The notes under the pieces were generated by a model, which did no database searches, was not told where the DNA came from, and worked only from the letters and a program-made list of their open reading frames with translations. A stretch of 64,000 bases of DNA from Methylobacterium mesophilicum SR1.6/6 (GTDB lineage Bacteria > Pseudomonadota > Alphaproteobacteria > Rhizobiales > Beijerinckiaceae), in the NCBI RefSeq assembly GCF_000364445.2, contig NZ_CP043538.1:3601875-3665874 (forward strand). Direction: 5' to 3'. The translations under genes were made by a program, and so were the position numbers. Below are positions 1 through 64,000 of this stretch, one piece after another. The first letter of the stretch is position 1; the number at the start of each line of letters is the position of its first letter.

Positions 1-827
1 GCGCCGTGGGTGCGCGGGCCCGGATCGGCCCGGTCGAGGGCGAGCCGGAATCCCAGGCCCATGAGATGCTCGGTCGGGTACGGGGCCAGCGCGTAGCCCA
101 CCTGCGCGAGGCGGGCCGGCCAGCCCACCGCGACCTCGTCCCGCGGGTGCCGCACGAGGCGGAGATAGGTCTCGGCCACGGCCTCGGGCGCGTAGTACAG
201 GTGGCCGGGATTGAGCCGCTTGCCGGTGACGTTGGCGCCGTGCTCCAGTCCCGGCGTGTCGACGATCGCCGGGAACACCGCGCAGACGTGGACGTGCCGG
301 TGCCGGGCGAGTTCCTGGCGCAGGCTCGCCGAGAAGCCGCGCAGGCCGAACTTGCTCGCCGTGTAGGCGGCCGCGAAGGGTGTCGGCGCCCAGCCGCCCA
401 TGGAGACCGTGTTGATCAGCGTGCCCCGGCCGCGGTCGAGGAAGTGCGGCAGCACCGCGTAGGCGCCGTGGAGCGCGCCCAGCAGGTTCACCGCGATCGT
501 CCGCCGGTGCAGGTCGAGCGGCGCGTCGAGCAGGGGGCCGAAGACGCCGACCCCGGCGTTGTTGATCCAGACGTCGATGGCCCCGAAGGCGTCGATCGCG
601 GCGCGGGCCAGGGCGTCGACCGCCGCCGGATCCGTGACGTCGGTGGGGACCGCCAGCGCCCGCGCCCCCGATGCGCGCAGGTCCCGGACGATCCCGTCGA
701 GCACCTCCGCCCGGCGCGCCGCCAGGACCACCCGGGCGCCCCTCGCCGCGAAGGCCTCGGCGGCGGCCCGGCCGATGCCGCTCGAAGCCCCGGTGATCAC
801 CACCGTGCCGCCGTCCCGTCCCGCCAT
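1..827 (-). CDS. Short-chain dehydrogenase/reductase, cut by left edge
   Basis: The reading frame opens at an ATG at 827 and stays open off the left edge, giving about 275 residues. The nucleotide-binding motif TGASSGIG lies at residues 12-19, NNAG follows in the middle, and the active-site YTASK (YxxxK) is present, so this is a classical NAD(P)-dependent SDR. The C-terminal part around GWPA suggests the longer SDR subgroup of roughly 300 or more residues. The substrate cannot be told. It is divergent from the YihY gene at 978, with about 150 bp between the starts. The family is clear; the true C-terminus is outside the window. Confidence 0.85.
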   Translation of the reverse strand, partial: MAGRDGGTVVITGASSGIGRAAAEAFAARGARVVLAARRAEVLDGIVRDLRASGARALAVPTDVTDPAAVDALARAAIDAFGAIDVWINNAGVGVFGPLLDAPLDLHRRTIAVNLLGALHGAYAVLPHFLDRGRGTLINTVSMGGWAPTPFAAAYTASKFGLRGFSASLRQELARHRHVHVCAVFPAIVDTPGLEHGANVTGKRLNPGHLYYAPEAVAETYLRLVRHPRDEVAVGWPARLAQVGYALAPYPTEHLMGLGFRLALDRADPGPRTHG

Positions 828-977
828 GCCGGGTCTCCGTCTCGTCTTGCAACTCCACAGCGAACCGCGGCGCGGGAAGTGGCGTTCCCCCTGGCAGCTG
901 CGGCGAACCGGACATGTCTGCCCGCGGACCTCCGAACGCCGCCCCGAGCCCGTCCGCCTGTCCGCCGAGGTCCGCCG

Positions 978-2159
978 ATGCCAACCCCCGACCCGATCCG
1001 CCCCGAGGCCGCCGGCCCGCAGGGACGGGCTTCGCAGGACCAGGCCTCCGCCGTCTGGACGCTGGCGCTCGCCACCGCGCTGATCGGCCTCGTCGCCTTG
1101 CCGCGCCGGGCCGCCCGGCCGGCCGAGCGGCGGGCCGGGGCGCCCGAACGCGACGGCGCACGCCGGCCCTCGCCCTCGCACGCGGGCGGCGAGGCCCACG
1201 CGGTCGCCCGGACCCAGACCGATCGCGGGCGCGCCGCCTCGGGGCCGACCGAGATCCCCGCCAAGGGCTGGAAGGACATCGCGCTGCGCACCTACCACGA
1301 CATCGGCGAGAACCGCCTGTCGCTGATCGCGGCCGGGGTGACCTTCTTCACGCTGCTGGCGATCTTCCCCGCGGTGGCGGCCCTGGTTTCCTGCTACGGC
1401 CTCGTGGCCGACGCCTCGACCATCAACGACCAGCTCGCCAGCCTCCAGGGCATCCTGCCGCAGGGGGCGCTGGAGATCGTCGGCGATCAGGTCAAGCGCC
1501 TGAACGAGCAGGGCAACACCACCCTCGGCTTCAGCCTGCTCGTCGGCATCGTCCTGTCGGTCTGGAGCGCCAATGGCGGCGTGAAGCACGTCTTCGACGC
1601 GCTCAACCTCGTCTACAACGAGCGCGAGAAGCGCAACTTCGTGGTGCTCAACCTCGTCTCCCTCGGCTTCACCGCGGGTGCGCTGCTGTTCCTCATCCTG
1701 GCGCTGTCGGCAGTCGTCGTCCTGCCGGTGGTGCTCTCGTATATCGGCCTCGGCACGGACGCGTGGTGGCTGACGCTGCTGCGCTGGCCTGCCCTGCTGG
1801 TGGCTGTGCTGCTCGGGCTCGCCCTGCTCTACCGCTACGGGCCCAGCCGGGACGCGCCCCGCTGGCGCTGGGTCACGCCGGGCGGCGCCCTGGCGGCCGT
1901 GCTCTGGATCGCCGCCTCGCTGCTGTTCTCCTGGTACGTCGCCCATTTCGGCAGCTACAACAAGACCTACGGCTCGCTCGGCGCGGCGATCGGTTTCATG
2001 ACCTGGATCTGGCTCTCGACCATGATCGTGCTGGTCGGCGCCCAGGTGAATGCCGAGATGGAGCACCAGACCGCCGAGGACACCACCGTCGGTGAGCCGC
2101 AGCCCCTCGGCACCCGCCGGGCCCGCATGGCCGACACGGTGGGCGCCGCCGCGGAATAG
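978..2159 (+). CDS. YihY/virulence factor BrkB family membrane protein
   Basis: A 393-residue inner-membrane protein. A hydrophobic stretch near residues 25-42 is followed by a charged, Arg/Pro-rich linker and then the YihY domain from about residue 95 (KGWKDIALRTYHDIGENRLS) with about six membrane segments and the family signature around NGGVKHVFDALN. Members are often misnamed ribonuclease BN; the role is unknown and may concern membrane transport. The ATG at 978 is chosen because the frame upstream of it is only antisense to the SDR gene. The extra N-terminal hydrophobic segment and linker exceed the usual 280-320 residue family length. Confidence 0.85.
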   Translation: MPTPDPIRPEAAGPQGRASQDQASAVWTLALATALIGLVALPRRAARPAERRAGAPERDGARRPSPSHAGGEAHAVARTQTDRGRAASGPTEIPAKGWKDIALRTYHDIGENRLSLIAAGVTFFTLLAIFPAVAALVSCYGLVADASTINDQLASLQGILPQGALEIVGDQVKRLNEQGNTTLGFSLLVGIVLSVWSANGGVKHVFDALNLVYNEREKRNFVVLNLVSLGFTAGALLFLILALSAVVVLPVVLSYIGLGTDAWWLTLLRWPALLVAVLLGLALLYRYGPSRDAPRWRWVTPGGALAAVLWIAASLLFSWYVAHFGSYNKTYGSLGAAIGFMTWIWLSTMIVLVGAQVNAEMEHQTAEDTTVGEPQPLGTRRARMADTVGAAAE

Positions 2160-2711
2160 GGCGCCTGCGCGGCGTCGCCCCGGTGGCGGAACGGGGACCA
2201 GGCTCCTGAGGTCTCCCATCCTGGTCCGGCCGCCGGTCACCGCCCGGGATCAGGCTGTCATGGCTGCTCTGCCGCGCGCCCGCAGGGTTTCGGCGCCTCT
2301 GCCAAGCAACCGAGGGCTCGCGGGCCCGATTTCGGGCGGGTGCGAGACTTGTCCCGCCTCCGGCTCACGACCGGACGAGGCGAACTAACACAGGTTGGCG
2401 CGCGTTTTTTCGGTCCAGGCACAAGCCGGTCAAGAAGATCCGAACTTCGGTGTTCGAAAGATCGCTGCTCCTTGCCTGATAGAAATATCCGTGGCTCGCT
2501 CCTTCAACGATACCGCTGGTGATGCCGTCCTGCGGGCCGGTGGCAAGGCCGGGGCCTTGTGGCCGCATCCCGGCAGGCGGAACGTGGCCGGGCTTTCCGT
2601 GCCGGCCGTTCGTGCCCCGATGGTCCATCCCCTGCGGGTCATGGGGGCCGCGGCGTGAGGCGGTTCGGTTCGCAGCACGCCGGCGCGGCAGCGCTTTGAC
2701 CGGAGGCGGGC
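2160..2711. other. Intergenic region, no gene recognised
   Basis: About 550 bp between the YihY stop and the Crp/Fnr start. No frame with a plausible product was found. It contains a relatively AT-rich patch near 2395-2500, which may hold the promoter of the downstream regulator. No repeat or RNA structure was recognised. Confidence 0.5.
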
Positions 2712-3422
2712 GTGGATAACCCGTTCGTCCGGAAGATGGAGCAGCATGTCCGGCTCGCGCCCGAGGACCGCGCGCTGCTCGACGGCCTCGCGCGCCAGCA
2801 TGTCCGCCACGTCGCCGCCCGTCAGGACATCGAGGGGCAGCAGAGCGACCCGTACCACACGCACCTGATCCTCGACGGCTGGGCCTGCCGGTACAAGCAG
2901 TTCCCGGACGGGCGGCGGGCGATCGTCGCGCTGCTCCTGCCCGGCGACCTGTGCGATCCCTTCGTGTTCCGCCGCGCGCGGATGGATCACGCCATCGGGG
3001 CACTCACCCCGGTCACCGTCGCGCGCATCACGCCGGACCAGATCGGCGACGCGATCCGCGGCCGGCCGGCGGTCGAGGAATGCCTGTGGCGGGAGATGCT
3101 CGCCACCCTGGCGATCCACCGGGAGTGGATCGCCAGCGTCGGCCGGCGCTCGGCGATCGAGCGGCTCGCCCACCTGTTCTGCGAGCTGCACCTGCGGCTC
3201 GCCCGGGTCGGGCTGGCGGACGGGACCTCGCTGCCGATGCCGGTGACCCAGCCGGATCTCGCCGACGCCCTCGGCCAGACGAGCGTGCACATCAACCGCA
3301 CCCTCAAGGAGCTGCGCACCAGCGGCCTCGTCGCCCTGCGCAGCCGGCGCCTGACCATCCGCGACCTCGACGGGCTGATGGAGCGCGGACTGTTCGATCC
3401 GGCCTACCTGCAGCTCTCCTGA
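2712..3422 (+). CDS. Crp/Fnr family transcriptional regulator
   Basis: A 236-residue protein starting at GTG 2712, preceded by GGAGG at 2702-2706. The N-terminal two thirds is a cyclic-nucleotide-binding-like beta-roll (LILDGWACRYKQFPDGRR, LLLPGDLCD). The C-terminal third is a winged helix with the recognition segment TQPDLADALGQTSVHINRTL near residues 178-197. No Fnr-type N-terminal cysteine cluster is visible, so it is unlikely to be a direct [4Fe-4S] oxygen sensor. It lies about 120 bp upstream of larC in the same direction. A Crp/Fnr protein (LarR) controls lar genes in Lactobacillus, so control of the neighbouring operon is possible but inferred only from position. Confidence 0.85.
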   Translation: MDNPFVRKMEQHVRLAPEDRALLDGLARQHVRHVAARQDIEGQQSDPYHTHLILDGWACRYKQFPDGRRAIVALLLPGDLCDPFVFRRARMDHAIGALTPVTVARITPDQIGDAIRGRPAVEECLWREMLATLAIHREWIASVGRRSAIERLAHLFCELHLRLARVGLADGTSLPMPVTQPDLADALGQTSVHINRTLKELRTSGLVALRSRRLTIRDLDGLMERGLFDPAYLQLS

Positions 3423-3543
3423 GGGCGGCGGGCGATACGCCGCGGCATGGCCGCCCCGTGAGTCGCCTGGCGAACCTTGCCTCGGGCGTGAATCGGCCGA
3501 TCTGAGCCGGATCTTCCTTCCCGTCCGGGCCGCCTGACAGACG

Positions 3544-4893
3544 ATGCACATCCACCTCGACGCGCTCGGAGGCGTCGCCGGCGACATGTTCGCCGCCGCG
3601 CTGCTGGACGCCTTTCCCGAGCACCGGGAGGGCGTGCGCGCGAGCGTCCGGGCGGTCGATGCGCGCATCGCCTGTGCGGTGCAGGATCACAACGACGGCA
3701 TCCTGCGCGGCTCACGTTTCGCCGTCTCGAGCCCCGAAGCCGACCGCGGACCGCACCGGCACGACCACCCGCGTCCCGCGCGGGATCACCACGGGCACCA
3801 CGACCATGCCCACGATCACGTCCACGATCACAACCACGTCCATGCCCACCACCATCCCCACCACCACGATCACGGCGGTGAGCCCGGTCATCAGCATCGT
3901 CATGAGCACGGCCACCGGCCCTGGGCGGAGATCCGCGCCCTGCTGGCGGCGGCGGATCTCGCGCCTGCCGTCCGGGCGCACGCGCTCGGCATCTTCGGCC
4001 ACTTGGCCGCCGCCGAGGCGCGGGTCCACGGCATCGCCGTGGCGGCGGTGGCGTTCCACGAGGTCGGCGCCTTCGACTCGATCGCCGACATCGTGGCCGC
4101 CGCCCACCTGATCGCCGTGCTGGAGGCGCGGAGCTGGAGCGTCTCGGCCCTGCCCCTCGGCTCCGGCCGGGTTCGGACCCAGCACGGCCCCCTCCCCGTC
4201 CCGGCGCCCGCGACGGCGCTGCTGCTCGAAGGGTTCGCGACCCTCGATGACGGCATCCCCGGCGAACGCGTCACCCCCACCGGCGCGGCGATCCTGCGCC
4301 ATCTCTGCGGCGACGATCCCGGTCGGGGACGCCCCCGGGGGATCCTGGGGCGCACCGGCATCGGCTTCGGCACGAAGGTCCTGCCGGGCCTGAGCAACTG
4401 CCTGCGCGCCCTGGTGGTGGAGGACGGTGGCTCCACCGGTCCGGGCCGGCGGGACCTTGCGGTGATCGCCTTCGAGATCGACGACCAGTCGGGCGAGGAC
4501 CTCGCCATGGGGCTCGACCGGCTGCGGTCGGAGCCCGGCGTGCTCGACGTCGTGCAGGCGCCGGTCCTCGGCAAGAAGGGCCGGATGATGGCCCGCGTCC
4601 AGGCCCTCGTACGGCCGGAGAGCCTGGAGGCGGCGATCGCGGCCTGCTTCCGGGAGACCACCACGATCGGCCTGCGTTACCACCACGTGGAGGGCGCGGT
4701 GCTCGACCGCGCGGCCCGCAGGGTCGAGCACGACGGCCGGTCCGTTCGCGTGAAGGTCGTGGCGCGGCCGGGCGGGCGCACCGCCAAGGCCGAGGCCGAC
4801 GACGCCCGCGACCATCCGGGCCACGCGGCCCGGGCCGCCCTGCGCCGCGAGGCCGAGCAGCGCGCGCTGGAACAGGAGCAGGAGGAGCGGTGA
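3544..4893 (+). CDS. larC: Nickel insertion protein LarC
   Basis: A 449-residue LarC, the CTP-dependent cyclometallase that inserts nickel into the pincer cofactor (NPN) used by lactate racemase and relatives. Hallmarks are the N-terminal HIHLDALGGVAGDMF, the middle FHEVGAFDSIADIVAAA and GERVTPTGAAIL. In Lactobacillus plantarum the protein is made from two reading frames by programmed frameshifting; here it is one intact frame. Residues 71-124 are an expanded low-complexity segment with about 26 histidines, probably nickel-binding or storage. The stop overlaps the larE start (GTGA), so the two are translationally coupled. The start ATG lacks an obvious Shine-Dalgarno. No larA lies in the window. 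Confidence 0.93.
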   Translation: MHIHLDALGGVAGDMFAAALLDAFPEHREGVRASVRAVDARIACAVQDHNDGILRGSRFAVSSPEADRGPHRHDHPRPARDHHGHHDHAHDHVHDHNHVHAHHHPHHHDHGGEPGHQHRHEHGHRPWAEIRALLAAADLAPAVRAHALGIFGHLAAAEARVHGIAVAAVAFHEVGAFDSIADIVAAAHLIAVLEARSWSVSALPLGSGRVRTQHGPLPVPAPATALLLEGFATLDDGIPGERVTPTGAAILRHLCGDDPGRGRPRGILGRTGIGFGTKVLPGLSNCLRALVVEDGGSTGPGRRDLAVIAFEIDDQSGEDLAMGLDRLRSEPGVLDVVQAPVLGKKGRMMARVQALVRPESLEAAIAACFRETTTIGLRYHHVEGAVLDRAARRVEHDGRSVRVKVVARPGGRTAKAEADDARDHPGHAARAALRREAEQRALEQEQEER

Positions 4894-5711
4894 CGCGCCA
4901 GCATCTCGAAACCGTCCTATCGGGGCTTGGGCCCGTCTCGGTCGCGGTGAGCGGCGGGGTCGACAGCCTGACGCTCGCCACCTTCGCCCACCGGCTGGCG
5001 CCGGGCGCGGCCCTGATGGTCCACGCGGTCTCGCCGGCCGTGCCGGAGGAGGCGACCGCGCGCGTCCGCGCCGAGGGCGCCCGCGAGGGCTGGGACCTGC
5101 GGGTCATCGAGGCCGGCGAGTTCGCCGATCCGGCCTACCGGGCGAACCCGGTCAACCGCTGCTTCTTCTGCAAGACCAACCTGTACGGTGCGGTCCGGCA
5201 GGTCACCGACCGCCAGATCCTGTCGGGCGCCAACCGCGACGACCTCGGCGAGTACCGCCCCGGCCTCGACGCCGCCCGGGAGCATGGCGTGCGCCACCCC
5301 TACGTGGAGGCGGGCTTCGACAAGGCGGCCGTGCGGGCGCTCGCCCGCGACCTGGGCCTCGGGACGGTGGCGGAGCTGCCGGCGGCACCCTGCCTGTCCA
5401 GCCGGGTCGAGACCGGCATCCCGATCGAGCCGGAGACCCTGGGCTTCATCCACGCCGTCGAGCGGCTGGTCGGCGGGGTGCTGGATGCGGACAGCGGCGC
5501 CAAGCGCGCGGTCCGGTGCCGGGTGCGCGCCGAGGGCGTGGTGGTGGAACTCGATCCGGCGAGCCTCGCGGCACTGGCTGCGGAGGATCGCGAAAAGCTC
5601 GGGGCGGGCATCCGGGACATCGCGCCGGCGCGTCTCGCCGGCCTCGTCCGGTTCGCCCCCTACCGGGTCGGCAGCGCCTTCCTGGTACCGCAGGGAGAGG
5701 CCCGGTCGTGA
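4890..5711 (+). CDS. larE: Pyridinium thiocarboxylate synthase LarE (ATP-dependent sulfur transferase)
   Basis: A 273-residue PP-loop protein with SGGVDS near residue 21, which adenylates the nicotinate-derived intermediate (P2CMN) and adds sulfur to make the pincer thiocarboxylates. Cysteines sit in NRCFFCK (CxxC) and in APCLSSR. The latter matches the region of the sacrificial cysteine of Lactobacillus LarE; whether the extra cysteines bind an iron-sulfur cluster, as in some relatives, is not decidable here. The GTG start at 4890 overlaps the larC stop and is preceded by GGAGGA. The stop overlaps the larB start. Length is normal for the family. Confidence 0.92.
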   Translation: MTRQHLETVLSGLGPVSVAVSGGVDSLTLATFAHRLAPGAALMVHAVSPAVPEEATARVRAEGAREGWDLRVIEAGEFADPAYRANPVNRCFFCKTNLYGAVRQVTDRQILSGANRDDLGEYRPGLDAAREHGVRHPYVEAGFDKAAVRALARDLGLGTVAELPAAPCLSSRVETGIPIEPETLGFIHAVERLVGGVLDADSGAKRAVRCRVRAEGVVVELDPASLAALAAEDREKLGAGIRDIAPARLAGLVRFAPYRVGSAFLVPQGEARS

Positions 5712-6388
5712 GCGTCGCGGACGAATTCACCCTCGATTTCGCCCGGTCCGAACGGATCGGCCTGGAGGAGGCGATCTTCTGCGCCGGCAAGAGTCCCGAG
5801 CAGATCGACGCGATCCTGGAGGCCGCCCAGGCGCGCGGCGCCTCGCTCCTCCTCACCCGCCTCGACCCGGAGAAGCGCGACCGGTTGCGGGACGCGGCGC
5901 GGCTCGACTACTGCCCGGTCTCGCGCACGGCGGTGTTCGGCGAGGCGCCGCATGTCGCGGGCCCGGCCCGCGTCGCCGTGGTGGCGGCCGGCACCTCGGA
6001 CGTCCCCGTCGCCCGCGAGGCCCTGCGGGTGCTGGCCTATGCCGGCCGGGCCGCCTCGCTCTTCGCCGATGTCGGCGTCGCCGGCCTGTGGCGGCTGACG
6101 TCGCGGATCGAGGAGATCCGCGCGCATCCGGTGGTGATCGTCGCCGCCGGGATGGATGCGGCCCTGCCCAGCGTCGTCGGCGGCCTCGTGGCGGGCGCGG
6201 TGATCGCCGTCCCGACCTCCGTGGGCTACGGGGTCGCCGCGGGCGGGCGCGCCGCCCTCGACGCCGTGCTCGCGAGCTGCGCGCCGGGCATCACGGTGGT
6301 CAACATCGACAACGGCTACGGCGCCGCCTGCGCCGCCCTGCGCCTGCTCCACGCGGCAGGACGCCTCGCCGCGGGGACCGAACGATGA
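5708..6388 (+). CDS. larB: Pyridinium-3,5-biscarboxylate synthase LarB
   Basis: A 226-residue LarB, which carboxylates and hydrolyses nicotinic acid adenine dinucleotide to start nickel-pincer synthesis. The N-terminus carries the conserved FAxSxRIGLEEAIFCAGKS-type segment, and the C-terminal PurE-like domain carries VVAAGTSDVPVAREA, ADVGVAGLWR and VPTSVGYG. The start is GTG 5708, overlapping the larE TGA as GTGA. It completes larC-larE-larB, so the cell can make the cofactor if a LarA-type apoenzyme is encoded elsewhere. Confidence 0.93.
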   Translation: MSVADEFTLDFARSERIGLEEAIFCAGKSPEQIDAILEAAQARGASLLLTRLDPEKRDRLRDAARLDYCPVSRTAVFGEAPHVAGPARVAVVAAGTSDVPVAREALRVLAYAGRAASLFADVGVAGLWRLTSRIEEIRAHPVVIVAAGMDAALPSVVGGLVAGAVIAVPTSVGYGVAAGGRAALDAVLASCAPGITVVNIDNGYGAACAALRLLHAAGRLAAGTER

Positions 6389-6458
6389 GCCGACGCGAAG
6401 CATTACCCCGCCCGATGCGCGAAGCTGGAGACTGCACTGGTGTTCGAGCATCCGCCTC

Positions 6459-6597
6459 GTCATCCCGGGGCCGCAACGCGGAGCCCGGGATCCAGACACG
6501 CGCGTTCATTCATGGTTTGCGCCGTCGGCGGCTCTGGGTTGCCCGCCTCCGGCGTGCCCCTTCGGAGCCGGGCTCGCCTGTGGCGTCCCGGAACCAC
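6459..6597. repeat. Dispersed palindromic repeat, family 1, copy 1
   Basis: A roughly 140 bp REP-like element in the gap between larB and the aldo/keto reductase. It begins GTCATCCCGGGGCCGC, runs through GGGTTGCCCGCCTCCGGCGT and ends in GGCGTCCCGGAACCACG. A second copy lies in opposite orientation at 25811-25947 with long identical blocks. Both ends are related and inverted, so the unit can fold on itself. No coding sequence is involved. Confidence 0.8.
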
Positions 6598-6671
6598 GCA
6601 TGGGCCTTCGGTGGCGCAGCGACCTGCCGGATGATCACTTTGACTCACAGATCCTCGAACGGAGACAGCCG

Positions 6672-7796
6672 ATGGAACGCCGCAGCTTCCTCCAGGGCGC
6701 CGTGCTCGGCGCAGGTCTTTCGGGCGCGAGCCTCGCTGGCGCCGGCAGCGCAGGTGCGGCCGTGAACGCCCCCGCCCTTCCCGGCAACCGCCCGCAGGAT
6801 CCGGCGGACCTGCCCTTCGTCACCGATCCCGGCGAGCGCCGGGGCGAGATGCTCTACCGGACCTTCGGCAAGACGTCGGAAAAGATCTCGGCGATCGGGA
6901 TGGGCGGGTTCCACCTCGGCAAGAACGCCGTCACCGACGACGAGGCGACGCGGCTGATCCATGCCGGGATCGATCGCGGCATCACCTTCATGGACAATTG
7001 CTGGGACTACAACGAGGGCCGCTCCGAGCTGCGCATGGGCGTCGCCCTCGACCAGGGCGGCTACCGCGACAAGGTCTTCCTGATGTCCAAGATGGACGGG
7101 CGGACCAAGGAGGAGGCGCTCAAGCAGATCGACACGTCGCTGAAGCGCCTGCGCACCGACCGGATCGACCTCGTCCAGCACCACGAGATCCTGCGCTTCG
7201 ACGACCCGGACCGGGTCTTCGCCGAGGGCGGGGCCATGGAGGGGTTTCTCGAAGCGAAGAAGCAGGGCAAGCTGCGCTACATCGGCTTCACCGGCCACAA
7301 GGACCCGCGCATCCACCTGCAGATGCTGGAGGTGGCGGCCGAGCGCGGCTTCCACTTCGACGCGGTGCAGATGCCCGTCAACGTGATGGACGCGCAGTTC
7401 CGCTCGTTCAGCCACCTCGTCCTGCCGTATCTCGTGCAGAACGGCATCGCGCCGCTCGCCATGAAGACCTTCGGCGACGGGGTGATCCTGAAGTCGGACG
7501 CGCCGATCAAGCCGCTCGAGTACCTGCACTTCTCGTTGAACCTGCCGGTCTCGGTGGTGATCACCGGCATCCAGAACCAGCGCGACCTCGACCAGGCCTT
7601 CGAGGCGGTGAAGACCTTCACGCCGATGGACAAGGCGACGGTGGCCGAGCTGCTGTCGCGGGCCAAGCCCTACGCGCTGGAGGGCAAGTACGAGCTGTTC
7701 AAGACGAGCGCCACCTTCGACGGCACCGCCAAGAACGCGGCGTGGCTCGGCGACGACGTGCAGGGGGTGAAGAAGCTCGCGCCGACGATGGAGTAG
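6672..7796 (+). CDS. Tat-exported aldo/keto reductase
   Basis: A 374-residue protein opening with MERRSFLQGAVLGAG, a twin-arginine signal (RRxFL) followed by an Ala/Gly-rich hydrophobic run to about residue 35. The mature part is an aldo/keto reductase barrel: YRTFGKTSEKISAIGMGG at the N-terminus, DNCWDYNEGRSE with the catalytic Asp/Tyr region, LMSKMDGR with Lys, VQHHEILRFD with His. The FGKT..IGMGG opening and the C-terminal ITGIQNQRDLDQA resemble the 4Fe-4S-lacking periplasmic AKR subgroup. The substrate is unknown. Start chosen at ATG 6672 because the Tat motif follows directly. It converges on the molybdenum hydroxylase gene. Confidence 0.85.
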   Translation: MERRSFLQGAVLGAGLSGASLAGAGSAGAAVNAPALPGNRPQDPADLPFVTDPGERRGEMLYRTFGKTSEKISAIGMGGFHLGKNAVTDDEATRLIHAGIDRGITFMDNCWDYNEGRSELRMGVALDQGGYRDKVFLMSKMDGRTKEEALKQIDTSLKRLRTDRIDLVQHHEILRFDDPDRVFAEGGAMEGFLEAKKQGKLRYIGFTGHKDPRIHLQMLEVAAERGFHFDAVQMPVNVMDAQFRSFSHLVLPYLVQNGIAPLAMKTFGDGVILKSDAPIKPLEYLHFSLNLPVSVVITGIQNQRDLDQAFEAVKTFTPMDKATVAELLSRAKPYALEGKYELFKTSATFDGTAKNAAWLGDDVQGVKKLAPTME

Positions 7797-7812
7797 GAGC
7801 GGGCTGGCGCGT

Positions 7813-7935
7813 CCGATGTTCCCCTCCCCCTGTGGGGAGGGATCAGGGGTGGGGGTGGTGCGGAAGGCACCGCAGCGCTCGACCCTGGACCACCCCCACC
7901 TCCAACTCCTCCCCGCAAGGGTGAGGAGAGAAGCC
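7813..7935. repeat. Imperfect inverted-repeat intergenic element
   Basis: Fills the gap between two convergent genes. The left arm has CCCCTCCCCCTGTGGGGAGG and TGGGGGTGGT (7850-7859). The right arm has ACCACCCCCA (7889-7898) and CTCCTCCCCGCAAGGG. The 10-bp core arms are perfectly complementary. Short elements of this design are common between convergent genes in related genomes and may terminate transcription from both sides. Confidence 0.65.
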
Positions 7936-7939
7936 CCCC

Positions 7940-10216
7940 TCACGCGACGTCCTCCAGCCGGATCGGCAGGCTCCGGATCCGGCGGTCGGTGGCGTGGTAC
8001 ACGGCGTTGGCGATGGCGGCGTTCACCCCGATGATCCCGAGCTCGCCCAGGCCCTTCAGGCCCAGCGCATCCACCTGATCGTCGGGATCGGGCACCAGCA
8101 GCGCCTCCACCTCGGGGGCGTCGGCGGCCGTGGGGACGAGGTACTCGGCGAGGTCCGGGTTGCGGTAGGCGGCGCCGTCGACCACCGTCTCCTCGAGCAA
8201 CGCCGAGCCGAGGCCCCAGATCATCCCGCCCGCGAGCTGGCTCTTCGCGGTCAGCGGGTTGAGGATCCGCCCCGCCGCGAAGGCGCCGGTGAGCCGGGCC
8301 ACCCGGATCTCCCCGGTCTCGGCGTGGACGTGGACCTCCGCGAACTGCGCGCCGAAGCCCCAGGACACGGCCTTCCCGCCCCCGCCGAGGGTGAGCCCGA
8401 TATGGCCTTGCCGCAGGCCCGCGAGCGCCTTCTCCCGGTCGCCGCCCGCCGGCACGAAATCCGCGATCGTCTCGACGCCCTCGGGGCCGACGGCGTCCGC
8501 CAGCGCGATCCCGGTCCCGTCCGGCGCCGCGAGCCGGCCGCCCGCGAGGCGCAAGGAGCCCGGATCCCGGCCGGCGAGGCGCCCGCCCTGCCCGGTCGCG
8601 GCCTGCGCCAGGGTCTCGCGGATCTGCCGACAGCCGAGCGCCAGGGCGTTCATCAGGCTGGTGGTGGTGCTCGACCCGCCCGAGATGCCGGCCGCCGGCA
8701 GGTCCGTGTCGCCGAGCCGGACCGTCACCCGCTCGACCGGCACGCCGAGCCCGTCCGCCGCGCCCATCGCGAGCAGCGTCGTGATGCCGTTGCCGATCTC
8801 GTGGTGCGCGCAGGCCACCTCCGCCGACCCGTCCGGGCCGAGCCGGACCCGCATGGTCGCGGCGGCGATCTTGGCGGGCCGCACCGAGGTCGCGCAGCCC
8901 AGCCCCACCCGCCAGGGGCCGTCGCGCATCGCGCCCGGCCGCGGCACCCGGCGCGACCAGCCGAAGGCCCGCGCGCCCGCCTCGAAGCAGGCCATCAGCG
9001 GCCGGGACGAGAACGGCTTTCCCGAGACCGGATCCATCGCCGTGTCGTTGCGCCGGCGCAGGGCGATCGGGTCCATGTTCAGCGCGACCGCCATTTCGTC
9101 GACGGCGCTCTCCAGGGCGAACAGGAACGGCACCTCCGGGGGCGCCCGCATCGGGCCGGGCGTGTTGCGGTCGACCCGCACGGCCCGCTCCTCGGTGCGG
9201 AGGTTCGGGCAGGCGTAGAGGCTCGCGGTCACCTCCGCGCCCTCCATGACGAAGGGGTCGAAGCGCGACGTCACGGTGTCGGCCTCGTGGACCAGGGCGG
9301 TGAACCGGCCCGTCCGGTCGGCGCCGAGCCGGATGCGGTGGCGCGATTCCGGCCGGTAATTGGCGATGGTGAAGCAGTGCCGCCGGCTCGGCACCAGGGA
9401 GACCGGCCGGCCGAGGCGCCGGGCCGCCAGGGCGACGAGCGCCGTGTGCTGCGACAGGGCGAATTTCGAGCCGAAATGGCCGCCGATCAGGCCCGCCACG
9501 ACCCGCACCTGCGCGGGATCGAGGCCGAGCTGCGCCGCGAGCCCGTGCTGGACGGCGCCGACGTAGCGGGTCGGCTCGTGCACGGTGAGCCGGTCGCCGT
9601 CCCAGGCGGCCCGGGTGGTGAACAGCTCGATCGGATTGTGGTGCTGGACCGGCGTCTCGTAGCGCGCTTCGACCCGCACGGCGGCGTCCGCCAAGCCCGC
9701 CTCGGCATCGCCCCGGGCGATGTCCTCGTGGTGCGGCTTGAGCTCCGCGAGGCGCACGGTCTCGGCGCCGGGCGCGTCGAAACCGCCGGCGGCGGGCTCC
9801 GCGGCATAGGAGACCTTGACCGCCCCTGCCGCCGCCTCGGCGGCCTCCTGGGTCTCGGCGACGACCAGCGCCACGATCTGGCCGGCATAGGCGACCGCGT
9901 CGGAATCCAGCGGCCGGTGCGAGCTGTTGGCAAAGCCGCCGGCCATCAGGTGCTTCACCGGCGCCACCGCGCCCGCGAAGTCCCGGTGGGTGAAGATGCC
10001 GAGCACGCCCGGCACCCGCCCGGCAGCCTCGAGGTCGAATCCGGTGATCCGGCCCCGGGCGATCGTGCTGGTCACCAGGGCGGCGTGGGCCGTGCCGGTC
10101 TCCGGCCCGGTGAGGTCGGAGCTGTAGAGGGCCCGGCCGGTGACCTTGTCGGGCCCCTCGACCCGGGTGTGAGGGCGGCCGAGATGGCCGTCGGTTTCCC
10201 CTGCGCGCGCGTCCAT
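7940..10216 (-). CDS. Xanthine dehydrogenase family molybdopterin-binding subunit
   Basis: A 758-residue large subunit of a molybdenum hydroxylase (XdhB/CoxL/PaoC type). The N-terminal hammerhead domain starts at VEGPDKVTGRALYSSDL. The MoCo-binding parts include GGHFGSKF and GISGGSSTTTS. The catalytic glutamate motif GLKGLGELGIIG is near the C-terminus. Start ATG 10216 is preceded by GGAGGG, while an upstream in-frame start would run into the repeat. The usual partner genes for the FAD and [2Fe-2S] subunits are absent on both sides, which is unusual for this family. The substrate, purine or aldehyde, cannot be assigned. Confidence 0.87.
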   Translation of the reverse strand: MDARAGETDGHLGRPHTRVEGPDKVTGRALYSSDLTGPETGTAHAALVTSTIARGRITGFDLEAAGRVPGVLGIFTHRDFAGAVAPVKHLMAGGFANSSHRPLDSDAVAYAGQIVALVVAETQEAAEAAAGAVKVSYAAEPAAGGFDAPGAETVRLAELKPHHEDIARGDAEAGLADAAVRVEARYETPVQHHNPIELFTTRAAWDGDRLTVHEPTRYVGAVQHGLAAQLGLDPAQVRVVAGLIGGHFGSKFALSQHTALVALAARRLGRPVSLVPSRRHCFTIANYRPESRHRIRLGADRTGRFTALVHEADTVTSRFDPFVMEGAEVTASLYACPNLRTEERAVRVDRNTPGPMRAPPEVPFLFALESAVDEMAVALNMDPIALRRRNDTAMDPVSGKPFSSRPLMACFEAGARAFGWSRRVPRPGAMRDGPWRVGLGCATSVRPAKIAAATMRVRLGPDGSAEVACAHHEIGNGITTLLAMGAADGLGVPVERVTVRLGDTDLPAAGISGGSSTTTSLMNALALGCRQIRETLAQAATGQGGRLAGRDPGSLRLAGGRLAAPDGTGIALADAVGPEGVETIADFVPAGGDREKALAGLRQGHIGLTLGGGGKAVSWGFGAQFAEVHVHAETGEIRVARLTGAFAAGRILNPLTAKSQLAGGMIWGLGSALLEETVVDGAAYRNPDLAEYLVPTAADAPEVEALLVPDPDDQVDALGLKGLGELGIIGVNAAIANAVYHATDRRIRSLPIRLEDVA

Positions 10217-10340
10217 GCCGCCCTCCTGAATCAGCCGCCGCTTGGGCCGCATCACGGGAAAGGAAGCCCCGAGGGGACCGTTCGGCTCCCCGGACGGGCC
10301 GCCGGGCGACAGGATGCAGCAGAGCCGATCCGACTTGGCC

Positions 10341-10432
10341 GTCACCGCGAGCGCGGCGAACCGACCTGGGGCAGCGCGCGGCGGGTGAGCGTGGCGCTAC
10401 TGGATTGCTTCGCTCCGCTCGCAAGGACGCAG
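10341..10432. repeat. Dispersed palindromic repeat, family 2, copy 1
   Basis: About 92 bp starting GTCACCGCGAGCGCGGCGAA and ending CTGGATTGCTTCGCTCCGCT then CGCAAGGACG. It matches a same-orientation copy at 25672-25765 over its whole length. The terminal arms are inverted relative to each other (GCGAGCG versus CGCTCGC), as in alphaproteobacterial REP units. It lies upstream of the molybdenum hydroxylase gene and downstream of the PepSY gene. Confidence 0.75.
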
Positions 10433-10469
10433 CGGGCTGCGGCCGCCTTCGCTGCCGCAGCCCGTGACC

Positions 10470-11039
10470 TCAGTTCAGGACCTTCCCGTCCGGTCCGACC
10501 TTGACCTCCTGCTCCTTGTCGGCGCCGGCGACCTTGATCTCGTACTGGACCGCGGAGCCGTCCTTCTCGACCTCGGCCTCGTAGGCCTTGCCGCCGCCGG
10601 CCTTCTGCTCGGCGATGGCGAGCGCGTCCTTCAGCGAGGTCTTGGCGTTCTGGAAGTCCGAGGCCTTCAGCCGGGTGAAGTAGCGCTCGATCGGCTGGTT
10701 CTCGGTCTTGTAGAGGGCGCCCGTGTCGGCGTTGATGCCGTACTCGACGAGCTTGCCGCTCGGGTAGACGACCTTGATCGCGTAGTGGGCCGGATCCTTG
10801 CTGCCGGCCTTCTCGAAATCGGCGTCGATGGCGCGGCCGCCCTTCTCGTCGCCCTGCGACTCGGCGGTGGTGAGCGCCTGCGCGAGGCTGACCTTGGCGA
10901 CCTTGGCGACCTGCCACTCCTTCATGTTGCTGTCGGCCTTGGAGGCCGGCTCGGCGGGGGTCGCGGTGGGGGTCTGGGCCAGGGCGAGGCCGGTGGAGAG
11001 GGCGAGCAGGCCTGCTGCGGCGGTGAGGCGGGTGATCAT
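10470..11039 (-). CDS. Periplasmic PepSY-domain protein
   Basis: A 189-residue exported protein. The signal peptide MITRLTAAAGLLALSTGLAL ends at AQ around residue 22. The rest shows two repeats of about 65 residues, each with a helix SLxxALxxAE or SLKDALAIAEQ and a beta pattern AHYAIKVVYPSGKLVEYGIN or VQYEIKVAGADKEQEVKVGP, which is the PepSY fold. PepSY domains are thought to inhibit or modulate peptidases or bind ligands at the cell surface. The ATG at 11039 is chosen for its signal peptide. The gene is divergent from the small gene at 11270. Confidence 0.75.
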   Translation of the reverse strand: MITRLTAAAGLLALSTGLALAQTPTATPAEPASKADSNMKEWQVAKVAKVSLAQALTTAESQGDEKGGRAIDADFEKAGSKDPAHYAIKVVYPSGKLVEYGINADTGALYKTENQPIERYFTRLKASDFQNAKTSLKDALAIAEQKAGGGKAYEAEVEKDGSAVQYEIKVAGADKEQEVKVGPDGKVLN

Positions 11040-11269
11040 GGCGGGGTGTCCCTTTGCGGGTTCATTCACGGGAGCGTGAAACGTCGGGTCCGGAAATCCG
11101 GTTGCCCGCGCCCGGGAAAAAATTCTGCCGCCGTCGCCGAGGGGAGGAGCGGGCCGTCGGGCCGGATCGGCCGCCCGGCGAGACGGACGGCCGGCACCCC
11201 TGTATGACACGCGCACGATCCGGCGTGCCCCTGGGCGACGGCGGATTCCCCCCTCGGATGGAGCAGGCC

Positions 11270-11518
11270 ATGACCGCGAACGAGCCCGAGCCGCTGGACG
11301 AGTTCACCCGCCTGCACGCCAAGCTGTCCGCCCTGGAGATCGTGCTCGGCGTCCTGATCGGGCGGCTGTCTGAGGAGAACCCGGAGATCCGCGAGGACGT
11401 GAAGCGCGACGTCGCGGCGATCCTGTCCGACATGCCGATCGACGGTCCGAGCGAGGAGATGATCGCCGATGAGGTCCGCCGGGCCGCCGAAGTCCTGACC
11501 AGCGTGTCGATCGGCTGA
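11270..11518 (+). CDS. Small conserved hypothetical protein (82 aa)
   Basis: The product [20 protein letters not shown]... is acidic and largely helical, with no membrane segment. Start ATG 11270 has GGAG at 11260-11263; an in-frame ATG at 11258 would remove that spacing. No domain is recognised. It stands between the divergent PepSY gene and an SDR pseudogene on the other strand. Confidence 0.6.
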
Positions 11519-11535
11519 GGCCGCTGAGCGCGGCG

Positions 11536-12012
11536 GCCTCCGGAGCGCCCCGTCGACGCGGATCGTCTCGCCGTTCAGCATCGGGTTCTCGCCGGTGTGC
11601 AGGACGAGGCCGGCGTCTTCAGCCGGACGGCCGAGGCGCGGCGGGACGGCACGGTCCGGCTCAGCGTGTCCTCCAAGTCCTGCGGCAGGCCCGCCATCCC
11701 CGGCATCCCGGAGATGCCCGGCGCGATGGTGACGGCGCGGATGCCGTACCGGGCGTGTTCCCGGGCGATCGGCAGGGTCATGGCGGCCCCGCCGCCCCTC
11801 GCGCCGCGTAGGCCCCCTGCCCGATCTGCCCGTCGAAGGCCGCGATCGAGGCGGTGCTGATAATCATTCCCCGGCTCGTCCCACGCGCCCGGCGCCTCCC
11901 GGGCGATGTCGGCCAGCACCATCCAGGCCCCTGCCGCCATCGGGCCCCAGGGCCGTCGCCTGGCCCAGCCCATGCCTGCTCCGGTGACGTTGAGGACGCG
12001 TTCGCTGACCAT
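11536..12012 (-). pseudogene. Decayed SDR (3-hydroxyacyl-CoA dehydrogenase type 2-like)
   Basis: Fragments of one SDR are spread over all three minus frames. The start is MVSERVLNVTGAG at 12012. A middle piece [20 protein letters not shown] switches frame to [20 protein letters not shown] and [16 protein letters not shown]. The tail [14 protein letters not shown] begins at 11581 in yet another frame. Order and spacing match the 255-residue HSD10/FadB2x-type family, but the NNAG region is deleted and at least three frameshifts occur. No intact product is possible. Confidence 0.8.
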
Positions 12013-12238
12013 CCTGGCTCCTCTTCGGTTCCAGGCGGGCAAGGCGGTCCCGGGACGTGGCGTGGGATAGCGAGGCCTGAAAGAGCGTCCGTCACCCTCT
12101 GGGACGGGCCAAGTCGCGGGCTTGGCCGTTGACGTGTGATTTTTTCCCACATAAAGATCGTGACGCGGACCATTGTATTGAGTCGTGTCTCCATGTGTTT
12201 CTGAAGGTTCGTTTCACTTCTGCAGAGTGATCGGCAGG

Positions 12239-12265
12239 GAATGATCGGTCGAGGGCCGATCATTC
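12239..12265. promoter_or_regulatory. Perfect 10-bp inverted repeat upstream of the SGNH gene
   Basis: GAATGATCGG and CCGATCATTC flank a 7-nt loop, about 86 bp before the SGNH start. It is GC-poor compared with its surroundings and is preceded by another TGATCGG copy at about 12228. It may be an operator or a leader hairpin. No T-run follows, so an intrinsic terminator is less likely. Confidence 0.5.
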
Positions 12266-12350
12266 GAACGGCCTGCATCGAAATCATGTCTCACGCGCCC
12301 GGATCAGGTCGTCCGGGCGCGCCGATCTCCCTCGTCCGCGGAGGACAGCC

Positions 12351-13136
12351 ATGCGCGCGCCCTGGATCGAGACGGTCGTCCGGCACTGGCGGCACGGGCG
12401 GATCGTCCGGCGTCGTGCGGGTGAACGGCATCCCGGCATCGTCGCCGCGCTCCGCGCCGCGACGCCCGACAGCGTGCTGCTGGCGGGCAACTCGCATGCG
12501 GAGTTCATCGGAAGCCCGGATCTCGGCGGCCGGCCCTGCATCAACCTCGCCGTCGGCGGCAGCACCGCCGCCGACTGCGCCCGCCACCTCGCGGATCTGC
12601 GGCTTCCGGTCCGCTGCGCGGCCGCGATCCTGATCATCGGCACCAACGACCTCCAACGCTGGCGGCACCCGGAGCGTCTCCGCACCCGCGACCGGTTCGA
12701 GGTCGAGGCCCGACGCATCCTGCGGATCCTGGACCGGTGGTCGGCGCAGGTCTTCGTCGCCGCGGTCCCACCGATCGGCACCGAGGCGACCGGCCGGGAT
12801 CCCGCTGCCGTCGCGGCCTTCTCGGCGCGCCTCGCCGGACTCTGCGTCGCGGAAGGCCACGCGTTCGTCGATCCCTTCGCGCGATGGCGGGCCGGCACCG
12901 GAGGACTGGCCGGTGCGGGGCTCCACCGGGACGGCGTGCATCTCGCCGACTACGCGCCCCTGGCGGAGGCGGTCGCCCGGCTGGTGGCGCTCGGCCCCGA
13001 ACCGCCTGCCGGGCGGCCATGGTGTCCGGCCGCTCCGATCCCGGTCGCGCCGGCGGCGGCTTCGGCGATGGCCCCTGCGATAGCTACTGCGGCGACCCTA
13101 CGGGTCCTGCGCGCCGCCTGGATCGGTCGCCTGTGA
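12351..13136 (+). CDS. SGNH/GDSL-type hydrolase
   Basis: A 261-residue protein with the four SGNH blocks: LLAGNSHAEF with the putative nucleophile Ser48, GGSTAAD near residue 69 (Gly block), GTND at 97-100 (Asn block) and DGVHL with Asp194 and His197. Block I reads GNS instead of the usual GDS, a variant seen in some acyl-esterase-like members. No signal peptide is evident, so it is probably cytoplasmic. The C-terminus is Ala/Pro-rich. ATG 12351 has GAGGA upstream. The stop overlaps the next small gene. Substrate unknown; esterase or carbohydrate de-acetylase are possibilities. Confidence 0.75.
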   Translation: MRAPWIETVVRHWRHGRIVRRRAGERHPGIVAALRAATPDSVLLAGNSHAEFIGSPDLGGRPCINLAVGGSTAADCARHLADLRLPVRCAAAILIIGTNDLQRWRHPERLRTRDRFEVEARRILRILDRWSAQVFVAAVPPIGTEATGRDPAAVAAFSARLAGLCVAEGHAFVDPFARWRAGTGGLAGAGLHRDGVHLADYAPLAEAVARLVALGPEPPAGRPWCPAAPIPVAPAAASAMAPAIATAATLRVLRAAWIGRL

Positions 13137-13459
13137 GGATCCGTGAAGTCCTGGCGGCGGTCGTTCGACCGCATCCGGGCCAGCGAGGCGGCACCGGGCG
13201 GCCCCTCCCCGTCCGCATCTGGCCCGACGATGCGGCGCTCTGGCTCGACGAGAACGGCGTCCGGCACCGCCGCGCGGCGCGGCACGTCCTCGCGTCGCTG
13301 GCGGCCTTGAGGCACGGCGGCCGCTACGGCGCTCGGGTGGCCGGCACGGGCAAGGTCGTGACCGGGCCGGTCAGCGTCCTGACCCTGCGGGACCCGCAGG
13401 ACGAGTGCGGGTTCGTCTTCTGCCTCACGCCGTGCGGTCATGGGGAGGAGCACTTCTGA
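13133..13459 (+). CDS. Small hypothetical protein (108 aa)
   Basis: Starts at GTG 13133, overlapping the TGA of the SGNH gene (GTGA), which suggests translational coupling. The product includes PLPVRIWPDDAALWLDENGV and AARHVLASLAALRHGGRY and has no recognised domain, signal or membrane segment. Codon use fits a coding frame. Without homologues the start and reality of the gene remain moderately supported. Confidence 0.5.
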   Translation: MRIREVLAAVVRPHPGQRGGTGRPLPVRIWPDDAALWLDENGVRHRRAARHVLASLAALRHGGRYGARVAGTGKVVTGPVSVLTLRDPQDECGFVFCLTPCGHGEEHF

Positions 13460-13533
13460 GCCCACGAGGGATCGCGGGGGCGCGCCGCAAAACCGGGGAC
13501 CACGTGCAGCACCACCTGCGCTGGGATGTGCGC

Positions 13534-14307
13534 TCACGGCGGGCTCGTGCACAGCAGGGTCGGCGCGCAGACCGTCCGGAAGCCGGCACGGGCGTAGAGC
13601 GCCTCGATGGCGCCGCCGGCCGGGCATTGCAGGAAGACCTGCACGGCCCCTCGCGCCCGCGCCTCGCGCAGGGCCGCGGTGGTCACGGCGGCGCCGAGCC
13701 CGCGGCGCTGCCGGTCAAACCGGGTGCTGACGTTGTAGAGCCCGGCCGTGTCGCCGCGCAGGTAGAGACTCGCGCAGGCCGCCGGGCCGGCGGCGTCGCG
13801 CAGGACGAGGTGGAGCGGCGCCACGCCGGGCCGGACCCGGGCCGCCCGGAGCGCCGGCAGGTAGGTGCGGCGCAGGTGTGTCCGCACGGCGGGATCGTCC
13901 GACAGGTTGGCGAAGACGCCCTCGAAAACCGGCCCCGGCGCGGGGGTCGCCTGCACGGCAACCGGGTCGTCCCCAGCGGACCGGGCCGGCAGCGACCGCG
14001 CCACCATCCAGCTCGCCGGGTAATGCACGGCGGGCTCGAACAGCCCGCGCAGGAGCGCGACCTCCTCGGCATCCCGGGCCAGGAAGGCCGGCGCCCGGGC
14101 GCGCCCCAGGGCCGCCGCCCCCGCCCAGGCGAACTGGTCGGGCCGGCTGACCCCGTAGGCGAAATTCAGGGTCGGGTCCGGGATGCCGCGCGACCAGACG
14201 TAGCCGGCGCCGCCGGGTCCGTGCTCGACGCCGTCGATCAGGGAGCCGGTGAGCGACGCCACGTGGGCCTCGCGCAGGGCGTCGAAGGTGAGATCGAGCG
14301 CCCGCAT
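13534..14307 (-). CDS. GNAT family N-acetyltransferase, siderophore locus
   Basis: A 257-residue protein whose C-terminal half carries the acetyl-CoA-binding pattern RFDRQRRGLGAAVTTAALRE and ends with a typical GNAT tail (IEALYARAGFRTV). It follows the NRPS stop by two bases in the same operon. The vicibactin locus of Rhizobium also has a second acyltransferase (VbsC) that acetylates the alpha-amino group; a similar role here is inference. The N-terminal half is divergent from standard GNATs. Confidence 0.75.
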   Translation of the reverse strand: MRALDLTFDALREAHVASLTGSLIDGVEHGPGGAGYVWSRGIPDPTLNFAYGVSRPDQFAWAGAAALGRARAPAFLARDAEEVALLRGLFEPAVHYPASWMVARSLPARSAGDDPVAVQATPAPGPVFEGVFANLSDDPAVRTHLRRTYLPALRAARVRPGVAPLHLVLRDAAGPAACASLYLRGDTAGLYNVSTRFDRQRRGLGAAVTTAALREARARGAVQVFLQCPAGGAIEALYARAGFRTVCAPTLLCTSPP

Positions 14308-14309
14308 GG

Positions 14310-17163
14310 TCAGGCGGCGGTCGAGTTGGGCTCGGCTGACGACAACGCGGCGATCCGGGCGTGCAGGTGGGGCGACAGCACGATGTCGAGGTGATCGGTC
14401 TCCGGCACGGTCTCGACCGACAGGAGCCGGCTCGTGAGCGGCGCCCAGTCGATCACCGGCAGGCCGCGCCCCCGGGAATCCGCGGCCACGAAGCTGCGGA
14501 TCGGCACCGCGCCTTCCTCCAGTCGGAGGGCGCGGAACTGGACGGCGTGGTCGACCAGCGTCCAGAGCATCCGCTCCCGGCTGCCGACCTCTGGACCGTC
14601 GGCCGGCAGGGGCTGCGGCTCGGCGGCGAGGAAGCGCAGGAACTGCACCTCCGCCTCCGGATCCATGCGGGCGCGCAGGGCCTCCCACTGGGCCGCCATC
14701 GGCGAGCGGTCGAGCCAGGCCGCCAGCATCGCCCCGTGCGCCGCCCGCTCGTCGGCCGCGATCGGCCGGCCGGCGCCGGGGGCGAAGGTGGGCTCCAGCC
14801 CGCAGGCGTCGAGCATGCCGACCCAGTCCAGGGGAAAGCCGGGGCCGAGGCGCCGGGCGGTCTCGTAGGCGAGCACCCCGCCCCAGGACCAGCCCAGGAA
14901 GATGCAGGACCCGGCCCGCCCGCGCATCAGCGCGCGCACCTGCGCGGCGTATGCGGCGGCGAGGTCGGCGACCGGCGGCAGGGGCCGCACCGCCTCCACC
15001 AGCGAGGCGCAGAGGAAGCCGTGCGCTTCCTGCTCCGGGCCGAGGCGGGCCACCAGTGGCTCGTATTCCCGGGTGCTGACGAGCAGTCCCGGGAACAGCA
15101 CGAGGAGCGGCCGGCCGCTTCCCGGGCGTCCGGCGCTGAGCCGGACCGTCGGGGCCACGCCCTCTTCGGCGGAGGCGGCGCCCGCCTCGACCCGGGCCGC
15201 CAGCTCCCCGATGGTCGGATCGCGCAGGAGATCCGCCACCCCGATCCCGCCTCGGGGGGCGATCAGGCGCAGCCGCGCCACCAGTCGCAGGGCCGAGAGG
15301 GAATCGCCGCCGAGTTCGAAGAAGCGCCGATCGGCGACCCGGACCGGGAAGCCCAGGACCTCGGACCAGATCCCCGCGAGTCGCCGCTCCGTGGCGGTGC
15401 CCGGCGGTCGCCCGCGGCGGTCGTCGGCGGCCGGATCCGGCAGGGCGTTGCGGTCGAGCTTGCCGTTGGTGGTCACCGGCATCCGGTCCAGGAGAGTCAG
15501 GCTCGCCGGCACCATGGGCTCCGGCAGGGTGCGGGCGAGGCCGGCGCGCAGACGCCCGGCCTCCGGGCGGCGCCCGCGCACCGGGACGACGTAGCCCGCG
15601 AGGTAGGCGCCGGCCGGGCCGTCCCGGCGCAGGACCACGGCCTCCGCGACCCCCGGCAGGGACCGCAGGGCGGCCTCGACCTCGCCGATCTCGATCCGGT
15701 GGCCGCGGATCTTGACCTGATCGTCGGCCCGTCCCGCGAAGGCGAGGCTGCCGTCGGGCCGCCGTCGCACCCGGTCCCCGGTCCGGTACATCCGTCCGCC
15801 ACCCGCGGCGAACGGGTCGGGCAGGAAGCGCTCGGCGGTGAGCGCCGGGCGCTGCCAGTAGCCGCGGGCGAGGCCGCCGCCGATGTAGAGCTCGCCGGTC
15901 TCACCGTCCGCGACGGGCACGAGGTCGGGACCGAGCACGTAGGCCGCCCGCGTCCCCACCGGGCCGCCGATCGGCGCGTAGGGCTCATCGAAGGCCGCGT
16001 CCGACGGCACCTTCCAGATGAGGGGCGAGATCACGCACTCGGTCGGGCCGTAGCCGTTGATCAGCAGCCGGGGCTTCAGGGCGCGGCCGAGCCGCGCGAA
16101 GGTCTCCCGAGGCATGCCCTCCCCGCCGAAGGAGTAGACCTGGACCGTGGGCGCCGCGCCCAGGCGCTCGGCCCACTCGGCGAGCTGGCCGATGAAGCTC
16201 GTCGGGAAGCCCGCATGGGTCACCCGGTGGCGGCGGATCTGCGCCAGGGTCTCGGCGGCAGTCCACAGCTCCGGGCCGCGCAGCACGATGCAGCCGCCGG
16301 CCACCAGCGGCGTCATCCAGCGTTCGTGCGCACCGTCGAAGGCGAAGGACAGAACGTGCAGTTCGCGCGACTCCACGTTCATCTCGTACGCCTCGGCCGT
16401 GCTGCGGCAGTGCATGGCGAGCGGCCCGTGCTCGACGACGACACCCTTGGGCGCCCCCGTCGAGCCCGACGTGTAGATCAGGTAGGCGGGATCCCCCGGG
16501 TTCGGGCGGTGCGGGCGCGGCGGAGACCGGGCCGTCCTCGAGGGCCGCGCGGTCGAGCCGGGTGATCGCCGGAGGCAGCTCCAGGCGACCGGCGATCTCG
16601 GGCGTCGTGAGGCAGTGAACGATCCCGGCATCCGCCAGCATCCCGTGCACCCGGGCGGGCGGATACGCGGGATCGAGGGGCAGGAAAGCCGCGCCGGCCC
16701 GCAGCACCCCGAGCAGGGCCACGATCATCTCCGGCCCCCGCTCCAGCGCCACCGCCACGCGGTCCCCACGCCCGATGCCCCGTGCCGCGAGCCCGTCCGC
16801 CAGGGCGGCGGCCCGGGCGTCGAGATCGCCTCGGGTGAGCGTCGCGCCTTCGAACAGCACCGCCGGCCGGCCAGGCTCCGCCGCGGCGAGGCGTGCGAGA
16901 CGGGCCGGCACGGTCTCGCGGTCGGCGTCGTGTGGTGGCCCTGCCGGAGAGCTTGACGCGCGGGCGTTCGCCGCATCCGCGATCCAGGCCCGGGCCTCAG
17001 CGATCGTGCAGGGGCCGTGCACCCGGTTCCAGCCGGCGGGCAGCGCGCGTCCGTCGGGCCAGAAGGCGCCGTGCCCGGCCTGATCGAAGGTCACCACGAC
17101 GGTGCCATCCATCCAATCCGCGGCCGATCCCGCGTCCCCGTCCTCGCCGGCCTGCCTGTCCAT
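14310..17163 (-). pseudogene. One-module NRPS (MbtH-A-T-TE), frameshifted as read
   Basis: ATG 17163 has AGGAG upstream. Residues about 19-66 form an MbtH-like domain (GAFWPDGRALPAGWNRVHG) fused to an adenylation domain with [27 protein letters not shown] and NGKLDR. A thiolation domain follows ([14 protein letters not shown]), then a thioesterase with GWSWGG. There is no condensation domain. The frame changes between about 16500 and 16535: the N-terminal part ends near [13 protein letters not shown] and the rest resumes at [11 protein letters not shown] one frame away; the span is not a multiple of three. Both halves are otherwise intact, so a recent mutation or a sequencing error in the C/G run is likely. 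Expected job: activate and oligomerise or cyclise an N-hydroxy-N-acyl diamino acid into a hydroxamate siderophore. Confidence 0.85.
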
Positions 17164-17198
17164 CCGCTCGCTCCTGCGCCGCTCGGGCTTCGAGGGAC

Positions 17199-17224
17199 TG
17201 ACGGTTGAGCCGGGACGCCGTTCA
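17199..17224 (+). promoter_or_regulatory. Putative ECF-type promoter of the acetyltransferase-hydroxylase-exporter operon
   Basis: TGACGGTTG at 17199-17207 and GTTCA at 17220-17224, separated by 12 bases. The identical pair with the same spacing occurs on the opposite strand at 17281-17256, each about 90 bp from its gene start. The arrangement resembles a -35/-10 pair of an ECF sigma factor, and one is encoded in this locus. This is inferred from sequence only. Confidence 0.6.
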
Positions 17225-17255
17225 CGGCGGCGCGTTCAGGCGCGCCCGAAAAGCC

Positions 17256-17281
17256 TGAACCGCCGCCGGGGCCAACCGTCA
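17256..17281 (-). promoter_or_regulatory. Putative ECF-type promoter of the NRPS operon
   Basis: Read on the minus strand: TGACGGTTG (17281-17273), 12 bases, GTTCA (17260-17256). This is the mirror image of the plus-strand element at 17199-17224. It would give a leader of about 90 nt before the NRPS ATG. Confidence 0.6.
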
Positions 17282-17310
17282 GGGAGGTGCCGGAGACGTG
17301 TGGAGGGCGG

Positions 17311-18297
17311 ATGAGGGACGAGTCACGGGACGAGGCACGAGTCCGGCTCGCGGTGGCGGGCAGCCGGGAGGCGCCCCTGATCCGCGTCGCCGAACTGGGC
17401 ACGCCGGACGCCGCCGTGGAGGCGATCCTGGCCCGCGCCGAGGCGCTGACCGCGCAGGACACGGGGGTTCAGCGGATCGCCGTCGCGGCCGATCCGGAGA
17501 CGGCCGGGCGGCTCCTCGCCCTCGGGGCCGCCCGCCGCGTCGGCGACGGGATCGAGATCCTGCCGGGCCTGCTCTGGCAATGCGCCGCCCGATGGCTCCC
17601 CGATGCGCGGCCGCCCTTCCCCGCGCTGTACATCGCCACGGAAGGCCGCCGCCATCCGCTGCGCCCCGAGACGCCGGCCGGCACCGTCTACGCCCGCGTC
17701 ATTCCCTGGCTCGAGCGCACCTTGAGCTTCCGCACCCTGACGGAGCCCGGCGACGTCGCCCTGTTCTCGGCCTGGATGAACGATCCGCGCGTCGCCGCCG
17801 TCTGGCAGGAGACCGGATCCCTCGACGCGCACGCCACCTATATCGGCAGGCTCCAGTCCGATGCCGGGACCCTGCCGCTCCTCGGATGCCTCGACGGCAC
17901 GCCCTTCGGCTATTTCGAGCTCTACTGGGCGCGCGAGAGCCGCCTCGGTCCGCTCTACGAATCCGACCCCTACGACCGCGGTTGGCATGTGGCGATCGGC
18001 GATGCGGCGGTGCGCGGACGCTCGTACCTCTCGGCCTGGCTGCCGTCGCTGATGCATTACCTGTTCCTCGACGAGCCGCGCACGCAGCGCATCGTCGGGG
18101 AGCCCCGGGCGGATCACGCCCAGCAGATCCGGAATCTCCACGCCTCAGGCTTCGCCACGGTGGCGACCATCGACTTCCCGCACAAGCGCGCGGCCCTGGT
18201 CGCCCTGTCACGCGAGCACTTCGTCCGCGACCGGCTCTGGGTGCCGGGCGCGGCCGCCGCCGACGCCGCACCACGGCCGCCCGCCGTGCCGGCCTGA
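17311..18297 (+). CDS. IucB/VbsA-type siderophore acetyltransferase
   Basis: A 328-residue protein. Its C-terminal GNAT domain (about residues 130-310) shows the AlcB/IucB pattern: FSAWMNDPRVAAVWQETGS, PFGYFELYWARES, YDRGWHVAIGD, and FLDEPRTQRIVGEPRADHAQ. This family acylates the side-chain hydroxylamine of N-hydroxy-lysine or N-hydroxy-ornithine to give hydroxamates. The ATG at 17311 is chosen over GTG 17287 because GGAGG at 17302-17306 is correctly spaced. It is first in an operon with the N-hydroxylase and MATE exporter and divergent from the NRPS. Confidence 0.88.
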   Translation: MRDESRDEARVRLAVAGSREAPLIRVAELGTPDAAVEAILARAEALTAQDTGVQRIAVAADPETAGRLLALGAARRVGDGIEILPGLLWQCAARWLPDARPPFPALYIATEGRRHPLRPETPAGTVYARVIPWLERTLSFRTLTEPGDVALFSAWMNDPRVAAVWQETGSLDAHATYIGRLQSDAGTLPLLGCLDGTPFGYFELYWARESRLGPLYESDPYDRGWHVAIGDAAVRGRSYLSAWLPSLMHYLFLDEPRTQRIVGEPRADHAQQIRNLHASGFATVATIDFPHKRAALVALSREHFVRDRLWVPGAAAADAAPRPPAVPA

Positions 18298-18392
18298 CGC
18301 GCCAGCCTGACGCGCTCTTGCACCGCCGGGACCGCCGGTTCGGCGAAGGAGCGTGGCAGACCACGAGCTTCGACCTGTTCCCGACCACAGAG

Positions 18393-19733
18393 ATGCGCGC
18401 GATGACGGATCACCCCGAGACCGACGACATCATCGGCATCGGCTTCGGCCCGGCCAACCTGTCCCTCGCCATCGCCCTCCAAGACGCGATCGGCGACGGA
18501 CCGCCGCGGCCGTCCCTCCGGTTCATCGAGCGGCAGGAACGGTTCGGCTGGCACCGGGCGATGATGCTGCCCGGCGCCGACATGCAGATCAGCTTCGTGA
18601 AGGACCTCGTGTCCCTGCGCGATCCGACGAGCCCATTCAGCTTTCTCAATTACCTGCATGTGAAGGGGCGGCTCAGCACCTTCCTCAACCTGAAGACCTT
18701 CAACCCGTCGCGCGTGGAGTACAACGACTATCTCGCCTGGGCGGCGAACCACTTCTCGGACGTGGTTGCTTACGGCGAGATCGTCGAAGCCGTACGGCCG
18801 GAGGCGCGCGACGGGCGGCTCGCCGCCTTCGTGGTCGAGGCCCGGGACGGGGCAGGTGTGTCCCGCCTGCGCCGCTGCCGCCACCTCATCGTGGCGGCGG
18901 GCGGTGATCCGGCGATCCCCGCCCCCTTCGCCGCCCACGCGCAGGACCCCAGGCTGATCCATTCCTCCTGGTACCTGCCGGGAATCGCGCAGGCCCTCGG
19001 GGCGCCGCGCCTCGACGGGCCGGAACCCCGCATCCTGGTGGTGGGTGCGGGTCAGAGCGCCGTGGAGATCGCCACCGACCTGGGCGAGCGCTATCCGCGC
19101 GCGCTCATCGACCTCGCGATCCGCGGGCCGGCCTTGAAGCCCGCCGATGACAGCCCCTTCGTCAACGAGATCTTCGATCCGGCTGCCGTTGACCGCATCC
19201 ACGACGCGCCGGAGCCGGTGCGGGCGGAGCTGATCGCCGCACACCGGTCCACCAATTACGCGGTGGTCGACGCGGACCTGATCCAGGATCTCTACGCCAC
19301 CCTCTACGAGCAGGCGGTGAGCGGCGTGACCCGCTACCGGCTGCGGCGCAGCACCCGGGTGGTGGCGCTGGATCCGGGATCGGGCGCCCTGTGCGCGACC
19401 CTGCGCGACGACGTCGCCGGGGTCGAGGAGCGCCAGCCCTACGCGGCGGTGATCTGCGCCACGGGCTACCAGCGCGCCGCGGTGCCGGCGATCCTCGACC
19501 CCGTGCGCCCGTTCCTCGCCGGCGAGACCGCGGACCGGAACTATCGCCTGCCGCTCACTCTCGCCGAGCCCCGGGTGAGCCTGCACCTGCAGGGGTTCAG
19601 CGAGCCGACCCACGGGTTGACCGAGACCCTGCTGTCGATCCTGCCGGTGCGGGCCGGCGCCATTGCGCGGACGATCCTCAGGGAGGAGCGCGCCGCCCGG
19701 GCCGCGATCCGTTCCGCCGCGTCGGCTCCGTGA
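18393..19733 (+). CDS. L-lysine/L-ornithine N-monooxygenase (IucD/PvdA/VbsO family)
   Basis: A 446-residue FAD/NADPH-dependent hydroxylase making the N-hydroxy side chain for hydroxamate siderophores. Visible are the FAD site IGIGFGPANLSLA near residue 14, the NADPH site VVGAGQSAVEIATDL near 217, and CATGYQR near 355. Conserved middle segments include PGADMQISFVKDLVSLRDP and FNPSRVEYNDYLAWAA. ATG 18402 is an alternative start; neither has a strong ribosome site. The stop overlaps the exporter start. Whether lysine or ornithine is the substrate cannot be told by eye. Confidence 0.92.
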   Translation: MRAMTDHPETDDIIGIGFGPANLSLAIALQDAIGDGPPRPSLRFIERQERFGWHRAMMLPGADMQISFVKDLVSLRDPTSPFSFLNYLHVKGRLSTFLNLKTFNPSRVEYNDYLAWAANHFSDVVAYGEIVEAVRPEARDGRLAAFVVEARDGAGVSRLRRCRHLIVAAGGDPAIPAPFAAHAQDPRLIHSSWYLPGIAQALGAPRLDGPEPRILVVGAGQSAVEIATDLGERYPRALIDLAIRGPALKPADDSPFVNEIFDPAAVDRIHDAPEPVRAELIAAHRSTNYAVVDADLIQDLYATLYEQAVSGVTRYRLRRSTRVVALDPGSGALCATLRDDVAGVEERQPYAAVICATGYQRAAVPAILDPVRPFLAGETADRNYRLPLTLAEPRVSLHLQGFSEPTHGLTETLLSILPVRAGAIARTILREERAARAAIRSAASAP

Positions 19734-21145
19734 GGCGGCCGGCCGACCTCGACCGGGACGGGGTCGTCGCCCTGGTCCTGCGGCTCTCGGGGCCGGCGAT
19801 CCTCGGGATCTCCGCTCACGCCCTACAGATGCTGGTCAACGCGTGGTTCGTGGCCGATCTCGGGGTGGCGGCCATCGCCACCATCGCCATCGCGTATCCG
19901 GTCACGCTGCTTGTGGCGGCGCTCGGCTACGGGGCCGGGATCGCGGCGGCCTCGCAGGTCGCGCGGGCGCTCGGTGCGGGCAACCGGCACCGGGCCGACG
20001 CGGCCGCCGCCCTGGGATTCTGGCTGAGTCTGCCGGCCGGGCTCGTCGTGACGGTCGCGATCCTCATCGACACGCCGTTCTGGCTCCGGCTCCTCGGCGC
20101 GGACTCCGCGCTGGCCGCCGCGGCCGCGCCCTACACGGCGCTCGCCACGGTCGGCACGGTCCTGATGCTGGTGATGATCGTCGGCGGCTTCATCGTCCGA
20201 GCTCAGGGTCATGCGCGCCTGAGCGGCGCCATCATGGTCGGCGGCTTCGGCCTGAACATCCTGCTCGACTGGGTGCTGATCCGCCTCTGCGGCCTCGGCA
20301 CCGCGGGTGCGGGCTGGGCGGCGATCGGTGCGCAACTCGCGGGCGCCGGAGCGTACGGCCTGCACTATGTCCGGGCGCGGGGTCCGGACCGGATCCGGTT
20401 CCGGTGGCCCGGCCGAGGCCGGATCGAGCCCGGCCTGATCCCTGAGGCCCTTCGGCTCGCCGTACCGGCCACCGGGTCAAGCCTGCTCGCGGCCTTCGCG
20501 ATGGCGCTGTTCGTCGAGGCAGCCGCCCCCTACGGCGACGCCGCGGTCGCCGCTCAGGGCATCGCCCTGCGCCTGACCCTGGTGGCGGCCCTGCCGCTGC
20601 TCGGTATGATGGCTGGCGCCCAGGCTGTGCTCGGCCACGCGGCCGGCGCCGGACGGCGGGACCGTCTGCACCGCGCCCTCGGCGTCGTGCTCGCCGCCGC
20701 CCTCGTCTACGGATTCGGCGTCGGCGGTCTGATGGCCGCGCTGGCGGGGCCGCTCGCCGGCCTGTTCGCGCAGGATCCCGGCACCGCCCGCGAGGGGGCT
20801 CGCGCGTTGGTCATCTTCGCCCTCGCCTTCGCGCCGGTCGGCCTACAGCTCGCCGCCGCGACCCTGTTCCAGGCCATCGGCGCGCCGCGCCGGGCCGCCG
20901 CGGTGTCGCTGGCCGCGCAGGGGCTGGCGCTGATCCCGCCGCTCCTGATCCTGCCGCCGCTCATGGGCTACGCGGGCGTGCTCGCCAGCCGGGTCGCGGC
21001 CGAGTTCCTGGCCGACGGGATCGGGCTGGCCCTGATGCTGGCCTGGTTTGCGGACGCGCGCCGGGCAGGCGGCGCAGCGGCGGTCGAGGGCCGCGAGACA
21101 GTGGAGGTGCCCCCGGCGCACGAGGCCGCACACCAGGGCACGTGA
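19730..21145 (+). CDS. MATE family exporter, probably for the siderophore
   Basis: A 471-residue protein with about twelve hydrophobic helices in two halves and MATE features such as LVNAWFVADLGVAAIATIA near the N-terminus. GTG 19730 overlaps the hydroxylase TGA (GTGA), so it is co-translated. Position after biosynthesis genes argues for siderophore export across the inner membrane. The last roughly 30 residues (from FADARRAGG) look non-conserved, and the last 100 codons are antisense to the sigma factor gene, so the natural C-terminus may be shorter. Confidence 0.88.
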   Translation: MRRPADLDRDGVVALVLRLSGPAILGISAHALQMLVNAWFVADLGVAAIATIAIAYPVTLLVAALGYGAGIAAASQVARALGAGNRHRADAAAALGFWLSLPAGLVVTVAILIDTPFWLRLLGADSALAAAAAPYTALATVGTVLMLVMIVGGFIVRAQGHARLSGAIMVGGFGLNILLDWVLIRLCGLGTAGAGWAAIGAQLAGAGAYGLHYVRARGPDRIRFRWPGRGRIEPGLIPEALRLAVPATGSSLLAAFAMALFVEAAAPYGDAAVAAQGIALRLTLVAALPLLGMMAGAQAVLGHAAGAGRRDRLHRALGVVLAAALVYGFGVGGLMAALAGPLAGLFAQDPGTAREGARALVIFALAFAPVGLQLAAATLFQAIGAPRRAAAVSLAAQGLALIPPLLILPPLMGYAGVLASRVAAEFLADGIGLALMLAWFADARRAGGAAAVEGRETVEVPPAHEAAHQGT

Positions 21146-21652
21146 GACCCCGAGCCGCGCCGCGATCTCGATCTGCGGCACGCCCTCGACCCGGTGGAGC
21201 CGGAAGGCGGTGCGCACCGGCTCCGGCAACTCGGCCACCGCGGCCGCGACCTGCCGCAGGGATTCCCGAGAGGCTGCGGCCGTCTCGGGCGTTCCCGCCC
21301 CGGGATCGGCCGGGTCCGGAGCGGCGTCGAGGCCGGTGAACAGGCGCCCCTCGAAGCCCCGCCGGCGCGCCCGGTCGAGGGCGAGGTTGCGCACCATCCG
21401 GCCGACATAGGCGGCCCGATCGGCCTGCTCGGCTTGCGGTGGGTCGGCGATGAGACGCAGCATCACGTCCTGGACCACGTCCTCGGCCTGGGCCGGGCAG
21501 CCGAGGATGCGGCGCGCCCGCGTCAGGTAGGCGGCGCGATGGCGCACGAACGCAGCGAGGTTCCACGTTGCCGCGTCGACCGGCTGCCGGTCGGCGCGCC
21601 CGGTCGCCGCAAAGTCATGGCTCACGTCGCGCTTGAGGGCTGCCACTGTCAC
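20843..21652 (-). CDS. ECF sigma factor (FecI/RpoI-like) with abnormal C-terminal tail
   Basis: Sigma region 2 lies at about residues 45-105 (AEDVVQDVMLRLIADPP, RMVRNLALDRARRR) and region 4 at about 140-190 (LPEPVRTAFRLHRVEGVPQI, ARLGVSRALV). Family members end near AALDRR, residue about 191. Here the frame runs another 78 residues that are only the antisense of MATE membrane helices. The overlap with the MATE gene is 303 bp tail to tail and includes part of the region 4 helix-turn-helix. GTG 21652 is the likely start. No anti-sigma FecR gene is adjacent. Control of the siderophore operons parallels RpoI of Rhizobium vicibactin genes, by inference. Confidence 0.82.
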   Translation of the reverse strand: MTVAALKRDVSHDFAATGRADRQPVDAATWNLAAFVRHRAAYLTRARRILGCPAQAEDVVQDVMLRLIADPPQAEQADRAAYVGRMVRNLALDRARRRGFEGRLFTGLDAAPDPADPGAGTPETAAASRESLRQVAAAVAELPEPVRTAFRLHRVEGVPQIEIAARLGVSRALVCGLVRRGHLHCLAALDRRCAACPARVRKPGQHQGQPDPVGQELGRDPAGEHARVAHERRQDQERRDQRQPLRGQRHRGGPARRADGLEQGRGGEL

Positions 21653-21994
21653 GCTCGCAGAGTTCGTGCAGAGGCAAGGGCTATCACGGGAAATCTTTGC
21701 GCAACAACCTCTATGTTCATGAATTAGAACTATTAAAACTTGCGAACGCTTCGTTTTTTTCTGCCGGATTGTCTATAGAATTCAGTCTCCGGCGATTGTG
21801 GTCACCCGCGTCGACTTGCTGTCCGGATCTCCGGCCCCCGCCCGCCCGGCGCCGGCTCGGGCGCGCCAGGGCACGGGCGGCCGTGTATGCTGGGCGCGTG
21901 CCGATTCGGAGCGGGCGACCGGTCCGGATGTCCCGCACGATGGCCTTCGCGATGTCCCTCGCGCGGGCGCGCGAGCAGGAGAACCAGCGCCGCG

Positions 21995-22390
21995 ATGCCG
22001 TCCTTCGACACGTCCGTCCCGGTCGGAGCGTTCGCGCTGATCCTCCTGGCCTTCGCGGTGAAGCAGCTCGGCGCGGATTTCCTGCTTCAGAGCAACTGGA
22101 TGGCGCAGGGCAAGGAGCGCGCCGCGGACTGGATCGCCCCGCTCTGCGCCCATACCGGCCTTCACGGACTCGGCACGCTGCTGATCGCCCTCGCGGTCAA
22201 GCCGGCCCTGTGGTGGCTCGCCGTCGTCGATTTCGCGATCCATACGGCGATCGACCGCGGCAAGGCTCTGGTTGGCCAGCGCACCCACTTCCCGGCCACG
22301 GACGCCCGCTTCTGGTGGCTGATCGGCGTCGATCAGTTCCTGCATCAGGTCACCCATATCGGCCTCGCCGTGATGCTGGCGGTCGCCTGA
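21995..22390 (+). CDS. DUF3307 membrane protein
   Basis: A 131-residue protein with about four hydrophobic helices. It carries the DUF3307 pattern KQLGADFLLQSNWMAQGKER, HTGLHGLGTLLIAL, and a C-terminal DQFLHQVTHI. Function unknown; family members are small integral membrane proteins. ATG 21995 follows AGGAGA. It converges on the SulP gene with only 8 bp between the stops. Confidence 0.8.
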   Translation: MPSFDTSVPVGAFALILLAFAVKQLGADFLLQSNWMAQGKERAADWIAPLCAHTGLHGLGTLLIALAVKPALWWLAVVDFAIHTAIDRGKALVGQRTHFPATDARFWWLIGVDQFLHQVTHIGLAVMLAVA

Positions 22391-22398
22391 TCGCGGCC

Positions 22399-24696
22399 TC
22401 ACTGCAGCTCGACCTCCAGCAGCCGGTTCGTGTCCACGAGTTTGCCGGCGAGTTCCAGGATCAGGAAGCGCTGGAACGTCAGCGCGAGGTCGGGGCGCTC
22501 GGCCTCCATGCGGGCGAGGGCGGCGCGGTCGAGGCCGACCACCCGGCAGGGGCTCTCGGCCAGCGCCGTGGCGGTGCGCCGGCCGCCCTGCACCAGGGCG
22601 ATCTCGCCGATCACCGTGCCCGCCGTCGTGGTGCGCAGGCGCAGGTTGGGCCGGCCGGGAAGGCTCATCTCGATCGAGACGACGCCCCGTTCGAGGAAGT
22701 AGAGGGCGTCGGCCGCCTCGCCCTGGCGCATCAGCGTCTCGCCCGCCGCGAGGTCGCGGACGGCGAGGTAGGGCGCGAAATCGGCCGGTCCGACGGCGCA
22801 GCCCAGGCGGTCGGCCACGTGCCGGGCGAAGGGCGCGACCTCGTCCGTGCCGGCTGTCCCGGTCTCCGACAGGAGGGTGTCCTCGGCCTCGCGCAGGGCC
22901 GCGTCCAGGGTGTCGAGGATCCGGATCCGCGCGTTGGCGGTGAGGCGGCTGCGCGCGACCTGCCGCAGCACCGTCGGGCCGAGATGGACGAGCAGAACGT
23001 CGAAGCCGCGCTGCTCGGCGCGCTGCCCGATCTTGCGGAACGCCACCAGGGCGGAGCTGTCGAGCCCGACGCAGTCCCGGAAGTCCAGGATGAGGACGCG
23101 CAGGTCCGCGGCCCCGGCGGTACTCTCGCCAGTACTCTCCGCCACGACCCGGCGGTGGATCGCCTGCGCGTTGAGGAAGAACAGGTAGCCCTGCAGGGCG
23201 TAGATCCGGGTCCGGGTGCCGGCCGCGCGCAGCCGCTCGGCCGTGTCGGGCGCGCGGATCACGCTGCTGCGCCGCTCCGCCCCGGTGAGCACCCGGCGCA
23301 GGGCCGGGATCTGCGCGTACTGGACCGCGAAGATCAGCATCGCCATCACGACGCCGACCAGGAAGCCCACGGTGGCGCCGAACAGCGCGGTGGCGGCGCA
23401 GACCACCAGGGCGATGGCGATCTCCCACCGCAGGAAGGCCCGGCCGGCGAGCGCCAGGTTGGTCAGGTGGCCGAGGCCCAGGGCGACCAGGGCGCCGCCC
23501 GCCAGCGGGCGCGGCAGCAGCGCGATGATGCCGGCGCCGAAGACGAGGAGGGCCGCCATCGCCGCGAGGGTGAGCCAGCGGCCCAGCCAGCGCCCGCCCC
23601 CGATGTTGTGCAGCTGCAGCGTCGAGGTCCGGTCGAAGCCCATCACGGGGCTGCCGAACAGGCTGCCGAGCAGGTTGGCGACGCCCGACGCCACGAAGAC
23701 CCGGTCGACGTTGAACTCGCGCCGCAGGTCCAGCTCGACGCTGACGACGTAGAGGATCTGCACGATCACCGCGACGACCACGTAGGTCACGATCTTGGGC
23801 AGGATCGGCAGCATCAGGGCGGGATCGAAGGACGCGAGGTGGCCGATGGCCGGCACCCGGAGCAGGGAGCCCGGTGGCAGCGGGTCGATCAGCCACCCGC
23901 CGGCCTGCGCGGCGGCGGGCCCGAGGCCCTGCCAGGCCAGCCCCAGATGCACCACGAGGAGGCTCGTGAGGATCACGGCCGGGTAGGTCGTCCAGTGCGC
24001 GCGGCGCCGGGGCAGGTAGAAGGCGCAGACCCCGATGCCGAGCGTCAGGCCGACCCGCCCGAGCGCCCCGGGATCGATGGGGGCGAAAGCCGCCGGGCCG
24101 AGGTCGCCGAAGAGCGCGCCGACGAGCGCGCCGACGAGCGCACCGAGGGGATCGGCGAGCTGGGCGCCGATCTGGACGCCGCTGCGCAGGAGCAGGAGGC
24201 CGACGCCGGCGAGGAACCCCATCAGGACCGGGAACGGCAGCAGCTGTGCCAGCAGCGAGGCGCGCAGGGTCCCGAGGAGGGCGAAGACGAGGCCGGTGAT
24301 CGCGGTCGAGAGCCCGCAGGTGACGAGGACGATCGGGCCGACCGAGTCGGGATCGGTCACGCCCGCCGCGCGCAGCTGCTCGGCGACGGCCGCGGCGATC
24401 GCCGCCTGGACGATGGCCGCCGCCCCGAAGAAGGACAGCGAGATCACCACGTCCCGCCGCAGCGCGAGGAAGACGAGGCTGCCGGCCATGTAGGCCGCCA
24501 GCATCGCCGACACCCCGGCGGCGCGGCACTCCGCCAGGGGGCCCGAGAAGATCAGCTGCGAGAAGCTGATGAGATCGACGACGATCATCATCGTGGCCAC
24601 GGCGGCGGCCACGACGGTGCGCGACAGGCGCAGGGTCGCGGCACCTGCCACGCCCCCGGATCCCGGCCCTGCGGATGACAGATCGGCGGTGGTCAT
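22399..24696 (-). CDS. SulP anion transporter with STAS and cyclic-nucleotide-binding domains
   Basis: A 765-residue protein. Residues about 25-430 are the SulP membrane domain (10-14 helices; SFSQLIFSGPLAECRAAGVS near the start). A STAS domain follows at about 480-600 (LRVLILDFRDCVGLDSSALVAFRKIG). A C-terminal cyclic-nucleotide-binding domain lies at about 625-740 (LAAGETLMRQGEAADALYFL, GTVIGEIALVQGGRRTATAL). The family carries sulfate, bicarbonate or dicarboxylates; the nucleotide domain suggests gating by cAMP or a similar ligand. ATG 24696 is chosen because the upstream in-frame extension covers an AT-rich promoter-like patch, although the ribosome site is poor. Confidence 0.85.
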   Translation of the reverse strand: MTTADLSSAGPGSGGVAGAATLRLSRTVVAAAVATMMIVVDLISFSQLIFSGPLAECRAAGVSAMLAAYMAGSLVFLALRRDVVISLSFFGAAAIVQAAIAAAVAEQLRAAGVTDPDSVGPIVLVTCGLSTAITGLVFALLGTLRASLLAQLLPFPVLMGFLAGVGLLLLRSGVQIGAQLADPLGALVGALVGALFGDLGPAAFAPIDPGALGRVGLTLGIGVCAFYLPRRRAHWTTYPAVILTSLLVVHLGLAWQGLGPAAAQAGGWLIDPLPPGSLLRVPAIGHLASFDPALMLPILPKIVTYVVVAVIVQILYVVSVELDLRREFNVDRVFVASGVANLLGSLFGSPVMGFDRTSTLQLHNIGGGRWLGRWLTLAAMAALLVFGAGIIALLPRPLAGGALVALGLGHLTNLALAGRAFLRWEIAIALVVCAATALFGATVGFLVGVVMAMLIFAVQYAQIPALRRVLTGAERRSSVIRAPDTAERLRAAGTRTRIYALQGYLFFLNAQAIHRRVVAESTGESTAGAADLRVLILDFRDCVGLDSSALVAFRKIGQRAEQRGFDVLLVHLGPTVLRQVARSRLTANARIRILDTLDAALREAEDTLLSETGTAGTDEVAPFARHVADRLGCAVGPADFAPYLAVRDLAAGETLMRQGEAADALYFLERGVVSIEMSLPGRPNLRLRTTTAGTVIGEIALVQGGRRTATALAESPCRVVGLDRAALARMEAERPDLALTFQRFLILELAGKLVDTNRLLEVELQ

Positions 24697-25671
24697 GGGG
24701 GCGGGATCCGGCTCTCTGAGCTCCGGCGCAGGCCGCAATCGCCCCCGCTGCGCTGTCGTGCGCGGTTGCGGACGGGTGCCGGATTCGTGGGGGGATTGAT
24801 TAGCGCCTCCCGGTCGGTGCCGCACGCTTAAAATTCCGTGTTGGTTGATCGATTTGAGGGCACGTTTTACTGATCCTCTCCTCGGAAGATCGGAGTACGC
24901 TCGCATCCGATCAGTCCCGGATCATGCCGGCGGGATCCGGGATAGGCGCAGGATTTCAGTAACACTGTTCCGGAGGCCGCCCTGATCCGCGGCCGGCCCG
25001 TCAGGGCGCCGTGGCCGCCGACGGGGTCCGCCGTCTCCGGACACGCGTCCTCGTCCCCGCGCGCGGTTCGGCGCCGGGGGCATGGCCCAGGAAGCAACAC
25101 GCGGGACGCGGGACGCCGCGGGAACCCAGGTGTCGGCCGTGTACGCGCGGGATCCGATCCCCGCGGCGCCCGCGGCAGCGGCCGGGCATCGCCCCCGATC
25201 GCTACCGTCTTTCTCGTCGCGGTGTCTTGCCGACGTCCCGGTCCTGCGCCTCGCTGCCGGCGGTCTCGGTCGAGGTGCACGCACCTCCGGAACCCGCCCT
25301 TCAGCGCCGTGGCCTTCCAGCCGTCCCCCGCCTCGTAGTGGGCGGGTCCGCAGGGAGCTTCGGGCAGGCCCAGAGGCGGGTCGGCGCGGGGGCATTTCCT
25401 CACCCCGCCGGGCCAAGGGCCGCCCGGTCTCACGCCCGCCTCCGAGACACGCCCCGTGCCGGTCCGCCGCCCGGGGCGATGGCGGCTGAGAGCCACCGAC
25501 GCGGGCACCGCCCCGCCCGCGGACCCGCCCGGTCAGCCACCGGACAAGCCCCAGAACGGACGCCACAGGATCGCTCCCGAAGCGCCGCGGGCAGGTGCGG
25601 TCAGGAAGCACAAAATAGGAACATTGTCAAGGTTCGTGCCGTCGGGCGCCCGGTCGACGCGTGCTCGACCG

Positions 25672-25765
25672 TCATCGCGCGCGCAGCGAAGCGACCCAGG
25701 GCAGCGCGACGTCGGCCGGCGTGGCGCCGCTGGATTGCTCCGCTGCGCTCGCAAGGACGACGGTG
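25672..25765. repeat. Dispersed palindromic repeat, family 2, copy 2
   Basis: Starts GTCATCGCGCGCGCAGCGAA and ends CTGGATTGCTCCGCTGCGCT then CGCAAGGACG. It matches 10341-10432 in the same orientation. It is followed 45 bp later by a family 1 repeat, making a composite block. Confidence 0.75.
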
Positions 25766-25810
25766 CCGAGCATATCAGCCGTAGCCCTTGGCACATCGGC
25801 CGAGCCTGCC

Positions 25811-25947
25811 GTCATTCCGAGGCGCCGCAGGCGAGCCCGGACCCGAAGGGGCACGCCGGAGGCGGGCAACCCAGAGCCGCGACGGTGCAAGCTCTGCGGC
25901 TCCGGTGGTTCTGGATCCCGGGCTCCGCTGCGCGGCCCCGGGATGAC
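25811..25947. repeat. Dispersed palindromic repeat, family 1, copy 2
   Basis: Inverted relative to the copy at 6459-6597. Shared blocks include ACGCCGGAGGCGGGCAACCC and GGATCCCGGGCTCCGC. Its ends GTCATTCCGAGGC and CCCCGGGATGAC are near inverted repeats, as expected for a REP-type element. Confidence 0.8.
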
Positions 25948-26092
25948 GGGGGCGAGGGTTGAGCGTCGACGCGCCGCCCGGACAGGACGCGTCACGACAG
26001 CGATCGCGAGCCCATCGACACGCAGGCTCTTCCAACCCGATCGGCGTCCCGAGAGGAGCGCCCCGCCGTCAGGGACGACCGGACGGCATCCG

Positions 26093-26362
26093 TCAGCGCG
26101 CCTCGCTGACGCGCTTGGTCGCCCGCTGCTCCTTCTTGTAGGCGGTGATCGCCGCCGAGCAGCCGGGGGAGAGGTTCTTGAGGTTGGCCTTGAAGCAGGC
26201 CTCGACCTCCGGGCCGCCCGGCGCGTAGGCGCTGCAGTAATCCATGTAGTCGCCGGTGCAGTGCTGCTTGAGCGCTTCCCGGGCCGGGGATTGCTCCGCG
26301 AAGGCCGCGGCGGGGCCGAAGCACAGGGCGATGGCCAACAGGGCCGACTTGGTCGAAGTCAT
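26093..26362 (-). CDS. Small secreted Cys-rich-repeat protein (89 aa)
   Basis: A signal peptide MTSTKSALLAIALCFGPAAA ends at FAE around residue 23. The mature part holds four cysteines in CTGDYMDYCSAYAPGG and ACFKANLKNLSPGC, matching the Cys-rich repeat (GLG1-like, PF00839) found in small periplasmic alphaproteobacterial proteins. Role unknown. ATG 26362 is preferred over 26368 because AGGA is properly spaced before it. It precedes the ssu genes in the same direction, but the 150 bp gap to ssuD is downstream of its stop. Confidence 0.7.
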   Translation of the reverse strand: MTSTKSALLAIALCFGPAAAFAEQSPAREALKQHCTGDYMDYCSAYAPGGPEVEACFKANLKNLSPGCSAAITAYKKEQRATKRVSEAR

Positions 26363-26511
26363 GGACATCCTTCACGCGTCCAAGCCGCGCGAGCGCATCG
26401 CGCGGCGATGGGCGGGGCGGATGGACGCCAAGGATGGCGTCACCATGACATCCGGACAATCGGGATGCAGATCAGCCATGCCCAATACTGCAGGCCGGGC
26501 CGATCCGCAGG

Positions 26512-27687
26512 TCAGTGCGCCCCGACGCGCCGGGTCGGCGCGAGGTCGTTGGCGATGATCTCGCCGAACGGGCCGTCGTTGCGGGCATTGCCTACGGGCC
26601 GGCCGGTGGTGGGACGCAGCGGCAGCTTCGGGAAGACCAGTTCGGCGAAGCGGTAGGCCTCCTCCAGGTGCGGGTAGCCCGAGAGGATGAAGCGGTCGAT
26701 CCCGAGATCGATGTACGCCTTCATCCGGTCGGCGACCTGATCGGCCGAGCCGACCAAAGCCGTCCCGGCGCCGCCGCGCACGAGCCCGACGCCGGCCCAG
26801 AGATTGGGCGACACCACGAGCTTGTCGCGATTGCCGCCGTGCAGCGCCATCATGCGGCTCTGGCCGACGGAATCCTGCCGCTTCAGGGTCTCCTGCGCCT
26901 TGGCGATGGTGGCGTCGTCGAGCTTGGAGATCAGCTGCTCGGCCGCCTCCCAGGCGGCGCCCTCCGTCTCGCGGGCGATCACGTGCAGGCGGATGCCGTA
27001 CGAGAAGGTCTTTCCGCGCGCCTCCGCGGCGCGGCGGGCCGAAGCGATCTTCTCCGCGACCTGGGCCGGGGGCTCGCCCCAGGTGAGATAGACGTCGCAA
27101 TGCTCGGCCGCGACCTCCATCCCGGCGGGCGAGGAGCCGCCGAAATAGAGCGGCGGGTAGGGCTTCTGCACCGGCGGGAAGATCACCCGGCCGTTCTCGG
27201 TGCGCAGGTGCTCGCCCGCGAAGGTCACGGTCTCGCCCGAGAGCAGGCCGCGCCAGATCGTCAGGAACTCGTCGGTGACCGCGTAGCGCGCGTCGTGGGA
27301 CAGGAACACGCCGTCGCCGGCGAGCTCCACCGGGTCGCCGCCGGTGACGACGTTGATCAGCAGGCGGCCGTCCGAGATCCGGTCGAGGGTCGCGGTCATG
27401 CGGGCCGCCGCGGAGGGCTCCATCAGGCCCGGCCGCACGGCCACGAGGAAGCGCAGCCGCTGGGTCAGCGGCGCCAGCGCCGAGGCGATGATCCAGGAAT
27501 CCTCGCAGGAGCGCCCCGTCGGCAGCAGCACGCCGTAATAGCCGAGCTCGTCCGCCCCTTGGGCGATCTGCCGGAGGTAGGCGAGCGAGACCTCCCGGGC
27601 GCCCTCCTGCGCACCGAGGTAGCGGCCGTCGCCGTGGGTCGGCAGGAACCAGAGGACGTCGGCGCGTCCGTCAGTCGATGCGGTCAT
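26512..27687 (-). CDS. ssuD: FMNH2-dependent alkanesulfonate monooxygenase SsuD
   Basis: A 391-residue bacterial-luciferase-like TIM-barrel enzyme that desulfonates alkanesulfonates to sulfite and aldehyde using reduced flavin from SsuE. Conserved parts are [15 protein letters not shown] at the N-terminus, [25 protein letters not shown] and [10 protein letters not shown]. The length matches E. coli SsuD (381). The start is the ATG at 27687; upstream in-frame residues are not conserved. It is last in the ssu group, 117 bp after ssuB. Confidence 0.93.
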
Positions 27688-27804
27688 CGGAATCTCCTTC
27701 GCGGCCCGGTGGCCGGATGCGGAAAAGCCGGATCCGACTGCGCGCATCCGGCGATCTTCGAGAGCTAGGGCGGGTCGCCGCGTCCGGGAAACGGCGGCCC
27801 GCCT

Positions 27805-28650
27805 TCAGGCGGCCGGCTGCGATCCGAGCAGGTGATCGAGGATGCGGCCCTCCAGCCGGGCGAGGTCCGGATCCCCGCGCCGGCGCGGGCGCGGCACGTC
27901 CACCCGCAGGTCGAGGGCGATGCGGCCGGCCTCGACCACGAGGATGCGGTCGGCGAGCGCCACCGCCTCCGCGACGTCGTGGGTGACGAGCAGCGCGGTG
28001 AATCCTTGAGCCCGCCAGATCCGCTCGATCAGGTCCTGCATGTCGATGCGCGTGAGGGCGTCGAGGGCGCCCAGGGGCTCGTCGAGGGCGAGCAGGCCCG
28101 GCCGGCTCACCAGCGCCCGGGCGAGCGCCACGCGCTGCCGCTGACCGCCCGACAGGGTGGCGGGCCACTGCCCGGCCTTGTCGGCGAGGCCGACCTCGGC
28201 CAGCGCCGCGAGCGCCCGCGCCCGGCGCTCGGCCCGGCTGCCGTGGCCCGACAGGCCGACCGCGACGTTGTCCACCACCCGCGCCCAGGGCAGGAGGCGC
28301 GGCTCCTGGAACATGATCCGCTTCGGCGGCTCGGACCGGCGGGGGCTGCCCTCCGGCCCTTCGAGGTCGATCCGGCCGCCGGTGGGCGTCTCCAGGCCGA
28401 GGATCAGGCGCAGCAGGGTGCTCTTGCCGCAGCCGGACCGGCCCACCACCGCGGTGAACCCGCCCGCCGGCAGGAACAGGTTCAGGCCCTCGATGACCGC
28501 GTGGCCGTCGAAGCTCTTGTGCAGGTCGCGGACCGTGACGGCGATCCCGCGGGCGGAGGGCTCCGCGCGCGACGGCGCGGGGCTTCCGGCCTGCCGGGGT
28601 GGATCGATCGCGTCGGGCAGCGCCTCGCGGCGGACGGCGTCGAGCAGCAT
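27805..28650 (-). CDS. ssuB: Sulfonate ABC transporter ATP-binding protein SsuB
   Basis: A 281-residue ABC ATPase with Walker [10 protein letters not shown], signature LSGGQRQRV, Walker B LLALDEP and switch LLVTHDV. A non-conserved N-terminal extension of about 35 residues precedes the domain. The start ATG 28650 overlaps the ssuC stop (ATGA). It energises uptake of sulfonates through SsuC. Confidence 0.9.
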
Positions 28651-29432
28651 CAGGCGCTCCTGTAGGCGGGGTTCCAGGCGAGGCAGGCGCGCTCGAGCTG
28701 GCGGGTCAGGGCGTCGGCGAGCTTGCCGAGGGCGGCGTAGATCAGGATCGCCAGCACGACGACGTCGACCAGCATGAACTCGCGCGCCTGCATGGCCATG
28801 TAGCCGAGCCCCGACGAGGCCGAGATCGTCTCGGCGACGATCAGCGTCAGCCACATGATGCCGAGCGCGTAGCGCAGGCCCACGAAGATCGACGGCAGGG
28901 CGCCGGGCAGCACCACCCGGGTGAACAGCTCCGTGCGGGACATGCCGTAGACCCGGCCCATCTCCACGAGGCCCGGATCCACCGAGCGGATGCCGTGCAG
29001 GGTGTTGGCGTAGATCGGGAAGAACACGCCCAGCGCCACGAGGAACAGCTTGGCCTCCTCGCCGATGCCGAACCACAGGATCACCAGCGGGATCAGCGAC
29101 AGGTGGGGCACGTTGCGGACCATCTGCACCGAGGTGTCGGTCAGCCGCTCCGACAGGCGCGACAGGCCGTTGGCGAGGCCGAGCGCGAAGCCGATGCCGC
29201 CGCCGACCACGAAGCCCGCCAGCGCCCGCAGGGTGCTGACCCCGAGATTGGTCCAGAGTTCCCCGGTCCGCCCGGCCTCCCAGCCGGCCCGGACCACGTC
29301 GAGGGGGGCCGGCATGAACCGGTTGGAGACGAGCCCGGTCGAGACCGCGGCCTGCCATCCGAGCAGGATCGCGACCGGCACGAGCCACGGCACCGCGGTG
29401 TCGCGGATCCGGTGAAGCTTGGATCGGGCCAT
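28650..29432 (-). CDS. ssuC: Sulfonate ABC transporter permease SsuC
   Basis: A 260-residue inner-membrane permease with about six helices and the BPD-transport EAA loop near [20 protein letters not shown]. Start ATG 29432 overlaps the stop of the substrate-binding gene (TGATG), and the stop overlaps the ssuB start, so three genes are tightly coupled. Confidence 0.9.
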
Positions 29433-30481
29433 CACGGGTTCTCCGCCCTGGTTCCGGCCGTGCGCCCGGGCGGCGTCCAGACCGCGTCGGCCACCCGGAT
29501 CGGCTTCGGCAGGAGGCCGAGCCCGTGGAAGGCGTCGGCGACCTTCTGCTGGTCGGCCACCGCGGCCGCGTCGAGGGGCGCGACGCCGTAGGACAGGCGG
29601 CCGAGCGCCACGCCGAGGACCGGGGCCGGAATGCCCACGGACGGCGCGAGCTCCGCCGCCACGGACTCGGCGTGGCCCTGCGCCCAGGCGTCGACCTCCG
29701 CGATCGCCTTGAGCACGGCCGACACGATCCCGGGGCTCGTGTCGGTGAAGCCGCGCCGGGACAGGTAGAACTGGCGGTTGGGGGCGAGCGCGTGCCCGTC
29801 GACCCCCCGCCCGTCGACCAGCACCCGGGCGCCGGTGGCGCGCTCGGCCGCGGCCTGGAACGGATCCCAGATCACCCAGGCATCGACCGACCCGCGCACG
29901 AAGGCCGCGTTGGCGTCGGCCGGCGCCAGGAAGGCGAGCTTCACCGCGTCGTAGGGCACGCCCGCCTGCTCAAGGGCGCGCACCAGCAGGTAGTGGACGT
30001 TCGAGCCCTTGTTGAGCGCGATGGTCCTGCCGCGCAGGTCGGCGACGCTGCGGATCGGGCTGTCCTTGGGCACGAGGATCGCCTCGCCCCGCGGCGCCGG
30101 CGGCTCGGCGGCGACGTAGCGCAGCTCCGGGCTGGCGGCCTGGGCGAAGATCGGCGGCGCCTCGCCGGCCGAGCCGAAATCGATCGCCCCGGCGTTCAGC
30201 GCCTCCAGGAGCGGCGGCCCGGAGGGGAACTCCGACCACGACACCGTGGTGCCGAGCGGCTGGAGCGTCGCCTCCAGGAGGCCGCGGCCCTTCAGCAGCA
30301 CGAGGGACCCGTATTTCTGGTAGCCGATCCGGATGCTCCCCGCCGCGCGGGCCGGGCGCAACGCCGCGGCCGCCGCGAGGCCGAGCCCGGCGGACAGGAG
30401 CAGCCGGCGGCTCGGGGCGGACCCGGCGGGGGACGCGGCTGGAGACGCGAGGGACAGGGTACGGGGCGTTCGGCCGGTCAT
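29432..30481 (-). CDS. Sulfonate ABC transporter substrate-binding protein, copy 1
   Basis: A 349-residue SsuA/TauA-type protein. An Arg-Arg segment [18 protein letters not shown] resembles a Tat/Sec signal but sits about 28 residues inside, so the N-terminus is long. The binding domain opens [20 protein letters not shown] and contains [20 protein letters not shown]. It is a tandem paralogue of the next upstream gene. The start could be ATG 30481 or one of the ATGs inside the adjacent 12-bp repeat array (30505, 30517); all are in frame. Confidence 0.85.
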
Positions 30482-30529
30482 GGATCTCTGCCAGGATCTC
30501 TGCATGGCTCTCTGCATGGCTCTCTGCGA
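30482..30529. repeat. Four tandem 12-bp repeats at the start of the substrate-binding gene
   Basis: Units ggatctctgcca, ggatctctgcat, ggctctctgcat and ggctctctgcga follow each other directly. On the coding strand the array supplies AGAGA and ATG in most units, in frame with the downstream gene, so copy number would alter the length of the N-terminus but not the frame. Confidence 0.8.
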
Positions 30530-30535
30530 TCGGTC

Positions 30536-31483
30536 TCAGCCGTCGCGGGCGGGGGCGGTCCAGACCGCGTCGGCGATCCGGATCGGCTTCGGGATCAGCT
30601 TCAGGGCGTGGAAGCGGTCGGCGACGGCCTGCTGCTGGGCGACGATGCGGTCGGTCATCGGGCCGAACCCATATTCGGCCCGGTCCACCGCCCGGCGGGT
30701 CGCGGGCAGCGGCACGCCGGTGCCCTGCGACAGGAGCTCGGCGACCGCGCCGCGGTTCTGCGCGCACCAGGCCGCCACCGCGCCCAGGGCCTCGATCGCC
30801 GCGCCGAGCACCGGGGCGCGGGTCTCCGCGAAGGGCCGGCTCGCCAGCAGGAAGGTGTTCTGCGGGGTGATGGCGGTGGCGTAGGCCAGCACGCGCACCC
30901 CCTCCCCCTGCTCGGCGATGGCGAGGTACGGGTCCCAGATCGTCCAGGCATCGACGCCGCCGCGGGTGAAGGCCGCCGCGGCGTCGGCGGGTGCCAGCGT
31001 CACGGGCTCGATGTCGGCGTAGCTCAGGCCGGCCTTCTCCAGCGCTGCGATGGTCAGGTTGTGGGCGGACGTCCCCTTGGCGAAGGCGACCCGCTTGCCC
31101 TTGAGGTCGGCGAGGCTGCGCAGGGCCGAGCCCTTCGGCAGCAGGATCGCGGCGCCGGAACTCCCGCCCTCCTGGGCGGCCGCGTAGACCAGGTTGGACC
31201 GGGCGGCCTGCGCGAAGATCGGCGGCGCGTCGCCCGTCAGGCCGATATCGATCCCGCCGACCGACAGGGCTTCCAGCAGCGGCGGCCCGAACGAGAACTC
31301 GGTCCAGCGCACCGTCTGCCCGAGCGCTTCCAGGCGCTTCTCGATGAGGCCCTGCTGCTTGGCGACGACCAGGATCCCGTTCTTCTGGTAGCCGATCCGC
31401 AGCACGCCGGGCTCGGCCGCGCGGGCCGGCCGGGCGACAGGAACGGCCGCCAGGGCGGCCAGCAGGGCGCGGCGGTGGAGCAT
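30536..31483 (-). CDS. Sulfonate ABC transporter substrate-binding protein, copy 2
   Basis: A 315-residue SsuA-type protein with signal peptide MLHRRALLAALAAVPVARPA ending at ARA. The domain opens RIGYQKNGILVVAKQQGLIE and contains [20 protein letters not shown]. It is clearly similar along its length to the downstream copy, so the pair arose by tandem duplication and may widen the sulfonate range. ATG 31483 is chosen for its signal peptide. It follows ssuE by about 10 bp. Confidence 0.88.
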   Translation of the reverse strand: MLHRRALLAALAAVPVARPARAAEPGVLRIGYQKNGILVVAKQQGLIEKRLEALGQTVRWTEFSFGPPLLEALSVGGIDIGLTGDAPPIFAQAARSNLVYAAAQEGGSSGAAILLPKGSALRSLADLKGKRVAFAKGTSAHNLTIAALEKAGLSYADIEPVTLAPADAAAAFTRGGVDAWTIWDPYLAIAEQGEGVRVLAYATAITPQNTFLLASRPFAETRAPVLGAAIEALGAVAAWCAQNRGAVAELLSQGTGVPLPATRRAVDRAEYGFGPMTDRIVAQQQAVADRFHALKLIPKPIRIADAVWTAPARDG

Positions 31484-31493
31484 AGTCCGGCCT

Positions 31494-32066
31494 TCACTCG
31501 GCGGCGGCAAGCGCGACCGGGGCGGCCGCGGCCCGGTGGGCGAGCAGCGCGGCGAGCTGGCCGCCCGCCTCTGCGGCGCGGGCGCGCAGGCCGGCCTCGG
31601 TGAGCGTCCCGTCGCTGAAATCCGCGTCCGAGGCGTAGACCGCGGTGGGGATCTGCAGTGCGCCGAAGAAGCCCAAGAGCGGCCGGAAGGCGTGCTCGAC
31701 CACCAGCGCGTGGCGCGCCCCGCCGCCGGTGGCCACGATGGCCACGGGCTTGCCGGCCAGCGCCCCCGGATCCACGAGGTCGAACAGGTGCTTGAACAGG
31801 CCGGTATAGGCGCCCTTGTAGACCGGCGAGCCGACGACGAGGCCGTCCGCCGATTCGATCGCCGCCAGGACGTCGCGCGCCGCGGGCGTCAGCTGATCGC
31901 GGGTCCAGGCGGCGCCGAGGCCGGGGCCGGCATCGACGAAGTCCAGGATGCGCGCGTCGAGCGCCACCTGCGCGCCGGCCTCCCGCAGCACCGCATCGAC
32001 CAGGGTGCGGGTCTTGGACGGGCGCTGCACGTTCGCGCTCAGCCCGACGAGTCTCGGTCGTGTCAT
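31494..32066 (-). CDS. ssuE: NADPH-dependent FMN reductase SsuE
   Basis: A 190-residue flavodoxin-like reductase supplying FMNH2 to SsuD. Motifs are MTRPRLVGLSANVQRPSKTR at the N-terminus and GLVVGSPVYKGAYTGLFKHL for flavin binding. It is the first gene of the ssuE-ssuA-ssuA-ssuC-ssuB group, so the operon promoter should lie in 32067-32250. Confidence 0.9.
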   Translation of the reverse strand: MTRPRLVGLSANVQRPSKTRTLVDAVLREAGAQVALDARILDFVDAGPGLGAAWTRDQLTPAARDVLAAIESADGLVVGSPVYKGAYTGLFKHLFDLVDPGALAGKPVAIVATGGGARHALVVEHAFRPLLGFFGALQIPTAVYASDADFSDGTLTEAGLRARAAEAGGQLAALLAHRAAAAPVALAAAE

Positions 32067-32740
32067 CTTCAGTGCCTTGCGGTGAAGCGGGATGGCGGAT
32101 CGCACCGATCGGACGGCGCGGAGGCTGCACGACCGGACATCCAGACTGGCCACTAGAATTACGGGCCGTCTTCGCCGACGTCAATGAAACGGCTTTCCCT
32201 ATTGATCTGGGGGAGAAAAACATTCTCCTCGAAAGCTACGATTTCGGATGTCGTTTTACTTTGTCGCGCGCGTCGATTGTGCGCGCTGCATCACGTTTGG
32301 AGCGGCCGGATCAAGCGCTGGCGGCAACGTGATCTCTCCGGCTCACCGATGGGGCACGGAAATTCTACGCACGGCGGATTTTGAAGGCGGATGTTCCTGC
32401 TGCGATATGCCTTGTGCGGCGCGGCGAGGCGGCTCAGGGCATTGGCACGCGGTCCCGCCTCGGACGGGCTCCCGTCCGCGCTTTCTGGACCGGAAGACCG
32501 GACCCGAGCGGCGGTGAGTGGGCGCATCGACGCGCCGCCCGTTCGGCCGAGCGGACCGAGCCTCGCGGGCTACGCAGCGTCGCGGCGGTCCATCCTGGAG
32601 TGCCGGACGGTGACGGCATCGACCGCAAGGGGGACGCTTCGGGAGCGCTCCGGGGCGGCGCGGGTGAACCCTGCATGCGGGTTCGGAGGTCGTATCGGTC
32701 CGATCCGCCCATGCCGCAGGCCGATGGGGACCGCAAACGA
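32067..32740. other. Intergenic region upstream of ssu operon
   Basis: About 670 bp. The part from about 32140 to 32420 is noticeably less GC-rich and is the likely regulatory region for ssuE and following genes. No gene, repeat or recognisable activator site was found. Confidence 0.45.
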
Positions 32741-32769
32741 AAAGGGGCCAGCCCTTCGGGCCGGCCCCG
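32741..32769 (-). terminator. Rho-independent terminator of the small four-Cys gene
   Basis: On the minus strand a GC stem (GGGGCCGGCCC paired with GGCTGGCCCC, one mismatch, 3-nt loop) is followed by TTTTCGTTT. It lies about 25 bp after the stop at 32792. Confidence 0.8.
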
Positions 32770-32791
32770 GTCTCACGATGTCTGTCGCCGG

Positions 32792-32992
32792 TTACTCGGC
32801 GGCGCTGATCTCGGCCGTGAAGTGACCGCACCAGTCGCTCGACGCCACCACCGGCCACAGGCCCTTGGAATCCGGCTCCGGCTGGCTGACCGGCGGGTTG
32901 AAGCGGCACAGGCCGGCGTCGCCCTGCGCGGTGCCGCCATTGCCCTTGTGCTCGTCGAAGAACTTGCAGCTCTCGCACTGTGCGCTGGCCAT
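32792..32992 (-). CDS. Small four-cysteine protein (66 aa)
   Basis: A conserved-looking short protein with CESCKFF (CxxC), LCRFNPP and SDWCGHF, giving a C-x2-C...C...C pattern that suggests a bound metal ion or cluster. No signal peptide. The C-terminal WPVV...DWCGHF pattern occurs in small proteobacterial proteins of unknown function. ATG 32992 has GGAG upstream. It is monocistronic, with its own promoter at 33040-33069 and a terminator. Confidence 0.75.
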   Translation of the reverse strand: MASAQCESCKFFDEHKGNGGTAQGDAGLCRFNPPVSQPEPDSKGLWPVVASSDWCGHFTAEISAAE

Positions 32993-33039
32993 GTCGCGTA
33001 TCTCCTGCTGCGGACCGACAGGGTCCTTCTTTCTCATAA

Positions 33040-33069
33040 GAATTAGAACAGTTACAATCTGACAGTCAA
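33040..33069 (-). promoter_or_regulatory. Sigma-70-like promoter for the four-Cys gene
   Basis: On the minus strand: TTGACT (33069-33064), 18-bp spacer, TAATTC (33045-33040). This would start transcription about 35-40 bases before the ATG at 32992. It lies in the most AT-rich patch of the neighbourhood. Confidence 0.55.
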
Positions 33070-33606
33070 GGGGTCGGTGGCAAGGCCCGGTCGATCGCTG
33101 CGTTGACCGCGCTGCGCGCGGGCTTCGTAGGATCGGGGAGCCTGGACTGGGGGTCCGGATCGGGGGATCGGCGCCGGCCGTTTCGCCCCTGCGTCCTGTC
33201 CCATCGGCGGCCCCCGGTCGCGATCGCGTGGTCCCGCAAGGCGGGACGGCTGCCCGGAGAGACCGCCGATGCCTGGAGAAAGGCGTCCCGATTTCGAGCC
33301 CTCCCGGAGGATCGGCATCTCCGGCGGGTCGCCCGCCACGGAATCATCGCTTCAGAGGCTCTGCCCCCGGATCCGCGCGGCCCCGGATTGCAACTTCGGC
33401 GTTCGTCGCGCCGGGATATGACGGTGCCGGTCACCTCGCGCGCTCTCAAGGCACGGCGCTGCGCGCGTGACGATGAAGATCGGAACGCGTCCCCGCCCGG
33501 GCATCCGGACGACACCGCGTGCAGGCGGGCCGCGCGGACGATTCTGCGGCCCGCCTGCCTGGGTGGCGGTCCGCGAGCCGGGTGGAATCCGGCTCGCCGC
33601 TTTGGC
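33070..33606. other. Intergenic region
   Basis: About 540 bp between the four-Cys promoter and the OprB gene end. No gene is recognised. It holds the OprB terminator hairpin at 33521-33558 and, near 33420-33480, a weak match to repeat family 2. Confidence 0.45.
33521..33558 (-). terminator. Strong hairpin downstream of oprB
   Basis: GCAGGCGGGCCGC (33521-33533) and GCGGCCCGCCTGC (33546-33558) are perfectly complementary over 13 bp with a 12-nt loop, about 50 bp past the porin stop. No clear U-run follows, so termination may be Rho-assisted or the hairpin may protect the mRNA end. Confidence 0.55.
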
Positions 33607-35133
33607 TCAGAGGCTGCCCGGTCCCTTGGCGAAGCCCGCCAGGGTGAACAGGTCAACCGAGAGCTTCGCGCCGATCACGAAGGCGTCGGGGACCCGCTTC
33701 GGCTGCGCGAAGAAGCGCTCCTGCAACTGCGGATTGATGACGTATTGCAGGTTCGGCATCAGGCGGATCGCCGGGGTCACCTGGATCCCGTAGCTCACCT
33801 CCAGAATGGTCTGCGTGGACGCGACGTTGCGGCCCAGCCCAACTGCCGTGCGCGCGGCCCGGAGGTTGGCGAGGCCCAGCGGCGAGAAGTGCTCCAGCGC
33901 GAAGCCGAAGCCCAGCGTGTCGTAGGGCCGGCCCGCGAAGGTGCCGGTGAGGACGGCGCCGCCGTTCAGGAAGTAATCCTCGAACTGCCGCCCGCCGGTC
34001 GCGGCGAGGAAGGCGCCGAATAAGGTCAGCCCCTGGACGCCTGTCGGATCGGGACGCCACACCATCTGGTCGAACCGGGCGTAGACCGCCGACCGGCCGA
34101 ACCGGGTCAGCGGATCGAGGCCGCTGATCAGGTAGGAGCCTCGGCGGACGTCCTGCACCGGATCCTTGTAGTCCGACTGGTCGATGATCGCGCCGATGCC
34201 GTAGTTGCGCGGCAGCGGGTCGTTGCCGAAGTTGGTCGAGTAGCCGACCTCCACCGGCACCACGACGCCGGTGGCGCCGCGGGTCGACCAGTCGATGCCG
34301 TTCTGGTCCGCCTGCTGATCGCGCGGATTCACCTCGTAGACGCCGGCATGCATGAACACCTTGTCGGTGACCCAGGCCTTGGCGTGGGCGCCCCAAGTGG
34401 CGATCGGCCACCACGTGATGTTCGTCATCTTGAACGCGCCCTTCGGCGCGCCGCAGATGCCGTTGTTCTGGAAGTTGCAGTAGAACGGCGAGGCCAGGAA
34501 GTTCGGGTTGGCCAGGACGCGGCCGAACTCGATGTCGAGGCGGTTGTCGAACAGCTTCTGCTCGTAGGACAGCGCGGTGAGATGCGCGGTCTGGCCGCCG
34601 CCCTGGATCTCCTGCACGCTGGTGGTGTTGCCGATGAAGTCGCTCGATATGGCGCGCCCGTGGCGCTGGGTCACGATGGTGTGCACCGAGCCGCCCTCGA
34701 TCCCGGCCAGCCGGCCGAGATCGGCGTCGAGGCCGAAGAACACCTGGCCGGCATAGTCCGAGCCCTGGCGCCGGCCGCCCGAGGGATTGGTGGCGAACTC
34801 GCCCGTGTAGTTCAGGATCGCGGTGACCCCGTGACCCAGGTCGACGGTGCCGGGCGGCAGCGACGGCGGCGCCGCGGTGGCGCCCTGCGCGATGCTCGTG
34901 GCCGCCGCGCTGCTGGCGCCCGCGAAGCTCCGGCCCTCACGGATGACCCGCCGCCGGGCGCGGTTCGCCTTGTAGCGGGCCTTCTGCGCCGGGCTCGCCT
35001 TCGGGCCCGGGTTCACCAGGCTCGGTCCCCCGTCCGGAGGCGCCGCCGCATCCTGAGCCCGGGCCGGGTCCATGCCCGCCGTGGCCATGGCGGCGCCGAA
35101 CGCGAGCGCCGCCCATCGCATGTGCTTTCCCAT
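33607..35133 (-). CDS. OprB family carbohydrate porin
   Basis: A 508-residue outer-membrane protein. The signal peptide ends near AGMDPARAQD, then comes an Ala/Pro/Arg-rich linker to about residue 85. The OprB domain begins at GTVDLGHGVTAILNYTGEFA and shows alternating beta-strand patterns, ending in a strand with LSVDLFTLAGFA. A two-Cys loop (FYCNFQNNGICGAP) is typical of the family. ATG 35133 has GGGGGAG upstream. It probably brings sugars to the periplasm and may serve the neighbouring pentose pathway, though it reads away from it. Confidence 0.85.
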   Translation of the reverse strand: MGKHMRWAALAFGAAMATAGMDPARAQDAAAPPDGGPSLVNPGPKASPAQKARYKANRARRRVIREGRSFAGASSAAATSIAQGATAAPPSLPPGTVDLGHGVTAILNYTGEFATNPSGGRRQGSDYAGQVFFGLDADLGRLAGIEGGSVHTIVTQRHGRAISSDFIGNTTSVQEIQGGGQTAHLTALSYEQKLFDNRLDIEFGRVLANPNFLASPFYCNFQNNGICGAPKGAFKMTNITWWPIATWGAHAKAWVTDKVFMHAGVYEVNPRDQQADQNGIDWSTRGATGVVVPVEVGYSTNFGNDPLPRNYGIGAIIDQSDYKDPVQDVRRGSYLISGLDPLTRFGRSAVYARFDQMVWRPDPTGVQGLTLFGAFLAATGGRQFEDYFLNGGAVLTGTFAGRPYDTLGFGFALEHFSPLGLANLRAARTAVGLGRNVASTQTILEVSYGIQVTPAIRLMPNLQYVINPQLQERFFAQPKRVPDAFVIGAKLSVDLFTLAGFAKGPGSL

Positions 35134-35151
35134 CGTGATGACTCCCCCTTA

Positions 35152-36856
<1,705 letters not shown>

Positions 36857-36930
36857 CGTGTGTTCCTCCCAGGGGCGCCCATGCCGGGGCGTCCCGAACG
36901 CGCGGCCGTCGAGGGCCGCGCGGTGGCCGG

Positions 36931-38537
36931 TCAGCGGCTCGGTTGCGGTTGGAGCGCGCCGTCGATCCGACGCGGCAGGTGCCAGGGATTGTCCGGGCGC
37001 AGGGGCGACGGCAGCAGCGCGTCGGGCAGGTCCTGGTAGCAGACGGGGCGCGGGAACCGCTCGATCGCCAGGGTGCCGACCGAGGTGCTGCGGCCGTCCG
37101 AGGTGGCGGGGAACGGGCCGCCATGCACCATCGCGGGCGCCACCTCCACGCCGGTGGGCCAGCCGTTGGCGAGGATCCGCCCGGCCTTCCGCGCCAGGAG
37201 CGGCACCAGCCCCGCGGCGAGGTGCTCGTCCGCCCGGTCGAGATGCAGCGTCGCGGTGAGCTGGCCCTCGAGGGACGCGACGACTCGGGCCATCTCCGCC
37301 GGGTCGGCCACAGCGACCAGCAGGGAGGCGGGGCCGAACATTTCCTCGGCCAGCGCCGGATCCGCCAGGAGGCTCCGCGCCTCCGTGCGCAGCAGGGCGG
37401 CGGGGGCACCCCCGGGCCCGCCGCCACCCCGCGCGCCGCGACCGTCACCCCCGGGCGATCCGCCAGGGCGGCGACGATACGCTCGAACCGCGACGTGATG
37501 TCGGCGGTGAGCATGGTGTGGGGAACGCTCTCGCGAATCAGCGCGCCCGCCGCCTCCGCGAACGCGTCCAGCTCGGGCCCCGCGATCCCGATCAGCAGGC
37601 CCGGATTGGTGCAGAACTGCCCGGCCCCCAGCGTCAGGGACTGGACGAACCCGGACGCCAGGGCGGCGCCCCGGGCCCGCAGGGCGCCGGGGAGGAGCAG
37701 GACGGGATTCACCGCGCTCATCTCGGCATAGACCGGGATCGGCTCGGGCCGGGCGGCGGCGATCCGCATCAGCGCCAGACCGCCGCCGCGCGAGCCCGTG
37801 AAGCCGACGGCCTTGACGCGCGGATCGGCCACCAGGGCGGCGCCCAGGGCGCTCGACGGCCCCGGCAGGTAGGAGAACACGCCCTCGTGCAGGCCGCAGG
37901 CGGCCGCGGCCGCCCGCAGGGCCCGCGCCACCAGCTCCCCGGTGCCGGGATGGGCCGGATGCCCCTTGACCACCACGGGGCAGCCCGCCGCCAGGGCGGA
38001 GGCGGTGTCGCCCCCCGCCACCGAGAAGGCGAGCGGGAAGTTCGAGGCGCCGAACACCGCCACCGGGCCGAGGGCGACGTGGCGGCGGCGCAGGTCCGGC
38101 CGGGGCAGCGGCTTGCGGTCCGGCAGGGCCGGGTCGATCGTCGCCCGCACCCACGCGCCCGACCGCACGAGGTCGGCGAACTGGCGCAGCTGGCCGATCG
38201 TGCGGGCGCGCTCGCCCTCCAGGCGCGCCCGCGGCAGGCCCGTCTCGGCCATGGCCCGCTCGATCAGGGGCGCGCCGAGATCGTCCACGGCCGCGGCCGC
38301 CGATTCGAGGAAGGCCGCGCGGGTCTCGGGATCGGTCTCGGAGAAGCTCGGGAACGCCGCCTCCGCCAGTGCGCAGGCCGCCGCGACCTCCGGGGCGCCC
38401 GCCGCCGAGAAGACCGGTTCCAGCGGCGCTCCCGTCGCCGGGTCAACCGCCACGAACGTCTCGCCGGACGCCACATCTGCGGCGCCGACCAGGCCGGTTC
38501 CCCGGATGGTCCCGGGCGCTGCAGGCTGTTTACTCAT
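36931..38537 (-). pseudogene. 2-oxoglutarate semialdehyde dehydrogenase, frameshifted as read
   Basis: An aldehyde dehydrogenase of the KGSADH type (NADP+), last step of the Weimberg-like route to 2-oxoglutarate. The first frame has [41 protein letters not shown] (Glu) and [10 protein letters not shown] (Cys). Near 37405-37435, in a G/C run, it shifts to [20 protein letters not shown], continues [11 protein letters not shown] and ends at 36931. The 1607-bp span is not a multiple of three. Both halves are well preserved, so a recent lesion or base-calling error is likely. The start ATG at 38537 overlaps a possible operator. Confidence 0.85.
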
Positions 38538-38541
38538 ACAA
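38531..38541 (-). promoter_or_regulatory. Putative FadR-type operator 1
   Basis: TTGTATGAGTA on the minus strand, overlapping the aldehyde dehydrogenase start codon. It differs at one position from TTGTCTGAGTA at 42617-42627, upstream of the epimerase, and a weaker version TTGTAGGAGTG lies at 38611-38621 in the same divergent gap. All are next to promoters of the sugar pathway. Confidence 0.4.
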
Positions 38542-38681
38542 ATAAGCTAGATCAGTTCGGCCGGGCTCGCAAGCGTCTCGACTTCTCCTGCCTAGGGGTG
38601 TCGACGCTTGCACTCCTACAACTTCAGGATACAGTTGCGCCGATCCTGCCCCCTCCCGGAGGCTCGGACCGGAGGTGACGG

Positions 38682-39422
38682 GTGAGGCAGGACCGCGGGC
38701 ACGAAGATATCCGGCTTCCGCTTGCCTCAAGCTGGCGTCGCATCCACGGCTCGGTGGCGCGCGATCTCGGCGTCGCGATCCTGTCCGGCCGCTACGCGCC
38801 GGGGGACGTGCTGCCCGGGGAGATCGAGTTCGCGGAGCAGCTCAAGGTGTCGCGCACCGCCTATCGCGAGGCGATTCGCATCTTGAGCGCCAAGGGCCTC
38901 GTGGAGAGCCGGCCGCGCACCGGCACCCGCGTCAGCCAGCGCAGCCGCTGGAACCTGCTCGATCCCGACATCCTGGCCTGGGCCTTCGAGGCGGAGCCGA
39001 GCGAGGCGTTCATCCGCGACCTGTTCGAGCTGCGCATGATCGTCGAGCCGGCCGCCGCCGCCCTCGCGGCCGAGCGGCGCTCGGGCCTCGACATCGCCCG
39101 GATGGGCCACGCCCTGGAGGAGATGGGCCGCCACGGCCTCGCCACCGAGGTGGGCCGCGCCGCCGACCAAGCCTTCCACAACACGATCCTGGAGGCGGCG
39201 CGCAACGGGCCGCTGATGGCCCTGTCGAGCTCCATCGCGGCCGCGGTCACCTGGACCACCATCTTCAAGCACCGGCGGCAGCACAAGCCGCGGGACCCGA
39301 TGCCCGACCATCGCGTCCTCTACGACGCGATCGTGGCGGGCGAGCCGGACACCGCCCGCGCGGCGATGACCGAGCTGGTCCGCCTCGCGCTCGCCGATAC
39401 CGAGATGGCGTTGCGGCCTTGA
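38682..39422 (+). CDS. FadR/GntR family transcriptional regulator
   Basis: A 246-residue regulator. The winged HTH lies at about residues 22-90 (GDVLPGEIEFAEQLKVSRTA, RILSAKGLVESRPRTGTRVS). The C-terminal FCD effector domain contains LFELRMIVEPAAAALAAERR and DQAFHNTILEAARNGP. FCD regulators of this group usually sense sugar acids or pathway intermediates and repress the pathway. GTG 38682 has GGAGG at 38671-38675. It is divergent from the semialdehyde dehydrogenase operon and convergent with the dehydratase. Confidence 0.87.
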   Translation: MRQDRGHEDIRLPLASSWRRIHGSVARDLGVAILSGRYAPGDVLPGEIEFAEQLKVSRTAYREAIRILSAKGLVESRPRTGTRVSQRSRWNLLDPDILAWAFEAEPSEAFIRDLFELRMIVEPAAAALAAERRSGLDIARMGHALEEMGRHGLATEVGRAADQAFHNTILEAARNGPLMALSSSIAAAVTWTTIFKHRRQHKPRDPMPDHRVLYDAIVAGEPDTARAAMTELVRLALADTEMALRP

Positions 39423-39434
39423 GAATCCGGGTTT

Positions 39435-39544
39435 CCAAAGGGCGCAGCCCTTTGGGGAGGTATCGGGGCGGAGCCCCGATGTCGGGCTTCGCCCGAACTC
39501 ATCAGGGCTCCGCCCTGCACCCGCGAAAGGTCCCGGACCTTTCG
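39435..39544. repeat. Array of five hairpins between convergent genes
   Basis: Five perfect short palindromes follow one another: CCAAAGGGC/GCCCTTTGG (39435-39455), ATCGGGGC/GCCCCGAT (39462-39480), TCGGGC/GCCCGA (39482-39496), CAGGGC/GCCCTG (39503-39517), and CGAAAGGTCC/GGACCTTTCG (39524-39544). The first four have 3-nt loops. GAATCCGGG occurs as a direct repeat on both sides (39423-39431 and 39544-39552). It occupies nearly the whole gap between the regulator and the dehydratase and probably ends transcription from both directions. Confidence 0.8.
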
Positions 39545-39564
39545 AATCCGGGACTCCGTGGGGT

Positions 39565-41379
39565 TCAGTGGTTGTCGCGCGGCAGGCCGCTGGTCTGCGC
39601 GATGCGCTGGAACGTCTCCGCCCCCTCCAGGATCGCGCCCGTGTGCATCTGCCCGACGGCGGCACGCTGCATCGCCTGCCAGGGGGTCTGGGAGGCCGGG
39701 TAGGCGTAGCCGCCCGCCGCCTCCAGGGCCTCGCGGCGCCGGGCGATCTCGTCCGCGTCGACCAGCATGTCGGCGGTGCCGCGGCGCAGGTCGATCCGGA
39801 CCCGGTCGCCGGTGCGCAGGAGCGCGAGGCCGCCGCCGGCCGCCGCCTCCGGGGAGGCGTTGAGGATCGACGGCGAGGCCGAGGTGCCGGACTGGCGCCC
39901 GTCGCCGAGGCACGGCAGCGCGTGCACGCCGGCCCGGATCAGATCCGCGGGCGGGCGCATGTTCACCACCTCGGCCGCCCCGGGATAGCCCACCGGCCCG
40001 GCGCCGCGCATCACCAGCAGGGTCTCGGCGGTGATGCCGAGGCTCGGATCGTCGATCCGGTGATGGTAGTCCTCGGGCCCGTCGAACACCACGACGGGGC
40101 CCTCGAAGGCGTCCGGATCCTCGGGGTTCGAGAGGTAGCGGTCGCGGAATTCCGGGCCGATCACGCTGGTCTTCATCACCGCGGCCTCGAACAGGTTGCC
40201 GCGCAGCACCAGGAAGCCCGCCGCCTCCTTCAGGGGCCGGTCGATCGGCCGGATCACGTCCTCGTCCTCGATCGTCGCGCCGCGGCAATTGTCGCCGATG
40301 GTGCGGCCGTTGACGGTCAGCGCGCCCTCGCGGATCAGGCCGCGGCTCATGAGCTGCGCCACCACGGCAGGCAGGCTGCCGGCGCGGTAGTAATCCTCGC
40401 CGAGATAGGCGCCGGCCGGCTGCAGGTTGACGAGCAGCGGCACGTCGAGCCCGTAGGTCTGCCAGTCGGCGATGTCGAGTTCCACGCCCATGTGCCGGGC
40501 GATGGCCGCGAGGTGGATCGGCGCGTTGGTGGAGCCGCCGATCGCCGAGTTGACCACGATGGCGTTGAGGAAGGCGTCCCGGGTCAGGATCTCGGAAGGC
40601 TTCAGGTCCTCCGCCACCATGGCGACGATGCGCTTGCCGGTCTGGTAGGCGACCTCCTGCCGGTCGCGGTAGGGCGCCGGGATCGCCGCGGAGCCCGGCA
40701 GCATCATGCCCAGGGCCTCCGCGAGGGTGTTCATCGTGGTCGCCGTGCCCATCGTGTTGCAGAAGCCGGTCGAGGGCGCCGACGAGGTCACGAGCTTGAT
40801 AAAGCCGTCATGGTCGATCTCGCCCGCCGCCAGCATCTCGCGGGCCTTCCAGACGATCGTGCCGGAGCCCGTGCGCTGGCCCTTGAACCAGCCGTTCAGC
40901 ATCGGCCCCACCGAGAGGGCGATGGCCGGGATGTTCACGGTGGCGGCGGCCATCAGGCAGGCCGGGGTGGTCTTGTCGCAGCCCGTGGTCAGCACCACCC
41001 CGTCGAGCGGGTAGCCGTAGAGCAGCTCCACGAGGCCGAGATAGGCGAGGTTGCGGTCGAGGCCCGCGGTCGGCCGCTTTCCGGTTTCCTGGATCGGGTG
41101 GACGGGAAACTCCAGCACGATGCCGCCGGCCTCGCGGATGCCCTCGCGGATCCGCTCCGCCAGGACGAGGTGGTGGCGGTTGCACGGCGACAGGTCGGAG
41201 CCCGTCTGGGCGATGCCGATGATCGGCCTGCCCGAGCGCAGCTCTTCCAGGCTGAGGCCGAAGTTGAGGTAGCGCTCCAGGTAGAGCGCCGTCATGTCGA
41301 TGTTGTCGGGATTGTCGAACCACGCGCGGGAGCGCAGTGGGCGGGCGGTCTTGGGCCGGGCGGTCTTGGGGTCGGTCAT
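39565..41379 (-). CDS. IlvD/Edd family sugar-acid dehydratase (L-arabonate dehydratase-like)
   Basis: A 604-residue iron-sulfur dehydratase. Cluster and metal ligands are in [26 protein letters not shown] and [33 protein letters not shown] is the conserved C-terminal motif. The N-terminus [20 protein letters not shown] is typical of pentonate dehydratases, which convert L-arabonate or D-xylonate to 2-keto-3-deoxy-pentonate. The ATG at 41379 overlaps the epimerase stop (ATGA). Sequence by eye does not separate arabonate, xylonate and galactonate as substrates. Confidence 0.88.
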
Positions 41380-42527
41380 CGATGGGTCCGGTGGGCGGGG
41401 CTGGTCGAGAAGCGGTAGGTGATCACGTTCCGGTAGGTCTGGCCGGGATCGAGCCGGGCCGAGCCGAAGGCGGGCTGGTTGGGCGTGTCGGGGAACAGCT
41501 CCGGCTCCAGCGCCAGGGCGTCCGACTGCCGGTAGGCGAGGCCGGATTTACCCACCGCGGTCGCGTCGAGGAAGTTGCCCGCGTAGACCTGCACCCCCGG
41601 CTGATTGCTCGCCACGTCGAGCACCCGGCCCGAATCCGGATCCTCGACCCGCGCCACCGGGTGCGGTTCGGCCGTGGGGGCGTCGGTCACGACCCAGTTG
41701 TGGTCGTAGCCGCGCCCGCGCACGATCTGCGCGTCCCGGCCGTCGCGGATGCGTGCGCCGATCACCGCCGGCGTGCGAAAGTCGAAGGGCGTGCCCGCCA
41801 CCGGCCGGTGCACGCCGGTGGGGATCAGGGTGGCGTCGACCGGCGTGTAGCGCTCCGCCGGGATGGTCAGGACATGGTCGAGGATCGAGCGGCCCGAGCC
41901 CTCCCCCGCCAAGTTGAAGAAGCTGTGGTTGGTCAGGTTGACGATGGTCGGCCGGTCGGTGGTGGCCTCGTAGGTGACGGTCAGCGTGTTCGTGTCGTCC
42001 AGCCTGTAGGTGGCGGTCGCCGTCAGCGTGCCGGGATAGCCCTCCTCGCCGTCCGGGCTGACGTAGCGCAGGGTCACCGACGGCGTGGCGCCGCCCGTCA
42101 CGGCGGTGATCGTCCAGAGCCGCCTGTCGAAGCCGGCGGCGCCGCCGTGCAGGGCGTTGGGGCCGTCGTTGGTGGCCAGGGTGTAGGTCCGGCCGTCGAG
42201 GGTGAAGCGGCCCGCGCGGATGCGGTTGGCGTAGCGGCCCACGCTCGCGCCGAAATAATTGCCCTTGGCCAGGTAGGCGGCGAGGTCGTTGTAGCCGAGC
42301 ACCACGTCGGCCGGCGCGCCGGCCCGGTCCGGCACCTCGAGGGTGCGCAGCAGCGCCCCCCACGCGAGGATCCGCGCCGTGACGCCCCTGCCGTTGGACA
42401 GCGTCACCTCCTCGACCGTGCGGCCGTCCGGGAGGGTGCCGAACACGGTCCGGGACGGCTCGGCCGCCTGGGCCGAGGCCGGGATCGCCGCGCCGGCGCA
42501 CAAGGCCACGAGTTCCGCTCCACGCAT
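41376..42527 (-). CDS. Exported aldose 1-epimerase (GalM family)
   Basis: A 383-residue mutarotase with an N-terminal signal [20 protein letters not shown] ending at AQA. Family motifs are [23 protein letters not shown] with the catalytic His, [14 protein letters not shown] with the second His and [15 protein letters not shown] with the catalytic Glu. It should interconvert aldose anomers in the periplasm before import or oxidation. ATG 42527 is chosen for the signal peptide. Its promoter at 42613-42640 contains a putative operator. Confidence 0.88.
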
Positions 42528-42612
42528 CAGGTCCTCCCCGGTCGGATCCGTCCGCCCTGCCGGATCATGCGCCGGTGCGCGGAGGACGTGCGGTTGACGC
42601 CCGCGAACCCGT

Positions 42613-42640
42613 TTTATACTCAGACAATTGACTTGGACAA
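42613..42640 (-). promoter_or_regulatory. Promoter of the epimerase-dehydratase operon with putative operator
   Basis: On the minus strand: TTGTCC (42640-42635), 16-bp spacer, TATAAA (42618-42613), about 85 bp before the epimerase ATG. TTGTCTGAGTA (42627-42617) lies in the spacer and -10 box, a classical repressor position, and matches the element at the dehydrogenase start with one difference. Confidence 0.5.
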
Positions 42641-42685
42641 TACGGCGCCCCGGCAAGGCGGCCCGGCAGGGAGAGGACGCGCTCG

Positions 42686-43999
42686 ATGGCAGGACCGATC
42701 GCGGGCGCCGGGACACGCGCGGCCCGGCCGGGGGAAGCCGCCGCGGGCGACGGGGCCGGGTCCCGTGCCGCCCTGTCGCTGCTGGCCAGCCTGTTCTTCA
42801 TGTGGGGCTTCATCACGGTCATCAACAACACGCTGCTGCCGCACCTGCGCAGCGTGTTCGACCTCGACTACACGCAGACCACGCTGATCGAGTCGGTCTG
42901 GTTCATCGCGTATTTCGTGGCCTCGATCCCGGCGGCGAAGCTGATCGCGCGGATCGGCTACCAGCGGTCCCTGGTGGCCGGCCTCGGCATCATGGCGGCC
43001 GGCACCCTCGGCATGGTGGGCGCGGCCCACGCGGTCTCGTACGGGATCACGCTCACCGCGCTGTTCGTGATCGCCAGCGGCATCACCCTGCTGCAGGTCG
43101 CCGCCAACCCCTACGTGGCGGTGGTCGGCCCCGCCGAGAGCGCCCCGGCGCGGCTCAACCTCGTGCAGGCGTTCAACTCCCTCGGCACCACCCTGGCGCC
43201 CCTGTTCGGCGGCATCCTGATCCTCGGCCGCTCGACCTCGGGCAACGCCGCCGCCGGCACCGTGCTGACCCCCGCCGAGCGCCTCGCGGACGCGCAGTCG
43301 GTGCAGCTCCCCTACCTGATCGTGGCGGCAATCCTCGTGGGGCTCGCCGTGGTGATCGCCCGCTTTCCGCTGCCCGCCATGGGGGGCGGGGCGGGCGCCG
43401 CCCGGGACGCCGGGGCCGGGGGCACCGGCGGGTCGCTCTGGCGGCACCGCAACCTCGTGCTCGGCGTGCCGGCGATCTTCATCTACCTGATCGCCGAGAT
43501 CGGGGTGTCGAACCTGTTCATCAACTTCGTCGCGCAGCCCGAGATCGGCGACCTGACCCACGCTCAGGCCGCGCGCTACCTGTTTCTGCTCTGGGGCGGG
43601 ATGATGGTCGGCCGCTTCGTCGGCAGCTACCTGATGCAGGCGCGCCCGGCCGAGGCGGTCCTCGCCGGGGCGGCGGTCGGCGCCTGCGCGGTGATGCTGG
43701 TGGCAACCTTCGCCACCGGCCCCGTGGCGATGTGGGCGCTGATCTCCGTGGGGCTGTTCCACGCGATCATGTTCCCGACGATCTTCACCCTCGGCATCCG
43801 CGGCCTCGGGCCGCTGACCGAGGCGGGGGCGGGGCTGCTGATCATGGCGATCGCCGGCGGCTCCCTAGTGGTGGTGCAGGGCTGGGCGGCGGACCGGTTC
43901 GGGCTGCAGCACGCGTTCCTGATCACCGCGGCCTGCGAACTCTACGTCCTCTTCTACGCCGTCTGGGGCTGCCGGCCGGGCCCCCCGGCATCGGCCTGA
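42686..43999 (+). CDS. FucP-type sugar:H+ symporter (MFS)
   Basis: A 437-residue major facilitator protein with twelve hydrophobic segments and FucP/glucose-galactose-family motifs: FFMWGFITVINNTLLPHLRS near the first helix, IASGITLLQVAANPYVAVVG, and LNLVQAFNSLGTTLAPLFGG. It probably imports L-arabinose, galactose or fucose. It is divergent from the epimerase and followed after 16 bp by the lactonase. Confidence 0.9.
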   Translation: MAGPIAGAGTRAARPGEAAAGDGAGSRAALSLLASLFFMWGFITVINNTLLPHLRSVFDLDYTQTTLIESVWFIAYFVASIPAAKLIARIGYQRSLVAGLGIMAAGTLGMVGAAHAVSYGITLTALFVIASGITLLQVAANPYVAVVGPAESAPARLNLVQAFNSLGTTLAPLFGGILILGRSTSGNAAAGTVLTPAERLADAQSVQLPYLIVAAILVGLAVVIARFPLPAMGGGAGAARDAGAGGTGGSLWRHRNLVLGVPAIFIYLIAEIGVSNLFINFVAQPEIGDLTHAQAARYLFLLWGGMMVGRFVGSYLMQARPAEAVLAGAAVGACAVMLVATFATGPVAMWALISVGLFHAIMFPTIFTLGIRGLGPLTEAGAGLLIMAIAGGSLVVVQGWAADRFGLQHAFLITAACELYVLFYAVWGCRPGPPASA

Positions 44000-44015
44000 C
44001 CGGGGCGGCGCGACC

Positions 44016-44879
44016 ATGAAACCAGGGATCCGCATCGTCGCCCGCGCGGGGCGCGACCGTCTCGGCGAGGGGCCCATCTGGGTTCCGGAACGCGGGATGC
44101 TGTTCTGGGTCGACATCGAGGCGCCGGCCCTGAACTGGCTCGACCTCGCGGCCGGCGCGACCGGCCGGCGCCCGTTCCCGGAGCCGCTGGGCTGGATCAT
44201 CCCCTGGGCCGGACGGCGGGACTTCATCGTCGGGCTGAAGAGCGGCTTCGCGACCTACGACCTGGAGGCCGACCGCATCGTGCCGATCGGCGATCCCGAA
44301 CCGGACTATCCCGACAACCGCCTGAACGACGCCAAGGTGGATCTCGCCGGCCGGATCTGGGCCGGGAGCATGCACCAGGCCGAGACGGCGGTCTCCGGGT
44401 CCCTGCACCGGCTCGACCCCGACCTGACGTGGCAGCGGATGGACGGCGCCTACGGCGTCGCCAACGGCCCGACCTTCAGCCTCGACGGCCGGGTCATCTA
44501 TCACAGCGACAGCGCCGCCCGGACGGTCTACGCCTTCGACCTCGCCGCGGACGGGACGCTCTCGGGCAAGCGGCCGTTCCTGCGCTTCCCGGACGATTGG
44601 GGCTGGCCCGACGGGATGACCACCGATGCCGAGGGCTGCCTCTGGATCGCCCATTGGGGCGGCGGCCGGCTGAGCCGCGTCGATCCGGACGGGCGCCCGA
44701 TGCGGGCGGTCGCCCTCCCCGCCCCCAACATCACGAGCTGCGCCTTCGCGGGCGACGGGCTCGACCGCCTGTTCGTCACCTCCGCGTCGCGGGGCGCCGA
44801 GCAGGTGGCGGAGGCCGGAGCGCTGTTCGAGCTCGACGTCGGCGTGGTCGGGCTGCCGCCGCGGGCCTTCGGGGGATGA
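44016..44879 (+). CDS. SMP-30/gluconolactonase family sugar lactonase
   Basis: A 287-residue six-bladed propeller lactonase. Likely metal ligands lie in LGEGPIWVPE (Glu), DNRLNDAKVDLAGRIWAGSM (Asn) and WPDGMTTDAEGCLWIA (Asp). It should open the aldonolactone produced by the sugar dehydrogenase (for example L-arabino-gamma-lactone) to the acid used by the IlvD/Edd dehydratase. It forms an operon with the sugar importer and is followed by a strong hairpin. Confidence 0.87.
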   Translation: MKPGIRIVARAGRDRLGEGPIWVPERGMLFWVDIEAPALNWLDLAAGATGRRPFPEPLGWIIPWAGRRDFIVGLKSGFATYDLEADRIVPIGDPEPDYPDNRLNDAKVDLAGRIWAGSMHQAETAVSGSLHRLDPDLTWQRMDGAYGVANGPTFSLDGRVIYHSDSAARTVYAFDLAADGTLSGKRPFLRFPDDWGWPDGMTTDAEGCLWIAHWGGGRLSRVDPDGRPMRAVALPAPNITSCAFAGDGLDRLFVTSASRGAEQVAEAGALFELDVGVVGLPPRAFGG

Positions 44880-44889
44880 GGCCGGCCTC

Positions 44890-44932
44890 GGCGCCCGATC
44901 GCTTCGCGACGATCGCGAAGCGATCGGGCGCC
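44890..44932 (+). terminator. Perfect 20-bp hairpin after the lactonase gene
   Basis: GGCGCCCGATCGCTTCGCGA is followed by CGA and its exact reverse complement, 10 bases after the stop at 44879. The stem is exceptionally long and perfect; no T-run follows. It most likely ends the importer-lactonase transcript or blocks 3' exonucleases. Confidence 0.65.
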
Positions 44933-45131
44933 CGGCGACACCGGAGCCGAACCGCATCGGCCCGAGCGCGCGACCGGGCCGTCCTGTTCCGGTGGCATTC
45001 CCGCTCACGCCGCGCGTCGCAGGGCCCCGAGACCATCTCGGAATCGTGTGCGGCCATCACCCGGATGGGGGATGCGCCGCACCGGCCCGGCCTCTACCGT
45101 CGGTCCATCTCCGAGACGAGACCACCTCCGA

Positions 45132-45162
45132 GCCCGCCCGGCCAACGCCGTGGCGGGCTTCT
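45132..45162 (+). terminator. Hairpin followed by pyrimidine tract
   Basis: GCCCGCCCGGC pairs with GCCGTGGCGGGC (one bulged T) around a short loop, followed by TTCTTCT. It reads as a terminator on the plus strand, 250 bp after the lactonase, and may serve as a backup or end an unrecognised short transcript. The rest of 44880-45212 shows nothing else. Confidence 0.5.
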
Positions 45163-45212
45163 TCTCGGGGCCGGCGCGCGGATGCGCCAGGCCGGCCTGC
45201 CCGCCGGTGGGG

Positions 45213-45890
45213 TCAGCCGGGCTGCCGGCCACCCATCCGCGCCTGCATCCGGGTGAGCTGGGCGATGTGCAGGTCGATCAGCGGCAGGGTCCCCCGGGCG
45301 ATCCGGCGCAGGCCTGGATCCTCACCCGACTGGGCGTAGGAGCCATGGATGCCGAGCGCCTCCTGGTGTCCCTGGAGCGAGGCGTTCACGAAGGTCGCGT
45401 CGTATTGCGGCCCCGGCGGCATCCCGGTGAGCTGCGACAGGATCTGCGCCTTCTGCGCGTCGGTGGTCATGCCCCGGGGCGCCGCGACGCCGAGCGCCCC
45501 GCCCGCGACCCCGGCTGCCGTGTTCACCGCGGTGCCCGCCACCGCCACGGGCGCCGCCACGAGACCGCCGATCAGGCCGCCGGGGCCGGCCGCCGCGGGG
45601 CCCGGCGCCGGGATCGGCGCGCCGCCGGTATAGGCGTTGATCTTCCGGGAGAGGTTCACCTGCTCGATGACCTCCGCCCGGGAGAACTTCTTGACCATCG
45701 GGTTCGTGGTCTTCTCGTGGGCGTCGCGGGCCGTGTTCTCCAGGAACAGGCCGCCGGTGGTCGCCATCTGGAGATAGGCGCCGGTGGGAACCGCGCCCGC
45801 CGGCGTGACCTGGGCGATGGCTGTGCGCGTGAGCGCCAGCGCCGCGGTGGCGCCCAGCATGGTGGTGAGGAGGTCGCGACGATGCATCAT
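45213..45890 (-). CDS. DUF4142 domain protein, exported
   Basis: A 225-residue protein. The N-terminus MMHRRDLLTTMLGATAALAL is a signal with Arg-Arg (Tat-like) ending near AIAQ. The DUF4142 four-helix, ferritin-like region is recognisable in YLQMATTGGLFLENTARDAH and FSRAEVIEQVNLSRKI, and the C-terminal TFVNASLQGHQEALGIHGSY. A roughly 55-residue Gly/Ala/Pro-rich insertion (from GAPIPAPGPAAAGP) splits the domain, which is unusual. Function unknown. ATG 45887 is an alternative start. Confidence 0.78.
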   Translation of the reverse strand: MMHRRDLLTTMLGATAALALTRTAIAQVTPAGAVPTGAYLQMATTGGLFLENTARDAHEKTTNPMVKKFSRAEVIEQVNLSRKINAYTGGAPIPAPGPAAAGPGGLIGGLVAAPVAVAGTAVNTAAGVAGGALGVAAPRGMTTDAQKAQILSQLTGMPPGPQYDATFVNASLQGHQEALGIHGSYAQSGEDPGLRRIARGTLPLIDLHIAQLTRMQARMGGRQPG

Positions 45891-46250
45891 GAGGATAGCT
45901 TCCCGTGAGGTGAGGCACCCGACGCCCCGATCATCGCTGAGGTGCTGCTTGGCGAACCGCACGACGCGGACGATGTTCCTGCTCCGACGTCCCCCGTGCG
46001 TCTGGACGGACGGCCCCGGTTCCGCGGCGGCAGGTCCGGCCGGCGGTGGACGGATCCAGCCGGGCGATACAAGTCTTCAGGCTATTCGCCGATATGTCGG
46101 CGCGTGATCCGAAGCTTTATCTCCGATCCGGCCGGCCCTAAGACTGATCGATTGGACGAGGCGGCGTTCGGGCTTCGCGCGGCACCGTGCGCGTCACAGG
46201 CACGTTGGCCCTGCCGCGCGGACCGGGGCAGAGGTGACCCAGAGGTGACC
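45891..46250. other. Intergenic region between divergent genes
   Basis: About 360 bp that must hold promoters for the DUF4142 gene and the LacI regulator. GAGGTGACC occurs twice just before the LacI start (about 46231 and 46242), the second acting as ribosome site. No palindromic LacI operator was recognised. Confidence 0.4.
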
Positions 46251-47312
46251 ATGGGCCAGATGACGATCAAGGATGTCGCGCGGCGGGCCGGCGTGAGCTT
46301 CCAGACGGTCTCCCTGGTCCTGAACCATCCCGAGAAGGTCGCCCGGACCACGCGCGAGACCATCGAGGCCGCCATGCGCGACCTGGACTTCGTGCCGAGC
46401 CTCGCGGCCCGCTCGCTGCGCAAGAAGCCGAGCCGCAGCATCGCCTGCGTGTTCTCCGTGGGTGCCCGGCCCGACGACGCGTCCGGCCCGGTGCCGGAGA
46501 CCGACGAGGGCGTCCTCCTGCAGACCTTCGCGCATGTCACCGACCAGCACGGCTACACGCTGATCCACCGCCGCTGGTGCCGCGACGAGCCGGACGGCCT
46601 GAGCCGGATCAACGGCCTGGTCAGCGAGGCCCGGGTCGACGGCATCGTGGTCTTCGGCGACCGACCGGACGACCCGCTGGTGGCGATGCTGCAGGCCAAG
46701 CGGTTCCCCTTCGTGGTGTTCGGCCTCGACCTGCCCGGCGCGCATTGCGCGATCCGGGCCGAGCGCGACGCGGTCCACGCCGCCATGGGCCATCTCATCC
46801 GGGCGGGCAGCCGGTCGATCTGCTTCTTCCGGGGCGAGCGCCACGGGCGGTCGTCGCCGGCCGTCGCCGAGCGGTTCCGGGGCTATCGCGAGGCCCTGGC
46901 GGAGGCGGGTCTGCCCCTGCGCGACGACCTCGTCGTGCCGTGCGGCTGGACGTCCGAGAGCGGCCATCGCGCGACCCTCGACCTGCTCGACCGCCCGGCC
47001 CGGCCGGACGCGATCCTCGCGGCCGACGACCGGGTGGCGCTCGGCGTCCTGAAGGCGCTGCACGACCGCGGCGTGCGCGTCCCCGAGGCGATCCGGGTCG
47101 TCGGCTTCGGCAACCGCGTCCAGAGCGCCTACACGATCCCGAGCCTGACCTCGATCGAGGTCCCGACGCTGGAGATGGTGCGGTTCGCCTTCGCGACCCT
47201 GGTGGAGGTCATCGAGGGCACGCGCGCGTCCGACGATCTGGCGCAGCGGCTCTTCCCCACCCGCCTCGTCGTCCGCGACTCAACCGGGGTCGCGGGGCCG
47301 CCGCAGCATTAG
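46251..47312 (+). CDS. LacI family transcriptional regulator
   Basis: A 353-residue repressor. The N-terminal HTH and hinge are MTIKDVARRAGVSFQTVSLV and SLAARSLRKKPSRSIACVFS; a periplasmic-binding-protein-like effector domain follows (VDGIVVFGDRPDDPLVAML, DAILAADDRVALGVLKAL). Targets are unknown; neither neighbour is a sugar transporter. GAGGTGACC precedes ATG 46251. It converges with the ABC exporter. Confidence 0.88.
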   Translation: MGQMTIKDVARRAGVSFQTVSLVLNHPEKVARTTRETIEAAMRDLDFVPSLAARSLRKKPSRSIACVFSVGARPDDASGPVPETDEGVLLQTFAHVTDQHGYTLIHRRWCRDEPDGLSRINGLVSEARVDGIVVFGDRPDDPLVAMLQAKRFPFVVFGLDLPGAHCAIRAERDAVHAAMGHLIRAGSRSICFFRGERHGRSSPAVAERFRGYREALAEAGLPLRDDLVVPCGWTSESGHRATLDLLDRPARPDAILAADDRVALGVLKALHDRGVRVPEAIRVVGFGNRVQSAYTIPSLTSIEVPTLEMVRFAFATLVEVIEGTRASDDLAQRLFPTRLVVRDSTGVAGPPQH

Positions 47313-47327
47313 CGGGCCGCCGCAGCC

Positions 47328-49073
47328 TCACTCCGCGGCGAGGACCGGATCGGCCTCACCGCTCCCGAACTGGGCCGCGTGCAGGCGACTGTAGGGGCCG
47401 CCGGCGGCGAGCAGCGTCGCGTGCCGGCCTTCCTCGACGACCCCGCCCTCCCCCAGCACCACGATCCGGTCGGCGTCGCGGATGGTGGCGAGGCGGTGGG
47501 CGATCACCAGGGTCGTGCGCCCGCGGGCGAGTTCGGAGAGCGCCCGCTGGATCTCCCGCTCGGTCTCGGTGTCCAGCGCCGAGGTCGCCTCGTCGAGGAT
47601 CAGGATCGGCGGGTTCTTGAGGAAGACCCGCGCGATGGCGATGCGCTGCTTCTGGCCGCCCGACAGGCGCACCCCGCGCTCGCCCACCACGGTGTCGAGG
47701 CCTTCGGCCAAGCCGTCGATCAGGCCGCCGAGCCGGGCGCGCCGGGCGGCGGCGTCGATCTCGGCCTCGGTGGCGTCGAGACGGCCGTAGGCGATGTTCT
47801 CGCGGATCGTCCCGGCGAACAGGAACACGTCCTGCTGCACGATGCCGATCTGGCGGCGCAGGCTCGCGAGGGTCATGGCGCGGATGTCGATCCCGTCGAC
47901 GGTGATCCGGCCGGCCTCGACCTCGTAGAAGCGCGGCAGCAGGGCGCAGAGCGTGGTCTTGCCGACCCCCGAGGGTCCGACGAACGCCACGGTCTCGCCC
48001 GCCGCCACCGCGAGGTCGAGGCCGGTGAAGACCGGGCGGCCGGGGCCGTAGCCGAAGCTCACGCCCGCGAAGCGGATGTCGCCGCGCAAGGCTTCCACCG
48101 CGCGGGCGTCGGGCCGGTCGGTGATGTCGGGCTCGGTGGCGAGCAACTCCTGGTAGCGGCGGAAGCCCGCGACCCCCTTCGGATAGGTCTCGACCACGGC
48201 GCCGATCTTCTCCAGCGGCCGGTAGAACACGCCGACCAGCAGCAGGAAGCCCACGAAGCCGCCGGGCGTCAGGTCGCCCCGGACCACGAAGGCCGCGCCG
48301 CCGAGGAGCACCGCGATCTGCACGAGGCGCAGGCCCAGGTAGTTGATCGACAGGCCGGCCGCCATCAGCCGGTAGGCCTCGAGCTTGGTGTCCCGGTAGC
48401 GGGCGTTGTCGAGGGCGAAGAGGGCGCGCTCGTGGGGCTCGTTGGCGAAGGCCTGCACGACCCGCATCCCGCCGACATTCTCCTCGATCCGGGCGTTGAA
48501 CGCCCCGACCCGGCCGTACTGCGCCTGCCAGTTGCGGGTCATGCGGCCGCCGTAGCGGATCGACACGAAGGCGATCAGCGGCAGGATCGCCCCGGTGATC
48601 AGCGCCAGCGGCGCGTGCACCATGAGCATCAGCGCGAACGCGCCCACCAGCGTCATCACCGCGATGAACAGGTCCTCGGGCCCGTGATGGGCGACCTCGC
48701 CGATCTCCTCCAGGTCCTTGGTGACCCGGGCGACGAGATGGCCGGTCTTCTGGCCGTCGTAGAAGCGGAAGGAGAGCTTCTGCAGGTGGTCGAAGGCCCG
48801 GGTCCGCATCGTGGTCTCGATGTTGATGCCGAGCACGTGGCCCCAATAGGTGACGACCACCATCAGCCCGGCATTGGCCACGTAGACCAGCGCCAGCGCC
48901 GCCGCGGCGAGCAGGATCAGGCCCCAGTCCTGCCGGGGCAGCAGCGAGTCGATGAAGCCCTTCACGGCCACGGGGAAGCCGAGTTCCAGCAGGCCCGACA
49001 GGACCGCGCAGCCGAAATCCACCAGGAACAGCGTCCGGTACGGCCGGTAATAGGCGAGGAAGGCCTTCAGCAT
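47328..49073 (-). CDS. ABC exporter, fused membrane and ATPase domains
   Basis: A 581-residue half-transporter: six membrane helices in residues 1-310, then an ATPase with Walker A GPSGVGKTT, Q-loop VQQDVFLF, signature LSGGQKQRI, Walker B ILILDEA and H-loop IAHRL. It resembles MsbA/YddA-like and siderophore-cluster exporters. It is 11 bp downstream of the FhuF-like gene in the same direction, suggesting one operon for siderophore handling; lipid or drug export cannot be excluded. Confidence 0.85.
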   Translation of the reverse strand: MLKAFLAYYRPYRTLFLVDFGCAVLSGLLELGFPVAVKGFIDSLLPRQDWGLILLAAAALALVYVANAGLMVVVTYWGHVLGINIETTMRTRAFDHLQKLSFRFYDGQKTGHLVARVTKDLEEIGEVAHHGPEDLFIAVMTLVGAFALMLMVHAPLALITGAILPLIAFVSIRYGGRMTRNWQAQYGRVGAFNARIEENVGGMRVVQAFANEPHERALFALDNARYRDTKLEAYRLMAAGLSINYLGLRLVQIAVLLGGAAFVVRGDLTPGGFVGFLLLVGVFYRPLEKIGAVVETYPKGVAGFRRYQELLATEPDITDRPDARAVEALRGDIRFAGVSFGYGPGRPVFTGLDLAVAAGETVAFVGPSGVGKTTLCALLPRFYEVEAGRITVDGIDIRAMTLASLRRQIGIVQQDVFLFAGTIRENIAYGRLDATEAEIDAAARRARLGGLIDGLAEGLDTVVGERGVRLSGGQKQRIAIARVFLKNPPILILDEATSALDTETEREIQRALSELARGRTTLVIAHRLATIRDADRIVVLGEGGVVEEGRHATLLAAGGPYSRLHAAQFGSGEADPVLAAE

Positions 49074-49084
49074 CGCGGCTCGGA

Positions 49085-49909
49085 TCAGCGTGGGGCGGCA
49101 CCCTCGACCGGGCAGAGCGCGCCGCAGGACGGCACCCCCGGCAGGCGGTGGCGCAGGCAGCAGACCCGCCGACGCCGGCAGCCCGACGCCCCCGGGCAGA
49201 GCGCCCGCGCCAGGGGACTGTCGAGGGGGTTCTTGAGGGGGCTCCTAGCGCAGCCGGGGCCTGCGCGCCATCCGAGGCAGGCCGCGACGTCGTCACAGGC
49301 GGCGGCACAGGCGGCGGCACAGGCGCTCGCACAGGCGCCGCCGCGCGCGGGGGCCGCGCCGGCCCCCTCCCCGTCCCCGAGCGGAGCGCCGGGCGGGCCC
49401 CCGAGTTCCCGGGCGACGTAGTCGAGGATCACCGCGGCGTTGCCCCAGAGGACCCGGGGGGCGATCCCGCACCGGGCGTGGCACAGCTCCACGAACGGGC
49501 GCAGATGCGCCTCCACCAGCCCGGTCAGGCCGGGCGCCGGACAGGCCGCGCAGCCGGACCCGTGCGCGGGCAGGCGGAAGCGGCACGGGCGGCCGGCCGC
49601 GTCGAGTTCGAGGCTCACCGCGTCGAAGGCGAGCGGCAGCGGCCGGCCGAGGCGCACCAGGGCGGTCAGCGCCGGCGTCGCCAGGGCCGCGAGGTAGAAC
49701 TGGCTCCAGTACGAGACGCGGACCCGCGGATCTGCGGCCTCGAAACTCGCCCCGAACCCGGCCCCGAAGGCCGCCAGCGTCGCGTCGAACACGTCCGGGT
49801 CGCGCAGGGCGCCGAGGGGCAGCGCCTCCGGGCCGCCGGGACCCTCGGCGACCCCGTCCCGATAGGCCGCGAGCGAGGCGGGCACCTGGGCGGCGAGGTC
49901 GGCGATCAT
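49085..49909 (-). CDS. FhuF-like ferric-siderophore reductase with extra cysteine array
   Basis: A 274-residue protein. YWSQFYLAALATPALTALVR and the C-terminal RRVCCLRHRLPGVPSCGALC match the FhuF family, whose four C-terminal cysteines (CC-x10-C-x3-C spacing here) bind a [2Fe-2S] cluster and reduce Fe(III)-hydroxamates in the cytoplasm. Between them lies an insertion with cysteines every four residues, encoded by 12-bp repeats. ATG 49909 overlaps the MFS stop (ATGA). Confidence 0.82.
   Translation of the reverse strand: MIADLAAQVPASLAAYRDGVAEGPGGPEALPLGALRDPDVFDATLAAFGAGFGASFEAADPRVRVSYWSQFYLAALATPALTALVRLGRPLPLAFDAVSLELDAAGRPCRFRLPAHGSGCAACPAPGLTGLVEAHLRPFVELCHARCGIAPRVLWGNAAVILDYVARELGGPPGAPLGDGEGAGAAPARGGACASACAAACAAACDDVAACLGWRAGPGCARSPLKNPLDSPLARALCPGASGCRRRRVCCLRHRLPGVPSCGALCPVEGAAPR
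49295..49342. repeat. 12-bp tandem repeat inside the fhuF-like gene
   Basis: About four units of acaggcggcggc with a variant acaggcgctcgc. On the coding strand they give Cys-Ala-Ala-Ala repeats. The unit keeps frame, so copy changes lengthen or shorten the protein in steps of four residues. Confidence 0.75.
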
Positions 49910-51150
49910 CGCGCCGCCCCGTCGGCCCGCAGGGTCCGGCCCACCGCGACGGCGAGCCAGCCCATCGCGGCGGCGTAGAGCGGCAGGGTCGCGGCGAAGT
50001 AGCCCGGCCATCCGATCCAGCCGGCGAGCGCCGGGGCGGCGACCCGCAGCGGCATGGCGGCGAAGAAGGCCGCCCCGAACAGCAGCGCGTAGTCGGTGGC
50101 GGGCTTCGGCCCCTGGGCCCAGCGATAGATCATGTTGAAGACCGGGACCCCGAGGAAGCCGCCGGCGACGAAGCTCAGGATCGTGGCGGCGATCCCGAGC
50201 GCTCCCGACCCGACGGCGCAGGCGCCCGCCATCAGCGCCCCGGAGGCGAGGACGCCGAGCGCTCCCAGGACGATCAGCCGGACCGTGCCGAACCGGGCGG
50301 CGAGCCCGCCGGCCGCCAGCGCCATCACGAGGTTGACCCCCGGCAGCACGGTGCCGGTCAGGAACCCGACCTGCCCGAGCGGGACGTCGAGATCGAGGAG
50401 CGCCAGGGTGTTGGGCCCGGCCAGCAGGTAGGAGGCCGCGAAGTAGGCCCCGAGCACGACCACGCGGCCCGCCAGGACGCGCAGGCGCGCCAGCGCGCCC
50501 GAGAGCCGCTCCGGGCCGCCTCCGGCCCCGCGCAGGCGCGTCTCGCGGTAGCCGAGGATCGGGAGGAGGCAGAGGGCGTCCAGCGCCGCGCAGGCGAGGA
50601 CCGCCCCGCGCCAGCCGAGGCTGTCGTAGGAGCCGACCAGCACGCCGACGCCCAGGATGCCGCCGAGCGAGGCCCCGCACAGCTTGGCCGAGGCCACGAA
50701 GGCGCGCTCCGCCGCCGGCACGGTCTCGACCACCATGGCTTCGAGGGCGATGTCCATGGTCGCCACGCAGGCGCAGGCGGCGATCGCCAGGGCGAGGAGC
50801 GCAGGGAGCGGCCAGTGCTCGCCGAGGCTCAGGACGGCCAGCAGCGTCACCGCGGCGCCCTGCGCGGCGACGATCCAGCCGATCCGGTGCGGGAGGACCG
50901 GCAGGTGCAAACGGTCGAGGAGCGGCGCCCACAGGAAGGTGAGCCCGACCGGCAGGTTGATGAGCTGGAGCAGGCCGACATCCGCCAGCTCCACGCCCCG
51001 CGCCCGCAGGATCAGCGGCGCCCCGCCGGACAGGAAGCCGAGCGTCGCCCCGAAGGTCACGTATAGGCAGAAGAACGGCGCCAGCGGACGCAGCCCGGCC
51101 AGGGCGTCGACGACCCGCGCGCCGACGGCGGTCTCGGCCGATCCCGTCAT
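49906..51150 (-). CDS. MFS permease of AmpG/RhtX type, probable siderophore importer
   Basis: A 414-residue transporter with about twelve helices. The opening FCLYVTFGATLGFLSGGAPL then ILRARGVELADVGLLQLINL, and LTFLWAPLLDRLHL, match the AmpG/RhtX/FptX group, in which single proteins import siderophores such as rhizobactin 1021 and pyochelin across the inner membrane. Direct coupling to a FhuF-like reductase supports ferric-siderophore uptake. The upstream gap holds an inverted repeat possibly for iron control. Confidence 0.82.
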   Translation of the reverse strand: MTGSAETAVGARVVDALAGLRPLAPFFCLYVTFGATLGFLSGGAPLILRARGVELADVGLLQLINLPVGLTFLWAPLLDRLHLPVLPHRIGWIVAAQGAAVTLLAVLSLGEHWPLPALLALAIAACACVATMDIALEAMVVETVPAAERAFVASAKLCGASLGGILGVGVLVGSYDSLGWRGAVLACAALDALCLLPILGYRETRLRGAGGGPERLSGALARLRVLAGRVVVLGAYFAASYLLAGPNTLALLDLDVPLGQVGFLTGTVLPGVNLVMALAAGGLAARFGTVRLIVLGALGVLASGALMAGACAVGSGALGIAATILSFVAGGFLGVPVFNMIYRWAQGPKPATDYALLFGAAFFAAMPLRVAAPALAGWIGWPGYFAATLPLYAAAMGWLAVAVGRTLRADGAAR

Positions 51151-51241
51151 CGCGGCCGGCCTCCGGCGCAGGGGCGCGCGGCCGCCGGGACGGGGTAGTT
51201 TATAATCACACTAATCTATTGATGCCGCTCATGTTTTCTGG

Positions 51242-51256
51242 ATTAGACAATCTAAT
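51242..51256. promoter_or_regulatory. Inverted repeat upstream of the MFS-FhuF operon
   Basis: ATTAGA-CAA-TCTAAT, a perfect 6-bp dyad with 3-bp spacer about 92 bp before the MFS start. It sits in an AT-rich patch (51195-51260) that is the obvious promoter region. The half-site resembles the TTAGAA of alphaproteobacterial Irr boxes; assignment is tentative. Confidence 0.45.
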
Positions 51257-51410
51257 TCCGCGGATCAAGCTGGCTGCGACCCGAGTTCCGATACGGTTTG
51301 CGGGCGGCCGCTCCGAACCGGGCCCGCGACGCCCGTTGGCGCGACGATTGCGACAGGATCGGAACCGGTTCCAGCCGGACGCCGAAGCGCGGTCACGGGG
51401 CCGAATCCCT

Positions 51411-51442
51411 GAAAAAGCCCGCTCGGACGGACCGAACGGGCT
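51411..51442 (-). terminator. Rho-independent terminator without an assigned gene
   Basis: On the minus strand AGCCCGTTCGG and CCGAGCGGGCT form a stem around TCCGT, followed by TTTTTC. No protein gene ends just before it on that strand: the region 51443-51796 has no plausible minus-strand product. It may end a small RNA transcribed leftward, or may end at a lost gene. The remaining parts of 51151-51796 show no other feature. Confidence 0.7.
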
Positions 51443-51796
51443 GAGGTGGATCCATGTCTCGGGGGGTCTGATGGACCGGGACCTCATCTAGCGCGGCCGC
51501 CGGCTCCGGGCAGCCTGCCGCGGGGGCCGCCGGGGTCGCAGGCTTGGCCGCAGTATCGTACCGGTGCGCGGCCGCAGGGGCTGGCCGTCCCCGTCGCGTC
51601 GGGGCGCGCGATCGCGGGCGCGGGGGAAGGCGGCGGCCGGTGCGGTCCCGACCGCCTCTGGGGGGATCGATGTCCGGCCGGCGGCGGAGGGTGCCGGCGG
51701 GCCTCGGCCCGCCGCAGGCCGACGCGCCGGTCCCGGGCGGCCATTAACCATTCGTCAACCATGCCCCGGACAGATGTCCATGTGGAGGATTGGGCC

Positions 51797-52027
51797 ATGA
51801 CGCGACGCCGGGATTTCGACGCGCTGAGCGAGGCGCAGATCGCCGCGGGCCGCACGCAGAAGCGCTGGGTCGAGCCGAAGGCGCAGTTCCGTCCGGCCGC
51901 GCCGCAGGGCGTGGCGGAACTCCTCGACACGATCCAGCACGTGGCCGAGGCGGCCACGGGCGAGCGCAGCTTCCTGCACCTGCGTCCCGGAGAGGGGCGG
52001 CTCCGCGTCGGTACCGGCCGGAGCTGA
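51797..52027 (+). CDS. Small hypothetical protein (76 aa)
   Basis: The product begins MTRRRDFDALSEAQIAAGRT and is a basic, soluble protein with no recognised domain. GGAGG at 51784-51788 precedes ATG 51797. Codon use fits a real gene. No partners are evident. Confidence 0.55.
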   Translation: MTRRRDFDALSEAQIAAGRTQKRWVEPKAQFRPAAPQGVAELLDTIQHVAEAATGERSFLHLRPGEGRLRVGTGRS

Positions 52028-52171
52028 CGCTGCCGTTCGTCACCGGCGCCGTCGCGGGCGCGACCGCCGGTCGAGGCCGTCCCGCGCCGCACTGCTCGGT
52101 TGCGGGCGCGGGTTGATGCGGTCCGCACTGCGCCGGGCCGGGCGCGCGGACGCGATCGACCGGGCGCCCGA

Positions 52172-52582
52172 TCAGGCTTCGGTTCGCGCCCCCTCCTTGG
52201 CGTTCGCGGCGACCTCCCGGACATCCCGCTTCACCTGCTGCCACGTCCGCCAGGGTTCCAGGTTCGACAGGGCCATCCGGCGTGCGCCGAGCCAGCCGAG
52301 CAGCAGCGCCAGGGCCAGGAAGGGCGCCGCCACGATCAGCGCCGCCGGCGCCTCGGAGCCCAGCACCACGGCCAGGAGCTTCACGACGGCGTCCAGGCCG
52401 AGGAAGAAGGTGACGATCAGCAGGATCGGGATCGTCCCGACGATGGCGACCAGCGACACCAGGGCGCGGATGTTGCCGTCGACTTCGGTGCGCGCCAGCG
52501 TGAGCAGGGACTCGATGTGGGCCGCCCCCTCGCGCAGGGCCGCGACGAGCAGGGCCAGGGGGCCTTCGGGTCGTTGGTGCAT
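52172..52582 (-). CDS. Phage holin family / Holin-X-like membrane protein
   Basis: A 136-residue protein with two membrane helices (LVSLVAIVGTIPILLIVTFF and LIVAAPFLALALLLGWLGAR) framed by amphipathic, charged ends. The pattern RTEVDGNIRALVSL followed by two helices fits the DUF1469/Holin-X family, which in bacterial chromosomes is not necessarily phage-related. Function unknown. It is followed on the same strand, upstream, by the sigma-1.1-like gene. Confidence 0.6.
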   Translation of the reverse strand: MHQRPEGPLALLVAALREGAAHIESLLTLARTEVDGNIRALVSLVAIVGTIPILLIVTFFLGLDAVVKLLAVVLGSEAPAALIVAAPFLALALLLGWLGARRMALSNLEPWRTWQQVKRDVREVAANAKEGARTEA

Positions 52583-52660
52583 GGGCGGGCTCGTCCTCTC
52601 GTTCGTCCGTGACGCGCCCCGGCCAACGGGGCCGTCGGCGGAAGCGTTCCGCCCCGGGGT

Positions 52661-53089
52661 TCACAGCATCAGCAGCAGGGCGCCGATGACGAGCAGCGTC
52701 GCCGCGCCCGCGAGGGCGACGGCCCGGGTGGCGTCGGCCCGGTCGTCGGCGGCCGGCTCCTGCGGCGCGGCCCCGCGCCCCGCCTTGTCCGCGGTCGGGG
52801 CCGCGGCGGCGCCCGCGCCGTCGGCGTGACGTGCGGGCGGGACGGGCCCGGGCGCGCGGGCCGGCAGGACCGGTGAGCCCGGCAACGGCCGCTCCGCCGG
52901 CGGTCCGAAGGCGTCGGGCTCGACGCTCACCCCCGCGGCCTCGAGTTCCAGCATCACGAGGACGAGGGCATCGACATCCATCTGCTCCACCGGAAGCGCG
53001 GCCCGCAGGTCCTCGGCGGAGAGTTCGCCCTGGTCGCGCCCGAGGGCGATCAGCCGGTCGAGCGTCCCGCGATCGATGGTCTGCGCCAT
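52661..53089 (-). CDS. Sigma-70 region 1.1-like domain with C-terminal membrane anchor
   Basis: A 142-residue protein. Residues about 8-58 (LDRLIALGRDQGELSAEDLR, ALPVEQMDVDALVLVMLELE, AAGVSV) match region 1.1 of housekeeping sigma factors, an acidic DNA-mimicking domain. A Pro/Ala-rich linker follows, and the last roughly 20 residues (AVALAGAATLLVIGALLLML) are one membrane helix. No other sigma regions are present. The role is unknown; it could bind RNA polymerase or sigma at the membrane, but this is speculation. Confidence 0.7.
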   Translation of the reverse strand: MAQTIDRGTLDRLIALGRDQGELSAEDLRAALPVEQMDVDALVLVMLELEAAGVSVEPDAFGPPAERPLPGSPVLPARAPGPVPPARHADGAGAAAAPTADKAGRGAAPQEPAADDRADATRAVALAGAATLLVIGALLLML

Positions 53090-53275
53090 GTCCCCTCCCC
53101 GCTACCGAGTTCCGTCTGCCGGACGAGAACCCGCCACGTCTGATGCGGTTACCGCGCGCCGGGCCGTGCCGACCGGGCGCGCCGGCCGGTGTCCGGCCGA
53201 TCCGCTCCCGATGATCCGGGCGCGCCGGCGCCGTTGCGCTGGCGGCGCGGTTGGGCTAGGGAATGGCCACGGCCA

Positions 53276-53352
53276 GCACCCGTAGCTCAGCTGGATAGAG
53301 CGTTGCCCTCCGAAGGCAAAGGTCACACGTTCGAATCGTGTCGGGTGCGCCA
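53276..53352 (+). tRNA. tRNA-Arg (anticodon CCG)
   Basis: A complete cloverleaf: acceptor GCACCCG pairs with CGGGTGC, D-loop AGCTCAGCTGGATAGAGC, anticodon stem TTGCC/GGCAA with loop CTCCGAA (anticodon CCG at 53310-53312), T-arm with GTTCGAATC, discriminator G and encoded CCA. It decodes CGG. It lies at the junction between chromosomal genes and a region of different composition, as expected of an integration site. Confidence 0.95.
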
Positions 53353-53399
53353 TTTTAATCAACAGGTTAGCCTGGCGCCTGGCGTAGCCGTAACGGCGT

Positions 53400-53419
53400 G
53401 GGCTACAGCCGGGCTACAG
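53400..53419. repeat. Direct repeat GGGCTACAG x2 next to the tRNA
   Basis: Two copies of GGGCTACAG separated by CC, 48 bp downstream of the tRNA. Short direct repeats like this near a tRNA attachment site can be integrase or excisionase arm sites. No integrase gene is adjacent in the window. The rest of 53353-53530 is non-coding. Confidence 0.45.
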
Positions 53420-53530
53420 AAATGCTTCCTGCCGTAACTCCGGCGCATCGCGGGCTCGTTGAGCAGCGCGGACGGGCCCGTCGTAGCGACGAGCGGGCCT
53501 CGTCGATCGCATTACTGAGCCCGGGAGTGG

Positions 53531-54211
53531 GTGAATCCCTTGCCGATGCATCCCGTCGCGACACGCACCCCAACCGACCGTCTCGAATTGCATAAGGCGC
53601 TTCGCCTGTTCTACGGCGACAGCCGCGAGCGCAGCGCCGACACCGACATCGACTGGCCGCGCGTCCGGGATCTCGCGCGCAATTCGATTCGCGAGGCTTT
53701 GGCGCACGATCGGGTGCCCGCCTTCGTATTCGAGGAAACGGGGCGGCAGCACCCAATCCCGGCTTGGCTGTGGAACGGATCGGGCCTCTGGGCCCACGCC
53801 TACGAGAGCTGTCTGGTCAAGGTGCCGCTCGAGGGCCGGACGGTGTCCGGTTACCTTCTCGTCGACCAAGCGGCCTTCGAGCGGCTGCTGACACCGGCAC
53901 CGCAGGCCCCGAACCCCGCCGAGCAGGCCTACACCCCGCCCTTAGTCGCCTACCTCCTCGAGGTTGCCGAGCGCTTCGATCTCACCGCCGACTACCGGTT
54001 CTCGAAGGAACTAATGGCGGACTGGATCGCCAAGAACCCGCCTCCGGGCGTGAAGATGTCGCAATCGAGGGCGCTCAATCTGGCGCGCTACCTCGGGCAT
54101 CCGGACTTCGACGGTGGCGGGCAGCCCGGCGATCTCACGGGAAAGCGCCCACCCGACCCTTGCGTGCCGTACCACGGAGTCCAGTACCCCAAACCTCGGC
54201 GCGAGCGCTGA
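53531..54211 (+). CDS. Hypothetical protein (226 aa), island gene
   Basis: GTG 53531 has GGGAG upstream; ATG 53546 is an alternative. The product contains IDWPRVRDLARNSIREALAH, AWLWNGSGLWAHAYESCLVK and VAYLLEVAERFDLTADYRFS. No domain is recognised. Similar proteins in alphaproteobacterial islands are uncharacterised as far as can be recalled. It is the first gene past the tRNA. Confidence 0.6.
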   Translation: MNPLPMHPVATRTPTDRLELHKALRLFYGDSRERSADTDIDWPRVRDLARNSIREALAHDRVPAFVFEETGRQHPIPAWLWNGSGLWAHAYESCLVKVPLEGRTVSGYLLVDQAAFERLLTPAPQAPNPAEQAYTPPLVAYLLEVAERFDLTADYRFSKELMADWIAKNPPPGVKMSQSRALNLARYLGHPDFDGGGQPGDLTGKRPPDPCVPYHGVQYPKPRRER

Positions 54212-54867
54212 GCCAACCGTCGACCCTTCACGGTTCGCACAGCACGGTTCGAACGTTGAGATCCTGATCCTTCTCCGACCAGATCGCTCCGACAGACGCC
54301 GCCATGCACACGGCGGCCCCGGGGGCGATGAATGGCCAACTTCCACAATCGGGCAGCGAACGCTGCGCTCGACTTCCTCACGCAACGTGAGGCTGCTGCC
54401 GTTCGCCGCGCGCAGAGAGGCGCCTCACGCACTAGATCGCGGATGTCGCCCACACCGGCGACATCCGCGACCAATGTCCCGGCGAGGCCGGCCGCGCTCT
54501 CGGCTTCGCCGGTCATCGCGCCTGTGGCGAAAGCGCGCGCCGTGCGATAGGCGGTGTTGCTGCGCGCAGACGCCACGCGCTCACGCTGGTCGGCGCTGAC
54601 CGAGATGCCGCGGCCGTCCGCGAGGTCGATCAAGCTCTGGGCGAGTTCGTCGTCCTCGGCCGCGAGGGCGGCGTCGATCTCGGTGGTCACGCGCTCTGGG
54701 CTCAAGACATCCGTCAGCCGCAGATCGGCAAGCGCGGGCGGGTCGTCGGCGGCTCGCAGCACCAGAGCCGCCCTACGAGCCTGCGGTAGGAGACGAGCTC
54801 CCGTGCCCGCAAGGACGATCCCGGTGAGCGCGAGTAGAGACCAGGCGATGATAGTCCGGAGGATCAT
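54088..54867 (-). pseudogene. Putative membrane protein, C-terminal part degraded
   Basis: The N-terminal 155 residues read like a real protein: a membrane helix IIAWSLLALTGIVLAGTG, then DLADGRGISVSADQRERVAS, AFATGAMTGEAESAAGLAGT and VADVAGVGDIRDLVREA. This resembles rhizobial membrane proteins that continue with more helices after the DIRDLVRE motif. Here the frame turns into Arg/Ser-rich text after about 54420 and overlaps the opposite gene at 54088-54211, so the 3' part is probably lost or frameshifted. ATG 54867 has a GGA-rich site upstream. Confidence 0.45.
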
Positions 54868-54930
54868 GTACGCCCTGCGATCGATGCTCTGAGCGCAACC
54901 ATAGTGAGGCCCTCCTCAGTACGGCAGCGG

Positions 54931-55350
54931 TCATGCGCCGCGGCCGATCAGATGATCGCGCTCGGCCACCGCCGCGCGGGCGAGCGCGGCAAGCTCCGCC
55001 TTCGGGGTAAACGGTGCCGCTGCCCGCCGCCGGGCCTTAACGACGCGGGCATGCGCCGCTTCCAAGGCGGCAGGGTCGCGGCTCAGCAAGCGCTGGAAGG
55101 CCGCGTCTGTGCCCTCGCTAGGTTGCCGGCGCGCGAGGAGCGCGTTGTACTCGTCGCGGATCATCGTTCCGTCAGGGCGCGCCTTCGCGCCATTGCCCAC
55201 GATGCCGGCATCCTTCAGAGCCTTCACGCTCTCGGCCTCGAGCGTGCAGGTGACAAAACCGCCACTCTCAGCGATCGTCACGGCTCGGTGGGCTTCCCCC
55301 TGATACCGGCTAATCTCGCCCCGTCCGATCGCACGCGTTCCCCACGCCAT
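54931..55350 (-). CDS. Hypothetical protein (139 aa)
   Basis: Start ATG 55350 is preceded by AAGG. The product has GEISRYQGEAHRAVTIAESG, a likely compact N-terminal domain, then a charged helical C-terminus (ALEAAHARVVKARRRAAAPF). No family is recognised. It is divergent from the WYL regulator with about 117 bp between the starts. Confidence 0.6.
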   Translation of the reverse strand: MAWGTRAIGRGEISRYQGEAHRAVTIAESGGFVTCTLEAESVKALKDAGIVGNGAKARPDGTMIRDEYNALLARRQPSEGTDAAFQRLLSRDPAALEAAHARVVKARRRAAAPFTPKAELAALARAAVAERDHLIGRGA

Positions 55351-55467
55351 GCCACCTTCCCAAGCTCCCGGCGGCCGGCGGTGCGCCGCGGCCCTTGATC
55401 GGATCGTCGTGAGGGATAAACCTCATCCGTACGACAGAAGCGGACGCGGGATTGGGAGCTGAGGCCG

Positions 55468-56574
55468 ATGGGGACGCGCTACGCACCCGCCGAGCGCCTG
55501 CTGGCGTTAGGCCTCGCGTTGGCCGAAGCGCGCGGCGGTCTAACGCTCGACCAGATGGCTGAGACTGTTGGCGTCAACCGCCGGACCGCCGAGCGGCTCC
55601 GCGACACGCTACACCGCCTCCTGCCGGGCGGTCTCCTCTCGTTCACCCGCGACGACGGCACGAAGATCTGGCGCGTTCCTGCTGGGCGTTTAGCACCGCT
55701 TCAGACCCCAACGCTCGACGAGCTCACGGAGCTGCGCGTCGCGGCGGACAGGGCGCGGCGCCAAGGGCTCGTCCACGAGGCAGGACGACTGGATACCCTC
55801 GCAGCCAAGCTCGAAGCCAATCAAAATCGGCACGCGTTCAGACGCATCGACGCGAACCTCGAGAATTTGCTTGCCGCGACCGGTGTCGTCGCCCGACCTG
55901 GTCCCCAGGAGACCATCGCGCCGGAGATCCTCTTAGTTCTGCGGGAGGCTGTCCTCGCCTGCCACGCGGTACGCCTGGTCTATCGACGCCGCGACACGGG
56001 CTCGTTCTCATACCCAATCCTGTACCCTTACGGCTTCCTCACCGGCTCGCGCACCTATCTCGTCGGCTTCAACCCGCATCCGAAGGTCTGCGAGCACCGC
56101 CTCTATGCAATCGCCAACATCGAGCGGGTGCGCCTGACTGGTGAGACCTTCGTGCGCGACGAGACCTTCGACTTGCCGGCCTATGCCGCTCGGTCCTTCG
56201 GCGCGTTCTGGGATGGGAAGACCTTCGACATCGTTTGGCGCTTCGCACCCGAGGTGGCCGAAGACGTCAGACATTTCCGCTTCCATCCTGACCAGCAGGT
56301 CACCACCGATGATCGGGGTCGGGTCACGGTTACCTTCCGGGCCTCAGGCCTGACGGAGATGGTATGGCACCTCTTCACCTGGGGGCGCCATGTCGAGATA
56401 CTCGGCCCCGAGGTCCTGAGAGCTCACTACCGCGCGTTTTTGGACGAAGCCGCGACGACGCTCGCGTGTGCCGAGGACACGGTCCCTTCAGAGGCGCGGT
56501 GCGTCGATGCTGACCCGATCGATGGCATCGACGCTGTAAGGCCCTCGCTGAACAACCCTCGCCTAGTGGGATAA
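55468..56574 (+). CDS. WYL-domain transcriptional regulator
   Basis: A 368-residue regulator. The N-terminal HTH lies at about residues 20-50 (LTLDQMAETVGVNRRTAERL). The WYL domain spans about 165-235 (VRLVYRRRDTGSFSYPILYP, YLVGFNPHPKVCEHRLYAIA). A WCX-like C-terminal domain follows (FRFHPDQQV...TFRASGLTEMVWHL). WYL regulators frequently control phage-defence islands in response to nucleic-acid ligands. It converges on the DUF262 operon, with 64 bp between stops. Confidence 0.87.
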   Translation: MGTRYAPAERLLALGLALAEARGGLTLDQMAETVGVNRRTAERLRDTLHRLLPGGLLSFTRDDGTKIWRVPAGRLAPLQTPTLDELTELRVAADRARRQGLVHEAGRLDTLAAKLEANQNRHAFRRIDANLENLLAATGVVARPGPQETIAPEILLVLREAVLACHAVRLVYRRRDTGSFSYPILYPYGFLTGSRTYLVGFNPHPKVCEHRLYAIANIERVRLTGETFVRDETFDLPAYAARSFGAFWDGKTFDIVWRFAPEVAEDVRHFRFHPDQQVTTDDRGRVTVTFRASGLTEMVWHLFTWGRHVEILGPEVLRAHYRAFLDEAATTLACAEDTVPSEARCVDADPIDGIDAVRPSLNNPRLVG

Positions 56575-56638
56575 GTATGGGCGAAGGCTGTCCAGTATGA
56601 TCCTCCAACGTCGAACGAGCGGTTAATTAAAACGTATA

Positions 56639-58975
56639 TCAGTGAAAGGCTTCGAGCAATGATAGCACATCGGCCTTCATATCGGTTGGACTGGTGTGTT
56701 TCGTCCACCACTCATCAATCTCACTGAACCCCTCCCCTAACAAGATCGCTTTCAAATCCGGTCCAGGCGACTGCGGGGTCTCGAGATAGAGTCCGTAGAG
56801 GTCGGGCGCCTCGTAGAGCATCAAGCCGAATGTCACCGCCTCACTGCCGTGTGCAACTTCTATCTGAGAATGCGGCTCCTCGCTCCAGCCAACCGTCTCG
56901 GAGTATTCGCTCTTCCGCAGGGCAGGATGCGTTATTCGTTTTAGGGTTTGATGAAGCGCGAAAGTATGCAGCTCGGCACGCGCGCCGTTCATTTGCAGTC
57001 TGCGCAGGGGATATATTCGATCCTCTTCGAATCGTAGCATCCTGGCGCTGCCGAAGCTGTAGATCTCAGGAGTATCGCGAATTACCTTGCGCCATAGATC
57101 GACGCCGGCGTCAGTCGCGACGATCGTTGCAAGCGTCGCAGACCAATCTGCTGACGAATCTAATTTGTCCCACAGATCGCGCAGCACGCGACCTTCGTCG
57201 CGACCCTCCGCCGCGTTGCGCAGGAGGCGACGCCAACTCCACGGCTCGTCCTGAGTGATGACAAGCAGCGAGTGGTTCCGCCCCACTGGCAGCAGGAAGT
57301 CGCCAACGGTCAGCAGCGCGCGTTCCCAGACACGGCCGGCACCCGCTGGGTCGGTTTGCAGATCGTCAAACATTTGCGAGGCGCAATCGAGGTAGTGCTC
57401 GAACGGCTCGACTAGATCTGCCGCCGTCGACGCATCCAAGCGTGCGATTTCCGCCTCCGGTGCGTCCAAATCGACGCCGGCAAACCGCAGCAGGAAGCCG
57501 ATCTGGCCCCGGAAATAGGAGTGTCCCTCGGCCCGTCCTATCCGCTCCGGCCAGCCAGCGCCCAAACGAATGAGGTGCGCCTTTATACGCTCCTCCGCGA
57601 CTTGGAGGCGAAGGAAGCCCTGTACCTCAATACCGGGCTGAACGAGATAGGCCGTGATGTCGTCCATCCCGGCCGCAAGGTCCCGAACACCGGCGAGGCT
57701 GCGGCGCAGATCATCAGGCCGGTTGTAATCCGTATTTGTGGCAAGGTTCGTGACAACGCGCATCCACGCGGCAAAGCGCACCGGATCGACCGGACCGCAT
57801 GTCGCGACAAGATACTGTACGTAGCCAGCAATTTGTACGAGCTGATCTAGCTTCAACTTCGTCGGCTGCGCGATGATATCCTTGAAAACACTCAACTCAT
57901 CGAAATTTTGGTTCGCAGGGAGGTGGCGGCGGAACGGCTCCGGACCGGCGCTCCACCGTACCAGCAGTGTCGTCAGTGCAGCGATCATGTCCCAATCGAG
58001 CCAGCCACGGTCGTGAAACCAGGTGTAGGTGCTGGGCTCTGCGGATCGCAGCTCCGTAAGGTCCGCCGTAGTGCTGTCCGCCGCCGGCGCACGCGTGACA
58101 GCGATCACGACGCGCATGAAGTTCATGATTGCGTCGTCGAAGGTCGCCGTCCGTAGATCTCGGAATGGCCAGAAGAAATTCGACCAACGCGTGTCGATCT
58201 CGTGTGCAAAGAAATCAGCGATGGACCTGCCGCCACAGACTTCTAAACGCTCATTCGGAAATGAGCTCTGGAGATGGCGTTCAAATCGCGCTTTGAACGT
58301 CTCAAACGGCGTTAACGGTTTCCCGCGGGCATTCATTTTAATGTATAGATCGTCCGATAGATCGAATTTCTTCAGGTCTAGGACCTGAAAAGTGACCGCG
58401 GGAAGCTCGTCATCGATCAGTCGGCTAAAAAGTCCGGTTTCATTACGGAATATCAAGTGCATCCGGTCCAGCATGCTGATTGCAGAGCGGATCGTCGGGT
58501 CGAACTGCCAGCTCCGGAAGTACCACGGCTGGTCCGCAATCAAGGCCCCGAGATCGACGCAGTCCGTGCTCGCGGGCGTGGGTTCGTAGAGTGACAGTCC
58601 ATTGATAAAATCGCGGCTCGACGGTCTCACCTCATAGGCGAACCGAGACTCAGCTGCCGAGACGAAGCGAGAACGGAAATCGTCAAGCCGTCCATCAACC
58701 CAAGCCAAGTACCAATGAAGGAGAAACAGCGTCGTAAGCCGCTGCTGCCCATCGAGTGGTCTGAATGCATCACCGATTACGCTGCCATACACAAAGTCGA
58801 GGTCGAGCGGCAGCTTGGGATCGCCCGCCGGCAGGATCAGGGCCTGCCGTAGATCGGCGAGGAACTCATCGCGCACGATGTGCTGATCCGGCCGTCCCTG
58901 CGCGTAGTCGCGCTGAATCAATGGAATCTCGACACGACCATGATGCTCAACGAATTTGCTGAAGGTTGTTCTCAT
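56639..58975 (-). CDS. DUF262 family protein (GmrS-like), large
   Basis: A 778-residue protein. The DUF262 core is at the N-terminus: VEIPLIQRDYAQGRPDQH, then GSVIGDAFRPLDGQQRLTTL with the DGQQR nucleotide-binding motif. Middle segments include LDLKKFDLSDDLYIKMNARG and KPLTPFETFKARFE, typical of the family. No HNH/DUF1524 nuclease motif is evident at the C-terminus. DUF262 is the GTP/NTP-hydrolysing half of the GmrSD modification-dependent restriction enzymes. ATG 58975 overlaps the upstream gene's stop (ATGA). Confidence 0.85.
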   Translation of the reverse strand: MRTTFSKFVEHHGRVEIPLIQRDYAQGRPDQHIVRDEFLADLRQALILPAGDPKLPLDLDFVYGSVIGDAFRPLDGQQRLTTLFLLHWYLAWVDGRLDDFRSRFVSAAESRFAYEVRPSSRDFINGLSLYEPTPASTDCVDLGALIADQPWYFRSWQFDPTIRSAISMLDRMHLIFRNETGLFSRLIDDELPAVTFQVLDLKKFDLSDDLYIKMNARGKPLTPFETFKARFERHLQSSFPNERLEVCGGRSIADFFAHEIDTRWSNFFWPFRDLRTATFDDAIMNFMRVVIAVTRAPAADSTTADLTELRSAEPSTYTWFHDRGWLDWDMIAALTTLLVRWSAGPEPFRRHLPANQNFDELSVFKDIIAQPTKLKLDQLVQIAGYVQYLVATCGPVDPVRFAAWMRVVTNLATNTDYNRPDDLRRSLAGVRDLAAGMDDITAYLVQPGIEVQGFLRLQVAEERIKAHLIRLGAGWPERIGRAEGHSYFRGQIGFLLRFAGVDLDAPEAEIARLDASTAADLVEPFEHYLDCASQMFDDLQTDPAGAGRVWERALLTVGDFLLPVGRNHSLLVITQDEPWSWRRLLRNAAEGRDEGRVLRDLWDKLDSSADWSATLATIVATDAGVDLWRKVIRDTPEIYSFGSARMLRFEEDRIYPLRRLQMNGARAELHTFALHQTLKRITHPALRKSEYSETVGWSEEPHSQIEVAHGSEAVTFGLMLYEAPDLYGLYLETPQSPGPDLKAILLGEGFSEIDEWWTKHTSPTDMKADVLSLLEAFH

Positions 58976-60831
58976 TGAGTGAGCGCCTCGCTGGCGAAGA
59001 ACCGTGTGAGCGTGTGCGCGATGGCGTCGGCGTAATGCTGGGCGTCCTGCGTAGTCCAGAACATCATATTGCCGACCTCTCGGCTGTAATATTTGAGAAA
59101 GACATTTCGGGTGCATACCGGCACGAACACGCTTGCCCGATCCCGCAGCAGCAACTGCTCGCGTTTCACAGCAAACACGGCGTTCTTGTAGCTGCGGTTG
59201 GTCCCGCTATCGAGCAGTGTGAGGTTGCCGAGCGTGTGGTCAGGCTCAGTAACCTTCTCCCCAAAGTACGTGAGGATGTCGCCGTCTATTCGACTGAAAT
59301 CCTCGCGGCTCGTGCGATCGGTTGCCAGGTATGTCTCAATCCGCTCCACCAGTGCCGACGATCCATCGTTTGTCGATGAGCGCAGGAACGCCAGACAGTG
59401 ATGAAGCCATTCCTGCTGTTCGTTTGGCCTGTCCGGGCGCTGGTCGCTCACCGAGCGGACATGCTCGATGTCCCACGATTCACGCTTGAAACTGTCGAAC
59501 TGGAAGCGCACGTTCGAGTGCGGGTGCTCAAGCAACGTGGCGAGGTTGAACAGAAGCATTAGGTCACGGATGCGGCCGTCGCCGTAGCCGATGTCACGAC
59601 AAAGCGAGTCCACGTGACGAGCGATCTCGTCCGCAGCCATGGCGTCAATGTTCTTGTGCAACAACATCCGGAATACGCGTCCACGCAGGCTCGCAGCGAA
59701 CGCTGCCTTTCTGGAGTTTCGACTTTCCTTAACCAGTGCTGCGATGTTGCCGATGCTATCGTGTTCTCGCTGAAGCACGAAGCCGAGGATGTGGAACAGT
59801 TCGCGATCCTCGAACCATTCCTCCAGCGTCATGAATAGATCTTTCACCCGCTGCCATTCTCGCTCGGCGCTGCGCTCTGTGCTGAGCACCCCAGCAAAGT
59901 GAGCGAAAACGCCATAATCTGCCGTGACGTCCTGGTCCGCGATCTGCGCCGCCAAGCGGAAGACCAGCCCGATCCTGTTGGCCTCGCCGATGCTAGCGTT
60001 CTGGAGGAAGTACCAGACCGCATTATCCTGCAAGCGCTTCTCGATCTGGTCCCACTCATAAGCAATCCTCAGCGACAACCGGCCTGGCGAGCCTACGGCG
60101 CCCCCGCTCTCGTCGTTCGCCGCCCGACGCAGAAATAGCGCTCTGACTAGCTCGGTCTCGGTAAGCGGGATCTTGCCGACGTTGAGTCGGGTAAAAGCTG
60201 CGATGGCGTCGTCCCCGCGCGCCAACTCGTACCAGATGACCCGCACGTTGCGACCCGCCTCATCATCGTTGAGGAGGTGCTGCAGGAGCTTCAGGGTGTG
60301 CATCCCATCGTGCTGCTTCACCCAAGCATCGATCGCGCGCCAAGCTTCACCGATGTGAAAGAAATCGACGTTCTCGTTCGTTCGCTCGAGGTCGATCGCC
60401 TCGAGGAAGGCGGTGTCGCGTGTTTCGTATGCGATCTTGAACGATGTCTTGCTGAGCAGCGCGATGATGTCCTTGCGATGCGCAAGGAGGATGAATAGCG
60501 TGGTAAGACGTTGCTGTCCGTCGATGACTTCATAGCTGCCATCTTCCTTGCGCCGAACAACCAGCGGCTGGAGGCAGTAGAAGGCCGATTTTTCCTTGCC
60601 CTCGCTGTTTTGAATAAACTCCCAAATGTCATCGAGCAGCTGGGTCACCTGTATACGGGACCACCGGTATCCACGCTGAAAAGCTGGGACGAAGTAGCGC
60701 GCTGGTACACCTTCATCGTCAGTGAGGAGCCGGGATACGCATCGCAGCTCGATCGATGGATGCGGCCGTGGCATCACAGGGACTGTTGGCAACATCGCAG
60801 TACCGTGCGTATTTGAGTTGCAATCATGCAT
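58972..60831 (-). CDS. DUF262-DUF1524 protein (GmrSD-type restriction enzyme)
   Basis: A 619-residue protein. DUF262 motifs are RYFVPAFQRGYRWSRIQVTQ and YEVIDGQQRLTTLFIL. The C-terminal DUF1524-like part shows SWDIEHVRSVSDQ (His-rich HNH-like) and LGNLTLLDSGTNRSYKNAVF. Fused GmrSD proteins cleave DNA with modified bases such as glucosylated hydroxymethylcytosine. The start is uncertain: ATG 60831, 60795 and 60774 are all in frame and none has a good ribosome site. It lies 39 bp after the helicase stop. Confidence 0.85.
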   Translation of the reverse strand: MHDCNSNTHGTAMLPTVPVMPRPHPSIELRCVSRLLTDDEGVPARYFVPAFQRGYRWSRIQVTQLLDDIWEFIQNSEGKEKSAFYCLQPLVVRRKEDGSYEVIDGQQRLTTLFILLAHRKDIIALLSKTSFKIAYETRDTAFLEAIDLERTNENVDFFHIGEAWRAIDAWVKQHDGMHTLKLLQHLLNDDEAGRNVRVIWYELARGDDAIAAFTRLNVGKIPLTETELVRALFLRRAANDESGGAVGSPGRLSLRIAYEWDQIEKRLQDNAVWYFLQNASIGEANRIGLVFRLAAQIADQDVTADYGVFAHFAGVLSTERSAEREWQRVKDLFMTLEEWFEDRELFHILGFVLQREHDSIGNIAALVKESRNSRKAAFAASLRGRVFRMLLHKNIDAMAADEIARHVDSLCRDIGYGDGRIRDLMLLFNLATLLEHPHSNVRFQFDSFKRESWDIEHVRSVSDQRPDRPNEQQEWLHHCLAFLRSSTNDGSSALVERIETYLATDRTSREDFSRIDGDILTYFGEKVTEPDHTLGNLTLLDSGTNRSYKNAVFAVKREQLLLRDRASVFVPVCTRNVFLKYYSREVGNMMFWTTQDAQHYADAIAHTLTRFFASEALTQ

Positions 60832-60870
60832 GCTTCGTCGAGGCCTGCGGTCAAGCTGGCCGGAACGCGA

Positions 60871-63800
60871 TCACCCAGGCTTCGAGCTGGAGGCAGCGGC
60901 GGTCCGCGTCACCACGATCCAAGTGCGATGTGTGGATGAAGCCTGCACCTGGAGCTTGGCGGTGCGCAAATTCTCCGCCTGTCCCGCTGCGGACAGCTGA
61001 AAGCCGAAGCGTGTGCCGCGCTGAAGCGGGCGCCAATAGCCCACACCTTGATCGAGAACGATGCGCACACTGGTTCCGTCCGCGTAGCGCAGCGTGAGTG
61101 TGCGGCCGTGTGGAAGGTTTCGTTTGTCGCCGCGGTGTAGGACGGCGCGCGTACTGAGACCTCGGAGCAGAGTCCCCGTGACTGCGTGACAGTGGGGATC
61201 GTGCTGCCAATCGTGCTCGATGTAGCTCGGAGACGTGGCGTGGCGGTTCAATCCACCCTGGGCAGTCGCGACCCTGATCGTCGTCTGCGACGTGCGGCCC
61301 GGTGCGTGCGCGAGCACTTCTATGATCAGACGCAACGGGAGTGGTGCGAGGAGGTAGCGATCCGAATAGTCCATGCTCGTGAGTGGCGTCTGCCCTCGCG
61401 CGTAATGTGCCAGCACGGGAACCTTGGCGATTAGGAGCTGCCAGAAGCTCGATCCGAACGCTTCAATCGCGCCGTTCAGCTCCGAGCCGACATCAATCAG
61501 CACTGTGTCGGGCGCGGGACGCAAAAAAGCTGTGGCGTCGATGACGTCGCCAGAGTCCATGAGGCCTTCGCTATGACCGCGGACGATCGGCGCTTCGGCG
61601 TCTCCTCCCCAAGCTGGACCGGGAAGGCAACCTTCGCGCGAGCGGCTCGCCCAGAGGATCCCGCTTGTCGCATCGCCGACCTGCGCCAGTGCGACCCCCG
61701 CTCCGACGGTACGTGGCTTTGTCACTTGGCGCACCGTGGCACCCGAGCGCATCAATAAGCCGAAGATCGTGAGGCGCAGGCTCTCGTCTGCCCCTTGCAG
61801 AAGTGCTTTCGGCCCAACGATCTCGACTTTGCGATCGCGCAGGGCCAAGCGCCGAACGAGCGAAACGGCAGGCCAGCGCGCCACATCCCAGTCCTTGGGA
61901 TCGCCATCGATCCAGAGCGTCAGTCCGACGTCAGGCTTCTTCTCCATCTCGCGCATGATGGCGTCGGCAAGCGGCTGCATCTCCGCAAACGTCTCTGCCG
62001 GGGCAAACAGACGGTCCTCTGCCGGGATCGCCAAGCGCGGCAAGACGCGCTCCTTCATGAACGAAAGGGCGCCGATCCGGTCAATTGTTTGGTTCTCAAG
62101 GTCGCGCGAAAGCACGCAGTCCACGCACCCTTGTCGGCAATGCTGACCATGCCGGCAGTCGAGGATCGCACGAGTCGACCCCAAGAGTTCGACGAGATGC
62201 GGTCCGGCCCACACGGAGAAACCAGCGCCACCAGCAGCTCGATCGAACAAGAAGATCGACCAGCGCGGTTCGGTGCCTTCAGCCTCGCGGGTTTGCGTGA
62301 TCCCGAAGCCGATCTCCCCCGGCTCAACGCCGAGCTTCTGGGCCAGGGCATCGCGCAAAGCCGCAGCAATTGGGTAACCGATCGCCGGGCCCTCAAGCCC
62401 GGTCAGCTGCAGTTCGAGGACGTCCGTAATCGTTTCGTGACCAAGGTAGTGATGGCGCTGAATGGCGAATGGGCGGTCTTGCGCATCGCAGATCGGCTGC
62501 TCCTTGCGGCTTGTGCGCAAGGGGCGATGCGCCAGCATCTCGCCGGGCAGCGGCGGTGCGTCCTCCCGCGGACCCGTTTCCGGAGCCGCGCGTCCGCAGC
62601 ACAGGCAGACCGCGTAACCGTGCTCCGTTGCTCCGGTTGTGTAGTGAAACACCATCCCGTTGCGGCTCGCACGAAATCGTCCAACCTCGGGATCGGAGAA
62701 CGACGTCCACGCGCCACCGCGTGCCGCCACCCAGGGCAGACGTGGCGGCACGAAGGCGACGCTCTCGATCTCGGAATGTGGTTTCGTCACGGGGTCGCAC
62801 GTGAATCCGGACGGGCGTAGGTAACGATGCCACTTGAGCGCGCGTCCGGCCTCGCCGCAGCTTGGGCACGCCTCAGGCTGCCGGTGCGCAGTGTCAGTCG
62901 CCCCACAGCGCTCACACCGCCAGGCGAAGCGCAGCGACTGAATCTCCGGGACGCTCGACTCGCTCGCGGGACGCTTCCAGTCGAGGCGCACGCCCGCGGA
63001 TCGATAGACAATCCCGTCGAGCACGATCTCCGAACCTGGCGCGTAATCACGGATTGCGAGGTCGAGCTGGCGGGAAGGCGCATCGCGATGGCGCAGGCGT
63101 TTCGAAGCGTCGTCGTCTTGATCCGGGGCCCGACGCTCCTTGATGAAAGCGTTCGAGTTGTCGAAGGGTACGACGTCTGTCGGGAAGCCGTGCGCTGGCA
63201 GGAAGCTGTGCGAGGCGAGCTCGGCCAGCAGGTACTCCCCAGTCAGGCGCTGCATGGCGATTTTCAGCGCCGTGTGTGCTGCGCTCCGCTCCTTCGCAGC
63301 CACGAGGAGATCGGCGCGAACAACGTCCCACTCCTGCTCGAAGGCAGACCGGAGCTCGCTCAGCTGATCCCGCGTGCCGTCGATTGCGACCTCGGCACGG
63401 GCCTCAAACGGGGTGCCGCGCAGGAGCACGCTGAGGTCAGCGACGAGGCCAGCGTCGGCGCGCGTCGTCGGGGCATCGATCCAGCCGAGCAAACCCTCGG
63501 CAGGGGATTCGCCGGGAGCGGCGCGCGTGCCGTCGGCGTAGAGCCCATAGAAGTAGCCGACCTCAAGCTTGGGCAACTCGGCGCCCGTCGCGGCCAGGAA
63601 GCGCGCGAGCAGGAGCGCGTTGACGTGGCGCTGCGCAATCACGGCGCTGTCGAGCGAGACCGTTGGGGCCGCGATTGTCCGGGTGAGGAGAGAGAGGGGG
63701 TTGCGAAACACCGACAGCTCGGTCGGCCGGTGTTTGCACAGCGTGAGGGAGAGCGCGATCGCCTGGCCACGCCGGCCCGCCCGCCCGACACGCTGCCGGT

Positions 63801-64000
63801 ATGAGGCCGCCGAGGGCGGCACGTTGGTCATCAGGACGGTGCCAATGCTGCCAATGTCGACGCCCATCTCCATTGTCGTCGAGCAGTTGAGCACATTGAT
63901 GTGGCCGCGCCGGAACGCCGTCTCGTAGGCGCGCAGCCGGCGTCCGGGTTGCTGGGCGGAGTGCTCCGCCGAGCGGAAGAAGGCATCCTGGCGCGCGATG
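60871..64000 (-). CDS. DUF1998-type superfamily 2 helicase, N-terminus beyond right edge
   Basis: More than 1040 residues are visible and the frame remains open at the edge. The first visible part is the helicase C-terminal lobe: NVLNCSTTMEMGVDIGSIGT (motif V) and YRQRVGRAGRRGQAIALSL (motif VI). Zinc-ligand clusters follow: CERCGAT...CPSCGEAG, CLCCGRAA and CRHGQHCRQGCVDCVLSRD, the last marking a DUF1998-like module. The C-terminal third (LPHGRTLTLRYADGTSVRIV) is of unknown type. Such helicases occur in MrfA/YprA repair proteins and in DISARM, Druantia and Dpd systems. It leads the operon with the two DUF262 genes. The exact system cannot be set without the N-terminus. Confidence 0.85.
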   Translation of the reverse strand, partial: IARQDAFFRSAEHSAQQPGRRLRAYETAFRRGHINVLNCSTTMEMGVDIGSIGTVLMTNVPPSAASYRQRVGRAGRRGQAIALSLTLCKHRPTELSVFRNPLSLLTRTIAAPTVSLDSAVIAQRHVNALLLARFLAATGAELPKLEVGYFYGLYADGTRAAPGESPAEGLLGWIDAPTTRADAGLVADLSVLLRGTPFEARAEVAIDGTRDQLSELRSAFEQEWDVVRADLLVAAKERSAAHTALKIAMQRLTGEYLLAELASHSFLPAHGFPTDVVPFDNSNAFIKERRAPDQDDDASKRLRHRDAPSRQLDLAIRDYAPGSEIVLDGIVYRSAGVRLDWKRPASESSVPEIQSLRFAWRCERCGATDTAHRQPEACPSCGEAGRALKWHRYLRPSGFTCDPVTKPHSEIESVAFVPPRLPWVAARGGAWTSFSDPEVGRFRASRNGMVFHYTTGATEHGYAVCLCCGRAAPETGPREDAPPLPGEMLAHRPLRTSRKEQPICDAQDRPFAIQRHHYLGHETITDVLELQLTGLEGPAIGYPIAAALRDALAQKLGVEPGEIGFGITQTREAEGTEPRWSIFLFDRAAGGAGFSVWAGPHLVELLGSTRAILDCRHGQHCRQGCVDCVLSRDLENQTIDRIGALSFMKERVLPRLAIPAEDRLFAPAETFAEMQPLADAIMREMEKKPDVGLTLWIDGDPKDWDVARWPAVSLVRRLALRDRKVEIVGPKALLQGADESLRLTIFGLLMRSGATVRQVTKPRTVGAGVALAQVGDATSGILWASRSREGCLPGPAWGGDAEAPIVRGHSEGLMDSGDVIDATAFLRPAPDTVLIDVGSELNGAIEAFGSSFWQLLIAKVPVLAHYARGQTPLTSMDYSDRYLLAPLPLRLIIEVLAHAPGRTSQTTIRVATAQGGLNRHATSPSYIEHDWQHDPHCHAVTGTLLRGLSTRAVLHRGDKRNLPHGRTLTLRYADGTSVRIVLDQGVGYWRPLQRGTRFGFQLSAAGQAENLRTAKLQVQASSTHRTWIVVTRTAAASSSKPG

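What the first reader, a model, noticed from the sequence alone, without database searches (positions are those of the whole stretch)
13534..21652. Compact hydroxamate siderophore locus with a condensation-less NRPS
The sequence shows an NRPS with MbtH, A, T and TE domains but no C domain, plus an IucB-type acyltransferase, an N-hydroxylase, a second GNAT, a MATE exporter and an ECF sigma factor. From established knowledge, the rhizobial vicibactin system (VbsS/VbsO/VbsA/VbsC with RpoI) uses a comparable kit in which the TE oligomerises and cyclises hydroxamate units. Genes for the epimerase and hydroxybutyrate parts (VbsL, VbsG and others) are missing, so the product may be a simpler, undescribed oligohydroxamate. 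The N-terminal MbtH fusion adds to the novelty.
Basis: partly seen in the sequence, partly recalled or inferred. Interest (0 to 1): 0.75.

Follow-up and report, generated by a model that had tools for sequence, protein, structure and literature searches.

The report
Siderophore synthetase without condensation domain
A small iron-scavenger gene cluster in Methylobacterium builds its product with an assembly enzyme that has no bond-forming condensation domain; related enzymes mostly keep that domain in a form that looks dead, so the releasing domain probably joins the building blocks by itself.

Summary
The cluster has a GNAT, an MbtH-A-T-TE synthetase, a VbsA-like acyltransferase, an ornithine N-hydroxylase, a MATE exporter and an ECF sigma factor. 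The synthetase frame is broken near 16.5 kb here but open in 14 of 14 other Methylobacterium genomes carrying it (of 110) and in a 99% identical protein; two further database entries also look broken. No other Condensation domain or IucA/IucC was found in the genome. It is not vicibactin: VbsS has a C domain, and VbsL, VbsC and a VbsO-type hydroxylase are missing; VbsG (MbtH) is fused, not missing. New here: the catalytic second His of HHxxxDG is gone in 84 of 85 aligned VbsS-like C domains; this lineage lacks the domain and has MbtH fused to A. Its A pocket differs from VbsS at three positions, tracking the VbsL epimerase (17 of 17 loci against 0 of 22, one phylogenetic split). Paired ECF promoters lie in the divergent gap in 15 of 15 loci with the sigma gene, 0 of 5 without. 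Most likely the TE alone builds a cyclic oligohydroxamate from N5-acyl-N5-hydroxy-L-ornithine; the product is unproven. New variant of a known kind.

The parts
13534..14307 (-). GNAT acyltransferase, 257 aa, directly downstream of the synthetase; possible alpha-amine acetylase (functional stand-in for VbsC)
   Evidence: Pfam Acetyltransf_1 E 7e-05; present in 14 of 14 Methylobacterium loci and 4 of 4 Chelatococcus-type loci, no match in L142 and L185; no match to VbsC at E 1e-3
14310..17163 (-). MbtH-A-T-TE synthetase gene, frame broken at about 16495-16514 in this genome
   Evidence: intact 950-aa allele P0001 in Methylobacterium sp. A49B
16978..17088 (-). N-terminal MbtH-like domain (matched part)
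   Evidence: Pfam MbtH 25.3 bits; only MbtH match in the genome
15459..16893 (-). adenylation domain, split by the frame break; pocket D-G-E-G-(S)-G-G-I-S-K
   Evidence: Pfam AMP-binding in both pieces and AMP-binding_C; pocket (GrsA ruler recalled; fifth position read by eye)
15189..15383 (-). thiolation (carrier) domain with LGGDS serine
   Evidence: Pfam PP-binding E 1.6e-10; Ser in 120 of 120 aligned rows
14336..15104 (-). thioesterase domain, GWSWG nucleophile, Asp and His conserved
   Evidence: Pfam Thioesterase E 1e-07, matched part 15104-14847, the rest inferred; S, D, H in 120 of 120 aligned rows
17200..17224 (-). ECF-type promoter for the synthetase: TGAAC-N14-ACCGTC
17256..17280 (+). 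ECF-type promoter for the acyltransferase operon: TGAAC-N14-ACCGTC
17311..18297 (+). VbsA/SidF-like N5-hydroxyornithine acyltransferase (upstream GTG at 17287 also possible)
   Evidence: Acetyltransf_8 E 3.5e-51; VbsA 50.5% over 285 aa and 59% over the 192-aa GNAT core; best PDB match SidF E 2.9e-48
18402..19733 (+). probable L-ornithine N5-hydroxylase, PvdA/SidA type
   Evidence: Lys_Orn_oxgnase E 1.1e-105 (on 18300-19733); best PDB match 3s5w, L-ornithine 5-monooxygenase, E 6.6e-103
19730..21145 (+). MATE exporter, 38% identical to VbsD; GTG start overlaps the hydroxylase stop
20843..21652 (-). ECF sigma factor, RpoI-like; 3' end overlaps the MATE gene antisense
   Evidence: Sigma70_r2 E 1.6e-11, Sigma70_r4_2 E 4.2e-09; RpoI 31% over 158 aa

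Best explanation
The locus makes a hydroxamate siderophore with a single-module synthetase whose condensation domain was first inactivated and then deleted. Steps: (1) the hydroxylase makes N5-hydroxy-L-ornithine; (2) the VbsA-like acyltransferase adds an acyl group to N5, most likely (R)-3-hydroxybutyryl from its CoA ester; (3) the A domain, helped by the MbtH domain fused to it, loads this unit onto the carrier; (4) the TE stores and joins about three units and cyclises them, most likely through ester bonds to the hydroxy group of the acyl chain, without any C domain; (5) the GNAT probably acetylates the free alpha-amines; (6) the MATE protein exports the product; (7) the ECF sigma factor drives both divergent operons from paired promoters. 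Shown here by sequence: the parts, the pocket, conserved T and TE residues, loss of the C domain's catalytic His in relatives, no other C domain found in the genome, the promoter pairing. Inferred: acyl group, L configuration, ring size, ester linkage, role of the GNAT, that the sigma factor reads these promoters. This strain probably does not make the product, because its synthetase frame is broken, unless that break is a sequencing error.
For: C-less synthetase with open frame in 14 of 14 other Methylobacterium genomes carrying it, of 110 others searched, and P0001 99% identical and full length. No other C domain in the genome and no IucA/IucC. Second His of HHxxxDG replaced in 84 of 85 VbsS-like C domains (P 63, R 16, A 4, S 1) while the first His and the Asp stay in 85 of 85; the one intact case, L009, is the terminal module of a multimodular synthetase. 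Control: of 192 windows upstream of A domains in unrelated NRPSs, 136 read HHxxxDG, 27 gave no motif, 27 read HH with a changed last residue, 1 read HR, 1 is in no printed row. Where an MbtH gene was found (13 of 19 C-bearing loci), it lies 1.64-2.06 kb upstream of the start of the A-T-TE match in 12 of 13; in 3 of 3 C-less loci measured it is fused, at 0.47-0.50 kb, as one deletion would give. One origin is not rejected (p-AU 0.59, constrained tree better by 6.62 log units). T and TE catalytic residues in 120 of 120 rows. Acyltransferase 59% to VbsA over 192 aa against 44-47% for IucB over about the same part. Pocket and epimerase: VbsL in 17 of 17 loci with the VbsS-type pocket, in 0 of 22 with this pocket. 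Promoters in both directions in 15 of 15 loci with the sigma gene and in 0 of 5 without; in 1000 shuffles of each gap both directions matched in none. Fhu-type uptake genes beside the Chelatococcus C-less loci.
Against: No chemistry or expression data. Acyl donor not proven: SidF (anhydromevalonyl) and IucB (acetyl) are also relatives of the acyltransferase. No esterase match in 22 of 22 loci with this pocket, although ester-linked siderophores often have one (recalled) and 7 of 17 VbsS-type loci do. No TonB receptor match lies in the window, and no good ECF motif was found upstream of the 17 in the genome. Counted over the whole window with one mismatch allowed, two motif matches are not unusual: 21 of 100 shuffles had as many. 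The pocket/VbsL correlation is one phylogenetic split, and the five sigma-less loci are two lineages. Six of 19 C-bearing loci had no MbtH match and in one the MbtH lies elsewhere, so the neighbouring-gene fusion does not fit every relative. The acyltransferase tree does not show the C-less loci as one group (3 changes). The MbtH domain is weak in Methylobacterium: Pfam MbtH is listed for 2 of the 28 proteins P0001-P0028. P0029 and P0034 look like broken copies in other strains. The cluster lacks its own PPTase; two lie elsewhere.
Confidence: 0.66

Rival explanations
1. Amide-linked product: the acyl group is acetyl (or formyl) and the TE joins units through the alpha-amine, giving a cyclic di- or tripeptide of N5-acyl-N5-hydroxyornithine (rhodotorulic-acid-like) that the GNAT does not cap.
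For: IucB, an acetyltransferase by name, is 44-47% identical over the GNAT core; no esterase match in 22 of 22 loci.
Against: VbsA is closer over the same part (59%); the TE belongs to the VbsS-type set, whose rhizobial member makes esters (recalled from Heemstra 2009); amide linkage through the alpha-amine would leave no clear job for the GNAT.
Confidence: 0.17
2. A C domain acts in trans, or the TE only hydrolyses and releases a monomer that another enzyme oligomerises.
For: Stand-alone C domains exist in other systems (recalled).
Against: No Condensation match anywhere in the genome; no IucA/IucC-type synthetase.
Confidence: 0.08
3. The locus makes vicibactin itself with the missing genes elsewhere in the genome.
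For: vbs-like kit and similar sigma/promoter layout.
Against: Best VbsL-like matches in the genome are 32-37% PLP paralogs, whereas VbsL-type proteins of three vbs-like plasmid loci are 52-54% identical to R. etli VbsL; different A pocket; no VbsC match in 22 of 22 loci.
Confidence: 0.03
4. The locus is a decaying relic, in this strain and perhaps in more of the genus.
For: Frame break in the window genome; P0029 and P0034, on long contigs, also look broken; weak MbtH domain.
Against: Open frame in 14 of 14 other Methylobacterium carriers; promoters, T and TE residues conserved. The break here may be recent or an assembly error.
Confidence: 0.06

Closest known systems
Vicibactin system (vbsGSO, vbsADL, vbsC, vbsP, rpoI) of Rhizobium etli / leguminosarum
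   Same: A-T-TE 47% identical, VbsA-type acyltransferase, MATE exporter, MbtH, ECF sigma factor, divergent ECF-type promoters of the same layout
   Different: No C domain, MbtH fused, PvdA/SidA-type instead of VbsO-type hydroxylase, no VbsL, no VbsC, different A pocket
C-bearing VbsS-like synthetases with this pocket (17 rows: Oxalobacteraceae such as Duganella and Rugamonas; Microvirga sp. VF16; others)
   Same: Pocket DGEG-(S)-GGISK; in Microvirga also no VbsL match
   Different: Keep a C domain, with HR or HP in place of HH in the rows looked at (P0039, P0041, P0042)
SlgN1 (PDB 4gr5), MbtH-A protein; name recalled
   Same: N-terminal MbtH fused to an A domain; alignment covers residues 18-575 of P0001
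   Different: By recall a streptolydigin enzyme; no T-TE oligomeriser
EntF of enterobactin and SidD/SidF of fusarinine C (chemistry recalled)
   Same: Iterative assembly of a cyclic ester trimer; SidF is the closest solved relative of the acyltransferase
   Different: EntF has a working C domain and uses serine; SidD is fungal
VibF C1 of vibriobactin synthetase
   Same: A catalytically inactive C domain kept in a siderophore NRPS (seen only as a reference title in PMC5577590)
   Different: Kept for dimerisation according to that title, not deleted

Membership tests
Vicibactin biosynthesis (vbs) | VbsS tetradomain C-A-T-TE | tested here: not met
   No C domain in gene or genome; VbsS has one
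Vicibactin biosynthesis (vbs) | VbsG (MbtH) | tested here: met
   Present as a fused N-terminal domain; weak score
Vicibactin biosynthesis (vbs) | VbsA acyltransferase | tested here: met
   50.5% over 285 aa, 59% over the core; substrate not tested
Vicibactin biosynthesis (vbs) | VbsO-type hydroxylase | tested here: not met
   29% to VbsO; closest to L-ornithine 5-monooxygenases of another group. Three Rhodobacterales vbs-like loci also lack the VbsO type, so this feature is not universal
Vicibactin biosynthesis (vbs) | VbsL epimerase | tested here: not met
   No match in 22 of 22 loci with this pocket; genome has only 32-37% paralogs
Vicibactin biosynthesis (vbs) | VbsC acetylase | tested here: not met
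   No match in 22 of 22 loci; an unrelated GNAT in 18 of 22
Vicibactin biosynthesis (vbs) | RpoI-type ECF sigma factor and its promoters | tested here: met
   31% to RpoI; T[AG]AA[CT]-N14-N[CT]CGTC in both directions here and in R. etli
Vicibactin biosynthesis (vbs) | Product: cyclic trihydroxamate of 3-hydroxybutyryl-D-ornithine | not testable with these tools
   Needs chemistry
NRPS-independent (IucA/IucC) hydroxamate siderophores | IucA/IucC synthetase | tested here: not met
   0 matches of PF04183 in the genome
Conventional NRPS elongation module | Condensation domain with HHxxxDG | tested here: not met
   Absent
MbtH-A fusion proteins | MbtH domain N-terminal to an A domain in one chain | tested here: met
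   P0001 aligns with 4gr5 over residues 18-575; MbtH part of weak score

The most novel reading that the evidence does not exclude
The whole vicibactin-type family assembles its rings with the thioesterase alone: its C domain lost the catalytic histidine early, and the line leading to Methylobacterium, Methylosinus and Chelatococcus went on to delete it, leaving an MbtH-A-T-TE enzyme that makes an undescribed L-ornithine cyclic oligohydroxamate. The antiSMASH metallophore rule quoted in PMC12971057, which (outside two other triggers) asks for one gene with both Condensation and AMP-binding domains, would miss these clusters as metallophores. They may explain some Methylobacterium type strains that are siderophore-positive without a detected cluster (7 of 9 in PMC9301485); which strains carry the locus was not checked.
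Probability: 0.5. Interest if true: 0.75.

Novelty: new variant of a known kind. Interest (0 to 1): 0.58.

Why it matters
It separates two jobs usually credited to one machine. A natural synthetase that has only its TE to join units would be a clean test of TE-catalysed oligomerisation, and the motif survey predicts that rhizobial VbsS works the same way. It also names a hydroxamate pathway in a common plant-associated genus whose siderophores are only partly mapped, and a cluster type that a C-domain-based metallophore rule would not report.

Tried and rejected
Cognate TonB receptor by shared promoter: the exact motif occurs 5 times in the genome, 2 of them here, reversed control 0. The other three sites are not beside any of the 17 receptor matches. 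In the 400 bp upstream of the receptor ORFs the best match had 2 mismatches, which 32 of 200 shuffles equalled. Starts were taken as the first ATG/GTG; for one receptor (441352) the ORF is over-long, so its true upstream was not scanned. No receptor is assigned.

A-domain code from the literature: the string DGEGSGG was in none of the papers listed, so the pocket is compared only within the family.

Deciding the acyl group from the acyltransferase: closer to VbsA than to IucB, but SidF and IucB remain relatives. Not settled.

Structure of the intact protein: not obtained, so docking of the MbtH domain and the TE pocket were not modelled. The TE alone has no PDB sequence match at E 0.01.

Heemstra 2009, the VbsS biochemistry paper, is not held; statements on VbsS chemistry are recalled or second-hand (passages of PMC12144892). 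Whether that paper already remarks on the C motif I cannot say. That a C-less VbsS relative is not in print rests only on searches of an open-licence library, of which I saw listings and the passages cited.

SGNH hydrolase at 12351-13136 as part of the cluster: matches in 7 of 14 Methylobacterium loci, so treated as a neighbour.

Independent losses of C: the free tree gave two C-less groups; holding them together gave a better likelihood. The acyltransferase tree disagrees. Left open.

Rows dropped before counts: of 120 listed proteins (305 passed the threshold), the C-motif count used the 75 of at least 1150 aa plus 10 others, some near-duplicates. The tree and pocket counts left out proteins under 900 aa, P0022 (motif not found by the script) and P0073, P0075, P0098, P0104 as fragments.
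Full report
What is there. The window lies at 3601875-3665874 of a single 6,555,179-base contig. The three nearest named relatives of the synthetase among genome contigs are Methylobacterium (85-86%), and a 99% identical protein comes from Methylobacterium sp. A49B. The finding's coordinates hold six genes: GNAT and MbtH-A-T-TE synthetase on the minus strand; acyltransferase, ornithine N-hydroxylase and MATE exporter on the plus strand; an RpoI-like ECF sigma gene convergent to the exporter. No Condensation domain and no IucA/IucC was found in the genome. The fused MbtH is the only MbtH match. The hydroxylase is the only strong Lys_Orn_oxgnase match; two weaker matches were listed.

The frame break. 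Against P0001 the window reads in one frame to about residue 223 and in another from about residue 217, at 16495-16514. In 110 other Methylobacterium genomes the synthetase was found at 77-89% identity in 14, and in all 14 the frame is open. All 14 loci have matches to the same GNAT, synthetase, acyltransferase, hydroxylase, exporter and sigma gene. Two database entries, P0029 (574 aa, starts inside the A domain) and P0034 (865 aa, TE lost out of frame), lie on long contigs and look like broken copies in other strains. So the break in the window is not shared by the carriers examined, but it is perhaps not the only break in the genus, and it may be an error.

Relation to vicibactin. R. etli VbsS is 47% identical over A-T-TE, VbsA 50.5%, VbsD 38%, RpoI 31%, VbsO only 29%. 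VbsS carries a full C domain and VbsG is MbtH. Beside the Chelatococcus-type loci lie FhuB- and substrate-binding-protein genes, which supports a ferric-hydroxamate role. The synthetase type is thinly spread: matches at E 1e-150 in 11 of 397 genomes of the order and 1 of 385 of the class, the window's own included.

The condensation domain died before it was lost. I aligned the N-terminal regions of 85 C-bearing relatives: 75 database proteins plus R. etli, Thioclava, Pseudosulfitobacter, Paracoccus and six family genomes, a few of them near-duplicates (for example P0059/L007 and P0100/Paracoccus). The first His and the Asp of HHxxxDG are present in 85 of 85; the catalytic second His is replaced in 84 of 85. 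The exception, L009, belongs to a multimodular synthetase that served as outgroup. In unrelated NRPSs the same kind of look gave HHxxxDG in 136 of 192 windows, no motif in 27, HH with a changed last residue in 27, HR in 1, and 1 not printed. Of 19 C-bearing loci, 13 have an MbtH match, and in 12 of the 13 it sits directly upstream of the synthetase (L191 differs); 6 have none. In C-less loci MbtH and A are in one frame, and the distance from MbtH to the start of the A-T-TE match is 0.47-0.50 kb in the 3 measured, against 1.64-2.06 kb. One deletion would give this. A tree of 120 A-T-TE rows needs two changes for C loss, but a tree with the 35 C-less rows together fits better (p-AU 0.59); the acyltransferase tree needs three changes.

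Pocket and epimerase. All 35 C-less rows share the pocket D-G-E-G-(S)-G-G-I-S-K; 17 of 82 C-bearing rows share it; 65 of 82, including VbsS, read D-G-E-S-(S)-G-G-M-T-K. The ruler was a recalled GrsA fragment, and the fifth position was read by eye. Of 41 loci, two are outgroup loci without a VbsL match. The other 39, classed by the residue at position 330, have VbsL in 17 of 17 with the VbsS pocket and in 0 of 22 with this one. This is one split in the tree, but it suggests that VbsS-type enzymes take the D unit and this type the L unit. VbsC is matched in 7 of 17 and 0 of 22; the window's GNAT in 0 of 17 and 18 of 22, which fits a replacement of one acetylase by another.

Acyl group. Over the same GNAT core the acyltransferase is 59% identical to VbsA and 44-47% to IucB. 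Its best solved relative is SidF of fusarinine C. The hydroxylase is closest to an L-ornithine 5-monooxygenase, 3s5w. PMC12144892 (passages read) shows an (R)-3-hydroxybutyryl transferase acting before loading in pandorabactin and says that this agrees with the vicibactin model. I take 3-hydroxybutyryl as most likely; it is not shown.

Regulation. The 147-bp divergent gap holds TGAAC-N14-ACCGTC in both directions (17200-17224 minus, 17256-17280 plus). By count alone this is weak: with one mismatch allowed, 21 of 100 shuffles of the whole window had as many matches. Place and conservation carry the case. With the last part relaxed to N[CT]CGTC and a spacer of 13-15, both directions match in 15 of 15 loci that have the sigma gene (14 Methylobacterium and L185) and in 0 of 5 without it; in 1000 shuffles of each of these 20 gaps both directions never matched. 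The five sigma-less loci are two lineages. The R. etli vbs gap has the same layout with TAAAC/TAAAT, and three Rhodobacterales loci have TGAAT with a looser pattern. In the genome the exact pattern occurs five times, two of them here, and 0 times reversed. A sigma-70 scan of 13400-21900 found no site, but shuffles averaged only 0.1, so it says little.

Verdict. It is not vicibactin and fails four tested vbs features, though one of these, the VbsO type, is not universal; it still works like vbs. The more general point is that the C domain looks catalytically dead across the VbsS family and is gone here. The antiSMASH metallophore rule quoted in PMC12971057 (passages) requires, outside two other triggers, a gene with both Condensation and AMP-binding, which these loci lack; a generic NRPS-like call remains possible (recalled). 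PMC9301485 (section 10 and passages) reports nine Methylobacterium type strains without a detected siderophore cluster, seven of them CAS-positive; whether any carries this locus was not checked, and its malleobactin-like clusters could also be this locus.

Noticed in passing
window 20843-21652 and 19730-21145: The ECF sigma ORF runs about 300 nt into the 3' end of the convergent MATE gene; an overlap of 74-404 nt is seen in 15 of 15 loci measured.
   Followed up: partly
window 21690-21760: AT-rich block upstream of the sigma gene, ATGAATTAGAACTATTAAAAC, partly conserved in close relatives; may be a site for an iron regulator (Irr- or Fur-like), not tested.
   Followed up: no
G000:C1:4914909-4927790 (L203): Four TonB-receptor matches within about 13 kb, of 17 in the genome; with its own synthetase broken this strain may live on other microbes' siderophores.
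   Followed up: partly
L146, L147: Methylobacterium genomes G275 and G334 carry a C-A-T-TE synthetase with the same pocket, in G275 beside a larger NRPS; the C motif was read in G275 (L009) and is intact, HHLVSDG. A GNAT related to the window's (36-38%) lies nearby.
   Followed up: partly
41 loci: The hydroxylase was exchanged within the family: VbsO-type in 14 loci, the window's type in 25, none in the two outgroup loci.
   Followed up: partly
L161-L163, L186-L189: An esterase (PF00756 in Thioclava) is matched in 7 of 17 VbsS-pocket loci and 0 of 22 of the other type.
   Followed up: partly
P0029, P0034: Two database relatives of the synthetase on long contigs look truncated or out of frame, so breaks may recur in the genus.
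   Followed up: partly
window 12351-13136: SGNH/GDSL hydrolase gene beside the cluster, matched in 7 of 14 Methylobacterium loci.
   Followed up: no
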